64,000 nucleotides of DNA from Anaeromyces robustus. Taxonomy: Eukaryota > Neocallimastigomycota > Neocallimastigomycetes > Neocallimastigales > Neocallimastigaceae. The stretch lies in the NCBI GenBank assembly GCA_002104895.1, contig MCFG01000317.1:1-64000 (forward strand). Direction: 5' to 3'. The notes beneath the pieces are model-generated. The model saw nothing but the letters and a program-made list of their open reading frames with translations, was not told the DNA's origin and did not search any database. Made by a program: the position numbers and the translations under genes. This document shows positions 1 to 64,000 of the stretch, piece after piece (within the stretch, counting starts at the first letter, position 1; each line of letters begins with the position of its first letter).

Positions 1-475
1 CTGTTTTTATAATATATTGATTCATTTGGAATTTCATCAAATGTTGTAATATCTGTATGTATTTGCTTATTTATATTTCTAAGTATTTGGGATCTAATTG
101 TATCATACTCTGGACATATGATTCCCATGTTTTGAGAAACTTCGTTATATATACGCCTTGGTTTTAAATCCATTGGAATTGTGCTTTTTCTGATTTCCTC
201 TTTAATTTTATGTTTTATTAGTGACAGAGATGCATCAAATTCTTTTTCAAGATGATTATGGAAACTTTCATATTTTAAAATTTCATTTTTATCATTTAAA
301 ATAATGAAAGATTTACATTTATTTGCTGTTTTGTATTCTGTGCATCTGTATACTTTTGAATTATCTTTTTTTTTAAGTGAAAAATTAAATTTATATTTTT
401 TATTAATAATGAGTTGTTTTTTGCCTCGATTGGTTTCACTAAATTCAATTTTTTCAATTTCCTCCATTTATAATT
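1..475 (-). pseudogene. MULE transposase, N-terminal fragment, cut by window edge
   Basis: Reverse complement of the first part of the plus-strand transposase at 7438. It encodes the FLYWCH-type zinc-binding domain (Cys...Cys...His-x-His, with NKC and FHNH near codons 45-70) and the linker before the catalytic core, then leaves the window. It is nearly identical in sequence to the copy at 7438 but lacks that copy's 121-bp internal duplication, so it preserves the earlier arrangement. FLYWCH domains in Mutator-like transposases bind the terminal repeats. Similarity continues outward to about 890, mirrored at 7200-7437, so the duplicated block includes the untranslated leader. Plain DNA transposon; whether the rest is intact cannot be seen here. 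Confidence 0.8.
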
Positions 476-1130
476 ATAATATAGTAATTAATTATTTTTT
501 TATTAATAACCGTTTAAAAAAATATTAAAAAAATTATTTATTTATTAATTATTATTTAATTAATTATTTATTTATCTTATATTTATATATTTTTTTAAAT
601 AATTGCTAAATAAATATTAAATAATTATTATTTATTTATTTATTTATTTATTTATAAATTAATTATTTAGTATTTATTTATTTATTTATTTATCATATAT
701 TTATAAATTATTATTTAGTATTTATTTATTTATTTATTTATCATATATTTATATGTTTTTTTTTTTAAATAATTGAAAAATAAATAATAAATAATTATTA
801 TTTATTTATTTATTAATTAATTATTTAGTATTTATTTATTTATTTATTAAATATTTATATATTTATTATTTATTTATATATTCAATAATTGTTAAATAAA
901 TATTAAAGAATTATCTATTTATTATTTATTTATTTAGTATTTATTTATTTATTATTTATTAAAATAATTATTTATTTAATAATTATAATTATTTAATAAT
1001 TATTTATTTATTTAGTATTTATTTATTTATTATTTATTAAAATAATTATTTATTTAATAATTATAATTATTTAATAATTATTTATTTATTTATTTATTAT
1101 TTATTACAATATTTATTTATTTAATAATTA
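476..1130. repeat. TTTA-rich low-complexity block, leader of the MULE copy
   Basis: Degenerate (TTTA)n/(TTAA)n sequence. The part to about 890 is the inverted copy of 7200-7437, so it is the upstream leader of the transposase fragment at 1-475. No coding content. Confidence 0.7.
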
Positions 1131-1624
1131 TAATAGTTTTATTTATGTAATGATAACAGAACAAGTCCTTTTTTAAATAATTTTTTTAACAAAATATTAT
1201 TTAAAAGATTATTAATAAAATAATATTTAATTTTATTTAATTATTTAATTATTTAATTATTTAATTATTTATTTATTTATTTATTTATTATTTATTAAAA
1301 TATTTATTTATTTAATAATTATAATAGTTTTATTTATTTAATGATAACAGAACAAGTCCTTTTTTAAATAATTTTTTTAACAAAATATTATTTAAAAGAT
1401 TATTAATAAAATAATATTTAATTTTATTTAATTTTATTTAATTAATTATTTATTTATTTATTTATTTATTATTTATTAAAATAATTATTTATTTAATAAT
1501 TATAACAGTTTTATTTATTTAATGATAACAGAACAAGTCCTTTTTTAAATAATTTTTTTAACAAAATATTATTTAAAATATTATTAATAAAATAATATTT
1601 AATTTTATTTAATTTTATTTAATT

Positions 1625-1655
<31 letters not shown>

Positions 1656-1809
1656 ATTTATTAAAATAATTATTTATTTAATAATTATAACAGTTTTATT
1701 TATTTAATGATAACAGAACAAGTCCTTTTTTAAATAATTTTTTTAACAAAATATTATTTAAAATATTATTAATAAAATAATATTTAATTTTATTTAATTA
1801 TTTATGTAT

Positions 1810-1840
<31 letters not shown>

Positions 1841-1960
1841 TTATTTATTAAAATAATTATTTATTTAATAATTATAATAGAATAAAGTCCTTATTTATAT
1901 ACAATTTTTAACAAAATATTATTTAAAAGATTATTAATAAAATATTATTTTGATTCTATT
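1130..1960 (+). repeat. Tandem array, unit about 185 bp
   Basis: The 17-mer GATAACAGAACAAGTCC recurs near 1152, 1346, 1526 and 1708, with a decayed copy near 1870. Each is followed by a TTTTTTAACAAAATATTATTT block. Spacing is about 180-194 bp because the flanking TTTA runs vary in length. The same unit occurs twice near 6928 and 7105, in the same orientation, again upstream of a transposase start. Confidence 0.85.
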
Positions 1961-2099
1961 TTATTTTGATTTTATTTTATTTTGATTTTATTTAGTTATT
2001 TATATATTTATTTATTTATTTATTTTTGATAAATGTGGCTATAAAATATTTTATCATCAAGCCACATACAATAATGTACGATTCCGAAATGGATGGAGG

Positions 2100-2153
2100 T
2101 GCATTTCGAAAATTTGTATTTCGAAAACTTGTATTTCGTTAAAGTGCATTTCG
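2100..2153 (+). promoter_or_regulatory. Terminal iterons, four copies at 15-bp period
   Basis: TGCATTTCG at 2100, TGTATTTCG at 2115, TGTATTTCG at 2130 and TGCATTTCG at 2145, exactly 15 bp apart, then AATGGCGC. The opposite unit end shows the complement at 5714, 5729 and 5744, also at 15-bp steps. Probable transposase binding sites in the terminal inverted repeat. Confidence 0.6.
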
Positions 2154-3104
2154 GAAAAAATGGCGCATTATAATGTAATAAATAAATAAATTAATAAATA
2201 AATTATAAAATAAATAAATTATAAAGTAAATAAATTATTAAATAATAATAAATAAATTAATAATAAAAAATTAATAAAAATAAATAAATAATAAATAAAT
2301 TAATAAATAAAAAAAATAATAAATAAAAAAAATTAAATAAATTTTATTATAAATTAATCAATATTATAAATATAAAAGTATTTATTATTAAAAATATTTA
2401 AAATCATATTAATTGACACTTAAATTAACATTTTTTATACGATTTTAATATCCTAATATAAATTTCTTATTTATTTTTAATTCTTGAAATTTTATTCTTC
2501 TCTTTTAATAACGTATTAGTATACTTAATAAATAACAATTGAAATATGCTGTTAATTATTATTATTAATCATAAATTAGCGAATAATTTTTTATTTTATT
2601 ATTATATATTAAAATGTAATTGTGTATACTTTATATTTTTGAATAAAACTTTAAAGTATAAATTATTAATAAAAAAATAAATTAAGATATCAATATCAAA
2701 ATCATATATAACAGTATTTTATTTAAAAATGTTTTCGAAATACAAATTTTCGAAATGCACCACCATCGCAAAATACAACACTCTAATAAATAATAATAAT
2801 TAGGTTAGGGATTCTTATTAATATCTTTATAATAAAAAATAAAATAAAAAGAGTAAATATTTTTTTTAATCATTAAAAAATAAAATAAAACAAAATAAAA
2901 AATAAAAAAACATTTTTTAAAAAAAAATTAATAATAAAATAAATAAATAAAATAATAAATAAAGAAATAATAAATAATTAATAATTAAATAAATGTTTTA
3001 TTTTTTTAAATATAAAAAAAAAGAAAATATTTTTTTTTAAATATAAAAAAAAGAAAATATTTTTTTTTTAAACATTAAAAAAAGTAAAATAAAAATAAGT
3101 AAAC

Positions 3105-3215
3105 ATTTTATTTTTTAAACATTAAAAAATAAAATAAAAATAAGTAAACATTTTATTTTTTAAACATTAAAAAATAAAATAAAAATAAGTAAACATTTTA
3201 TTTTTAAGCATTAAA
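3105..3215 (+). repeat. 45-bp minisatellite inside the palindrome arm
   Basis: A unit containing AAGTAAACATTTTATTTTT followed by AAACATTAAAAAATAAAAT is repeated about three times in tandem. The mirror arm shows the same near 4700-4800. Confidence 0.7.
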
Positions 3216-6200
3216 AAATAAAATAAACCAAAATAAAAAATAAAAAAAAACATTTTTTTAAAATAAATAAATAAAATAATAAATAAAGAAATAATAAATA
3301 ATTAATAATTAAATAAATGTTTAAAAAATCAATTGTTTACTTATTTTTATTTTATTTTTTAATGTTTAAAAAAAAAAGTTTTCTTTTTTTATATTTAAAA
3401 AATAAAACATTTATTTAATTATTATTTATTTATTATTTTTTTATTTATTATTTTATTTATTATTAATTTTTTTTAAAAAAATTTTTTTTTATTTTTTATT
3501 TTGTTTTAATTTATTCGCCAAATTTTTGGTGGCTTTTATATTTACGTCATAAAATATCAACACAATTATTATTAACGCCATAAATTAAATATATGGCTTT
3601 AAAAAAATTATAGAAATAAGCCACAAAACAATGACACAATTGTATATACGCCCCACGTAATTATACGTGACTTAAAAATTTTTGCAAATTGCAACTTTAT
3701 TTATTTAATTAATTATTATTTATTTATTTAATTTTTAATGAAATTAAGTGGCTTTAAATAAAAAATATTCAAGCCATTTTACGAAATACAAATTTTCGAA
3801 ATGCAACTCTCCCTCCGAAATGCACGATTCCGAAATGCACTTCTCCCGATTAAAGATATTATAATGTGGCGCATAATATCTTTACATTAATTTATTTATT
3901 ATTATTTCATAATTTATTTATTTTATAATATATTTAGTTTATAATTTATTTATTAATTTATTTATTTATTACATTTTAATGCGCCATATTTTCCGAAATG
4001 CACTTTTACGAAATACAAGTTTTCGAAATACAAATTTTCGAAATGCACCTCCATCCATTCCGGAGGGAGAGTTGCATTTCGAAAATTTGTATTTAAAAAA
4101 CTTGTATTTCGTAAAATGGCTTGAATATTTTTTATTTAAAGCCACTTAATTTCTTTAAAAATTAAATAAATAAATAATAATTAATTAAATAAATAAAGTT
4201 GCAATTTGCAAAAATTTTTAAGTCACGTATAATTACGTGGGGCGTATATGCAATTGTGTCATTGTTTTGTGGCTTATTTCTACAAGCCATATATCTAATT
4301 TATGGCGTTAATAATAATTGTGTTAATATTTTATGACGTAAATATAAAAGCCACCAAAATTTTGGCAAATAAATTAAAACAAAATAAAAAATAAAAAAAC
4401 ATTTTTTTAAAAAATATTAATAATAAAATAAATAAATAAAATAATAAATAAAGAAATAATAAATAATTAATAATTAAATAAATGTTTTATTTTTTTAAAT
4501 ATAAAAAAAAAGAATATATTTTTTTTAAATATAAAAAAAAAGAAAACATTTTTTTTAAACATTCAAAAATAAAATAAAAATAAGTAAACAATTGATTTTT
4601 TAAACATTTATTTAATTATTAATTATTTATTATTTCTTTATTTATTATTTTATTTATTTATTTAAAAAAAATGTTTTTTTTTTATTTTTTATTTTGGTTT
4701 ATTTTATTTTTTAATGCTTAAAAATAAAATGTTTACTTATTTTTATTTTACTTTTTAATGTTTAAAAAATAAAATGTTTACTTATTTTTATTTTACTTTT
4801 TTTAATGTTTAAAAAAAAAATATTTTCTTTTTTTTTTATATTTAAAAAAATAAAACATTTATTTAATTATTAATTATTTATTATTTCTTTATTTATTATT
4901 TTATTTATTTATTTTATTATTAATTTTTTTTTAAAAAATGTTTTTTTATTTTTTATTTTGTTTTATTTTATTTTTTAATGATTAAAAAAAATATTTACTC
5001 TTTTTATTTTATTTTTTATTATAAAGATATTAATAAGAATCCCTAACCTAATTATTATTATTTATTAGAGTGTTGTATTTTGCGATGGTGGTGCATTTCG
5101 AAAATTTGTATTTCGAAAACATTTTTAAATAAAATACTGTTAAAATATATATGATTTTGATATTGATATCTTAATTTATTTTTTTATTAATAATTTATAC
5201 TTTAAAGTTTTATTCAAAAATATAAAATATACATAATTACAATTTAATATATAATAATAAAATAAAAAATTATTCGCTAATTTATGATTAATAATAATAA
5301 TTAACAGCATATTTCAATTGTTATTTATTAAATATACTAATACGTTATTAAAAGAGAAGAATAAAATTTCAAGAATTAAAAATAAATAAGAAATTTATAT
5401 TAGAATATTAAAATCGTATAAAAATGGTTAATTTAAGTATCAATTAATATGATTTTAAATTTTTTTAATAATAAATACTTTTAAATTTATAATATTGATT
5501 AATTTATAATAAAATTTATTTATTTTTTATTTAATTTTATTTATTTATTATTTATTTTATTTATTAATTTATTTATTATTTATTTATTTTTATTAATTTT
5601 TTATTATTAATTTATTTATTATTATTTAATAATTTATTTACTTTATAATTTATTTATTTTATAATTTATTTATTAATTTATTTATTTATTACATTATAAT
5701 GCGCCATTTTTTCCGAAATGCACTTTTACGAAATACAAGTTTTCGAAATGCACCTCCAGAATGTGGTGCATTTCGCAATCGTGCATTTCGGAATCTGTGG
5801 CGCATGAAATTTTATATATTAAATAAATGAATAAATAAATAAATAATAATTAAAAATTATAATTAATAATTACAAATTAAAAAATGAAATAAAATGAAAT
5901 AAAAATAATTAAAAAAATTATAATAAAATCAAAGAATTGAAAAAAAAAAAATACAAAAGAATACAAAAAAAAATTTAAAAAAGAAAGATTCAAGTTATTC
6001 ATTAACTTTTACAAACAAACAAAAATCATATTTTTTCAAAGTCTTTTATTTTATTTAATATTTTATAATATTTTTCATTTATATTTAAAATTATTTATAT
6101 AAAATATTTTAATTTATTTTATTATTAAATTGTAATAATAATAACTAAAATTTTAATAAAATAATAAAAAATAAAAAATATTTATTTAATGATTTTTAAA

Positions 6201-6234
6201 CATAATTGATATTATTATTTTTACTAAATAAGAT

Positions 6235-6375
6235 TGACATTGATATTGATAATATTTTTATACTAAAAAATTTGATATTGATATTAATAATAATATATTT
6301 ATATTAAAAATTTTGATATTGATATTAATAATATTTTTATACTAAAAATTTTGATATTGATATTAATTATATTTT
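6235..6375 (-). repeat. Subterminal minisatellite of the MULE, left arm
   Basis: A unit of about 43-50 bp built around GATATTGATATTAATAATA and TTTTTATACTAAAAATTT, about four copies. Mirrored at 9165-9345 in the right arm. Confidence 0.75.
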
Positions 6376-6544
6376 AATTATAGTTAAATAGATCAGTTTT
6401 AGATATAATTTAGCTAAAAACTAGCTAAAATATCTTAAAGTAATTATATTTCCTTATATTGTTACAAGAACAATAATTAAGCATAACATATAATTTAAAA
6501 AGGTTAGAAAAATACTAATTTATAATAAAAAATTAGTATTTTTT

Positions 6545-6900
6545 ATTATTTAAATCAATTAAGCAATTATACCATAATTCAACAATATCTATCATATCCA
6601 TTATAAATATAATCTTTTTCCATATATTTATAATTTTCAATTATATTTTTTATTTCATCAGTTTTTCTAATTATTTTTTGTTTTTTTCTCCAGATTCCAT
6701 TAATTCTCCTTTCGTAATCATTGTAGGATAAGGATTCTTCTTTTTTTAATATATAAATTAATTTAAAAAATGAAGGTTTTTTTGGAAATAAATTATTTAA
6801 GTAATTATTAAAATATTCTGAAGCATTATTTGTTATATGCTCCATATTCTTATAATAATTCCAATAATTAGTATTATATTTATGTAAATAATTATTTTTA
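6545..6900 (-). pseudogene. Inverted C-terminal fragment of MULE transposase
   Basis: Reverse complement of 8640-8999. It encodes the region with HITNNAS, YNDYERRINGIWRKKQK and ENYKYMEKDY, the helical C-terminal part of the transposase, but not the catalytic domain or the FLYWCH domain. It is part of the extended terminal arm of this element, not a separate gene. A short open frame of 88 codons remains at 6579-6845. Confidence 0.85.
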
Positions 6901-7200
6901 AAATATAATAGTTTTATTTATTTAATGATAACAGAACAAGTCCTTTTTTATATACAATTTTTAACAAAATATTATTTAAAAGATTATTTATAAAATAATA
7001 TTTAATTTTATTTAATTATTTATGTATTTATTTATTTATTTATTTATTATTTATTACAATAATTATTTATTTAATAATTATAATAGTTTCATTTATTTAA
7101 TGATAACAGAACAAGTCCTTTTTTATAATACAATTTTTAACAAAATATTATTTAAAAGATTATTAATAAAATAATATTTAGATTTTATTTAGTTATTTAT
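6900..7200 (+). repeat. Two copies of the 185-bp tandem unit
   Basis: GATAACAGAACAAGTCC occurs near 6928 and 7105, with the same surrounding sequence as the array at 1130-1960. They sit inside the MULE, between the reversed C-terminal fragment and the transposase leader. Confidence 0.85.
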
Positions 7201-7437
7201 ATATTTATTTAACAATTATTGAATATATAAATAAATAATAAATATATAAATATATAATAAATAAATAAATAAATAATAATTATTTATTATTTATTTTTCA
7301 ATTATTTAAAAAAAAACATATAAATATATGATAAATAAATAATTAATTAAATAATAATTAATAAATAAATAATTTTTTTAATATTTTTTTAAACGGTTAT
7401 TAATAAAAAAATAATTAGTTACTATATTATAATTATA

Positions 7438-8999
7438 AATGGAGGAAATTGAAAAAATTGAATTTAGTGAAACCAATCGAGGCAAAAAACAACTCATTAT
7501 TAATAAAAAATATAAATTTAATTTTTCACTAACAAAAAAAGATAATTCAAAAGTATACAGATGCACAGAATACAAGACAGCAAATAAATGTAAATCTTTC
7601 ATTATTTTAAATGATAAAAATGAAATTTTAAAATATGAAAGTTTCCATAATCATCTTGAAAAAGAATTCAAAAGTATACAGATGCACAGAATACAAGACA
7701 GCAAATAAATGTAAATCTTTCATTATTTTAAATGATAAAAATGAAATTTTAAAATATGAAAGTTTCCATAATCATCTTGAAAAAGAATTTGATGCATCTC
7801 TGTCACTAATAAAACATAAAATTAAAGAGGAAATCAGAAAAAGCACAATTCCAATGGATTTAAAACCAAGGCGTATATATAACGAAGTTTCTCAAAACAT
7901 GGGATTCATATGTCCAAAATATGATACAATTAGATCCCAAATACTTAGAAATATAAATAAGCAAATACATACAGATATTACAACATTTGATGAAATTCCA
8001 AATGAATCAATATATTATAAAACAGAAAGAGGAGAGGATTTTATGATATTCAAAAATCCTAATATAATAATTTTTCAATCACCTTTTCAAGCAAAATTAT
8101 TTTCGAAATATTATGAAGATATATTTGCTGATGGTACATTTTATGTAGCGCCTAAGTTTAGCTACCAAGTATTTATAACAAGAACTTATGTTTCGGAATT
8201 AAATAAATTTTATACTACTTCAATTTCTATATTAAAAAATAAAAAAGAGGCCACATATGAAACATTATTTAAAGAAATAATAAAAAAAATAAATTTAGGG
8301 AAAATAGTATAACTACCCAAATTAATTTACATTGTGATTTTGAAATAGCTATATCCAATGCTGCAAGAAAAATTATTCCTAATTTAAATATCAAATATTT
8401 TATTTGGCATTACAAAAAATCTTTAGAGAAATAAAAAAATATATTATGTTTTAATGAAGTAGATAATAATAATGATGTATATGTATAGTATAAAGCTATT
8501 TCAAATTTGCCTTTTATAAATCCTGAATATATATTTGATATTTATTTCAAAATCAAAAGTGCATGCAAAAAAAATAACTATAGCAAATTTTTGGAATAGT
8601 TATTTTTTGGAATTTTTAGAATATTTTAAAAATAATTATTTACATAAATATAATACTAATAATTGGAATTATTATAAGAATATAGAGCATATAACAAATA
8701 ATGCTTCAGAATCTTTTAATAATTACTTAAATAATTTATTTTCAAAAAAACCTTCATTTTTTAAATTAATTTATATATTAAAAAAAGAAGAATCCTTATC
8801 CTACAATGATTACGAAAGGAGAATTAATGGAATCTGGAGAAAAAAACAAAAAATAATTAGAAAAACTGATGAAATAAAAAATATAATTGAAAATTATAAA
8901 TATATGGAAAAAGATTATATTTATAATGGATATGATAGAAAAGATATTGTTGAATTATGGTATAATTGCTTAATTGATTTAAATAATAAAAAATACTAA
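7438..8999 (+). pseudogene. MULE transposase with FLYWCH zinc finger, broken
   Basis: The start at 7438 begins MEEIEKIEF. An N-terminal FLYWCH-type domain (YRC, NKC, FHNH) is followed by a MULE/DDE core. The first catalytic Asp is in FADGTFYVAP (near 8127-8160), the second in CDFEIA (near 8331), and the conserved ITNNAS region is near 8690. The C-terminus is Lys-rich. The frame is broken: a 121-bp tandem duplication (7546-7666 and 7667-7787) shifts the frame inside the zinc finger, the frame closes near 8312, and in-frame stops follow near 8430 and 8486 before the last open stretch 8535-8999. Protein length without the duplication would be about 480 aa, usual for small FLYWCH MULEs. It would cut and join the terminal repeats in the nucleus. 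Not functional as it stands. Confidence 0.85.
7546..7787 (+). repeat. 121-bp tandem duplication inside the transposase
   Basis: Two abutting near-identical copies begin ATTCAAAAGTATACAGATG. 121 is not a multiple of three, so the second copy is read in another frame. The fragment at 1-475 lacks it, so it is a recent slip or unequal exchange in this copy. Confidence 0.9.
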
Positions 9000-9164
9000 T
9001 TTTTTATTATAAATTAGTATTTTTCTAACCTTTTTAAATTATATGTTATGCTTAATTATTGTTCTTGTAACAATATAAAGAAATAAAATTACTTTAAGAT
9101 TTTTTTTAGCTAGTTTTTAGCTAAATTATATCTAAAACTGATCTATTTAACTATAATTAAAATA

Positions 9165-9345
9165 TTATTAATATCAATATCAAAATTTTTAGTATAAAAA
9201 TATTATTAATATCAATATCAAAATTTTTAATATAAATATATTATTATTAATATCAATATCAAATTTTTTAGTATAAAAATATTATTAATATCAATATCAC
9301 AATTTTTAGTATAAAAATATTATCAATATCAATGTCAATCTTATT
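9165..9345 (+). repeat. Subterminal minisatellite of the MULE, right arm
   Basis: About four tandem copies of a 43-50-bp unit with TATTAATATCAATATCAAAA and TTTTAGTATAAAAATA. A similar array (27240-27420) lies just after the transposase of the second MULE. Confidence 0.8.
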
Positions 9346-9824
9346 TAGTAAAAATAAATATCAATTATGTTTAAAAAATCATTAAATTAATATTTTTTAT
9401 TTTTTATTATTTTATTAAAATTTTAGTTATTATTATTACAATTTAATAATAAAATAAATTAAAATATTTTATATAAATAATTTTAAATATAAATGAAAAA
9501 TATTATAAAATATTAAATAAAATAAAAGACTTTGAAAAAAATATGATTTTTGTTTGTTTGTAAAAGTTAATGAATAACTTGAATCTTTCTTTTTTAAATT
9601 TTTTTTGTATTCTTTTGTATTTTTTTTTCAATTCTTTGATTTTATTATAATTTTTTTAATTATTTTTATTTCATTTTATTTCATTTTTTAATTTGTAATT
9701 ATTAATTATAATTTTTAATTATTATTTATTTATTTATTCATTTATTTAATATATATAATTTCATGCGCCACAGATTCCGAAATGCACAATTCCGAAATGC
9801 ACGATTCCGAAATGCACCACATTC

Positions 9825-10330
9825 AGTTGCATTTCGAAAATTTGTATTTAAAAAACTTGAATTTCGTAAAATGGCTTGAATATTTTTTATTTAAAGCCAC
9901 TTAATTTCATTAAAAATTAAATAAATAAATAATAATTAATTAAATAAATAAAGTAGCAATTTGCAAAAATTTTTTAGTCACGTATAATTACGTGGGGCGT
10001 ATATGCAATTGTGTCATTATTTTGTGGCTTATTTCTACAATTTTTTAAAGCCATATATTTAATATATGGCGTTAATAATAATTGTGTTGATATTTTATGA
10101 CGTAAATATAAAAGCCACCAAAAATTTGGCGAATAAATTAAAACAAAATAAAAAATAAAAAAACATTTTTTTTTAATAAAATTATTAATAAATAAAATAA
10201 TAAATAAAGAAATAATAAATAATTAATAATTAAATAAATGTTTTATTTTTTAAATATAAAAAAAAAAAAAAGAAAACATTTTTTTTTAAACATTAAAAAA
10301 TAAAATAAAAATAAGTAAATAATTGATTTT
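9825..10330 (+). repeat. Partial third copy of the non-autonomous MULE unit
   Basis: Direct repeat of 4069-4600: it starts AGTTGCATTTCGAAAATTTG, has the GCCACTTAATTTC and ACGTGGGGCGTATATGC landmarks, and ends in the A-rich tract. The rest of the unit is missing and other repeat DNA follows. Confidence 0.8.
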
Positions 10331-10339
10331 TTTTTTTAT

Positions 10340-10795
10340 ATAACTATAATATAATTATCTATCACGTTTTGTTTTATACGCGTCGTGTTTGTTTACATTT
10401 CAAAAAAACAATTTTATAAGTCTAATTATTATTTGTAAAATTTGTGAATTCTAAGTTATATTATTTATAGATATACTTTCCAATTGGTGATATAATTTAC
10501 TTATTATTTTACTAATTAATTTGAAATAAATTTAATTGTTTGTATATGTATTTTGTGTATATAATTATATTATTGATATTTTTCTATAAATTATGTTCTA
10601 TTTTACTATTTCTATATACTATTTACTATCACTCTAATTATTATATTAATTATGTACATTGCATCAACTTATTTTATACATTATATTATCATATTATATA
10701 TATTTATATTTTACTCATATTATACTATATATTATTATGCTATATTATATTAATATATCACTATTTATATATGTGTATACTTTAATTTCTATTGT
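10340..10795 (+). repeat. Left arm of a 455-bp inverted repeat
   Basis: Matches the reverse complement of 15612-16063 at roughly 90% or more by eye. Landmarks are ATTATCTATCACG, ATACGCGTC, TTGTTTACATTTC and GGTGATATAATTTAC. The arms face each other across 4.8 kb containing a Gypsy fossil and a small LTR element. Open frames of 81-116 codons here are Ile/Tyr/Leu runs from AT-rich DNA, not genes. Confidence 0.85.
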
Positions 10796-11240
10796 CATAA
10801 TTTATATTTTATCTACTATATATATATATACTTATATATTTTATATTAATCATTGTCTCATTATATATTTTATATATTTTGTATTTATATATTTTATATA
10901 TCTATATTATTATTTTATCTTTAATTATTTTAAATTTATATTCCTATATTCATATTTTTATATACTTATATATATTATATTGTATATTATATATTTTAAA
11001 ATTGTATAATTATTTATATATGTAAATTCATCTACTATTTATCCTATTATTATATATTGTATATGTCTTTTATTATATAATATTTATATATAAAATATAT
11101 CTATCTATATCTATATATTACTATTACTATTATTGTTATTATCATGTATATATATATATTTTATATTATTAGAATTATTATTATTACTATTTTTATTTTA
11201 TATTGTGTATAAGTATATATTTTTCATTTATATATTTTAT
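10796..11240. other. AT-rich gene-free stretch
   Basis: TATATA-type simple sequence. I see no coding content, motif or repeat beyond short TA runs. Confidence 0.6.
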
Positions 11241-11241
11241 A

Positions 11242-13078
11242 TTAATCTAAATTTATTTCTGAGAAATAAGGAATTACATTCTTTAAATGTATATTCCTAT
11301 CCGCAACTTCACCTGTTACAGGGTCGCAAACCGTTACTGTATTGAAACTCTTGGAGATAATTTTCAATGGTCCAGTGAAGTATGGGTCCAGTTTCCTGCG
11401 GTTGAAAACTTTTACTAAAACTAAGTCGCCAGGATTATAGGAACTTCTCATTCGTTTAATTTGTCTACGTCTATCTTCCCATAATTTGTTAGCTGTGTTG
11501 ATATTTTTTATTGCTTCGCGTATCCATTTGTCGTGGTCGATAAACTTATGTAACCAATATTCTTCATTTTCTAGATCATTTTTCTTTTCTAGATTTAAGG
11601 TAAGTTCGAATGGTTGTAAATCTCTTCTCCTGGTAAGTAGAAATATAAGAAATATAATGTACATAAACATCATGCAGGTCCAGAAAAGCCTTAGTCTTGT
11701 CCGCGACAAACTGTGGTCCATTGTCAGTAACCAGCAATTCCGGAACTCCATGTCTAGAGAATATTTTCTTTAGAAATTTTATTACATCATCAGCTTCAAT
11801 CGACACCAGAGGTTCTGCCTCTACCCATTTGGTAAGATAATCCACTAATACAATGATATATCTATTTTTATTTTTTGTTATAGGTAAGGGTCCTATAATA
11901 TCTAGACCAACTCTTGAAAAAGGATATTCAGGTGGTGTTGGTCTATCTTCTGTAAATTGATTTGTAGCTTGCGGTTTACAGGTTTGGCATTTATAACAAC
12001 ATTTAATAGATATCTCTTTTCATGTTCTTCCAATAATAATCCCGTTTTAGTCTATGATAGGTTTTGTATACACCTTCGTGGCCTACTTCATGAGTTTCTT
12101 GGATAAAGTAAAACTTCTCTTCTATATCCTTAACAATTTTCCTAAGTTTATCGTCTTGTTTATAGTAATCAGTATCATCTATGTGCATTATTCTTTCTTT
12201 TATAAATTTTTTCTCTAAAATCATTAAGACTTTTATATTATATTCTTGTTCTTCTTCACTAACAGTATAAATAATACTTATAGTTTCTTTAGGAATTGTC
12301 GATAGCCTGGAAAGAGCATCGGCAATTACATTCTTCCTCCCCTCTTCATAAACAACCTCTACCTTTAGAACAGAAAGTTCAGTAACCCTCTTGAGGTGTC
12401 TACTATTGGTAGGTTCTCTATTTTTGAATATACCAACCAGCGGCTTATGATCAGTGATAACGGTAGTTATAAAGGAGCTACCAGAAATAAAAGGTTTAAA
12501 CTTTAGAACACAGTGGAAGACAGCTTTACCTTCCAGGTCAGTAATACTATAATTATTTTCAGAAGTAGATAGAGATCTTCTTTCAAAGAAAATTGGTAAC
12601 TCTATATTTTCCTTATTATCTTTTTGTAATAGGACACCACCGATGCCATCTCTGGAAGCGTCCGTTCTTATAATGAAAGGTTTCTCATAGTCTGGAGGGG
12701 TTAAGATTGGGGCTGAAGCTAGGTAAGATTTCAAATTGTTAAATGCATTTTGTGATTCTTCTTTCCAGGTAAATATAGTATCTTTTTTCAATAAACAATA
12801 TAAGGGTTTTGCTATCATAGCAAAATCTTTTATAAATTTTCTATAATAACCGACAGCTCCTAAAAATGATTTTAATTGCGTAGTATTTTTAGGGGTAGCC
12901 AGCTCAGAATAACTTTTACTTTTTCAGGTACCGGAGAGATTCCACGAGTAGATAGGGTATGCCCAAGTAAGGTAACTTTTTCTTGAAAAAATTTACATTT
13001 TTCGAAATTTACTTTTAAATTGTTATCAGATAGAATTTTAAAAACTTTATATAGATGATTAATATGTTGTTCGTATCA
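11242..13078 (-). mobile_element. Ty3/Gypsy pol fossil (RT end, RNase H, integrase)
   Basis: Read on the minus strand it gives, in order, the end of reverse transcriptase and the connection, RNase H (IRTDASRDGIGGVL near 12660, TDHKPL near 12440, ADALSRL near 12310), the integrase His/Cys zinc region near 12000-12090, the integrase core (DYLTKWVEAEPL near 11830, TDNGPQF near 11720) and a C-terminal GDLVLVKVF/FTGPLKI module near 11350-11430. No chromodomain is seen, so it is a different lineage from the element at 59302. Gag, protease and the first RT motifs are absent. Base composition is clearly richer in G+C than its surroundings. Broken in several places; a fossil. Confidence 0.88.
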
Positions 13079-13860
13079 CACAATGACAAGAGATATTTAT
13101 TATCTTAATTTAGAATTTAATTCTAAAAGTAATAATAATTTGTCAAGTAAAATGCTTTATTAGAAAAATTAGTTTTATAAGAAAATTTATCAATTATTAA
13201 AACACTTTAATTTTTAATTGAAAATTTCTAAAATAAATTTTATTACTTTTAAATAAACAATAATTTGTTTATTCTTTTTAAATTTTATTTTTAATAAAGA
13301 ATTATTTATTGAACTTAAAAGTTGAATTTTTAATGAAGAAAATATTACAAGTATTTATAATTTTTTATAATATTTAACTATTTAAAAATATTTTATAAAC
13401 TATTTAACTAAAATAATTTTTACATTTTTAATAATTATAATAATAAACAATTTTAATTATTTTTACAATTAGTTTAAGATTTTAATATAATTCATTCTTA
13501 GTTTAAAAATAAATATTAAAACTTGTAAATAAATATTTCTTTTAATATTATAAACAAATAATTTAAAATATATATATTTATTTTTATTTTGAATTATAAA
13601 GTTATTTAAATTTAATCTTATTATTATTTTTAATTATTATTTCTATTGTTCTTCAGTGTTTAATTTATTTTTGTTTAATGATAATTTTAATTAGTTATTT
13701 TTATAATTAATGAGTTTTAATTTATTTTCTATTAATAATTTTAATTATTATAATTTCATAAGTTATAATTATTAATTTTATTTTTATATCAAATTTATAT
13801 ATTAATTGAATTTTTCAATTTAATCCTGTATCAACAATCAGTAAAATAGTAACCATGGTC
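13079..13860. other. AT-rich gene-free stretch with a trace of a tRNA-like LTR
   Basis: Very AT-rich, with no coding content. At 13838-13859 the words AGTAAAATAGTAACCATGGTC match the terminal 20 bp next to the tRNA-like domain of the LTR at 52075-52675, so a truncated copy of that family probably ends here. Confidence 0.5.
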
Positions 13861-14197
13861 CATACTTTTATTTTATTAACAAATTATATTTTTATCTTAT
13901 ATTATTTTTAATATATATTATTATAATTAATATAAATATTAATTTACTGATATTATTGTATTGTTCAATGAAAATGTATAAAAGATTGATGAAATATGTA
14001 TTCTTACATTCTTTGTAAGATTATTAACCTAATAATAATCTAATAAAATATAATAATAAAATAATTAAATAAAACTAAATAAAGAAATAATATTTATATT
14101 AAAACTTATAATAAAAATAAATATATTATGTACACCCTACGTATTAGATTATTGTGTATTCCGACCAAGTTAATCTTTAAACCAAACTAAAACTTTA
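13861..14197 (+). mobile_element. LTR 3' part, same family as the chromovirus LTR
   Basis: Matches 56963-57197 plus 59171-59267 (the LTR that flanks the chromovirus at the right end), ending CAAACTAAAACTTTACA. It includes the TATAAAAG box and the CTTTGTAAGATTATTAACC hairpin module. It is joined directly to the internal region of the small LTR element, without that element's usual LTR and priming site. Confidence 0.7.
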
Positions 14198-14936
14198 CAG
14201 AACGGAACCCAGAGATTTGTAGATAACCAAGAGATGATAAGAATTGAGATAAAGCATTAAAAACCCTTGAAATAATATATAAGATATTATCTACAAAGAT
14301 ATAATAGAATATTAAAATAACAGAGATATAGAGGTGTATATTCAGCGGTAAAGTATCACAAAATAGAGCGAGTTTGAACGAATTTTAACCGACATCGAGC
14401 TCTAAAAGGTTCTAAATGGCAGGCACAAGTAATTCTTTGATAGATCGGTTGTTGGTATCCCAGAATGGTTGAATTAGAACTAAAAATTTAAGGAAATTTC
14501 AAAGATCGCAGCTGAGTGCATCGGAGGTTAAAACTAATTATCTCAAGAACTAGAGTAGCTAGGAGTATTCCGAAAGATTTAATAAAAAGTAGGTGAATAG
14601 TTCTTGATAAAGGAATCATTTATTTGATGAAATTCAAGATATAACTTAATGGATGAGTAAATTTAGAAATTTTTTCTTCAAAGCTTGACGGATGAGTGCC
14701 TGTTCAGAAAGTGAATTTAAATTTTCCCAAAATTATGGCACAGAGTAGTATAACCAATATTCGCTAGTAGATTACTTTTCATAGAACCGGAAATATCAAT
14801 TTTTGCTTCATAATTTGAAATTCTAGTATATAATTTGAATATAAAATAAAAATAAATAATGTTAGTAACTTTGAAACCTCGGAAGTGGAATACTACAACA
14901 AGGTAGTGAGTGTTTTCCAACGAGAGTCAACATTGT
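14198..14936 (+). mobile_element. Internal region of the small LTR element (TRIM), old copy
   Basis: About 740 bp, collinear with 57845-58580. Shared landmarks are GAACGGAACCC, GTATATTCAGCGGTA, ACCGACATCGAGCTC, AATGGCAGGCACAAGTAATT and GAGTCAACAT at the end. No long open frame exists in either copy. The first about 60 bp of the internal region, including the primer site, are missing, so this copy looks chimeric and incomplete. Confidence 0.8.
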
Positions 14937-15461
14937 TGTAACGAATCATGAAAATGAGTAACCTGTCTTAGTGGTTAGTAACTAAGACTATGGTTCGAAC
15001 TTTTCGAGTTCGAAACCTCTTAATTCCAATTTATTATATTTTTATTACTTTTATTTTTTTACCATAAATTTTACCAAGCAAAATTATTCTGATTGGTTAA
15101 ATTTTGGTCATTAAAAAATTTTTTAAAAATTTTTTCAAATTTTTTTCTATAAATACGAGTGAATTTCTCTTTAAAAAATTTTTAATTATTCGAGTTTTTA
15201 TTAATAAAATAAATTATTATTTTAACACTAACTTGTTAAGTCCATGTGTTTTTAATAATAAATTTATAATTAATAAAGAGTTCAAATTTTTATTTTATTT
15301 TATTTTATTTTAAAGGGTTAAGGGTTTTGTTTAAAATATTCTTATTGTTAAAGACACATATCTTACAATTGTAATTATTATGAGTTATTCTCACTAGATT
15401 GTTGTTTTATTTATTATTAATTACTACAACAACCTAGTGAGAATAACTCATAATCGTTACA
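14937..15461. mobile_element. LTR unit with tRNA-like domain at its left end
   Basis: Bounded by TGTAACG and CGTTACA. Near the left end, on the plus strand (about 14956-15025), a tRNA-like segment has an A box in CTTAGTGGTTAGTAAC and a B box in GAGTTCGAAACC. The right 90 bp are the reverse complement of the start of the 57198 LTR (CCTAGTGAGAATAACTCAT). Just inside that lies a direct copy of the same start (from 15376), giving a head-to-head palindrome. The flanks ATTGT and ATTAT nearly match as a target duplication. Probably two overlapping LTR remnants. Confidence 0.65.
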
Positions 15462-15611
15462 ATTATTAAGATCATTATTAGAATTTTTAGAAGAGTTTTT
15501 ATTACTAATATTATTATTAAAATTTTTAGAAAAATTAATACTATTAAAATCATTATTAAAATTATTAGAAAACTCATTACAACCATAATTATTATTAAAA
15601 ATTTTATTATT
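15462..15611. repeat. ATT/AAT-rich tract
   Basis: Irregular (ATT)n sequence between the LTR unit and the right inverted-repeat arm. Not coding; the 126-codon minus-strand frame here is an Asn/Ile run. Confidence 0.6.
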
Positions 15612-16063
15612 AAAAATTAAAGTATACACATATATAAATAGTGATATATTAATATAATATAGCATAATAATATATAGTATAATATGAATAAAATATAAAT
15701 ATATAGAGTAAGATAATATAATGTATAAAATAAGTGATGTAATGTGCATAATTAGTATAATAATTAAAGTGATAAAAATAGTATATAGTAATGGCAAAAT
15801 AGAACATAATTTATAGAAAATCTCAATAATATAATCATATACACAATATACATATATAAATAATCAAATTTATTTCAAAATAATTAGTAAAATAATAAGT
15901 AAATTATATCACCAAATGGAAAATCTATCTATAAATAATATAACTCAGAATTCAAAAATTTTTCAAATAATAATTTGACTTATAAAATTTTTTTTTTTTT
16001 GAAATGTAAACAAACAATGACGCGTATGAAACAAAGCGTGATAGATAATTATATTATATAAAA
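15612..16063 (-). repeat. Right arm of the 455-bp inverted repeat
   Basis: Reverse complement of 10340-10795, ending ACAAAGCGTGATAGATAATTA. Followed by A/T runs. Confidence 0.85.
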
Positions 16064-16393
16064 AAAAAAAAAATTATAAAAAATAATATATATATAATAT
16101 ATATAAATAGGAAATACATGGATATAATATTAATAGAAATTTCAATTACAAAAATTATATATATATCTATAACAATAATAATGATATGAACGTATATAGT
16201 AGAAAAAAAATAATAACTTACCTGAAAAAAAAAAAAAAAAAAAAAATTTTTTCTTAATTTGGATAATTCAAACTCAACGTTACATAATAATAATGTACAA
16301 AAAAAAATTTTTATGTATTAAACTATATATATTAATAATATATATATATAGATTTCAAGGGACGAAGTCTAAGCTAAGCGGGGGCGTTTTGAT
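16064..16393 (-). other. AT-rich stretch; leader of a minus-strand LTR element
   Basis: Mostly A/T runs. The last 45 bp are G-rich (GGGACGAAGTCTAAGC, AAGCGGGGGCG) and abut the LTR end at 16394, so on the minus strand this is the leader just after a 5' LTR. A related junction occurs at about 44655. Confidence 0.5.
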
Positions 16394-16753
16394 ACGAACC
16401 TCATAGAAATATAGCTTTAAAGTAGATTATGATAATTATATAACTGTGTAAATAAATATAAATTTACAATATTAATAATGTAAAAATTGTATTATACACA
16501 TATAATTAATTATTATAATCAATCTACCAATAGTATTAAAGGAAATTAATATAGAATAAGACTATAAAATAATAAATTTTAATAAATAAAAATAAGTTAG
16601 AGAAAAATAATTAAGAAAAACATAGAGAAATAAATATTAAAATAGTTTATAAAATAGTGAATAATTATATAAAATTATAAATATATTAATAAGGTAATTA
16701 AGCTAAATATTAGGAATATATTAATAAAAGAATATTTATCTTAGAGAATTACC

Positions 16754-16785
<32 letters not shown>

Positions 16786-18138
16786 TAGAACTTAATATTA
16801 AACTTATTATAAGAATATGTTAAATGTGGTCAAGATGTTTAATTAATAACAAAATAACTAATTAAACAAATATATAATTAATAGGCAAATTTTTATTAAT
16901 ACACAATAAATTAATTAATTAATTAATTAAAGAACACTTTTTAAAATAATTAAGTTTTATAATAATATTTTTTATTAATAATTAATTAAGAAAAGTTTAA
17001 ATAATAATTAGATTAGTAAGTCATTAATTCTAAGTTAGTTAATAATCTTACAAAGATTAAAAGGAATTGTAATTTCAATCCTTATTTATACTTTTTTCTA
17101 AATCTAATAATTATTAATACATTTAATTATTATAATCTATTGATAATATATTTATACATGTATAATTTTAAATAAAATATATGAATAAAATAATATTGAT
17201 AAAAATCTAACTATATAAAACTAATTTAAAACTATATAAACTATTAATAAATTTAATGATAAGAATTATAATCTAAGATTTAGTATACTATTTAATTATT
17301 TAATTGTTTAGTATACTATTTAATTATTTATCTATATATTAATTATTTTTATCTTTTGATTTTTATGATCTTTTCTGTATAATTAATTATAAATAAAATG
17401 GGATATTTTTAATTATTTAAGATCTTAAGTAAATTTTAAATCTTTTGAGATTTTTAGAATTCTAAGAAATTCTGTAAATTAATATAATAATCAACTATTC
17501 TAATTTTTATAAAAATAATTAACAATTATTATAATAAATTATATAAATTATTATTATTATTCTAATTAATATTTTATAATTTATTTGAAGGCGTTTTCTG
17601 TATATCTGAATGATTATTATTATTATAAGTTATAATATAATTATTGAAATAAAAAGATTTTATCTATATAAAATTTTATAATTATTTATTTATGGGCCCT
17701 TATAAATATTTAATTATATTTTTATATTGTTTAAACTTTTAAAGTCCAATATCTCGCCAACCAGTGGTCCAAATGAGCTGAAATTCAGATATGTTGTAGC
17801 TCTTGAGCAGAACTTCCCAATGAGCATAAAATCAAAGCGAAGCGGAGGAAAATCTCAATTATTTGGCAAGTTATCGTTATTTTTCTTCTGATTATTTTTA
17901 TTAATATCTTAAGGGTTAAATTAAGTTGATTAATATTTATTTAATTTGTCCAAACCCTTTACAATATCAATTTAAATACTTTTTAATATTTGTTTATTTT
18001 ATTGAAAATCGAATTTTAAATGATTTAGTCAATAACGAAATTTAAATGTAATTGATCTATTAGTGAATTTCAATTTTAAATCCACTAATATTCGCGACAC
18101 ATGCTGGTTCGTCTTCTAAGCAGAATATTTCTCGTACA
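16394..18138 (-). mobile_element. Long LTR (about 1.7 kb), minus strand
   Basis: On the minus strand it runs from TGTACGAG (18138) to GTATCA (16394), the TG...CA form of an LTR. It contains the core module TATAAATA plus the AATCTTTGTAAGATTATT hairpin at 17034-17100 and an (AAT)n run near 16755. The block 17740-17880 (AAAGTCCAATATCTCGCC, CTGAAATTCAGATATG) recurs inverted at 43840-43980 and in part near 31020-31070, so this is a dispersed family. No reading frame. Confidence 0.6.
17034..17100 (-). promoter_or_regulatory. LTR core module: TATA box plus hairpin
   Basis: On the minus strand AAAGTATAAATA is followed about 35 bp later by TTTTAATCTTTGTAAGATTATTAAC, split here only by position. The same pairing recurs in LTRs of different families elsewhere in the window. 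Confidence 0.6.
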
Positions 18139-18139
18139 T

Positions 18140-18865
18140 TGTAACGAATCTCACAATTAGATATATGGTAACCATGGTCTAGTGGTTAGTAACTATGACC
18201 ATCTGGGTGAACACTCTGGGTTAGACTCACACTTGTTTCAAATTTTATAAAAATTTTATTTTAAATTTATCTATTATAAATTTCTGTATTTTATTCTGTA
18301 TTTGTTTCTGTATTTTATTTCTGTATTTCTTTATAGAATTACATGGAATAAAATTAGAAACTTTAAGAAAAAATTATATAATATTTCTTTATTTTTCTAT
18401 GAGATTCATTTTATATCAAAAAATCTTAGTTTCTAGCAATTTTTATTATTTTTTATGAACTTTTATTTTTAAAACTATTTTTCCGTAAAAAGTATAAATA
18501 GGAGTAAAATCTTTAGTTGAAATATTTTTCTTTGTGCTTTTATTTTTATAACTTTAATATATATTAGTAATAATTAATTCATAAGTAGTTTGAAATACTA
18601 CAAAAGATTAGATATTATTAATTTTTAATAATTAATAAAACTATAATTTTAATAAAACAAATTTTAAATAAAAAAAAAAAAAAAATAAAATAAAACTTAA
18701 ACTATAAAATTATACTAATATATATATCTCGACACCGACCTTTCAGGTTAACAAAGGAAAGGTGTTCTGATATTACAAGGTATAATTAATTTAATTTTAT
18801 TTTGTTTTCGTGTTCACTTTCAGTTCTGGTGTAATTTGTAATATTGGAACAATCGTTCCGTTACA
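18140..18865. mobile_element. LTR unit with tRNA-like domain, 726 bp
   Basis: Starts TGTAACGAATC and ends CGTTCCGTTACA. The tRNA-like segment is on the plus strand at about 18167-18238: A box TGGTCTAGTGG within CATGGTCTAGTGGTTAGTAA (close to eukaryotic tRNA-Glu/Asp), then B box GGGTTAGACTC. It is the same family as 53548-54262, there in the opposite orientation. The flanks TACAT and ATAAA do not match. Confidence 0.75.
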
Positions 18866-19832
18866 ATAAAAGCACCCAACAAAAGAAACATCGCCTGGAA
18901 CCTTAGTGTCGAGGATTTGGAATCTGCTACCAATTTTTAGTTTCTACCTTTTCTTGGATTCTACCGCCTTTTAGATCTACCTTTGGATACTACTTCTACT
19001 TTTAGTTTATCTTAGAATACTACTTTTCTTAGTTTTAGATACTACTTTCCCTAGTAAAAAAATCTCTTAGTTTTAACTCTTTGGATACTTCTACCCTAGT
19101 CTTAGTTATCTACCTTGTATAATTCCTAGTTTATAGTCTTGTATTAGTCTTGTTTACTTATGTTTACCTTTTGTCTAACCTTCTTGTATTGTCTTAGTTT
19201 GAGTATCCTTCTTGAATATAAACTTTTCTTGTTAAGTAAAAAATAAAGCACCCAGATTCCACCCGTCCTTAGTTTAACCAAGTCTTTAGAACTACCGCCT
19301 AGTTTTCCTCCTTAGTCTTAGCTACTTTATTTTGATTGCCTTTGAATTACTTAGAAACCTTAGTCATAGAAAATTTTGTAACACCCTAGAATAGTTAAAA
19401 AATTTTCCTTTTGTAACATTTTGAAAAATTTTCTTTGTACTACCAGAAGATAAAAATAGTGTACCCCATAGTATTTAAAAAAGATTTTGTACTACCTTGC
19501 CAGTGATATTTTTGGAAAATTAATAAAATTAAATTAAAAAATTAAATAAATTAAATAAATAAATATTAGTAAATTAAATAAATTAATATAAAAAATTAAG
19601 TGAATAAATAAATTATAGAATAGATAAATTAAATTATTTTTCAAAAAATTTTTTAGTCAAAAAAAAAAAAAAAAAAAATTTTTAAATTATTTTAGTTATA
19701 TAATTTAAAAAAAAATATTTTTAAATAATTAATATAAACTTAATAAAATTCTAATAAGGAGAATCATTCTGAGGATCCTTATCTTTATACTGTCTTTCTT
19801 TTCTTTTTATAATTAAATTTCGAGTTTCACAT
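18866..19832. repeat. Irregular CTTAGTTTTAGATACTAC-type repeats, then AT-rich DNA
   Basis: From about 18930 to 19420, degenerate 25-35-bp repeats share CTTAGTTTT, GGATACTACTT and CTACC. AAAGCACCCA occurs at both 18869 and 19246. This is less AT-rich than its surroundings but I find no convincing frame. The end (TTTCGAGTTTCACAT) abuts a primer-binding site at 19833 and so belongs to an LTR end. Confidence 0.5.
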
Positions 19833-22189
19833 TGGCCCTCGCTGGTAGGCTCAGACGTAAGTCCTACATTCAGCTCGAGTAAGTTGATAAACTGAAAGAA
19901 CAGCAGTGTGAAATAGAAAAAATTATTAAAAGAAAAACATCCTTGTAAACTTTCGTGTAATTAAATATTTATTAAACTCTTAAGGTAAATTATTTGTAAA
20001 ATATACTAGGAGCGTTTAGAGCTCATATACAGAGTGAAATAGAAAAAACAGTGTGAAATAGAAAGAATTATTAAAAAGGGCAAAATAATTTTAAAAGTTT
20101 TTCTTTTGTGTAACTAAAACCAAATTTTTAAGGTAATTTTAAGAAATATACTAGGAGCGTTTAGAGCTCATATACAGAGTGGTTGGCGTAAGTAACTAGT
20201 TTCTAGTAGGTTAAGAAACTATAGTCAATTAGTTACTTAGGTATTGATAAAAGTGGGTAGTGTGAAAAGCACGCTTTCTTGGGGGAAGGAATTGTTGTGT
20301 GATAAAAAGCACGCAATATCGGACGTTCAAGTTCAATACCTTCGTAAGCTCTGGCAAATAAGGAACTTCAGTCACCGAAGGCTGGAGGTTGGTTGTGAAG
20401 GTGAAGCGACTTTAATTATATAGTTTTAATATTTATTTCGAGGTCTAGTATATACCTCTAGTTAGTAGCTTTAGCCGGTTTAATTTTGAGTTGTAAGGCA
20501 TTAAAGCGAAATTAAAATTTAAATTTACCTTATTAAACAATTTGAATTCTCGGTCGATATCAAAAAAATCAAAATTTATACTGCCTTATGAATTTCAATA
20601 TCCTACTTACAATCACAAGAATAATAAGCTTAGAAATAGAACTATTTATAGTGGCAATATTACTCAAAGTACTTCGAATAATAAACAATTTTAATAATAA
20701 GAATAAAAATTAAAAAATGGAGGAGGATTCATTCTTAAATGCAAATGTCATGTACAAAGATGGATTCGCTGGAGACCGTCGCTTCTTTAAAGGCTTCCTT
20801 GCTAAAATGAACCTTGTATTCATGTTGCAACCAGAAAAATTTTCTGAAGATCCAATTAAGGTTGCATACATCATTTCCAGACTTTACGGTTCTGCTATGA
20901 ATTGGGCCGCAACTTTAATTGAAAAAGTGGATCCATGTTTAGACGACTATGAAGCATTTATTTCCAAGTTTAAAGCCACCTTTAGAAATTATGATTCAAC
21001 TTCATAGCAAAGCAAAAGCTCAGAACCATTAAACAGAAACGTCTTGGAGATGTAAGAAGTTACATCCTGGAGTTTTATAAATACGTAGATGACTCTTCTT
21101 GGAATGAAGCTGCTAAAATGGATGCTTTTCTCGCAGAATTAAATGATAATATTGCAACTAGAATCTTAGAAATGTTTCCTGGGCCACAATCCTTATTCTC
21201 TCTTCAAACCATAGCCTCTCGTATAAATTTAAGACTTTCTACTCATAATCAATATTTTAAATCGAATAATTCAAGTAATCATTCTCCTAGTCGTCATGCT
21301 AACTCTTTTCAATTCACTTCGAATAAATCTAATGAAACAATAACTCGTGATGAAAAAGAAAGAAGAAAAGAACATCTTTGTTTCTACTGTGGATCGAAAA
21401 ACCATCAAGTTAATAATTGCCCTTTAAAGAATAAAGTGAATGAAGATGACAACTAACCCTCTTCCAGTAATGCTTTTATTTCTAATCCAGAATCTAAACC
21501 AAAATCAAGACCTAGACTTTCTGATGATCCATCTTTGAATGCTCCTGTTGCTGAATTCAATCTATAAACTCTTCTTGCAATGCTAAATTACTCATTGATT
21601 CAGGTTTTCAATTAAATCTTATGGATATTCACTTTGCTAAAGAAAACAACATTCCTTTCGATTCAGTTCTACTTTTCCTGCCGTTTCTGGAGTAGCCAAA
21701 AATCAAACAATTTTTGGTTAAACTTTTCCTATCTCGTTGAAATACAAAAATCACCTTTGTAAAACAGAATTTTATATTATGGATCTACCTTCTTATTGTG
21801 GTATTCTTGGAATAGATTAGCTCGCAACTCACAATCCTTCTATTAACTTTACAACTAAAGAAATAACTTTTAACTCAAACTATTGTCTTTCAAATTGTTT
21901 AATTCTTCCAAACTCATTCGTAGTGAACTCTCAAAATACAAAATCTGATAAATCTGGTAAACCCCTTTCTAAATGTAATAAAAATCTTGAAAATTCCTCT
22001 GGCAATAAATCTTCTTGTAATACTTCTTGTTTCCACTCTGAACGTACAAAATCAAGCAATTCTCAACCTTTGAAAAATAATAATAAATCAACTCATGTTT
22101 CTAATTCTTGTGTACTTCCTAGTAAAAATTCTTGTAATCCTGTCAATCATAGAAAAAATCTTGATAATCCACCAATAGCTAACAAATAT
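19833..22189 (+). mobile_element. Ty3/Gypsy-like leader, gag and protease fossil
   Basis: The likely primer site TGGCCCTCGCTGG starts at 19833. A leader of about 880 bp contains a duplicated block (ACTAGGAGCGTTTAGAGCTC near 20007 and 20152) that is single in the second copy at 45870. Gag begins at 20717 (MEEDSFLNANV), with capsid-like words FKGFLAKMN and AMNWAATLIE. A CCHC zinc knuckle (CFYCGSKNHQVNNC) is near 21380. An aspartic-protease-like LIDSG follows near 21593, then a Ser/Asn-rich stretch. Reverse transcriptase of this element is missing because a LINE sequence takes over near 22190. Several breaks; a fossil. The second copy of leader and gag start is at 45695. Confidence 0.8.
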
Positions 22190-23450
22190 TTTTCGAAAAA
22201 TATGAAACTTTTACTTGATTATATTCAAAACAAATTAAAACTGACCTTTGAAATTAGTGCCAATCAAGCTGAATTTCGTCGTGGATATTCAACATTTTCA
22301 TGAAACAACAAAGCATAATAATCCACGACAAATCCATATATTTTTAGATTTAAAAAAAGCTTATGATTCTGTTCCAATGACCGTTTTGTTAGAAAAATTA
22401 AAAAGAAGAAATATACCAGAAGGAATCATAGCTTTAATTGCTTCATTATTTACTGAATGTAAAACAAGTGTTTTAGTAAATAATGAATTCACCAAGGAGA
22501 TAAGTTTAGAGAGAGATTTAATGCAAGGTGCAATTTTATCTCCTTTACTTTTAATATATTTACAGACGATTTGGTTTCTAAATTAACTTTTAAATATGCG
22601 AATGATCCACTTCCGCACTGTCTCTTTTATGCAGATGATATTGAACTCAATCACAACAATAAAGCTAAATTACAAGAAATGCTCAATATTTGTTCTAATT
22701 GGGCAAAAGAAAATGGAATGAAGTTTAATATTTCCAAATCTGCATATCTTTATGATGAAAAGAAAAAAAATTTAAAATTTCATCTTAAAGTTAATGGAAT
22801 AGTGGAATATCTTCAAGGTGTGGCTACTTACAAGTATTTAGAATTTGAACATACTTATATAGGAATAGATTTCAAAGGCCACTTAGAAAAGACATCAGAA
22901 AATTATTAAATTTTATTGATTTCTTTAAAACATTTATAAAGATACATGACCTTCCTATATTAAATTAACTATAATAAGAACCTTTATTAGGCCATTAATG
23001 GAATATTCAGTTGGATTTGCATTTTACTGGCTGATTGATTTAAATGAATGAAATAATGATATGAATTTATTAAGAAAACATTTGAACTTAAAAAAAAATT
23101 AAAAAATATTTGTGAAATAATATTTTAGATAATAATATTTCTGTATCAAAATTAAATTATGAAAAATTTAATGATAGAGTAAAATTATTTATAAAGAATA
23201 ATCCCGGTAAAGAAATTAATGAAAATAATCTAGGGATTAAAGAAAATTCTGTCATTATTAAAAGAAAAAATTTAGTTAAAAAATTGACAGAAAAAAAATT
23301 AAAACGGGAGAATTAGAAAAGTTGAAAGAATATTTTTCAGAGTATGATTTTTATACTCTTCTTCCCAATTTAAGTAAAGAGAATAGCTAAGGTATTTATC
23401 TTGAAAGTACAGTAGGTCTTAGTAAAAAATCGCAATTGGTTAAAGAGATA
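22190..23450 (+). mobile_element. LINE (non-LTR retrotransposon) reverse transcriptase, 5'-truncated
   Basis: Words in order: NKYFSKNMK (near 22180), ISANQAEFRRGYST (near 22250), motif A LDLKKAYDSVP (22345), motif B MQGAILSPLL (22519), motif C FYADDIEL (22624), then NISKSAYL and a thumb-like region to about 23010 and a Lys-rich tail to about 23390. These are RT motifs of LINE type, not LTR type. The frame shifts near 22300 and again near 22560, and stops follow after 22909, so it is dead. No endonuclease domain is seen: the copy is 5'-truncated and fused to the protease region of a Gypsy fossil. The words NQxEFRRGYST and YADDIEL are firm; subfamily is not determined. Confidence 0.8.
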
Positions 23451-23589
23451 TGACAATTTAAAGTCATAACTCATTTTCAAGAATTTATGTTTAATTAATA
23501 CTTATTTTTATTTGAAAATTTAATTTTTTAAATAGTGTTGTTTTATAAAAATTATTTAATTATTGTTGAATAATGTTGAAATATGGAAA
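23451..23589. other. LINE tail region with palindromic word
   Basis: Contains GATATGACAATTTAAA and TCATAACTCATTTTCAAG, repeated near 42345-42400, where the same DNA is arranged head to head. Probably the LINE 3' tail. Otherwise AT-rich. Confidence 0.45.
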
Positions 23590-23775
23590 GTAATTTCGAA
23601 AGTGATTTCGAAATTGTGATCACGTTATTTTACAGAAACAGTCAGAAAATCATTAAGTACTTTAGATACATTTAAATATTATAAAAATATTTGGCCTACC
23701 TATATTAAATTACATATTTTTAGAATATATAAGGCCAATAATGGAATATTCAGTTTGTCTTGCTTTCTATTGGAT
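23590..23775 (+). mobile_element. Second LINE fragment
   Basis: Homologous to 22890-23030 of the preceding LINE: GGCCAATAATGGAATATTCA here matches GGCCATTAATGGAATATTCA there. Encodes only a scrap of the RT thumb region. Confidence 0.6.
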
Positions 23776-23789
23776 GAATAGTAAGACAA

Positions 23790-24030
23790 GAAAACAAAAA
23801 TTTTTATTTTTGTTTATATAATATTTTCTTTTCTTATAATAAAAATATATTTTTGTTTATATAATATTTTCTTTTCTTATATAATAAAAATTTATTTTTG
23901 TTTATAATATTTTCTTTTCTTATATAATAAAAATTTATTTTTGTTTATATAATATTTTCTTTTCTTATATAATAAAAATTTATTTTTGTTTATATAATAT
24001 TTTCTTTTTTTATATAATAAATTCTATTGT
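23790..24030 (+). repeat. 51-bp minisatellite, about five copies
   Basis: Tandem unit containing TTTATTTTTGTTTATATAAT and ATTTTCTTTTCTTATATAAT. Copies are nearly identical, then decay toward 24060. Confidence 0.85.
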
Positions 24031-24060
24031 AAACAAAAAAAATTTATTTATATATATATA

Positions 24061-24537
24061 AAGTAAACAAAAAAAAAATTTATTTATTTTATTAATATAT
24101 AAAAAATATTTTATATATTAAATTAATTTTTTTCTCGAGATGTGTTCAGATGTAAAAATTTGAATACTTACTTTATAGAATAATTTCAAGATGTAAATTA
24201 AATAATTTAATTATTTTTTGATTTACTATACATAGACATAGTTAATATACTCAATATTATTCAAATGATAAATTTTGAATATTCAATGTACTATTAATTA
24301 GATTAAAAATTTTTATTGTACTACACACATATAGATAATTATACTTTTTTTAGAGTAGCTATATAAACATAGATACTTAATTAATTTAAGAAATTTTTTT
24401 AACTATATATATAATGTTTTAATGTAAGTACGTAATATATACAAGTATTATGTCTACTAATACGATTCCCATATATATAAGGGATTCCTTTTTCGGAAGA
24501 GAGTTTCCTTTTATGAGAAAAGTAGTACATTATCTGA
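24061..24537. other. AT-rich gene-free stretch
   Basis: No coding content. CGGAAGAGAGTTTCC near 24494 is the only mixed-composition word. Confidence 0.5.
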
Positions 24538-24699
24538 GTGTAGCATTTCGGCAATATACATGAAATTTTTTGCATTGACAGGTCCTTTACGCCACATTTT
24601 ATATTGTAAATTTATATAAATATTTTTAACGCCACATTTATATAAAAATTTTTTAAGAGAGTTTATATACTAGTACTTGTATATTAAAACATTTCTTAT

Positions 24700-25290
24700 T
24701 TATTTCATAATTTAAAGAATTATAAATATAAATTTTAAATTTCACTTAATATTTTATTTATTTCATAATCATAATTTAAAGAATTATAAATATAAATTTT
24801 AAATTTCACTTAATATTTTATTTATTTCATAAGTTAAATAAAAAAAAAAGAAATATTAATAAAAAGAAGATGCCACTAATAAATTGGTTTCATAAATCAA
24901 TAATAAATAAAATATTGATTTTAATAATATAATAAATTTTTTATTAATTATATTTATAAGCCACAATATAATACATTTAAATAATATGTTATTTAAATGT
25001 ATTATATTGTGGCTTATAAATTAAATTAATAAAAATTTAGGTTAAATAATAAAATATTATATTATTAAAATCAATATTTTATTTATTATTAATTTAAATG
25101 TTAATTATTGATTCAATATTATATTTCATTAACATTAAGTAAAAGTATTGCTAAACATGAAACCAATTTATTAGTGGCATCTTTTTTATTAGTATTTCTT
25201 TTTTTTTTATTTAAATTATGAAATAAATAAAATATTAATTTAAGTGAAATTTAAAATTTATATTTATAATTCAAGTATTAAACATATATT
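24700..25290. repeat. Foldback block inside the left part of the MULE
   Basis: A nested palindrome: GATGCCACTAATAAATTGGT (24869) pairs with its complement ending at 25181. The centre is a perfect stem, GCCACAATATAATACATTTA and its complement around 24990. Outside, the arms continue through AAGAAATATTAATAAAAAG and its mirror. A 69-bp direct duplication (AATTATAAATATAAATTTTA) occurs near 24715 and 24780. Confidence 0.8.
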
Positions 25291-25479
25291 TCAATATTTT
25301 TAAAAGAATATTATTTATTCAAAGAAAAATTTATATAAATGAACGTTTTATTTTTAAAAAATATAAAGGTTAATTTTTTTATATAATTTTTAATACGCCA
25401 TTTTATATTTACTTATTTATTATTTATTCATTCATATATATATTACTTGTCATTGAAACAATTCTTAATACGCCATTTT

Positions 25480-25540
25480 AACGCCACTTTAACGCCACTG
25501 GGTGAAATGGAACTTAGTGAAATGGGCCACTCCCAAAAAA
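25480..25540 (-). promoter_or_regulatory. MULE-type terminus with two kinds of iteron
   Basis: On the minus strand GGGAGTGGCCCATTTCAC is followed by TTCCATTTCACC, then GTGGCGTTAAA, GTGGCGTTAAA and ATGGCG. This is the plan of the other MULE ends (CATTTC words outside, GGCG boxes inside), but its partner end was not identified. Confidence 0.5.
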
Positions 25541-25806
25541 ATATATATTTAAATATAAGGGTTATATAAATAATATTGATATTATAATCAATATTATATA
25601 TATAAAGACATTTAATTTTATTTTTAAAGGGTTTATTTTTTATTTATTTTATTTTATTTTATTCAATTTTTATTTTATTTAACATTTCAAAATAATATTA
25701 ATAAAATAAAATAAAATAAAATAAAAAATTAAATTAATAAGTAAAAATTGGATTAAAAAAATAAATTGATCAATTTAAAATATTTAGTTAAAAGTTCTTA
25801 TTATAA

Positions 25807-27245
25807 ATGATGGAAAATTTAAAAATAGAATTTAGTGAAACCAATAAAGGAAAAGAACAAGTAGTTATAAATAGGAAATATAAATTTAATTTACGGTACA
25901 TAAAGAAGGATAATTTAAAAGTATATTATTGTACCGAATATAAAACAGTAAATAAATGTAAATCTTTCATTATTTTAAACAAAAAAAATGAAATAATAGA
26001 ATATTAAAGTTTACATAGTCATTCAGAGAAAGAATTTGATGTATCAATTTCATTAGTAAAACATAAAATTAAAGATGATATTAGAAAAAGTTCAATCCCT
26101 TTTGAAATAAAACCAAAGCGTATTTTTGACGAAATATCAGAAGAAATAGGTTTTATATGTCCTTAATATAATACAGTTAGATCCCAAACAACAAGATATA
26201 TAAATAAAAAATTGCCTTATAATATAATAACAAATTTTGATGAAATCTCGGATGAATCTGAATATTATAAAACAAAAAGAAATGAAAAATTTATGATATT
26301 CAAAAATTCTAATATCATAATTTTTCAATCACCATTTCAAGCAGAAATATTTATTAAATACAATAAAAATATTTTTGCTGATGGAACTTTTTATATCGCA
26401 CCAATATTTAGTTATCAAGTGTTTATAACAAGAGCATATGTTCCAGAATTAAATAGTTTTTACACTACATCATTTTCGATATTAAATAATAAAAAACAAA
26501 CGACATATGAAACATTATTTGAAGAAATAAATAAAAATTTAAAAAAATATAACAATAATATTATTATTACTAGTATTTCCATTGTGATTTTGAAAAAGCA
26601 ATATCTAATGCAATTAAGAAAATCTTTACTAATATAAACATTAGATATTGTGTATGGCATTAAAAGATCACTTGAAATTAATAAAAATAAATTATGTTAT
26701 AAAGAAATAGAAGATAATAAATATAAATACATGTATTTTAAAGCTATTTTAAACTTTCCATTTATAAATCTGGATTATATTTTTGATATATACAATAAAA
26801 TTAAAAGGGAATGTCTAAAAAACAATTATAATCAATTCTTATATTTTTTAGAATATTTTAATGATATTTATTTATAGGAATATGATATCAAATATTGGAA
26901 TTATTATAATGGTATAGAGCATATAGCAAATAATGTTTCAGAGTCATTTAACAAATATTTAAAATTATTATTTCAAAATAAACTAACTTTTTATAAATTA
27001 ATTCATAAATTAAAAAAAGAAGAATCATTATCTTTTAATGATTACCAAAGAAGAAATGAAGGAATTTTGAGTAAAAAAAGAAAAATATTTAGAAGAACTG
27101 ATCAAATAAATATATTAATTGGAATGTACAAAGAAGCAGAGTCTAATTTAATTAATAATGAATGTGATAGAAATGAAATCATTGAATTATGGTTTGAATG
27201 CTTAAATATTTTAAATTCAAATTTCATTAATCTTATATCAATTTA
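25807..27245 (+). pseudogene. FLYWCH-MULE transposase, diverged copy, broken
   Basis: The start at 25807 (MMENLKIEFSETNKG) aligns with the 7438 transposase start. The FLYWCH-type domain has YYC, NKC and a LHSH-like pair. The core has FADGTFYIAPIF near 26381 (first catalytic Asp), the second Asp region HCDFEKAI near 26580 and NNVSESFN near 26930. In-frame stops occur near 26005 (TAA after IEY), 26165 and 26875, with frame changes near 26570-26650. Divergence from the 7438 copy is large (different residues throughout), so this is a separate family, not a recent duplicate. Confidence 0.82.
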
Positions 27246-27430
27246 AGATATAGATATAATATTATTATTAATATTAATATCAATATCAATATAAGATATA
27301 GATATAAAATTATTATTAATATCAATATCAATATTAATATAATATATACATATAAAATTATTATTAATATCAATATCAATATCAATAACAATAATAATAT
27401 CAATATAATTATAAATTTAAATCCTATTAA
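27240..27430 (+). repeat. Subterminal minisatellite of the second MULE
   Basis: Repeats of ATTATTAATATCAATATCAA with AGATATAGATATAAAA spacers. Same position and core word as the array after the 7438 transposase. Confidence 0.8.
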
Positions 27431-27502
27431 TATCAATATTACATTATTATAAAAATATATTATTTATATTCTTATTTTATTTTAACATTTCAAAATAATG
27501 CT

Positions 27503-27647
27503 AATGAAATAAAATAAAATAAAATAAAATAAAATAAAATAAAATAAAATAAAATAAAATAAAATAAAATAAAATAAAATAAAATAAAATAAAATAAAAT
27601 AAAATAAAATAAAATAAAATAAAATAAAATAAAATAAAATAAAATAA
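27503..27647 (+). repeat. (AAAAT)n microsatellite, about 28 copies
   Basis: Pure pentanucleotide run of about 145 bp. A 62-codon minus-strand frame of FILFYFILFY type is a by-product. Confidence 0.95.
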
Positions 27648-27837
27648 ATAAGAAATGTAATAATATACAAGTACTAGTATTAAACTCTTAAAAAATTTTT
27701 TTTATATAAATGTGGCGTTAAAAAAAATTTATATACATTTACAATATGATATATGGCGTAAAGGGCCTGTCAATGCAAAAAATTTCATGTACATTGCCGA
27801 AATGCCCTACACCTTTGTAATGCCGATCACGTAATTA

Positions 27838-27955
27838 ACTCTTTTTGTGCAAAACTTTTATATATATATACTAAAGAATAGAGAGAGTAGAAATAAAATA
27901 CATTAATATAAGGATTTAGTACGTTATACGTAACTTTAAAAACTTTATTTTTAAA
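27838..27955 (+). repeat. Dispersed repeat, inverted copy at 38850-38955
   Basis: CACGTAATTA, AATACATTAAT, TTAGTACGTT and ACGTAACTTTAAAAA appear here and, inverted, near 38855-38950. It lies directly outside the right end of the second MULE. Confidence 0.6.
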
Positions 27956-28740
27956 GTATGAAATTTTTTAAGTATTTAGTATTTCGGTACTAGATTAAAC
28001 TTTCTTATACTATCATTTATTGTTTTTCATTTATTTCTTTTAAGCTCTCATGTAAACTTCATTTTCAAAAAAAGAAACGAATAAAAAAAACATTTAAAAC
28101 CAAACAAAATATATAAAAATAAAATATATTTACCTTAATAGAATAATTGGTAAAAAACAGGCAATATTTCTAAAAAATAAATTTTTTTAATAATAATATT
28201 ATCTTTTTAATTGATTAAATTAAATGTTTTATAAACTAATTAAATAACTTCAGATGATAGAACCCTTAGCTCTTTTGTTATAATCGTTTTAAAAACGCTA
28301 AAATATTCGACTGTTAACATTAATTAAAAATTAATAAAAGGTAGGATGTTATTATTTTCTTTTTTTTTTTTAATTGTACTTTAATTCAATTATTTTTACT
28401 TTGATTCTTTCTATTTTTTTTAAACTAATAATTATAGAATTTGTAAGAAAAAAATGTTAATTTTGAAATTTCGAAATTGAGATTGAATTTTCAAATTTAG
28501 ATTGAATTTTAAATTTGTGATGAAAAAAATTTTTTTTTTAATATAAATCTAAATTGAAATTGAAACTGAATTTGTGATTGGAATTGTAATTTAAATTGTA
28601 ATTAAAACTAAAAATTAAATTTGAATTTTAACTTTGATTTTAAATTTATATATATATATATAACTTTGTTTTATAAGAACAATAAAATAATATTTATAAT
28701 ATTTTTAATACTATTAAGCGCCAAAAGGTAAAAATATATA
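27956..28740. other. AT-rich gene-free stretch
   Basis: No coding content. 28455-28640 has irregular GAAATTG/GATTTTAAATT-type repeats. Confidence 0.5.
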
Positions 28741-28774
28741 TTAGTATATGGACTTATCTAGTTTTTCATACAAT

Positions 28775-28880
28775 GTATAATAAAATAATATAAAAATAAA
28801 ATAATATAAAAATAAAATAATAAAAAAATAAAATAATAAAAAAATAAAATAATAAAAAAATAAAATAATAAAATTATTAA
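28775..28880 (+). repeat. AAAATAATA minisatellite
   Basis: Runs of AATAATATAAAAATAAAAT then AATAAAAAAATAAAAT units of 16-18 bp, about seven copies. Confidence 0.8.
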
Positions 28881-28974
28881 ATAAAAATATAAATTTTAGT
28901 AAAATACTGTAATTTCTAGTATTCTTATAAAGAATTACCAAATGTTATCTTGGTTATAATTCAAATCTTATGCA

Positions 28975-29300
28975 TTAACTGTGCCGGTTTATTAATAAGT
29001 TGTAAGGCAAAACAGTTAAACAAAAGTTGTATATTATTAAGTTGAAGAAATTTATATCTAATTCGTGGTTTTCAGTTTGAGTGGTGCTCTTGTAAAGGAA
29101 CCCAGTGGATATAATGGTCTAACCTCCAATTAGTAGTTAAAAAATCTGAGGAAAAACCAAATAAAATATCGTTTCCCGAAGAATATGAGTTTAATGGTGA
29201 GAAATCTCTACGATTAATAACTAGAAAACAGGAGATTTATCGGTGATTTTTAGCAAGTTACTGTGAAAGATTTCCACATAAAATCTTTTACTTAATTATT
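28975..29300 (+). mobile_element. Relic of a Gypsy leader
   Basis: GCCGGTTTATTAATAAGTTG and TAAGGCA match the end of the leader of the Gypsy fossils near 20476 and 46189. The following DNA (GTGGTGCTCTTGTAAAGGAA, GAAGAATATGAGTTTAATGG) is less AT-rich but has no recognisable frame. Confidence 0.5.
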
Positions 29301-30113
29301 TATCTTTGTGTAAAAAATTTTACAGGAACTTTCCTATATTCTAATAATAAAATTCCTATTACTAATTATCATTAATTAAATTATATTATTTAAAAATATT
29401 ATTAATATCAAATATTTATCAATATCCCTTTTTATTAATATTATCAATACTTTCTATTATTATTATCAACTTTATTATTAATATCTTAATATTATTATAA
29501 TATTTTATAATCATCAATATTCTTATTAAAAATGAATATTCTATTTCTAATATCTTCTTTTGCATTACTAATAGAAATTATTATTAATTTCTAATTATTA
29601 TTAATAACTTATTACTAATTGTTGTGATAAGGAAACTGTAATATAATAACTTTCCAAAAAGAACCCCATTTTTTTTAAAATATTAGTAATCAAAATTAAA
29701 AAGAAATTAATATATTATCATTATATACCTTAAAGTAAAAATTTTATAATATATTAGATTATAATTATTAAAATTTATATTAATAATTTAAATAATACTT
29801 TATATCTTAAAATAGTAAAATTATATTATACAATTAATAAATAATTACTAAACCACAGAATTAAATTCTGTAATTAATTAAAAATTTCCTTAAAATTATA
29901 TTAATAGTTAAATTAATAATAAATAATTAGTAATAGATTAATATATAATTTTATTTATAATAAATTAAATAATAATTATATTAACAATTTAAAATCAATA
30001 TAAAAATATAATTTTATTCATTCAAATAAATGGTTTTACCATTTCTACACTACTATAAAGAAAATTATAAATAGTAACGAATATTTTTAAAAAAACAATG
30101 TTTTTAATAATAA
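29301..30113. other. AT-rich gene-free stretch
   Basis: Simple AT-rich DNA. No gene, no clear repeat. Confidence 0.5.
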
Positions 30114-30313
30114 TTATTCAATTTTTGAATATTTATATTTAATATTAAATTATTAATAATTTTAGTAATAGTGTTTTATTATTATTTTATAATTAATACT
30201 TAATAAATAAAGCTTTATAATAAAACACAATTTATATATCTTTTTTTTCTTTTTAATTTTTATTATTAAATATTTGTGTGAATAATTTTAACTAAATTCC
30301 TCGAACCAGAACA
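30114..30313 (+). mobile_element. LTR end with adjoining primer site
   Basis: Ends CCTCGAACCAGAACA. Eight bases later TGGTGGAGATATCGGGG (30321) looks like a tRNA primer-binding site; the same 17-mer follows another LTR end at 52954. The inverted copy is at 30710-30905. LTR 5' limit not defined. Confidence 0.6.
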
Positions 30314-30709
30314 TAAAAATTGGTGGAGATATCGGGGAATATAAAAAAAAAAAGATAAATTATTACATAAATATTAATAATAATTTTTCTTAGAAAACAA
30401 ATTTTCTTTTTTATATTTTCTTGCTAGTTATCATTAATTAGCAATCACTAATATTACATTACTTTTAACTTTATTCATAGATTTCTGGATTAAGTTTATC
30501 CTACAAAGGAGTAGGTTCTGAACTACTATATTTTAAATTGAATATAGTAATAGTGGCACACGCGTGGACAAGACGCCCTTGAAGAGGCAAGCTGCACGTT
30601 AGACAGTGTGTATCAGATTGATTGAATTAGAGTGAAAATAATTTAATATTAATGAAAAACTAATTAATAATAATTAATAAGAAAATTTCTATAAAAAAAA
30701 ATTTTTTTA
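30314..30709 (+). mobile_element. Leader remnant between two inverted LTR ends
   Basis: Starts with the primer site. Contains less AT-rich words (GGCACACGCGTGGACAAGAC, GAGGCAAGCTGCACG). No frame. Likely a piece of leader, then an inverted second LTR. Confidence 0.45.
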
Positions 30710-30905
30710 TGTTCTGGTTCGAGGAATTTAGTCAAAATTATTCACACAAATATTTAATAATAAAAATTAAAAAGAAAAAAAAGTATATTAAATTATGTTT
30801 TATTATAAAACTTTATTAAGTATTAATTATAAAATAATACTAAAACACTATTACTAAAATTATTAATAATTTAATATTAAATATAAATATTCAATATTTC
30901 AATAA
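30710..30905 (-). mobile_element. Inverted copy of the 30114 LTR end
   Basis: Starts TGTTCTGGTTCGAGGAATTT and runs as the reverse complement of 30114-30313 at high identity. Confidence 0.65.
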
Positions 30906-30929
30906 AATAAATAAATTATAATTTTTTTA

Positions 30930-31550
30930 CATATTAAAGATTTTTTTCATCCATATCATTTTTAATGGTCTTATGATCAATTGAGAGTTCTATTCAACAG
31001 CTACAATATATTTTTAATTTCACCTCATTTGAACTGCTAGTTCACAAGATATTGGATTTTAAAGAATTTTAATATATAAATTATAATTTAATTATTTAGA
31101 ATGGCTTCTATATATAGAGCTAAAATAATATTTGTTATATTTATATTTATTATATTTAACATAATATTTATAAAATTTTTATTTCAATTATTATATAATT
31201 ATCATAATAATATAGAATTAAAAATCAATAATATTTCTAAATATTATTTAAAATAATTATAATAGATTTAGATAAGTTATTTTAATAGTTATTAATTAAT
31301 TAATTTTTATATTATAATTTGTAAATTCGAATATAGATAAAATAGCTATTTTAAGTATTTAAGATTCTCAATTTCTTATAATCTTTGTAAGATTATTAAC
31401 TTAATACTTGATAACTTATTAACTTAATAATTATAGTTTAATAACTTTTTAATTTAATTATCAATCATAGTAATGATAATTATTCTTAGTATCCATATTA
31501 ATTTAATATTGATAATTGAAGTGTACTCTTTTTATCAATTTTGAATTAAA
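30930..31550 (+). mobile_element. Probable LTR of the copia-like fossil
   Basis: Holds the dispersed block near 31010-31075 (TTTGAACTGCTAGTTCACAA, GATATTGGATTTTAAAG) also found in the long LTR at 16394-18138. The core module hairpin TTATAATCTTTGTAAGATTA lies at 31378-31400. The stretch ends just before a possible primer site, TGGTTCTATCAGC, near 31553. Limits uncertain. Confidence 0.5.
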
Positions 31551-32726
31551 CTGGTTCTATCAGCATAAACGAGCCTTGTTAACCATCAACAGGGATAGTA
31601 AGGGTGATATTAGGATCCTGAAGCTTGTGATGGAACTTAGATCAAGTGAATAGAGAACATATATTACCGGATGAAAGACCCTGGTTAACAGTTTATTATA
31701 TAGAACCTGGTCGGTAATTCAAATTGGTAACAATATTAAATTTATTGCTATAATCTAATAATTATTAAATCTCATTAACATTATATATGAAAAGTTCACG
31801 TTACAATTTAATTATAAGAAAATTCTTTTAATTAATTCCTAAATAATTAATCCTATAAAAAGAATCTAATACGCTTTAAATAAACTAAAGGAGAATCAAA
31901 TAAAGAAATTTTAACCTAAAACAAGTAGTTAGTATCAGAAATCTTAAATTATTACACTTAGGTGATATATTTAGGGGCCATCGAAACACTAGTTTATATC
32001 CTTCTTAAATTATAATTATCAAGGTATATTTAGGGGTTATCGAGACACTAGTTTATATCCAGACACTTATTTCAGATATATTTAGGGCCTTTTCACGACA
32101 CTAGTTTATATCTCAATTAATAAATTTCTATAGTACATTTATAATTCTAAAACTTTTAAACTTTCAAAATATTGTTAAATTCTATTTTGCTACTTTTTAT
32201 ACTAGCTAATATGTCTTCAGGAAATTCAATTCCTTCTATTCCTAGCTCCCTGGCTATTAACAATAACAACCATCGAATCAACTTCAGTTAATTAAAAAAG
32301 GAATTAAAAGATATTGAAAAACTCAGTAAGGACAACTTTGATATTAAATTATGGGCTTCCGAATTAAGATTATGGATTAAGTATCAGAAACTATATTTAC
32401 TCCCTGTTATTCTTACCTCTATTGGAGAAACAAGAGAAGTTATACAAGATATGGAAAATGATAATGACTCCAGCGATGACGAAGAGGAGGAAGATAGTAA
32501 TCAAATTAACACCAATGGTTTCCCAATTTTGGATCAAATTATTAAAGCCCTAGAAACTTTTTATGGAATCAAGGAGGATCAAAACATCTTATTTAGAGAA
32601 CTTCGTGCACTTAAAATCAAAAAGAATGAGAAGGATTTCAACATTCGCTATAGACCATTATACCACAAGCTTGATAAGAAAAGGAAAAGAAAAATTAGTG
32701 TTCTTGACTATGCTGAACAAAATTAA
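31551..32726 (+). mobile_element. Copia-like leader and gag fossil
   Basis: A leader of about 660 bp contains three imperfect copies of a 55-65-bp unit (31965-32115) with ATATATTTAGGGG and ACACTAGTTTATATC. The gag begins at 32211 (MSSGNSIPSIPSSL). Further on, IKLWASELRLWIKYQKL is close to the Ty1/copia gag pattern where a Trp-containing helix follows a short N-terminus. An acidic stretch (SSDDEEEEDS) and a Lys/Arg-rich end follow. Zinc knuckle, protease, integrase and RT are all missing. Broken; a fossil. Confidence 0.6.
31965..32115 (+). repeat. Three-copy leader repeat, about 60 bp
   Basis: Each copy has GATATATTTAGGG, a C/G-containing word (CATCGAAACAC, TATCGAGACAC, TTCACGACAC) and TAGTTTATATC. 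Could be a packaging or priming structure. Confidence 0.7.
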
Positions 32727-32874
32727 TTAATTAGGATAATTTTACAACCAAAAATAATTAGTTTTATAATAATGATGTAATTAAATTAAATTTAACTACT
32801 AATAATTAGTCAAATTATATTCAAGTATATTAAAATAATTAAACCATAAAATAATAATTTTTTTATAAAGAGTG

Positions 32875-32931
32875 TTAGTTTTCTCTAAAGAAATTAATTT
32901 TTTAAAATTTAATTTCTTTAGAGAAAACTAA
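32875..32931. terminator. Strong hairpin, 22-bp stem
   Basis: TTAGTTTTCTCTAAAGAAAT pairs with its complement across a 13-base loop. First of a group of hairpins between here and 43.1 kb. Confidence 0.5.
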
Positions 32932-33039
32932 TTTTTATTAAATATTGTATAAATATTTAATAATAACTTTATAATTAGTTAGTTGATTATAACTAAGTAA
33001 GTTATTGGTTATTATTAATATTTTTAGTATAGACTTACG

Positions 33040-33780
33040 CAATAGTGCACCCTTAAGACCTCTGAAAATTATAACAACAGAGATTCAGTAGTCATAACAA
33101 TTTTAGTTGAAGAATTATCTAAATGGTTTTTATCAGTAGCAATATTACTAGTAATAACGCTAGTATTAAATGCTCCTATTAATAAAGTTGGTTTGAAAGG
33201 ATATTTGTTATTTTCTTGTAATAAATAAGGGTTGTTTCCATTTAACCAATCTTTATGGTTTTGGTATGTGTGTTGTTCAGCACCTAAAATAGGATAGTAC
33301 ATATCAGTAGTAGTCATAGGTCCATGTCATTCAACAATATCACCACAATTTACCAAAGATTTTTAGAAGTTTTTAGTCAAATAGATTTACTTTGTTTCCA
33401 ATTTTGGAAAGCGTTTAACTGGGTTTTACTTACACCATCTTGTTCATCAATTTTATCAAAATTAACTCCAACACCAATAACAGTACTAGTAAAAGTAGGA
33501 GCAGTATTATTATTAGCATTTGTAATAGGAATAAAAGTACCTCTTGTTAAACCAGTTTTATCCCAAGCGGTATGTATTAATAAAAATTACAATAATATTA
33601 AATAATAATATATTATACTTGTAGATTCTACTCCTTTTAATCTTCTAAATGTCATAACAACTTTAAATTCTGCTGTCATTAAATTTTTGTTGTTGATGGT
33701 AAAATTTGAAGATATTTTGCTGATTTTATCGAATTATCGATACTTGGTAGTAAACGCACCAATTAACAATGTTTTTTTTT
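33040..33780 (-). pseudogene. Fossil coding segment, possibly parvovirus-like capsid
   Basis: Minus-strand coding-like DNA, richer in mixed codons than its surroundings. The best stretch (33069-33317) holds MTTTDMYYPILGAEQHTYQ, NHKDWLNGNNPYLL, KPTLLIGAFNTS and KIVMT. A second copy of the terminal part (LIGAF-like, then FKVVMTFRRLKG) lies at about 33620-33780, so the segment is partly duplicated. The order GP(M/I)...P-L-(I/M)-G-A-F...V-x-M/I-x-x-x-x-L-K resembles the C-terminal part of parvovirus and densovirus capsid proteins. That assignment is my inference from pattern memory only. Broken in several places; a fossil. An unrecognised host gene is the alternative. Confidence 0.3.
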
Positions 33781-34286
33781 ATAATATTATATTAATAATT
33801 ATTCTATAATACAATAAAAAAAAATATTTAATATCATCGTAACCATATTATAATGACACATATAATGACACAAATCGCTTTTTTTTATTTAGATAGTTTA
33901 TGAATAAATTGAAAATAAATATATATAAAAAATTAATATAATTTATATAATTTTTTTAAAATAATACTTTTATATTAATAATAATACTAAAAAATAAAAA
34001 TTAAATAAAAATATTTATTTTATATTCTTTATATGTTTGTGTTTTTTCATTATTGTGATCACAAATTTTCATCATATCTATTATATATATTAGTAAAAAA
34101 TTAAAAATTTTAAAAAATTATATATCTAATAATAATAAATTTTTATATATATCTAAATAAATAAATAAATAAATAAATATATATTTAAGTTAACTTATTA
34201 TTACTTATATATATAAAATTAATAAAAATATATATTATAAAAATTATAAATAAAATTTTCATTATTCATTAAATTTCTTATATATA
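33781..34286. other. AT-rich gene-free stretch
   Basis: ATAATGACACA appears twice near 33851-33868. Otherwise AT-rich simple DNA. Confidence 0.5.
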
Positions 34287-34326
34287 TTAACTTTTACTTT
34301 AATATATATATTAAAGTAAAAGTTAA
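34287..34326. terminator. Perfect 20-bp palindrome
   Basis: TTAACTTTTACTTTAATATA is followed at once by its complement. It lies on the 3' side of the minus-strand polymerase relic. Confidence 0.5.
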
Positions 34327-34802
34327 AAAATAATATATATAGAAAATTATATAAAGTTATTTTATATTCATTTATTTATAACAATAAATAAATAAACAAA
34401 TAAAAAATATATAATAATTTATAAAGCTTGTTAAAAATATAAATTATATAAATATAAATAAAAAATATTATTTAGCAATATTTTTAAATATTATTAAGAT
34501 AATAAAATAATTTATATTGTATATATATTAATAAAAAAATTATAAAGTTATATAGAATATGAAAAATAATTATTTTTTAAATAATTTTATATATTATTAT
34601 TAATATAAATTCTTATTATTAATTATGAATTACAAATAATTACTTATTTAACATAATAATAATTAATTATTTAATTGGTAAATCTATTTTTTTTTAAATG
34701 TTAATAAAAATAGTTTAAATTATGTTTCAAAATTATTTTTAAATAAAGAAAAAGTAAAAGTTTTATTATGAGAATATTAATCTATATTTATTCTACCTGG
34801 AA

Positions 34803-35720
34803 TTAAAAGTTCAAAGGTTGAAAATAAAAATCTTCAAATAAAAGATTTATCAAATTATTTAGGTATAAATATTTTAAGATAATATCCAATTCTTGATATA
34901 TATTAAAAATTAAAAATATATTATATCCTATAATAATAGCAGAATTTAATTTTTTTATTAAATCAAAAAATCCTTTTAACATATTTATTTCATTATTAAA
35001 ATGCAAAAATTTATATTCTGTATTTTCTATAATTATAGATTTATTTCCATAATTATATAAAATATATTTTTTTATTAAATCATAATAATATGTAACACTT
35101 ATAATAGATATTTTATAATTAATAATATACATGTTAAGATATACCACTGTATCATAATATAAACATTCAAAATCAAAAGATAAAGTTTTTGGAAATAAAA
35201 TTTTATTAGACTCTATGACTAATAAAGCTTTTATAGTTCAAAATATTATTAGAATTATGAAATTTATTTCATTTGTAAATTTTAAATCCTTAGAATATTT
35301 AATAATTATTTTATATTTTTGTATTATTTATAGGTTTTATATTTTTTACAGAACTTGTATAGAACTTGTAATTTGTAAATGATTGATCATATGATTTATT
35401 ATAATTAATTTTAATCCAACGTAAGGTAAAGAGTATAATAAAAATAAACAATAGATTGATTAACAAAGTTATTATTAAATAAGTTATAATTCATTATTTC
35501 ATTATAATGTTTATACAAATTTTGATTTCCTTTATCTTATTTACTTAAAATATATTTTTTTTCTTTAATATATTTAAAATCTTAATGGAAAATTTAAGAA
35601 TATAAATATATGAAATAAAATCTTTAATTGTAAATATTATATGTTGATTATTTTCAGAATATCCAAACCAGTAAATAATAATTTCTTGTATCATCGTTTA
35701 ATTCCCAATAAATTATAAAA
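34803..35720 (-). pseudogene. DNA polymerase B relic, N-terminal and exonuclease part (virus-like)
   Basis: Minus strand. Near 35690-35590 words such as FGYSENNQHIIFTIKDF recall the N-terminal domain of family-B polymerases of large DNA viruses. Near 35180, LSFDFEC is an Exo I-type motif. MLKGFFDLIKKLNSAIIIGY followed by NIF (near 34960-34900) is an Exo II-type motif (x-GYNIF). The stretch ends near 34803. It is intensely AT-rich, like a decayed copy. The matching palm part lies at 37430-38400, upstream in the sense of transcription, so the parts are not collinear. Broken; a fossil. The YNIF form fits cellular/NCLDV-type enzymes, not protein-primed Polinton polymerases. Confidence 0.65.
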
Positions 35721-36250
35721 AATTTCATAATTTATTTTTTTATATTATATAATATATTTATCAATTATTATTAAATGTTAAATTTTATTTATTATATTAA
35801 ATTTATAATATATATTTAATTTATAAATATTTTTGTTAATTATATTTATTTTACATTTTATGTATTATATTTTACTTTAATGTAATTTATATTTTATATA
35901 CAATTTTAAATTAGATATTTTACTTAAAAATCATATAATTAGATATTTAATTATATAATTGAAACATAATATATAATATATAAATATTATCATCTAATAT
36001 TTTATATTTTATTACTATTATTTAAAACAAACACTACATCAATAATCAAAAACAATACGGATTTTACGGTCAGTTTATACTAGTAATTATTTAAATTACA
36101 TTAACGATATGTTTACAGTATACCATGCAAATAATTAATGCTATTAAATTTAGAGTATATAATACCTATATATATAATAATTAATATAATATTTATTAAT
36201 CCATATACATCAAATAATGTTACTAAATGTATTAAAACTCCTGAAAAGTC
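35721..36250. other. AT-rich gene-free stretch
   Basis: Only AT-rich DNA with ATATAT runs. Confidence 0.5.
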
Positions 36251-36260
36251 GGCTATTATA

Positions 36261-36680
36261 TGGATCCATCAATAGATAGCTTTAGTAATTATTATTATTT
36301 TAATAAAACTGAGGTTAAGCAACTTAATAAAATAAAAAATAAATCTAAAGTTACTAGAAACATTAATAATGAAATAAGAAAAATTAATAAATTAATATCT
36401 TCAGATTTATCTTTTCATAAATAATAATTAAAAATAATAAAAAAAATTAAACAAAAATTTTACAAAATTACCAAATTAAGTCTGTTTTACAAGTAATAAT
36501 TACATACGAAACTTTTCGAATAAATATTCTGAACGAACATCTCCTATTGCCTTAGTACAAAAGTTGACAATGTATATTGCTTACAAAATTAATGGTGTTT
36601 TACTTAATGAATTTTTGATGGATAGTACCAAAAATTTACATTTTAAAATTATTGAAGAAAATTTTAGTTCACATTAAATA
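36261..36680 (+). pseudogene. Two short unrecognised coding-like stretches
   Basis: 36261-36425 opens with MDPSIDSFSNYYYFNKTEV and runs 54 codons, Lys/Asn-rich, with no stop. 36510-36678 reads ERTSPIALVQKLTMYIAY then NGVLLNEFLMDS, and ends EENFSSH. Codon mix is less monotonous than in neighbouring DNA, which suggests former coding function. I do not recognise either. They lie between the two polymerase relics and may belong to the same insertion. Confidence 0.3.
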
Positions 36681-36888
36681 AATTTTAGAAATTTACAAAG
36701 AATATAAAATTTATAATTTTAATACATATTTATTATATTTAAAACATTAAAAATAGATTAATTTCATAAAATATATAATACAGAAGTTAAATGTATTTTT
36801 GTATAAAAATATATTTTTATATTAATTATTTTTGATAGGTTATTTAATAATCTTTTCACTTTTAATTATTTAATATTTTATTTAACTT

Positions 36889-36964
36889 AAATATTCTTTA
36901 TATGATTTGAATAAAGTAAAATAAAAAAATATTAATTATTATTCAAATCATATAAAGAATATTT
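36889..36964. terminator. Strong hairpin, 25-bp perfect stem
   Basis: AAATATTCTTTATATGATTT and its complement, loop about 26 bases. The stem is too long to be chance even at this base composition. Confidence 0.55.
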
Positions 36965-37429
36965 ATGTAGGAGAGAAAAAATAATGGAAAAGGAGAAAAG
37001 AATTATTTAATTATTGTATTTTATTTATTAAGACAATAATAATAAAAATATTAACCAATTTTTATAAGAATATTGAATATATTTTATTTTTAAAGCTAAT
37101 TATAATAGAGAAATATATTGATAATAAATTTAAAAAATTTAATATAGAAGTAAGGAATTTTTTTAAAAATAGATCTTAGGATTATAATATTTATTAATTT
37201 TTCTACAATTATTAAAAAATTTTTTATTTTCGCTTTATAAATATTGTATATATTATTAGTTCAATTATTTTCTTTGTAACTTCTTATTTATATTTTTATA
37301 ATTGATAATTATTTATTTACTTATTGTATTTAAATAGTTGTTTATTAATGATTTTATAAGAATTTACATATATAGATATAGAATTACGTATTGTAATATG
37401 TAATATATTTCAGATCATTAATTATCTGG

Positions 37430-38400
37430 AACCTAAACCTTCATAAATTGAATTAGCTTGAATTTTTAAATCATACTGTCTTTTATCATAAATAATATTA
37501 TTAAGTAAATTTTTATATTTAATACGATCATCAAATAAATATTTAAATATTATAGGTAATATACCTTTATATTTTATAGTATAAATAATTTTATATTATC
37601 TAAAAGTATGAAAAATTATTATTATCTTCTTCATAGTGATCCTCAATAATACAATTAATTTTAATAATTCCTTTAAAAATAATTCCTTTAAATTAGTATA
37701 ACAAATAATATGAATTACAGATGGATATAAACTTGTAAAATCTAAAATTATACATAATTATATATAATATAATCCAGGATTTTGATTTAAAATTAAGCAC
37801 CATAATTTGTAATACTAATTTTTATCTTAATTTGTTATAATATTATTTTTATAACAATAATAAAATAATAAATTTTTATATTTAGTACTCTAACCAGTAT
37901 CAAAAATATTTGAAATGTTAATATGAAATATATTTGATATTTTATTTAAATCCATAAATATAAAAATTTAAGATTTATGTTTTATAATTGAAATATATAT
38001 ACTGAATTTTTTTTCAAGATGATTATGTGAACTTTTATAATTTATTTAAAATAATGAGATTTTCATTTATTTAATGTTAGATATTCAATTATTGATTATT
38101 TATTATTATAAAAATAATATAATAAAATTATTATTATAATTTTTTAATTAAATAGATTTTAGATAATTTATTATATTAGTTAATAGCTTGATAAACTTAC
38201 AAAAATATAAAAATTTAAAATTTAATTTCTATCTATCCTAATTGTAATTGTACATAACTTTTTATATATTTCATATATAATTTGTATTTCAGAATAAATC
38301 TCAAGTAGAATACTATCATTAATACAATAATCAGTAATAATTTTTAAAGATTCAAGATTTATCTTGATGTATTAAATTAAGCGTTTCAGTATTAGGGAAT
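37430..38400 (-). pseudogene. DNA polymerase B relic, Exo III and palm part (virus-like)
   Basis: Minus strand. YCINDSILLEIY near 38330-38290 is an Exo III-type YxxxDS motif. Near 37960, DLNKISNIFHINISNIF recalls the stretch leading to motif A. DFTSLYPSVI near 37755 is an unmistakable family-B motif A. Near 37550, GILPIIFKYLFDDRIKYKN and later KIQANSIYEGLGS match the region before and in motif B (KxxxNSxYG). Motif C (YGDTDS) is not seen downstream. A strip near 38010-38090 resembles the start of the MULE transposase and may be an insertion. Broken in several places; a fossil, probably of a large nucleocytoplasmic DNA virus. Confidence 0.72.
38010..38090 (-). mobile_element. Possible FLYWCH-MULE scrap
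   Basis: TTTTTCAAGATGATTATG here equals the FHNHLEK-coding words of the MULE fragment at 240-262, and the following bases follow the same order with decay. Short and uncertain. Confidence 0.4.
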
Positions 38401-39660
38401 TAATAATGATTTTATTAATTATTTGGAGTTGTATTCAAAAGTAAAAATAGTGTAAAATAAATATATATAAAAATTTAGAAAAACAAATTTATAAAAAACA
38501 AAATATATATATAAGAAATATATATGTAAAATCAGAAAAATTTTTCATGTGAAATTGTCCAAAGAGTAGTACAACAAAATTTTTTAATAAATTAATCAAA
38601 AAATTTCATTGTGAAACTAAAACTGTTTCACAATAAAATAATATGAAAATAATATCAAAGATTTAGTTATGTAACTCTAAGAAAAGTAACACAGTAAAAA
38701 TTTTTAATAAATTGAGTTGGATAATATAATAATAAAACTATATACTAAAGAAAATAATGCATAATGTATACAATCAATAGAAATACTTGAGTTAAAATAT
38801 TAATACATATATAATAATTAATACAATAAGAAATAAAAATACATTAATAAAATAAGGTTTTTAAAGTTACGTAAAACGTACTAAAATCTTTACATTAATG
38901 TATTTTAATATTCTAAACTAAAGTTTTGTGAAAATTTTTCTAATTACGTGGTCTTAAGTTTTATATGTACTACAAATATTTGTAGAATATATTTAAATAA
39001 AATTTTAATATTAATAATACCTTTTTTAAAGTTATTTATTGATATAGTAATTTTTGTTTAATTAGATATGATTATATTATTGATGAAAAACTATTGATGA
39101 ATCTATTGAATTGCTAATTATATTACATCTTTATTACCAAAAAGTATATATTTAATAATATGAAAATACCTTTATTAAAAATTAATTTTATTGACCATAA
39201 AAAAATATTTTGGAATAAAAATTAATTTATATACTAGATGTATGGATTTAATAAAAAGTAATATTTTTAATTATATTAAAAATATTTAAAAATGTTTTAA
39301 ATTATAGATATTGAACTAAAGTTAGTAAATTATTAAGTTATAAATATATACTATAGAAATATAATTCTAATAATAAAAATTTAAAGATAGACTATAAATA
39401 TTAACTTTTTTTAATAAATCTTTAAATGCTTTAAAAAATATAAATACATTACATAGTATTATAAAAATATATTATATATATATTATATGATTCATTTTTA
39501 AAAAAAATATATTTTAAAAATTTATATATAGAGACTGATTAATTTTTATTTAATGCAATTAATTTAAATTTAATATATAAAATAATTTTAATTATATAAA
39601 ATAAAGAATATATTACTAAGACTTTTTGTTATATAATAATAATATAATTTTTAGCTTGTT
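38401..39660. other. AT-rich stretch without recognisable gene
   Basis: 38850-38955 is the inverted copy of the repeat at 27838. Direct repeats of GTGAAA(T/C)...AAAATTTTT type occur near 38545-38710. Words such as NMKIPLLKINFIDHKKIF near 39160-39215 (plus) look faintly coding, but I do not recognise them. Confidence 0.45.
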
Positions 39661-39666
39661 TAATCA

Positions 39667-39697
39667 TATTAGTTTATCATCAAATGATAAACTAATA
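39667..39697. terminator. Hairpin, 14-bp stem, 3-base loop
   Basis: TATTAGTTTATCAT CAA ATGATAAACTAATA, written here in parts. Perfect stem. Confidence 0.45.
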
Positions 39698-41019
39698 TAT
39701 CTTATGGACATTTAAAATCTAATATACCTTTAATTCAAGCTTATTCCTATAAATAATTTAATTATTTTTTAATATAAATTATTAATATATTAGTATAGAT
39801 TTATTATTAAATTACATGTATTATTATAAAGATTGTATAAATAATAATTATTATTCATAAATAAATAATGATTTAAATATTCTTATATTTTAAACTAGTT
39901 AATATTTTCTGAATACTAATAATATATATAAATTTTGGATATATAATTTAAATATTTTTTATGATAATTAAGATCAAAAAAAATTAAACTATTATTATTT
40001 AAATAATTTAATTATATTATATATATAAGATTAAATATAAATAATTGAAAAATAAATTCAAAATATAGATTTATAAAATTTTCATTAAATTTTACATGTA
40101 TTTATAATATAAAATTTTTATATACATTAGTTATATAATATAAAAATGATTTAATAATATAGATAATATAATTAAATAATCTTAGATTTAAATAACTATA
40201 GTTTAAATATTTTTTTATATTTATAAAATATATAAATTGACTTTTTAATACTTATCAATATTGTTAATTTTATTAGATCTTTAATTTTAAGAATAAACAA
40301 TTACATTACTTATAGATGCTTTATTTCTATTTCTTTTTCTTTGTTGAATAGTATTTGATATTAATTTTTCTTCTTCCATTTTTTTTTACCTTTTCTTTTT
40401 TTAAAAGATATTATTTAATTGTTATCATCATTTATTGTTACACTATTTCTTTTAGTTGATTAAAAAAGTAGATTTAAGCAAAGTAAATCAGCAATTTTTT
40501 ATATTATTATTATTAATTTTTTCAGGTTGACTAAAACATTTTGTTTTTGTTAATTTATTATAACAATTTCTTTCTTTTTGTTTAATTATTTTAGATAACA
40601 CAATGAAAAACTTAATTCATTGTGTTTTATCTTAAATAATTAAAATTTTTATATTTATTTTTAGTAATAAAGTAAAATTGCTTTATTTTTGAAAAAATAA
40701 AAAGATATCATGTTCCAATAAGTAATTATTGCCTTTATTTAAAAATATAAAAATATATAGTGATTTACTTTACAACAGAAAGTAATTTTATCACTGATAC
40801 TTTTTAATTTAATTATAATTATAATTCCATAATTTAAAGGTATATATATATTATTTCTTAAAATATTATCAGTTTTTCTTCATATTTATTAAATAATATT
40901 AACACTTAATTTAAGGATAAAACAGTCATTTTTTATTTTAATTATTTAATTACTTTTAATTTTTATAGGAAATTACATATATTTATACTTTTTATATATT
41001 TAAACTATTTTTTTAATTG
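39698..41019. other. AT-rich stretch without recognisable gene
   Basis: No frame longer than about 30 codons that I would call coding. A short Lys/Arg-rich minus-strand frame (MEEEKLISNTIQQRKRNRNK) ends near 40285. Confidence 0.45.
40581..40644. terminator. Strong hairpin, about 27-bp stem
   Basis: TTTAATTATTTTAGATAACA with CAATGAA pairs with its near-complement across a short loop. Two small imperfections. Confidence 0.5.
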
Positions 41020-41067
41020 AAAAATTAGTCAATTTTGACCTTGTCTGTAGAAAACAAGAAGTTAGTA

Positions 41068-41157
41068 CTGACTGGCCATATCCACGTTGTAAACAATTGA
41101 ACAAACTTGGTGCTACTAAATGTTCATCATGTTGTGAAGATCCAATTATTTATTAAT
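41068..41157 (+). pseudogene. Short zinc-finger-like remnant
   Basis: WPYPRCKQLNKLGATKCSSC followed by CEDP has the spacing of a RanBP2-type zinc finger (W-x-C-x2-C-x10-C-x2-C), with Tyr where the first Cys is usual. It sits in a small island of mixed composition in AT-rich DNA. Fewer than 30 codons; function unknown. Confidence 0.3.
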
Positions 41158-41261
41158 ATAATACATATTTTATAAAATAAATAAGTTTTTATAAATATTA
41201 AAGTTTAAAATTTAAAGTTTAAAGTATATCAACAAACAATAATAATTATTAAAGGATTATT

Positions 41262-41330
41262 AGTTAATAATCTTAACAAAGATTTTTAAGAATCGATTCT
41301 AAGTAAAAGTATTTATACATTTTTATAAAA
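41262..41330 (-). promoter_or_regulatory. LTR core module: TATA box plus hairpin
   Basis: On the minus strand ATGTATAAATACTTTTAC is followed by AAATCTTTGTTAAGATTATT. Same plan as 17034-17100. Marks an LTR remnant whose limits I cannot set. Confidence 0.5.
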
Positions 41331-42170
41331 GTATAATTACATGATTTTTATATTTCAAAACATATGATTTTTAGTTCAAATAATTTTAAATTCATTACTC
41401 GTGACATATGAATAAATTACTATTAAATAAACATGAATAAATGAATGAAATAATGAGATGAGTAATATTTATATTGATAAATAAGTATATTATTTTAATT
41501 AGTATATTAAAATAATTAGTTTTTTTTTATTATTTAATTCAATATTATATAATAAGTCATAATATTTTTTATTACTAAATACTATACTTAGTTATAATAC
41601 TTAATAAACAAATCAATAATTTATTATATAAATGATGAAATTTCGCATTTTTATAAATAATTATATAAAAATAATAAACAAAATAATAAATATTAAAATT
41701 AAAAATAAAAAACATTTTATTTATTTTATTATTTATATTTATTATTGAAATATTCAGAAGTAATGTTTTTTAAATAAAATGAAAAAATACTTTAAAAAAA
41801 TTTAAAATAATAATTGTTATTTATAAAGTATAATTATAAATAAATCATGTATTTTACATGATTTTTATATTTCAAAACATATGATTTTTCAAATAATTAT
41901 TCTAAACTATTCTAATATTATTCTAACTATTATCTTTAATATTTTAATATTAAAAAATTAAATATTATTCTATAACTAAGTAATGAGTAATGATAAATGA
42001 ATTTTTAAGATTTTCGTATTGTTTATTTTCTAAAATAATTATTTTAAAATATAATAGTAAATAAATATTTTAATAATTATAATTTATATTTTAATTTTAA
42101 TATTTAATTAAATTTATACGGAAAATTTCTAATTTTATTTTACTGAAAATTTTTTCCAAAATTATTTTAT
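41331..42170. other. AT-rich gene-free stretch
   Basis: ATTTTTATATTTCAAAACAT and ATGATTTTT occur near 41345 and 41860, a repeated patch of about 40 bp. No coding content. Confidence 0.45.
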
Positions 42171-42425
42171 AGTGTACATCTTTAAATGTAAATATCTCCT
42201 GATCTAGTAGAGATATCGAAATTCTTGCACGACTAAATTTTTCGGAGCGCAACCTTTCGGTTGCACATATTTTCAAGCAATATATTTTAAAGTAAAAATC
42301 TTTAAATTGTCATATCTTTTAACCAATTACGATTTTTGTTTAAGATTTTTGATATGACAATTTAAATTCATAACTCATTTTCAAGATTTTATATTTGATT
42401 ATTAGTTATTTTAATTAATCACACG
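42171..42425. repeat. Head-to-head copy of the LINE tail with a GC-richer hairpin
   Basis: 42295-42345 is the reverse complement of 23420-23465 and 42345-42400 is the direct copy of 23447-23500, so the LINE tail is palindromic here. Next to it GCAACCTTTCGGTTGC (42249) is a small perfect hairpin. The preceding CTGATCTAGTAGAGATATCG is of unknown origin. Confidence 0.5.
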
Positions 42426-43010
42426 AAGCGTGAAAATAATAGTATTGTTCTATAAAAAATATTTTTTTAATTATTGTTGAAAAAATATAAAAATTAATTT
42501 AGTAATTAATTTGGAAATTATTTTTACAGAATATTTTATATAAAATAAATAATAATAAATTTTATTAAAATTAATAAACAAACTAGCTTATTTATTATTC
42601 TAAATACTTCTTTTATAAATAATTTAATTATTTTCTATATTCTAAATAATTCTTTTATAAATATTTTATATTTATATTATATTATTCTATTTGTTTATTT
42701 TATTAATTATTTTATTATAAATATTCTTTTATTTCTTTCATTGTAAATAGTTTAATTTTCAAGAAAAATATAAATATCTGTAAATATTTCATGTAATTTA
42801 TTCTTTACTTAATTATAATATAGAATTCTATATTATTATAAGTCATAATAAACAAATAAAATATAGTTTAGTTTGAATGTTATTATAATTTTTATTAATT
42901 GAATTACTAAAATAAACCAATTTAATAATTCGACTAATAAAAATTATAATAATATTCAAAGATTGATAATAATAATCATTAGAATAGTTATAATTTTAAT
43001 TTTAATCAAC

Positions 43011-43104
43011 TTTACACAAAAATTTGTTTTATTATTAAAATGTTTAATTAATTTTATTTATTTAAAATAAAACATTCTAATAATAAAACAAATTTTTGTG
43101 TAAA
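43011..43104. terminator. Strong hairpin, about 26-bp stem plus inner pairs
   Basis: TTTACACAAAAATTTGTTTT and its complement, with further pairing (AAAATGTTT/AAACATT) inside. Could also be a tiny foldback element. Confidence 0.5.
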
Positions 43105-43422
43105 GAATAATTTAAACAATTATTCAAATTGGATATAAATATAATTACTTTTCTTAGAAATAAGAAATTATAATATGTTTCCGTTCGTTGATAAAAAATG
43201 AAATTTATAAAAATGTAATTAATATTATATGAATTTTATAAATATTAGTGGATTTAAATTTGAAATTCATTAATAGAAATTAATGAATTTCAATTGCAAT
43301 TAAATTTCATTATTGATTATTTAATCAATAAAGAAATTTATTTCGATTTTCAATAAAATAAACAAATATTAAAAAGTATTTAAATTATGAAGGTAAAGGG
43401 TTTAGATAAATTAAATAAATAT

Positions 43423-43643
43423 GAATGTGACCCATTTCGCCAAATTAAAATACAAAAATTTACACTTTTTAAAAAATACGCCATATTAAAAATGTAATTA
43501 TTTTATTTTAATAAATAAATAATAAATAATAAATAATAAATAATAAATAATAAATAAATAATAATAAATAATAAATAAATAATAATAAATAATAATAATA
43601 ATAATAATAATAAATAATAAATAATAAATAAAAAAATAACTAA

Positions 43644-43674
<31 letters not shown>

Positions 43675-43766
43675 TAAATAAATAAAATAAAAAAATAAAT
43701 AAAATAATGTATACATAGTTTTATTTAGCCACAAAAAAAAGTGACTTGGCGAAATGGGACACCCCC
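43423..43766. mobile_element. MULE MITE, 344 bp, with perfect 9-bp target duplication
   Basis: Flanked on both sides by AATAAATAT (43414-43422 and 43767-43775). The uninterrupted target is seen in the other LTR copy near 17930. The ends are GTGACCCATTTCGCCAA and TTGGCGAAATGGGACACCCC, followed inside by ACGCCAT on the left. The interior is (AAAT)n/(AAT)n; a 94-codon minus-strand frame there is a by-product. Confidence 0.85.
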
Positions 43767-44334
43767 AATAAATATAATTCAACTTAATTTAACCCTTAAT
43801 AAATTAGTAAAAATAATATGAAAAAAATAACGATAACTCGCCAAATATTGAATATTTCCCCTCACTTCTATTTGATTTTATTATCATTAGGAAGCTCTGC
43901 ACGAGAGCTATAACATATCTGAATTTCAGCCTATTTGGACCATTAATTGACGAGATATTGGACTTTAAAGAATTTTAAATATAAAAATGCAATTAAAATA
44001 TCTAGAAAGGGTTTTAAATAGAAAATTGTAATTTTATATAGATAAAATCTTTAATCCAATAATTATATTAGAACTCATAATAATTCCGAGTTTACAGAAA
44101 AACGCCATTTTAATATTTTTAGAATAAATAATTAAAAAGTTAAATAGCTAGAATAGTTAAAATTTAAAATCTTAGATTATAATTCTTATAATTAAATTTA
44201 TTAATAGTTTTATATTAGTTTTATATTATTAGATTTTTATCAATATTAATTTATTTAAAATTATACTATAAATATATTAGAAATAGATTATAATAATTAA
44301 ATGTATTAATAATTAATAGTTTTAGAAAAAGTAT

Positions 44335-44390
44335 AAATAGTAATTGAATTTTCAAAATTCTTATAATCTTTATAAGATTATTAACTAAAC
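44335..44390 (+). promoter_or_regulatory. LTR core module: TATA box plus hairpin
   Basis: AAGTATAAATAG, then TTATAATCTTTATAAGATTA and TTAACT. Same plan as 17034, 31360 and 57080. Confidence 0.6.
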
Positions 44391-44655
44391 TAAAAAATTA
44401 ATGACTTAATAATCTAATTACTTATTTAAATTTTTCTTAATTATATTAATTATTAATAAAAAATATTTAAGTAATATTTATTTAAATTTTTAATTATATT
44501 AATTATTAATAAAAAATATTTAACTTAATTCTTTTAAAAAGTGTGTTACGTTTATTAAATTCTTGTGTAATAAAAATTTGACTATAAATATATATTTTTT
44601 TTTATTCGTTATTTAGTTATTAATTAAACATCTTGAACCTGACCATTATTAAACC

Positions 44656-45694
44656 AAAACCGCCCAACTTAACATTTTAAAAATAATATAAAATTGTTTA
44701 AAATAAAATTTATAAAATATTTATTTAAAATAGTATAAAATATTAACAATTAAATTAGAATTAAAAATATATACAAAACTATTTATTTTAACTATTTAAT
44801 AAATTAATATTTTATTTATAAACAAAACTTTAAAATAAGAAAATAATATTTTTAAAAACTGTTACTAATTATTAATTATTACTATTATTCTAATTTTTTA
44901 TGGATAATTTTAATTAACTATATAAAATTAGAGATTTTAATGAATAATATAGTAATAAATTTTATGTTTTTAATAACTAGATTTTAATATTTAAAACATA
45001 AACGAGATGTATTAATTAATTTATAATTTTAATAAAAACAGATTTAAACTCTAAAATATTGAATAAAAATGACTTTATTTTAAATTATATAATTAAATAT
45101 GATTTATACAATCATATCTTTTGAACAATGAAGTTGTCACTTTCTATTTTATAGAATTAGATAATTTCAACATTATTTCAAACGGGCGGATGTGGATTAC
45201 TTCCTATGGTTATACAATAAACTACTATTGACATAGACTGTGGATAATCTTCTAGCCTTTTTATATACTATGTTGCTAATCTTTAGGCCTGAGAAACGTA
45301 TAAGGAATCCTTATATAACTCTCTCGTTCCCAAAGGCAAACTCACATATTCTTTTAACAGCATAACAAAATTGCAATGCAATAAAATAACATATAACAAA
45401 TGTTATTATAAAACTATATAATAAAAGTAGATTAAATGTGAAATATACTTAATATTCCCAACTGATTAATCAAATATATAGTTACATTAGATGTGAAGTT
45501 ATATTTACTCCCAACAGCTAGTCAATGACTATATAATTATATAAAATAATAAATATTTAATAATTTAATTATTACAAATTATAAAAAATTGAAAACTAAA
45601 TATATTACACCATTTATTAAAATATATATTAAAATATATTGTTAAAAGAATATTTCTTTCGCTTCCTTTTTTAAATTTCTTTCGAGTTTCACAT
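44656..45694. other. AT-rich DNA with a mixed-composition island
   Basis: 45175-45365 is less AT-rich (CGGGCGGATGTGGATTACTT, CTTTAGGCCTGAGAAACGTA). It precedes a Gypsy primer site at 45695, so it may be part of a 5' LTR, but no matching LTR exists upstream of the related element at 19833. No frame. Confidence 0.45.
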
Positions 45695-46745
45695 TGGCCC
45701 TCGCTGGTAGGCTCAGACGAAAGTCCTAAATTCAGCTCGAGTAAGTTGCTAAACTGAAAGAACAGTGTGAAATAGAAAGAATTATTAAAAAGGGCAAAAT
45801 AATTTTAAAAGTTTTTCTTTTGTGTAACTAAAACCAAATTTTTAAGGTAATTTTAAAAAATATACTAGGAGCGTTTAGAGCTCATATACAGAGTGGTTGG
45901 CGTAAGTAACTAGTTTCTAGTATGTTAAGAAACTATAGTCAATTAGTTACTTAGGTATTGATAAAAGTGGGTAGTGTGAAAAGTATGCTTTCTTGGGGAA
46001 AGGAATTGTTGTGTGATAAAAAGCACGCAATATCGGACGTTCAAGTTCAATACCTTCATAAGCTCTGGCAAACAAGGAACTTCAGTCACCGAAGGCTGGA
46101 GTTTGGTCGTGAAGATGAAGCGACTTTAATTATATAGTTTTAAATTTTATTTTGAGGTCTAGTATATACCTCTAGTTAGTAGCCTTTGCCGGTTATTTAT
46201 TGTTGTAAGGCATAAAAAGCAAAATTCCAAATTACCTTAAATAAATTATCCTAATTAAAACCTCAAAATAATTAAAATTTATTCCGTCTAATGAAATTCA
46301 ATATCCTATTCATAATCATAAGAATAATAAGCTTAGAAATAGAACTAATTATCGTGGCAGTGTCACTCAAAATATTTAGAATAATTAACAATTTTCACTA
46401 TAAGAATAAAAACTAAAAATGGAAGAAGATTTATTCTTTAATGCAAGTGTTAATAATAAGGATGGTTTTACTGGAGACCGCAGCTACTTTAAGGGATTCC
46501 TTGCCAAAATGAATCTCATTTTTATGTTGCAACCTGAAAGATTCGCCGAAGAACCTATAAAAGTTGCATACATTATCTCCAGACTATATGGTTCTGCTAT
46601 GAATTGGGCCGCAACCTTAATCGAAAATGTGGACCCATGCCTAAGCGATTATGAAGCCTTTATTTCAAGATTCAAGGCTACTTTTGGTGATTATGATTCA
46701 ACATTTATCGCCAACCAAAAATTGAGAACGATAAAATTATTTTGT
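45695..46745 (+). mobile_element. Second copy of the Gypsy leader and gag start, fossil
   Basis: The primer site TGGCCCTCGCTGGTAGG is identical to that at 19833. The leader is about 95% like 19833-20716 but has only one ACTAGGAGCGTTTAGAGC block. Gag starts at 46419 (MEEDLFFNASV), with FKGFLAKMN and AMNWAATLIE conserved. The element stops abruptly near 46740, where an inverted chromovirus fossil begins. Truncated; otherwise little decayed. Confidence 0.8.
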
Positions 46746-46885
46746 AAAATTTTTTGTTAAATTTTTTTTAATAATTTTTTTTTCATTTTTTTATTATAAA
46801 TATAATTTTTTGTAAAATTTTTTGTTAAATTTTTTTTTAATAAATTTTTTTTTCATTTTTTTATTATAAATATAATTTTTTGAAA
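46735..46885 (+). repeat. 71-bp tandem duplication at the junction
   Basis: TTTTGTAAAATTTTTTGTTA and TTTTTATTATAAATATAATT occur twice in tandem. Confidence 0.85.
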
Positions 46886-48240
46886 TTTTTTGATTCAATA
46901 TAGCTTTTGAAAAACTTTTGTTTTTATTTAAAAAATATAAATAATTTAGATTAGAATATAAATAATTATTATTGTAATTATAATGAATTTTATATTTTTG
47001 CATAAATTTGTTCCCTATTAATAATTCAATAGGAATATTATCTGTAATTAAAACTTTTCTTCGAAGTAAATAAAATGAAAATTATTATTTAATTTTAATT
47101 TTAATTGAAATTTTAAATTTATATATTGATTTATTGTTGTAGTAGCTCCAGAAATACTTTATTTGATAAAGGTTTTGGAGTTAGGTTTAATTTTTTGATA
47201 AGGTTATTGTTTATAAAATTACGTAATGAACCACAGTCTAACATAGATTCACATTTAATTTTATTATTATTGTTTTTGTTTACATCATTTTGATTTTTAC
47301 TTTCTATGGGAAAATATGTGGGTAATTTCCCGCTTGATATTACATCAAAATTTGGGAAATTATAATTTATTATTTTAGAATTTTGGGACTCCATAGGAAG
47401 TCCATTATTTAGTTTTTTGTTTTATTTTGATTTTTATTATTGTTATTATAATTATTTTAATTATAATTATTAATATTATTATAATAATTATTATTATTAT
47501 TTCTACTAATAAAATTATAATTAGAATTCTTTTTCATATTCTTGCTACCATTATTATTATTTAATTTAATTCTTCTTTTAATAGTGAGAGTGTTTTCAAA
47601 TAAAATACATTTAGTGATATTGATTCCAAGTTAGAAGGAAATTCTTCCATTTGTTCTATTACCTCTTGATATCTAGGACGAAGACCATTATAAAAGAACA
47701 TAGCAAGAGCTTCTTTACTTAAAGAAAGTCCACGAGAATGCGACCTAAACTCTTCTATATAGTTATTTATTTTTCTATAGCTATGTTTAATTTTTATCAA
47801 CAGAATCTTTGCTAATTTTTTATTTGCAATATCGGAGAAACTTTTTCTAATTTCTTTAATCAATTCTCTCATAAAAGAAGGATCATTGGTATTATATTTA
47901 GCTAAGTACCAGTTTCTAGTCCTATCTCTTAAACGAGATTTTTCAAAGTTTATCTTTACTTCTTCATCAACCGTGTTATTTGGATAAGTTTTGAAAGTAT
48001 CTTCACACAACTGACAAAAGAGGTCAGTGTCAGTTGATTTCCCAGTAAAGAATCCAGGTTCTGGTACTTGGTTCAAATACGTGGTCATAGAGTTTTTTAT
48101 AATAACATCACTATTAACATCACGTTGAGTAATGTTGGATCTTGTTTTGATGTTATTAGGTTTCGGAGTTTCAGCACGTTCTGAAGGAATATCCACAAAT
48201 AATTCAGATTCTTATAGAAGAGATTGATTATTAATAAAGA
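46886..48240 (-). mobile_element. Chromovirus gag-protease fossil, inverted
   Basis: Minus strand. The gag part (48196-47561) has QVPEPGFFTGKSTDTDLFCQ, TFKTYP and KIKHSYRKINNYIEEFR, clearly homologous to the whole gag at 59302. It is followed by a protease-like region at 47394-47131 and the KYKIHYNYNN stretch near 46990, which matches YKIHYNY in the 59302 element. RT and beyond are absent. Diverged by roughly half of residues, so an older relative. Broken; a fossil. Confidence 0.8.
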
Positions 48241-48309
48241 CACTAATTTTATCAATTTCCTGTAAGATGCATCATTATTATTTTGAAGAGTAGTAATATG
48301 ACTTTCTAC

Positions 48310-48985
48310 GAGAAAGCAATCTTTTCTGTAAAATCACAAAATGTGAGTTCTTTCCTACGGTTGCTGAGTATTTGGGATACGCTATACAAAATGGATCTTA
48401 CATTCCCCTTAACAAGAATTGTTTGAGTTCCCTTTCTATTCCCTCTAACACTAAACAACAACAATTCTTAGGAATCTGTAATTGGTTCTCTCCATTTATT
48501 AAAGACTTAGCCAAATATTCAAGTCCTCTATATGATTTTATTAATCAAGAATGGGATCAATCAAAAGTTTCTCATCTCGCCAAATCTCTCATTGATCATA
48601 TCGAAGTAACTCCTCTTTACGCTCATTTTCCCTATGAACAATTCTTCTTAGTTTCTGATGCTTCAGACTATTGGGCCTCCGGCCTCTTGTACCAACGTTT
48701 TTGGGGGATAAACTGGACATTAATACATTAAAAAACTATAATGACACGGTTTAACAATGATATTAAAAATGGAAAAATTAAATTGATTCACTGTTATTTT
48801 TATACATTTAAGTTCATTAAAACGGAACAGAACTATGGCATCTTTGACAAAGAAATGTTAGCGGTGATTAAAACGATGGAACATAGCAAATACTTCTTAA
48901 GTAATACAGAATATCTCATTTGTATCCTAACAGACAATAAAGCACTAAGTCAGAATATTAATGGATCTAGAATTAAGAGCGTATA
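48310..48985 (+). mobile_element. Gypsy RT-end and RNase H fossil
   Basis: The plus strand reads EYLGYAIQNGSYIPLNK, FLGICNWFSPFIKDLAKYSS (the RT thumb and connection found in all Gypsy elements), FFLVSDASDYWASGLL (RNase H first Asp region), then NYGIFDKEMLAVIK and ILTDNKAL. It may be the missing pol part of the gag at 45695. Broken; a fossil. Confidence 0.75.
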
Positions 48986-49191
48986 TTGAACAGCAAAACC
49001 TTAAAATACAACAATATGAAGAACAACAAATTAAAGAACAGTTAATGTATTGTTGCGAACTGTTTAGGACATTTTACCCGGAAGAGATACGTTTAAAACG
49101 TGGAGAATATCAAACTGCACACGAGGCCCAAGAATTAGAAGAATGGGCATTACGAGGAGAAGGTTATTTGCTAAAATTAGGAAATCAATAA
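48961..49191 (+). CDS. Unrecognised 76-codon frame, Glu/Gln-rich
   Basis: It begins MDLELRAYIEQQNLKIQQYE, with heptad-like spacing and many Glu/Gln, so a short coiled coil is likely. It ends WALRGEGYLLKLGNQ. Composition is distinctly less AT-rich than the flanks, which argues for real coding origin. It overlaps the end of the RNase H fossil in another frame and runs toward a coding-like patch (to about 49430) that abuts the third MULE transposase. I do not recognise the family. It could be a captured host exon or part of an unknown element. Confidence 0.35.
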   Translation: MDLELRAYIEQQNLKIQQYEEQQIKEQLMYCCELFRTFYPEEIRLKRGEYQTAHEAQELEEWALRGEGYLLKLGNQ

Positions 49192-49417
49192 GCTATTGAC
49201 AAATATTTAAAAAATAGAATTAAGAATTATCAAAGTGTCCCACTAAACGTTAAAGAATGAGATAGCGAAATTTAGGATAGAGGAAAGCAGTTATTGATTA
49301 TATAACCGAATTGATACAGCAGTTTCAGATGACCTTCTCGGAGCCTTACAAACAAACCCGGTTCAACCACACCAGGTCAATCAAAACATTCAAACGAAAC
49401 GACCCCCCGGTCTTAGT

Positions 49418-50620
49418 GAACCAATTACATCATTAGTAAAACATAAAATTAAACATGAAATTAGAAGAAGTTCAGTTCCATTTGATTTAAAACCAAAACG
49501 TTTATATGATGAAATTTCTCCTGAAATGGGATTTCAATGTTGTCAATATAAAACAATTAAATCTTCAATAGCAAGAAATATAAGTAAACAATTTCCTCCT
49601 GATTTAAAATTATTTGATGAAATTCTTGATGTATCAGAATATTACAAAACAATAGAGGGTAAAGAATTTAAAATATTCAAAAATGATAATCTTATAATTT
49701 TTCAATCTCCATTCCAAGCAGAATTTTTTTCAAAATATGAAGACATATTTGCAGATGGGACTTGGGACTTTTTATACTGCACCTGCAATAGCTCATCAAG
49801 TATTCATAACAAGAACGTATATTGAAAAATTAAATTGTTTTATACCACTTCTTATTCTATCATTAAAAATAAAGAACAAATAAATTATGAAAAATTATTA
49901 GAGGAACTAAAAAAAATGTTATTAAATATAACAATAATAATGAAATTACTCCAAAGTATTTTCATTGTGATTTTGAGAAAGCGATATATTAAATGCGGCC
50001 GAAATAGTGTTTCCAAATATAAATATCAAATACCGTATTTGGCACCACAAAAGAGCATTAGATAATAAATTTAATAAATTATGCTCTAAAAAAGTAATAA
50101 ATAACAATGATTTAAATAATAATAATAAACACATTTTAAATTTTCCTTTCATAAATCCTGATTATATATATTTATAATAAAATTAAAAGCAAGTGTAATG
50201 AACATAATTATGTTCAATTTTTAGAATTTTTAGAATATTTTAAATATACATATTTAATTGATTATAATATTAAGTATTGGAATTACTATAATAATATAAA
50301 ACATATTACGAACAATGCTTCAGAATCTTATAATAATCAATTAAAAAATTTTTTTTCAAAAAAACCTACTTTTTTTAAATTAATATATGTATTACAAAAA
50401 CAACAGTTCTTATCTAATGTTGACTACAAAAGGAGAATTACAGGATTTTGGGGAAAAAGGACAAAGAAACTAATAAGAACCGATGAAATTAATACTATAG
50501 TTAAATATTACAAAATTATGGAAATCCTGGAAAAAAGAAAAAATGAAATTGATAGAAATAAAATAACTGATTTATGGTTAAATTGTTTAGATGATTTAAA
50601 TATTAAAATTATTAATTAAT
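49418..50620 (+). pseudogene. Third MULE transposase, FLYWCH domain missing
   Basis: It starts in the linker (SLVKHKIKHEIRRSSVPFDL near 49430), then DEISPEMGFQC, the core with FADGT near 49749 (a local duplication of the GGGACTT word disrupts it), the second Asp region HCDFEKA near 49970 (in another frame) and NNASESYNN near 50310, to a Lys-rich end near 50618. Frame changes occur near 49770, 49850 and 49975 and there are later stops. The zinc-finger part is replaced by unrelated coding-like DNA. Related to both other transposases but equally distant. Confidence 0.78.
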
Positions 50621-51555
50621 AATTAAAAAATAACAGAGAAATGATCAAATAAATATGATCAATAGAGTTTTATTTTAAAATATATGATTTAATAATATTA
50701 AAAATATCTATAGAGAAAAAATTCAAATAAATAATGATTAAATCATTTAAATAATCATTGATTAAATTTTTTAAAATATTAAAATATATTTTTAAAAAAA
50801 ATAATTTTTATAAAAAAAATCTTCAAAATTAAAAAATACAAAGTAATTAAAATATTATTTTTACAAAAAAAATATTAAACTATATCTATAAAATAAAATA
50901 TTATTAAATAAATAAAACATTTTTATGAAAAAAATATTTTATAAAAATAAAAAAGATAAATTTTTAGGGAGTAGAATAAAATAAATAAAATAAAATAAAA
51001 TAAATAAAATAAAATTTTACTTTGATTTTTTTTATCTTCTTTTTTTAAATTATTAAAAATTCTACATATTTATATATATTTAAAATAAAATTATTAAGAA
51101 AAATAAAATAAAAAAATTCATATGCATATAATATAGAATAAAAATAAATAAATAAAAAAAATAAAAATGAAAAAGAAAATAATTAAAAAAATAAAAAAAA
51201 ATAAAAAAAAACAAAATAACATATAGAAAAATGTCGAAAATTCCTTATAAAAGGTTTAACTTCATTTGTTAGTTGTAAAAAAATATTTGATGAATTAATA
51301 AATTTAATGAATATTTGATGAATTAATAAATTTAATGAATTATTTTGGCCATTAAAAAATATTTGCTATTTAAATAATTTATGATAATTATTTAAACCAT
51401 ATTTTTTATGAAAATTAAAATAAATATATGCGATAAAATTAAACTTTGTTTTTTCAACAAAAATTAATTATAAACATTATTAAATATAATAATATATTAT
51501 TAAAAGAAAAATATATCTTCCAAAATTAAAAATAAAAAACGAAATATTAAATTAA

Positions 51556-51610
<55 letters not shown>

Positions 51611-52074
51611 AAAGATATAAAATATAAAAAAAGACAAATTTAGACAATTACGGTAAACAGAAAATGAAGCCACTTTTTTTTCTTTTTAGTTAATTTTTTT
51701 TCTATTTTGAATTTAATATTAATGATATAAAACTAATATGTGTAGTAACATATTAGTATATTTAATAATAATTATATAATATTAAATTTATATCTTTTCT
51801 TAATAATAATTATTAAAATAATTTATTATTTATATTTTTATTATATATTAAATATTTATTCTTTATTATATTAAATTAAATAGTTCTTTTATTTTTATAT
51901 ATTATATAATATATTTTATTATATGTATTTTTAATATTCTCATGTATTATTAATATTATAGTATATTAAAGTATAATCAAAATATAGTAATAATTTATTA
52001 TTATTATATAGCTAAATATATTACTATACATAATAATTCATATATTATTATATAGTTAAATATATTATTATTTT
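50621..52074. repeat. A-rich low-complexity DNA with (AAAT)n
   Basis: Long A-rich runs. AGTAGAATAAAATAAATAAA near 50970, a pure (AAAT)n of about 60 bp at 51552-51612, and a direct repeat of AATATTTGATGAATTAATAA near 51282 and 51311. No gene. Confidence 0.65.
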
Positions 52075-52675
52075 TGTAATGTTGGAGTGGAGTTTATTAG
52101 CAACAGGCCCGCAAGCTTGAGTAACTCGAAATAATGGACAACACGAAAGATCTAAGAAAGATAAAAGACACAGTTAATTAAAAATATGTTTTATAATAAA
52201 ATGTTTTATTAATTTTTATTAAATTTAAAATATAATAATTTATTAATTAGTTAGTGTAATATTTCGAATTACTTATTTAACTAGTTAATAAAAACGCGAA
52301 GAAAAAATATTTCTTTTGTCGAAATTTTACACGTATTTATACTTTTTACGGAAAAATAGTTTTCGTTTGTAAAAAGTATTAAAAGTTCTAGAAACTTAGA
52401 TTTTTTGATTTAAAATGAATCTCGGATAAATAAAATTTAAAATAAAAAGAAAAACTAGAATCTTTTAGAATTTAATCGATAAGATTTTATCGATTAAATT
52501 CGAGTAATTTCTACAACAAGGAAAAGTGTAGAAAATTTTGATAATAAATTTTTAAAATAAAATTTTTTCAAAATTGGAGAGAGTGAGAGTCGAACCCGAG
52601 AGGTTCGGCCTGATGGTTCTAGTGTCTGACCACTAGACCATGGTTACTATTTTACTAATTCTGAGTTTCGTTACA
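52075..52675. mobile_element. Solo LTR with tRNA-like domain, TSD ATTTT
   Basis: TGTAATG...CGTTACA, 601 bp, flanked by ATTTT on both sides (52070-52074, 52676-52680). On the minus strand near the right end (52652-52578): CATGGTCTAGTGGTCAGACA contains A box TGGTCTAGTGG; B box is GGGTTCGACTC. It sits inside another LTR that ends near 52949. Confidence 0.85.
52578..52652 (-). ncRNA. tRNA-like segment with A and B boxes
   Basis: A box TGGTCTAGTGG and B box GGGTTCGACTC lie about 40 bp apart, the spacing of a tRNA gene. Start words CCATGGTCTAGTGG resemble tRNA-Glu. No convincing acceptor stem, so not a working tRNA. Confidence 0.65.
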
Positions 52676-52953
52676 ATTTTAAATAATTCTTATATTATTA
52701 CTATATTCTTAATATATATTCTATAATATATTAGTTTATATTCTTATATATTAGATATTAAATAACTATTTAAAATTATTAATTTTTATATTATTTTTTA
52801 TATTTTTTCAATTTAATAATCCTTCGTCTTGGAATTATTAGATCGGAGGTATTTTTCTGGTAATAAAATTAAATAATTAATAAAATAAATAATAAAATAT
52901 AATTATACTATTAAAAGCGACCAGCGCACATAAAAGTCTTGCATATCATAAAT
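52676..52953 (+). mobile_element. LTR end before primer site
   Basis: AT-rich, ends GCATATCATAAAT. The primer site TGGTGGAGATATCGGGG follows at 52954. Confidence 0.5.
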
Positions 52954-53547
52954 TGGTGGAGATATCGGGGATGTACAAAAGTATAGTTATATTAATTGGA
53001 ATTGGTTTAAATTGGTTTTTGTCTTATAATTACTAAAAACATATATATAAATTTGGAAAAAAATATTATATAAATATTAAATAAAAATTAATAAAATTTA
53101 AGATATAATAACAGTGTTTAATAATAAATTTTATAAGCGTGTTATTTTTATATTTAGTGTTAAAAATTATTAAAGACAACTGGGAATTCGGACCAGAATA
53201 AAAATGAATAAGTCTTTAATTAAATTTCTATTGAAAAATAAGTTAGTTTAGAGAGAAATATATATATATTTGAATATATATATATTCGAATTTCATTATA
53301 AATTAGTAATAAATTAGTTTAGAGATAAATATATATATATGTATATATATTTGAATTTAAGTATAGATTAGTAATAAGATAGTTATAGTCTAGGAATTAA
53401 GTAATTTTATAGCCTTATAGGTTACAAATTACTATTTTATATATAAGTAATAATAATAATAATAATAATAGCTTTATTATTTGTTATACATTAATAAAAG
53501 TAATAGTGATAAATTTAATATTATATATATAATAATTTTATATATAT

Positions 53548-54262
53548 TGTAACGGAACGGTTGTTCCAATATTACAATTGACACCAAAATTTGAAGTAAA
53601 CACAAACAAAATAAAATTTAAAATAAAAGATACTTATTGCAATATCAGAACACCTTTCCTTTGTTAACCTGAAAGGTCGGTGTCGAGATATATATATTAG
53701 TAAGATTTAGTTTTAAGTTTTATTTTATTTTTATTTAAAATACGTTTTATTAGAATATAGTTTTATTAATTATTAAAAATTAATAATAACTAATCTTTGT
53801 AGTATTTCAAACTACTTATGAATTAATTATTACTTATATATATAAAGTTATAAAAGAATAAAAGCACAAAGAAAAATATTTTAACTAAAAGTTTTACACC
53901 TATTTATACTTTTTGCGGAAAAATAGTTTTAAAAATAAAAGTTCATAAAAAATAATAAAAATTGCTAGAAACTAAGACATTTTGTTATAAAATGAATCTC
54001 ATAGAAAAATAAAGAAATATTATATAATTTTTTCTTAAAGTTTCTAATTTCATTCCATGTAATTCTATAAAGAAATACAGAAATAAAATACAGAAACAAA
54101 TACAGAATAAAATACAGAAATTTATAATAAATAAATTTAAAATAAAATTTTTATAAAATTTAGAACAAGGTATGAGTCGAACCCAGAGTGTTCGCCCAGA
54201 TGGTCATAGTTACTAACCACTAGACCATGGTTACTGTTTTACTAATTGAGGGATTCGTTACA
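53548..54262. mobile_element. Solo LTR with tRNA-like domain, TSD TATAT
   Basis: TGTAACG...CGTTACA, 715 bp, flanked by TATAT on both sides (53543-53547, 54263-54267; weak evidence in TA-rich DNA). Inverted copy of 18140-18865. The tRNA-like segment is on the minus strand at 54236-54165. Confidence 0.82.
54165..54236 (-). ncRNA. tRNA-like segment with A and B boxes
   Basis: Minus strand: CATGGTCTAGTGGTTAGTAA, then GGGTTCGACTC. A box perfect, B box near perfect. Closest to eukaryotic tRNA-Glu/Asp by its start. Stems partly decayed. Confidence 0.7.
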
Positions 54263-54416
54263 TATATAATAATATTAAGATAAGAAAAGTAATTATATAA
54301 ATTACAACTAAACTGTTATAAGTTAGAAGAGAAATAGTATAAAATTTAATTAAATATAATACTGATAATAATTATTACTCATATAGTATCTATTCTTTAG
54401 TAGTGATAGTATATAT

Positions 54417-54447
<31 letters not shown>

Positions 54448-54629
54448 TATAAAATAAAATAATAATAATAGTAACATATAGATAGTTAAATTTTATATAG
54501 TACAGTAATTTTCATAATTATAATAAACACGAATATTTAATTTGATTATTGTAACTGTTATTAATATCTATTTAACAACAAAAACAACAATCTAAAAAAA
54601 AAAAAAAAAAAATAAATATTAATTTAATT

Positions 54630-56079
54630 ATGACTGGTTCTACAAGTAGTTCTAGTACTGGAATAATGGAAGTAGATACTAAAACTCTTCCAAGAATTGG
54701 TGGCTCCCATAAAGATGCAGAGATATGGAAGTTTAGAATCAATGACTGGTTTAAGCGAGAAGGAATCACTATCAGAGAAGCAAAATTTAGCTACATTATT
54801 GCTGCTGCTGACGATGATATTATAAGAGTATTCATCGAAAAGCAGTCAAGTGTTAATAGAGCTCTGGATCTCGATGAATGTGTCGACCTTATAAAGAAGA
54901 AATATTGGAGAGAAAATAAAAAGGTTGACAAGTTAAGACAGTTGAAAAGATTAGTGATTGAACCAAATGAAACTGTCTACGATTTTAACTAAATTCCTTG
55001 ATTTATATGATCAATTGGAATCTAGCGATAAATCTTCTATCTCAGTCATTGATTATGAGAATTCGCTTAGGCCAAGATTCCAGGTATATGAAAGGGTTAC
55101 TATGGCTGAGACTGATACAATTAAAGAAGCTTGCAGTCTCGCCGAAAAATATGAAAATATTTTAAGGGAATCTCAAGAAAGTGGATACTATCTTAACTAC
55201 AATAATAGAATGGGAACAAATAATTATAGGGATAGAAGATCAAGAACAAATGAAAGATATTCCTATAATCCCAATATCAATAATCAGTATCCAATAAATA
55301 ATTTTAATAATGTACCTGCTCCTAATAACCAAATGCCATTTAACAATATGTTTAAAAATTCAGCTAGAGGACAAACAATGAGATATAATAATTCAAATGG
55401 ATACAGTTACAAAGGAAATAATTTTAACAATTTTAATAATTACACTGGTGCTAATAATAATAATAATAACAATAATAACTCAAGCAATTTTAATAATATA
55501 ACACAAAATAATAATAAAGGCAAAGAACCAGAAATGGATGAGTTGATTACTAGAATGCAGAATTTACAAGTAACAACTTGTTATTTCTGTAAGCAATCTG
55601 GACATGGTATAAAAGATTGTGCCAATTTTGCACAATTTCAACAAGACCCAGGTTATATCAATTATATCAATTCACAAAAAAACTAAATAATGGAAGAAGG
55701 CTAACTTCCAATAATCAAAATGCCAATCCTAAAATATTAACAGCAACTACTTGGTTTGATAAATATAATGATATAATAGTTGCTGCTAAAAGAAGTAGAG
55801 ATGAAAAGAATTCAAATTCTCTACCAAAATCAAAACGATTTATTAATAATAAAAATAATAATCAAAATAACAATAAAATGGAAAATAATAATAATAATAA
55901 TGGAAATAATAATTTTGAAAATATTAGAGAAAATAATCCAGAAAATGAAGTAAAGGAAATTCAAAAGAAACAAACCACTGAAGTAGCTAAAAATATTCAG
56001 GAAAGGAGAGTACTTAGACCCAGAACTAGAAGCCAAACGAAAAATCATTCCAGAAATAGTTCTGTTAATAATACTGAAG

Positions 56080-56118
<39 letters not shown>

Positions 56119-56127
56119 TTAATAATG

Positions 56128-56187
<60 letters not shown>

Positions 56188-56207
56188 TTAATAATGATAA
56201 TAATAAT
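54630..56207 (+). mobile_element. Gag fossil with zinc knuckle and poly-Asn tail
   Basis: The start at 54630 (MTGSTSSSSTGIMEVD) follows an A-rich tract. Words: LPRIGGSHKDAEIWKFRIN and VDKLRQLKRLVIEPNETVYD are typical retrotransposon gag helices, then an Asn-rich stretch, then a CCHC knuckle (CYFCKQSGHGIKDC near 55578). A further open stretch (TATTWFDKYND, VLRPRTRSQTK) runs into an (AAT)n tract that reads as poly-Asn. The distal part is cut by an LTR insertion at 56208. No protease or RT follows, so family cannot be fixed (Ty3/Gypsy or copia). About two breaks; a fossil. Confidence 0.7.
56075..56207 (+). repeat. (AAT)n microsatellite, split by an LTR
   Basis: Nearly pure AAT repeats, resuming at 56780-56819 on the far side of the inserted LTR. 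Confidence 0.9.
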
Positions 56208-56778
56208 TGTAACGAACTTAGTGAGAAATTCACTAGGTTGTTGTAGTATTTCAATAATTAAAATAAAATAAACAAACAAAATAAATAACACAATATTAAA
56301 ACATAATGTTTATGGATTTATTTTGTATTTTATTTAATATTTAAATATTTAATATTTTTCTTATTAATAATGACTCAAAGAGTAAAAATAATATTAATAC
56401 ATTTCTTTTATATTCAAGACTTATTCTAAATCATTACGTGATTGGTTTACTTATTTAAATAACAAAATATTTAATTATTTAACTATTACTATAATTAAGT
56501 GAATACATAATTAGTATCTAAATAAAATCGTATTTATATCTAAGTGAACGAATAATTAATATCTAAATAAATCTAACTAAGTGAATGAATAATTATAGAC
56601 TAAATAATTCTATTAATAAAATAAGTAAATGAACAAATGTATTAATAACTAAATAAATGAATAATTTTCCAAATCAAAAAGGTAAAAGTAGGATTCGAAC
56701 CAGTGATATCTATGATAAAGGTAGAAGTAGTTACCGTTGAGCCACGAAGTTCCTTAATGTCGTTGTTGATACCGTTAC

Positions 56779-56779
<1 letters not shown>
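56208..56779. mobile_element. Solo LTR with tRNA-like domain, TSD ATAAT
   Basis: TGTAACG...CGTTACA, 572 bp, in an (AAT)n tract, with ATAAT on both sides. The start (CACTAGGTTGTTGTAGTA) is shared with the LTR at 57198. The minus-strand tRNA-like segment is at 56755-56681, with B box GGTTCGAATCC (perfect) and A-box-like TGGCTCAACGGTA. Confidence 0.82.
56681..56755 (-). ncRNA. tRNA-like segment, perfect B box
   Basis: CGTGGCTCAACGGTAACTAC at the A-box position and CTGGTTCGAATCC at the B-box position. The start resembles tRNAs with GTGGCTCAG-type D arms, unlike the GTCTAGTGG type of the LTRs at 52075 and 53548, so different tRNAs may have been captured. Confidence 0.65.
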
Positions 56780-56820
<41 letters not shown>

Positions 56821-57197
56821 TGTTAAGGATTTGAATGGATTATAGATATAAGCCACATTATATCTATTAAATATTTATTATTCAGCATGTTTATGCGCCC
56901 CAAATCCTTATACAATTTAATTATTATTAATTTTATTAATAATACAGTTGAATATAAATTATACTTTTATTTTATTAACAAATTATATTCTTATCTTATA
57001 TTTTTTTAATATATATTATTATAATTAATATAAATATTAATTTACTTATATTATTGTATTGTTCAATGAAATGTATAAAAGATTGATGAAATATGTATTC
57101 TTACATTCTTTGTAAGATTATTAACCTAATAATAATCTAATAAAATATAATTATAAAATAATTAAACAAATTTAAATAAAGAAACTATATTTATAAT

Positions 57198-57782
57198 TGT
57201 AACGAATATGAGTTATTCTCACTAGGTTGTTGTAGTAATTAATAATAAATAAAACAACAACATGAATAGCTCGAATAAAATATATTGAAATATTTATTAA
57301 ACTGAACGATTTAATTATTTATGGTTTTATATTATTATTTTATTTATTACTAATTGAAATGTTAATGTTGACTCCAAGAGTCAAAATAAAATAATACATG
57401 AAGTTTTTATATTCAAAATCTATTCTAAGTTATTACATGATTGGTTATATAATTTAAAATAAAATATATTTAATTATTATTAAAATACAATTTATCTAAT
57501 TATTAATTAATCTATCCATTTGCTAATTATTAATAATTTATTTAGTTAATTAATGTGTATTCACTTAATTAAGATTTATTTAACTTATTATTTATCATTC
57601 ATTTAATTAAATTATAAGTTTATCTAAAAATTAATGATTCATTCATTTAATTAATTTATTATTATAAATATTATTTCGAAAAGGTAAAAAGTAAGATTTG
57701 AACCAGTGACAACCAGTATGATAATACAAGCAGGTACCAATGAACCACTTTAGTAACCATAACGATTCTTGATATCGTTACA
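57198..57782 (+). repeat. Left LTR of the TRIM
   Basis: Starts TGTAACGAATATGAG, ends GATATCGTTACA. The antisense tRNA-like segment is at 57765-57683: B box CTGGTTCAAATC, A-box-like GTGGTTCATTGGTACC, about 45 bp apart. Confidence 0.9.
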
Positions 57783-58580
57783 TGGTCCTCCTCTAAAGAT
57801 CGGATACCAGACGATCACTAATATACAGGAGTAGAAAATAAGAGATGGGAACGGAACCCGGAGATTTGTAGATAACTAAGAGAGGATAAGAATTGAGATA
57901 AAGTATTAGAAACCCTAGAAATAATATATAAGATATTATCTACAAAGATATAATAGAATATTAAAATAACAGAGATATAAAGGTGTATATTCAGCGGTAG
58001 AGTATCACAAGGTAGAGCGAGTTTGAACGAATTTTAACCGACATCGAGCTCCAAAAGGTTCTAAATGGCAGGCACAAGTAATTCCTTGATGGATCGGTTG
58101 TTGGTATCCCAGAATGGTTGAATTAGAACTAAAAATTTAAAGAAATTTCAAAGATCGCAGCTGAGTGCATCGGAGGTTAAAACTAATTTTCTCAAGAACT
58201 AGAGTAGCTAGAAGTATTCCGAAAAATTTAATAAAAGGTAGGTGAATAGTTCTTGATGGAGAAATTATTTGTTTGATGAAATTCGAGATATAACTTAATG
58301 GATGAGTGAATTTAAAATTTTTTCCTTCAAAGCTTGATGGATGAGTGCCTGTTTAGAAAGTGAACTGAAGTTTTCCCAAAATTATGGCACAGGGTAGTAT
58401 AACCAATATTCGCTAGTAGATTACTTTTCATAGAACCGGAAATATCAATTTTGATTCATAATTTAAAATTCTAGTATATAATTTGAATATAAAATAAAAA
58501 TAAATAATGTTAGTAACTTGGAACGTCGGAAGTGGAATACTACAACAAGGTAGTGAGTGTTTTCCAACGGGAGTCAACAT
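57783..58580 (+). other. Non-coding interior of the TRIM
   Basis: Moderately AT-rich, with fixed landmarks shared with 14198-14936 (ACCGACATCGAGCTC, GGTTGTTGGTATCCCAGAAT, GGAACGTCGGAAGTGG against AACCTCGGAAGTGG). Conservation of a non-coding interior suggests packaging or priming function. Confidence 0.8.
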
Positions 58581-59165
58581 TGTAACGAATATGAGTTATT
58601 CTCACTAGGTTGTTGTAGTAATTAATAATAAATAAAACAACAACATGAATAGCTCGAATAAAATATATTGAAATATTTATTAAACTGAACGATTTAATTA
58701 TTTATGGTTTTATATTATTATTTTATTTATTACTAATTGAAATGTTAATGTTGACTCCAAGAGTCAAAATAAAATAATACATGAAGTTTTTATATTCAAA
58801 ATCTATTCTAAGTTATTACATGATTGGTTATATAATTTAAAATAAAATATATTTAATTATTATTAAAATACAATTTATCTAATTATTAATTAATCTATCC
58901 ATTTGCTAATTATTAATAATTTATTTAGTTAATTAATGTGTATTCACTTAATTAAGATTTATTTAACTTATTATTTATCATTCATTTAATTAAATTATAA
59001 GTTTATCTAAAAATTAATGATTCATTCATTTAATTAATTTATTATTATAAATATTATTTCGAAAAGGTAAAAAGTAAGATTTGAACCAGTGACAACCAGT
59101 ATGATATTACAAGCAGGTACCAATGAACCACTTTAGTAACCATAACGATTCTTGATATCGTTACA
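58581..59165 (+). repeat. Right LTR of the TRIM
   Basis: Same 585 bp as the left LTR, tRNA-like segment at 59148-59066 on the minus strand. A 60-codon minus-strand frame across its end is chance. Confidence 0.9.
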
Positions 59166-59301
59166 ATAATAAAACTTCTAATAAAATTAATATTAGTGAA
59201 CACCCTACGTATTAGATTATTGAGCATTTCGACCAAGTTAAACTTTAAACCAAACTAAAACTTTACAATAATCTTACCTGCTGTTTTGTAACTTCCTTGG
59301 A

Positions 59302-60501
59302 ATGCCAAAGTTCTCCTTAAGAAAAAACACGGGTTATTCTGCTAAATCGGACGAAGAAATGGAGATGAATCAAGAAGATTCAGTTCAACAATTAAGAATG
59401 GAAGCCTCACAAGCCTGCAATTCTTTAGCTGAAGGGCTTGAACAATTAAGTAATGAGACTTCCCAAGCTTGCTCAAATATTATGTCTGGAGTAAATCAAG
59501 GCTTCGTCTCAAAGGATGATTTGCAATGTTACCATCAAGAGGTAATGAAACAATTTCAATCCTACGAGCGTGCTAATAATGAGATAATGAACTCTTTAGA
59601 ATCTCTGAAAAAGGCTACTCTCTACTTTAAGCGCGAACTTACACAAAGAGAGAGACTTTATCCTGGTGCTACGGCTTCTACTAGCGAACAACCAACTCCT
59701 GTAGCTACCACTTCTGCTCCTCAAGCTACTTTCGATGATAACGCTTCTACTACTACCAGGTTTGACGTAGACAACGACGTTATCATGAGAACAGCTTTTC
59801 CCTATACTGTTGCTCAGGTACCGGAACCTGGTCTTTTTTACGGCGATATCTCCGAAATTGAACTATTCTGTCAACTTTGCGGAGATACATTCAAAACTTA
59901 TCCTTGTAAGTTATGGCCCGAAGAAGCAAAAATCAACTTCGTTCAGTCTAGGTTGCGTGGAGCTGCAAGAAGTTGGTATCAAACAAAATATCCTATTGGT
60001 ACTATTCCATCCTCTTTATGGACCCTTCTAGAAGAATTAAAAAGAGCCTTTCCTGATGTCGTTAACAGGAAACTAAAGAAGATTAAATTAGCCAATATAA
60101 AGCATAATTACGGAAAAATCAATGAGTACATTGATGAATTCCGTAAGTTAACTGCTGATTTAGCTTGGCCTGAAGAACCTTTAGCTTTATTCTTTTATAA
60201 AGGTCTTCATCCTAAATACAAGGATGAAATAAACAAAATGGAAAAGTTTCCTGAGAAGCTCGAAGAAATCATAACAAAGTGTATCTTGTTAGAGTCTTCT
60301 CAAGAAATGAATGCAAAGATCAGTCAGTTCTCCGGAAATAGAACTGACAAGAAGAAAAATTCAAGTTCCCGTCCGCAGAATACCGAAAAGAAGAACAAAA
60401 ATACTAATTTTCATAAAAACAATAATTTTTACAATAAGTCTAAAAACAACAGTAACGACAACCGCGTTACTGATGTTCAAAAGATCAGTTCAAAAAACTA
60501 G
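59302..60501 (+). CDS. gag: Chromovirus Gag, apparently whole
   Basis: 399 codons from ATG at 59302, about 35 bp after the LTR. N-terminal part Glu/Gln-rich and helical (residues 20-120), then a Thr/Ser/Pro/Ala linker (125-160), then the retrotransposon gag core: VAQVPEPGLFYGDISEIELF (about 170-190), FCQLCGDTFKTYP, RSWYQTKYP and INEYIDEFRKLTADLAWPEE (about 275). The C-terminus is Lys/Asn-rich and basic, apparently without a CCHC knuckle, so RNA binding may rest on the basic tail. Codon use is richer in G+C than the surroundings. It ends in a slippery heptamer before its stop. It forms the cytoplasmic particle of the element. Confidence 0.88.
   Translation: MPKFSLRKNTGYSAKSDEEMEMNQEDSVQQLRMEASQACNSLAEGLEQLSNETSQACSNIMSGVNQGFVSKDDLQCYHQEVMKQFQSYERANNEIMNSLESLKKATLYFKRELTQRERLYPGATASTSEQPTPVATTSAPQATFDDNASTTTRFDVDNDVIMRTAFPYTVAQVPEPGLFYGDISEIELFCQLCGDTFKTYPCKLWPEEAKINFVQSRLRGAARSWYQTKYPIGTIPSSLWTLLEELKRAFPDVVNRKLKKIKLANIKHNYGKINEYIDEFRKLTADLAWPEEPLALFFYKGLHPKYKDEINKMEKFPEKLEEIITKCILLESSQEMNAKISQFSGNRTDKKKNSSSRPQNTEKKNKNTNFHKNNNFYNKSKNNSNDNRVTDVQKISSKN
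60492..60498 (+). promoter_or_regulatory. Slippery heptamer A-AAA-AAC for Gag-Pol frameshift
   Basis: In the gag frame the heptamer A AAA AAC directly precedes the gag stop, and the pol frame is open in the -1 register across it. Ty3/Gypsy elements commonly use programmed frameshifting to make Gag-Pol. The fit to X-XXY-YYZ is perfect. A downstream stem or pseudoknot was not identified. Confidence 0.7.
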
Positions 60502-63500
60502 TTGATGGACTTCAAAAGAAGTCCTCTCCTTTGAACTTCTCAAAGGAAGTTCAACATAACTTAACTACCCTAAACAATAGTCTCCCTGAATCATTTTTCT
60601 CATTTAAATCACACATTCCCATTTTAAATGAGAATAACAAAATTATTAAATACCAAGTTAGATCCATTCTAGATACTGGATCACTTTGCAACTTTATTTC
60701 ATCAAATCTTGTTAAAAAACTTAATTTAAATATTAACAAATGTCAAAGCAAAATTTTAATAAAAGGAATTAGTGGAGATACAGATTCAATAAATCGTTTT
60801 GTATCTCTTAAATTTCAAATAAAATTATTAATCAATAAGAAATTCAGATTTATCCGTTTTAAACAAAAATTTTTGGTCTCAGACCATCTCCCTGTCGATT
60901 TACTTCTTGGTAATCAATTTATGGAGAAATATAAAATCCATTATAATTATCGAAATAAATATGTTTATTCTATTCTTAGTTTAAATCATTTTAAAGATGA
61001 TTTAATAAAAACTTTTTCTTATAATAAAAATAATAAGTCAAATCAGTATAATTATAATTTTTTAATTTACTCTTTTCTTTCACAAAAAGATGTCTCTGGA
61101 TCTGAGGAACCTAACATTGAAGACATCCCAGAACCATATAGAGATCTCGCAGTTGTCTTTAGCAAAAAAGAAGCAGACAAACTCCCTCCACACCGTCTTA
61201 CCGATTGTGAAATTATATTAAAAGATGGTGCTACCCTCCATTATGGTCCTATCTACCAATTATCCTTAGAAGAAGAAGAAACTCTCAAGGAATATATCGA
61301 AGACATGTCAGAAAAGGGCTTTATCAGAGAATCTAACTCTCCTGCAGGTTATCCTGTCTTATTCCAGAAGAAACGTGATGGTTCTCTTAGACTTTGCGTT
61401 GATTATAAAAAATTAAATGCGGTTACTGTTAGAAACTCTTATCCAATTCCGCTTATCAGGGATATAATCGAACGCGTGAAGGGAGCAAAATACTTTACTA
61501 AATTAGATTTACGCTCCGCTTATAATTTAATTAGAATTAAGGAAGGTGACGAATATAAAACTGCCTTCCGTACTAAATATGGTCATTACGAATACTTAGT
61601 AATGCCATTTGGATTAAAAAATGCCCCAGCTGTCTTCCAATCGTTTATTAATTCTGTTCTTAGACCCTTTTTAGAAAAATCAGTTATTTTGTATCTTGAT
61701 GATATACTCATCTACTCTGAAAATCTAGAAGAACATCATAAAACTGTTCGTGATGTTCTTAAGAAGTTAATTGAAAACAACTTGTTCGCTAAATTATCTA
61801 AATGTGAATTCGATAAAGACAAAGTCGAATTCTTAGGTCACGTAATCTCAGGATCAGGTATTTCTACCGACCCGAAGAAAATCAAGACAATTGAAGAATG
61901 GCCTGTCCCTAAATGTGTAAAGGATGTGCAAAGATTCGTTGGTCTTTGCAATTACTATAGAAGATTTGTAAAGGACTTCTCCTCAATCGCTAAACCTTTA
62001 CACACTTTAACAAAAAAGGGGAAGAAATTTATCTGGTCTCCAGAATGCGACTCCGCATTCTCAATCTTAAAGAAACGTTTGACGACTTCTCCCGTCCTTC
62101 TCCATCCCGACAATACTAAGCAATTTATTGTCGAATGCGACGCTAGCAATTTTGCTATTGGCGCTGTACTTTCGCAATATGATGAGGATAACAAACTTCA
62201 TCCTGTTGCGTACCATTCGAGAAGTCTTAATAACGCAGAACTGAACTATCCAATTACTGATAAAGAACTTTTGGCTATTAAGGATTCTTTCTCTACCTGG
62301 CGTCATCTCTTATTAGGTGCTAAGTTCAAGGTGAAAGTATTCACCGATCACAAGAACTTAATATACACTCTTGGTGGTAAAATTGGTAACCAACGACAAC
62401 ATCGTTGGCATTTATTTTTCCAAGAGTATGATTTCGAACTTATTTATCGCCAGGGTAATAAAAACGGAAAGCCAGATTCTCTATCAAGAAGACCCGACTA
62501 CGTAAAAGATGATATAGAAGAAGAACCAGAGTTCATTTTGGATAAAAAGAACATTAGCTCTACTCCCTGTTTGATTAGTATAACAAATGATTTTCTCTCG
62601 AATATTAAAAAGCATCTTAAAAATGATCCTGTAGCCGAAGACCTTCGTCTTTACTTCGCTCCCAATAATGCAAATCAAGATTATTTTTATAAACCGTTCA
62701 GAAAAATGAACAAATTTAAAATCGAAGACAATCTTATATTTTATAACAATTTAATATATATTCCTAAGGAACTTCGCTTAGAAATACTCATGAGATATCA
62801 TGAGACTCCCGCCGCCGGTCATTTAGGTGTCAAAAGAACCTTGGAACTTATCTCTAGGAACTTTTGGTGGCCTAAAATGGAAGACGATGTCAAAGACTTT
62901 GTTAAATCATGCGAAACATGCATGAGAAATAAAAAGTCAAGACATCGAAAATTTGGATTACTTCAACCCTTAGAAGTTCCTGAAAGACCTTGGAAATCAA
63001 TTGAAATCGACTTTCTTTGTGGGCTTCCTCCTTCCAAAGGTTATACAGTAATAATGGTAGTTGTTGATCGCTTTTCTAAAATGATACACCTTGTTCCATT
63101 TAAGGATATACCCAATGCAGCTCAAACAGCTAAAGCTTTTATCAATTCAATTTATAGACTGCATGGGCTTCCTTACGATATAATAACTGATAGAGGAACT
63201 CAATTTACTAGTGATTTATGGCAAGAGTTCCTTCTTATTTTAGGTGTTCAATCAAAAATAGCAACTACCGACCACCACGAAACCGTTGGACAAGTTGAAC
63301 GATGTAACTCCTACATCGAACAATACCTCCGCTGTTTCTCAAGATCCTTTTATCACAATGACTGGGCTGACTTCCTACCGCTAGCTGAGTTTGCCTACAA
63401 CAACTCAATTCACCCTTCTACCAACGAAACTCCCTTCTTTGTAAATTATGGATTCCACCCGTATATGGACGAATTCACTCTACTTCCAACAACTAATATA

Positions 63501-64000
63501 AATCACAAAACCATTCAAAAGGTTGCCGAAGGATTCAATCATATACAGGATGTCCTTCTCCGTTCTCAAGAATTATACAAGCGCGCATCCGATAAGAAGA
63601 GAATGACCGCTTCTACGTATAAGATTGACGATCTTGTCTGGATACAAGCTCCTCCTTCTTTGAACCTCGAATCCAGCTCTAAACTCGCTCCCTGTAAATA
63701 TGGTCCATATAAGGTAACCAATGTCCTCCACAACAACAATTATGAAATTGATTTAAAAAAGTCACCTTTTCCTAAACATTACAACGTTTTCCATGTTTCA
63801 GAATTAGAACCTTTCACTCCTGTGCCCACTCGTTTCTCCAAAAGGAACAAAGATCCTGAATCTATTAAGGATATAGTTGAAATTTCTGGTTTCAGAACTA
63901 ATTACAAGAAGAAACAGTACGAATATAGAGTTCGTTATAAATATCGTACTGCTTATAATTGGGTTCCATCTTCTGAAGTCGAAGATAACCCTCGAAACCA
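60502..64000 (+). CDS. pol: Chromovirus Pol, open to the window edge
   Basis: Long frame in the -1 register to gag, continuing past the window. Order: aspartic protease (ILDTGSLCNFIS near 60665); reverse transcriptase (LCVDYKKLNAVTVRNSYPIP near 61395, LDLRSAYN, MPFGLKNAPAVFQ near 61605, YLDDILIYS near 61695); connection; RNase H (VECDASNFAIGAVLS near 62140, TDHKNL, DSLSRRPDY near 62475); integrase His/Cys zinc region (H...H...CETCMRNK near 62790-62940), core (EIDFLCGLPP near 63005, TDRGTQFTS near 63188, GQVERCN near 63290), GPY/F-type module (CKYGPYKVTNV near 63695); and a chromodomain-like tail (VEISGFRTNYKKKQYEYRVR near 63870, YNWVPSSEV). All catalytic words read normally, so it looks whole. 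The chromodomain would direct integration to particular chromatin. Confidence 0.93.

Follow-up and report, generated by a model that had tools for sequence, protein, structure and literature searches.

F1 occupies positions 57198-59165 (minus strand; 1968 bp) of the window, by which we mean the whole stretch of 64,000 nucleotides analysed here. The element is flanked by the TSD ATAAT on the left (57193-57197) and on the right (59166-59170). In sense orientation, which is assigned below to the minus strand, the 5' LTR lies at 58581-59165 and the 3' LTR at 57198-57782. Each LTR is 585 bp long and has the termini TGTAACGA...TCGTTACA, and one mismatch separates the two. The interior of 798 bp (57783-58580, minus strand) is non-coding and holds no ORF of at least 120 codons, counted from stop to stop. 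A preliminary description made from the letters of this DNA had proposed a complete two-LTR element with this TSD and a non-coding interior, all of which was confirmed, and had argued for recent movement, which is borne out by the single difference between the LTRs and by a second complete two-LTR copy on contig C754 with 0 of 585 LTR differences. The classification of F1 as a recently moved two-LTR mobile element that lacks coding capacity is supported.

That description had also pointed to further copies as a check, and a search of the 70.17-Mb assembly (769 contigs) for the 585-bp LTR located at least 21 F1 loci among the best 40 of 532 candidates scored; this and the other copy counts, for which 40 of 509 and 150 of 463 candidates were scored, are lower bounds. 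Most of the F1 loci are solo LTRs. TSDs of 5 bp are present at 13 of the 21 loci, and the other eight have one end that is missing, broken or non-matching. Copies of the family F2 are 1844-1847 bp long, compared with 1968 bp for F1, and a head-to-tail F2 array with common LTRs occurs at C505:20706-25054 (L066, L067) with a period of about 1251-1254 bp. A degenerate F1 interior, 94% identical, was also seen in the window at 14200-14932, where it abuts a piece resembling the E2 LTR (13862-14202).

F1 splits the 5' LTR of another element, E2, which is on the plus strand (first part, 56821-57197; second part, 59166-59267). The E2 gag ORF (59272-60501, plus strand, stop to stop) matches Retrotrans_gag, and its pol (C243:60474-64064, plus strand) has RVT_1, RNase H, integrase and SH3_Tf2-1 domains. 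Judged from its sequence, E2 is an autonomous Ty3/gypsy-type element; its designation as a chromovirus was dropped because Pfam found no chromodomain. RT-bearing relatives, which the preliminary description had expected, do exist in the form of E2 and of the family F4. The E2 RT region has 66-80% identity with Orpinomyces (Orpsp1) proteins and 76-88% with metagenome matches, and named matches from plants, animals, an alga and a smut fungus that ranked above the first Orpinomyces match are 45-57% identical. Judged by this protein similarity, the host is probably an anaerobic gut fungus. A protein labelled as coming from an Erysipelotrichaceae MAG (P0057) matches the same region at 65%, and may be from a contaminating fungal contig in a bacterial bin.

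Three solo LTRs lie to the left of F1, all on the minus strand. The nearest, of the related family F3 (56208-56779; 572 bp), has an A box at 56744 and the B box GGTTCGAATCC. The F6 solo LTR (53548-54262; 715 bp; TSD TATAT) has an A box at 54227 and the B box GGGTTCGACTC, and the F10 solo LTR (52075-52675; 601 bp; TSD ATTTT) has an A box at 52640. The window also contains three similar pairs of broken transposase-like ORFs (7632-8999, 26167-27246 and 49298-50619) that by eye resemble those of MULEs; the first pair had FLYWCH as its sole Pfam match, and the third had none.

Sense strand and probable self-priming

The interior end on the TGG side is common to F1, F2 and, in part, F3 (block AAGATCGGATNCCAGACGATC). 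Read on the minus strand, it contains a conserved hairpin, GATCG-TCTGGTATC-CGATC (57798-57816), that precedes the polypurine tract AGAGGAGGA (57786-57794; TCCTCCTCT in the plus-strand reading, after TGG). The TGG that follows the left LTR had been described as priming-type; the trinucleotide is there, but it is the end of this polypurine block and not the likely primer site. In the family F4 the polypurine-side block occurs in one form, with 2 differences, at 12 places. At ten of these an RVT_1 match lies 2.6-3.3 kb off on the strand opposite the block (150 of 463 RT candidates scored), and at the other two (C330, C484) no such RT match was among those listed. In E2, whose gag and pol are on the plus strand, a hairpin built in the same way immediately precedes the element's purine tract and 3' LTR.

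Since the polypurine-hairpin block lies at the 3' LTR in E2 and is found in the RT-bearing F4, the sense strand of F1 should be the minus strand, although the block common to F1 and F4 covers only 21 nt, 2 of them mismatched, and F4 and E2 have LTR termini unlike those of F1. Four lines in all point to the minus strand: the strand of the F4 RT, the hairpin-polypurine block of E2, the self-priming complementarity, and the U5 snapbacks beside the primer site. With F1 read in this direction, its purine tract would be AGAGGAGGA and the boxes in its LTRs would be in sense orientation.

The first 11 nt of the F1 sense interior, ATGTTGACTCC (58570-58580, minus strand), are perfectly complementary to GGAGTCAACAT at LTR sense position 408 (58748-58758, minus strand), and this arrangement is that of a self-priming primer-binding site. 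The same relation holds for the first 10 interior nucleotides of F2 (position 395), F3 (position 404) and E2 (position 292 of a 474-bp LTR); the letters are different in each of the four, so that both sides change together. Only 10 of 788 interior 10-mers in F1, 9 of 651 in F2 and 13 of 504 in F3 have a complement in their own LTR, and most of these are AT-rich. Such complements being rare, four matches at interior position 1 are very unlikely to have arisen by chance. A TATA-like box precedes the self-primer site by 36 bp in F1 (TATAAA at LTR sense position 372; 58789-58794, minus strand), 37 bp in F2, 36 bp in F3 and 38 bp in E2. By analogy with Tf1 and Tj1, we infer that the F1 genomic RNA starts at the self-primer site near LTR position 408. 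Close to the primer site, CTACAACAAGGTAGTGAG (58540-58557) in the interior pairs at 16 of 18 positions with CTCACTAGGTTGTTGTAG (58601-58619) in the adjoining LTR, and a compensating change seen by eye in the F2 version suggests a conserved stem there.

Two rearranged copies have LTRs that fit the self-priming reading. At C242:36977-38556 (L013; TSD ATAGT), the sense-5' LTR is replaced by U5 plus an inverted copy of it. At C166:7503-8944 (L024/L029), an F1-type snapback adjoins an F2 interior and F2 LTR, the whole enclosed by the TSD ATTTT. The sequence of this mixed element suggests template switching between families, and it also suggests that F1 and F2 RNAs may share particles. A palindrome-like F1 U5 snapback of 92 bp is present in the window as well (15370-15461), where it has no clean TSD.

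A and B boxes in the LTRs

The 5' LTR of F1 has at sense position 36 the motif TGGTTCATTGG (59120-59130, minus strand), which we take to be an A box by the consensus, and at position 79 the B box GGTTCAAATCT (59077-59087, minus strand), followed by a run of five Ts at position 93. The 3' LTR has the same pair at 57737-57747 (A box) and 57694-57704 (B box), again on the minus strand. The boxes are 43 bp apart, start to start, which is tRNA spacing; the B box has GGTTC, and the pair lies about 300 nt upstream of the LTR TATA box. The presence of a minus-strand pair at tRNA spacing in each LTR, as had been described, was confirmed. When the F1 LTR was shuffled with its dinucleotides preserved, 0 of 2000 shuffles had a pair by the loose pattern within the first 60 sense bases, and the same test on six other sampled LTR families gave 1 to 10 of 2000. 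Across the 64-kb window the loose pattern has 12 matches, against a mean of 3.4 in 30 shuffles, and six of the 12 are LTR units (52640, with two overlapping matches, 54227, 56744, 57747 and 59130). The loose pattern by itself is weak evidence.

Position within the LTR is a more regular feature. The A box starts at LTR sense position 36 in five of seven sampled families (33 in F2, 28 in F7) and the B box at 77-80 in six of the seven (70 in F7). These families form three groups (F1, F2, F3; F5, F6, F8; and F7), between which BLAST gave only short matches of at most 99 nt. Box position across LTR families and insertion footprints took the place of a comparison of box drift, for which the F1 copies are too alike; the drift comparison was void because broken LTRs had brought in foreign sequence, leaving 262 of 698 columns variable. 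No B box was found in the E2 LTR, nor in the 123 nt read of the F4 LTR, whose end is assumed.

The scan for a tRNA or a pol III promoter that had been envisaged earlier succeeded in one part: it gave the A/B pairs, but ARAGORN found no foldable tRNA in the window and Rfam had no match at E<=10 in 56100-59300. Thus, "A/B box pair" is the right term, and "tRNA" is too strong. A run of four or more Ts starts 14-35 nt after the start of the B box in six of the seven families (in F1, five Ts at 14 bp; in F3, four Ts). F2 has no such run before position 309, and a short pol III RNA would therefore not be made by all families. A pol III-type promoter in each F1 LTR, with its boxes at LTR positions 36 and 79, is supported as a prediction from these motifs.

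Insertions beside the A/B units

At 10 of the 21 F1 loci, at least one other element ends 22-24 or 73-77 bp from the A box. The shorter distance belongs to T-type elements (T1, T2, T3, T5), which at five of the 21 loci (C267, C768, C315, C585, C114) have entered the LTR at 22-24 bp from the A box. The same placement was found for T2 inside an F3 LTR on C364 (22 bp) and for T5 inside an F8-type LTR on C459, where the pattern offset is 14 and the true A box is at about 23. At tRNA genes, T5 ends 20 bp from the A box of a tRNA-Arg (C378) and about 22 bp from that of a tRNA-Ala (C382), and T1 ends 14 bp from the start of a tRNA-Trp (C219). Among sampled loci, one of five T5 ends and four of six T2 ends do not face a unit, and none of the far ends does (0 of 3 for T1, 0 of 5 for T2).

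At the longer distance lies E1, which at six loci is 73-77 bp away from the A box of F1. A gap of 72 bp separates it from an F5 unit, and an equal one from the A box of a tRNA-Cys. Eight of nine E1 ends face a unit and one faces none, a figure that is biased because the loci were chosen for F1/F2 matches. The genome-wide counts of E1 and T1 are unbiased in this respect: 39 of 125 E1 starts face a unit at 58-84 bp, with about 1 expected, and 15 of 40 T1 starts face one at 8-34 bp, with 0.3 expected. These expectations derive from the unit density in the sampled loci (160 in 283,583 bases) and are approximate and too low, since the gapped search patterns are looser than the pattern on which the expectation is based. 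A reversed-pattern control of the gapped searches came out empty because the end motif never occurs reversed. Where E1 neighbours a tRNA gene, the distance to the tRNA start is 66-68 bp in all four cases (100 of 125 E1 starts and 63 tRNAs compared). No unit is present at the tested end in 86 of 125 E1 starts, 25 of 40 T1 starts and 10 of 26 F2 insertions.

F2 is carrier and settler in one family. When its 45 external ends were grouped by hand, 16 of 26 insertions had a unit at 71-75 bp, of which four are tRNA genes and 12 are LTR-type units by sequence (at C382 the pattern value is 65 and the true A box is at about 73). E2 is a weak settler: its distance is 76 bp to the F3 A box in the window and 74 bp to an F1 A box on C224, and these are the only two of its 14 external ends beside a unit. 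None of 32 F1 external ends faces a unit at 70-77 or 19-25 bp, and no tRNA gene was found in the F1 loci scanned (all except L001, L002, L004 and L023) or in the window. Two of 14 F3 ends are 69-70 bp from a unit, in both cases the unit of an F2 copy that itself lies 72-73 bp from the F3 unit. F1 and F3 show no targeting of pol III units themselves.

Footprints of this kind are found at units of the F1, F3, F5, F6 and F8 types. A broken LTR fixes the order of insertion, and so does a nested arrangement in which E1 or F2 has entered a T element that itself sits in F1 (C114, C585, C267). LTRs of T1 also occur in pairs about 1 kb apart (C181:4308-5826, C512, C217, C652, C56 and C768), so that T1, too, may be a short two-LTR element with pol III units as its targets.

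Interpretation and comparison with known elements

In work on yeast and Dictyostelium, insertion at a constant distance from A/B boxes is read as the mark of assembled TFIIIC/TFIIIB (PMC5391098, PMC5911963). By the same reading, pol III factors most likely assemble on the LTR boxes, which would thus serve as decoy tRNA genes. We consider it probable that F1 is a non-autonomous element with a TATA-driven, self-primed RNA and, separate from these, a pol III-type unit that serves as a decoy tRNA gene and landing pad. F1 would be a Ty3/gypsy-type LTR retrotransposon mobilised in trans by RT-bearing relatives. Its genomic RNA would most likely be made by pol II from the mid-LTR TATA box and would prime its own reverse transcription as Tf1 does, an arrangement that is present and whose use we infer. 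The separate sense A/B promoter in the first 90 bp of the LTR would be treated by host pol III factors as a tRNA gene, as the footprints suggest, and elements that target tRNA genes do integrate beside it at their usual spacing. Each new copy would then also be a decoy tRNA gene and a landing pad. The least certain step is the benefit to the carrier, where our best guess is that the carrier's own U3 becomes open or insulated in the manner of a tRNA gene.

The chances seem about even that non-coding LTR elements of this genome spread working decoy tRNA genes, diverting tRNA-targeting retroelements from host genes to mobile elements, with the targets of the settlers multiplying along with the carriers. 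If this is the case, mobile elements supply the targets of other mobile elements, and a genome may have a way to absorb tRNA-targeting retroelements harmlessly. The footprints of targeting elements can be read as a natural assay of pol III complex assembly, and several LTR families give a positive result here. Among the titles and abstract openings listed in the open-licence literature, none describes tRNA boxes within LTRs as targets of integration.

An alternative, which we regard as unlikely, is that the genomic RNA is itself a pol III transcript begun at the A/B unit (TRIMp3), as in the model for Helenus and Cassandra. TRIMp3 is a published proposal for such elements (PMC10886601), and Cassandra is described there as transcribed from its LTR 5S promoter. 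The preliminary description had known of no named tRNA analogue of Cassandra, but there is one: Helenus, a group of TRIMs whose LTRs contain tRNA-derived sequence (Kojima 2024, PMC10886601). As described there, Helenus resembles F1 in its two LTRs, missing coding region, tRNA-type A/B boxes in the LTR and solo LTRs, as well as in its several families per genome, an autonomous relative without boxes and, in fungal Helenus, a 5-bp TSD; the sense orientation of the boxes matches too. Against the model, the self-primer and TATA box of F1 (LTR positions of about 370-408) copy the layout of the autonomous E2, whose LTR lacks a B box, and the T runs after the B box, five in F1 and four in F3, could stop pol III early.

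Size and priming also set F1 apart. F1 is 1968 bp long with LTRs of 585 bp, whereas the report gives 311-1263 bp for Helenus, with LTRs of at most 323 bp, and screened for TRIMs shorter than 1000 bp, a group that F1 resembles in having two LTRs and no coding region (PMC10886601). Helenus is described there as primed by tRNA, whereas the first 10-11 nt of the interior pair with the own LTR in F1-F3 and E2, and F1 has a separate TATA box and predicted RNA start. Fungal Helenus is tied to Copia and the relatives of F1 are Ty3/gypsy; the host table of the report has no anaerobic gut fungus (PMC10886601). The boxes of F1, in addition, are integration targets. F1 is partly Helenus-like, without the size and tRNA-primer features of Helenus, and its LTR has the boxes at 36 and 79 but matched no tRNA model. 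Cassandra and Ajax are likewise non-coding elements with a pol III-type promoter in their LTRs (PMC10886601), of 5S rRNA type rather than the tRNA type of F1, in whose surroundings (56100-59300) Rfam matched nothing at E<=10.

It is also conceivable, and in our view quite improbable, that the boxes survive from a tRNA or SINE insertion, have no use today, and that the insertion pattern follows another property of the LTR end. In favour of this, no tRNA fold can be drawn through the boxes, and by eye the F1 A box is further from the consensus than the A boxes of F5, F6 and F8. Against it stand the similar spacing at real tRNA genes with unrelated flanks, the equal box offset in LTR groups that otherwise have only short matches, and the footprints at units of five types (F1, F3, F5, F6, F8).

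The preliminary description had called the boxes antisense and proposed a pol III RNA from the 3' edge of the LTR, as they are on the strand opposite to the one that begins LTR-TGG; the four lines that place the sense strand on the minus contradict this, and we hold it to be very improbable. The A and B boxes of a tRNA gene overlap the D and T arms of the tRNA, and the boxes might on that ground be an annealing site for, or a copy of, a primer tRNA rather than a promoter, a reading we find scarcely credible, given that priming appears to use the element's own RNA and that the boxes are in sense orientation at the U3 end, some 500 nt upstream of the primer site.

Tf1 and Tj1 have, like F1, a primer site complementary to their own LTR or RNA 5' end (PMC4600332), the RNA 5' end of F1 being a predicted one, and E2 has an SH3_Tf2-1 domain. 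Tj1 integrates at pol III genes; both are autonomous, unlike F1, and no A/B boxes in their LTRs are mentioned in the available text of that source (PMC4600332). Ty3, DGLT-A and TRE5 are described as targeting tRNA genes, DGLT-A at about 15 bp and TRE5 at about 50 bp (PMC5006619, PMC5391098, PMC5911963), compared with about 15 bp from the tRNA start for the T-type settlers and about 66 bp for F2 and E1. The same accounts relate that TRE5-A also used A/B-box loci outside a tRNA context, on rDNA (PMC5006619, PMC5391098, PMC5911963). The non-tRNA A/B loci found here differ in being inside the LTRs of other mobile elements, and so this set of targets would multiply itself.
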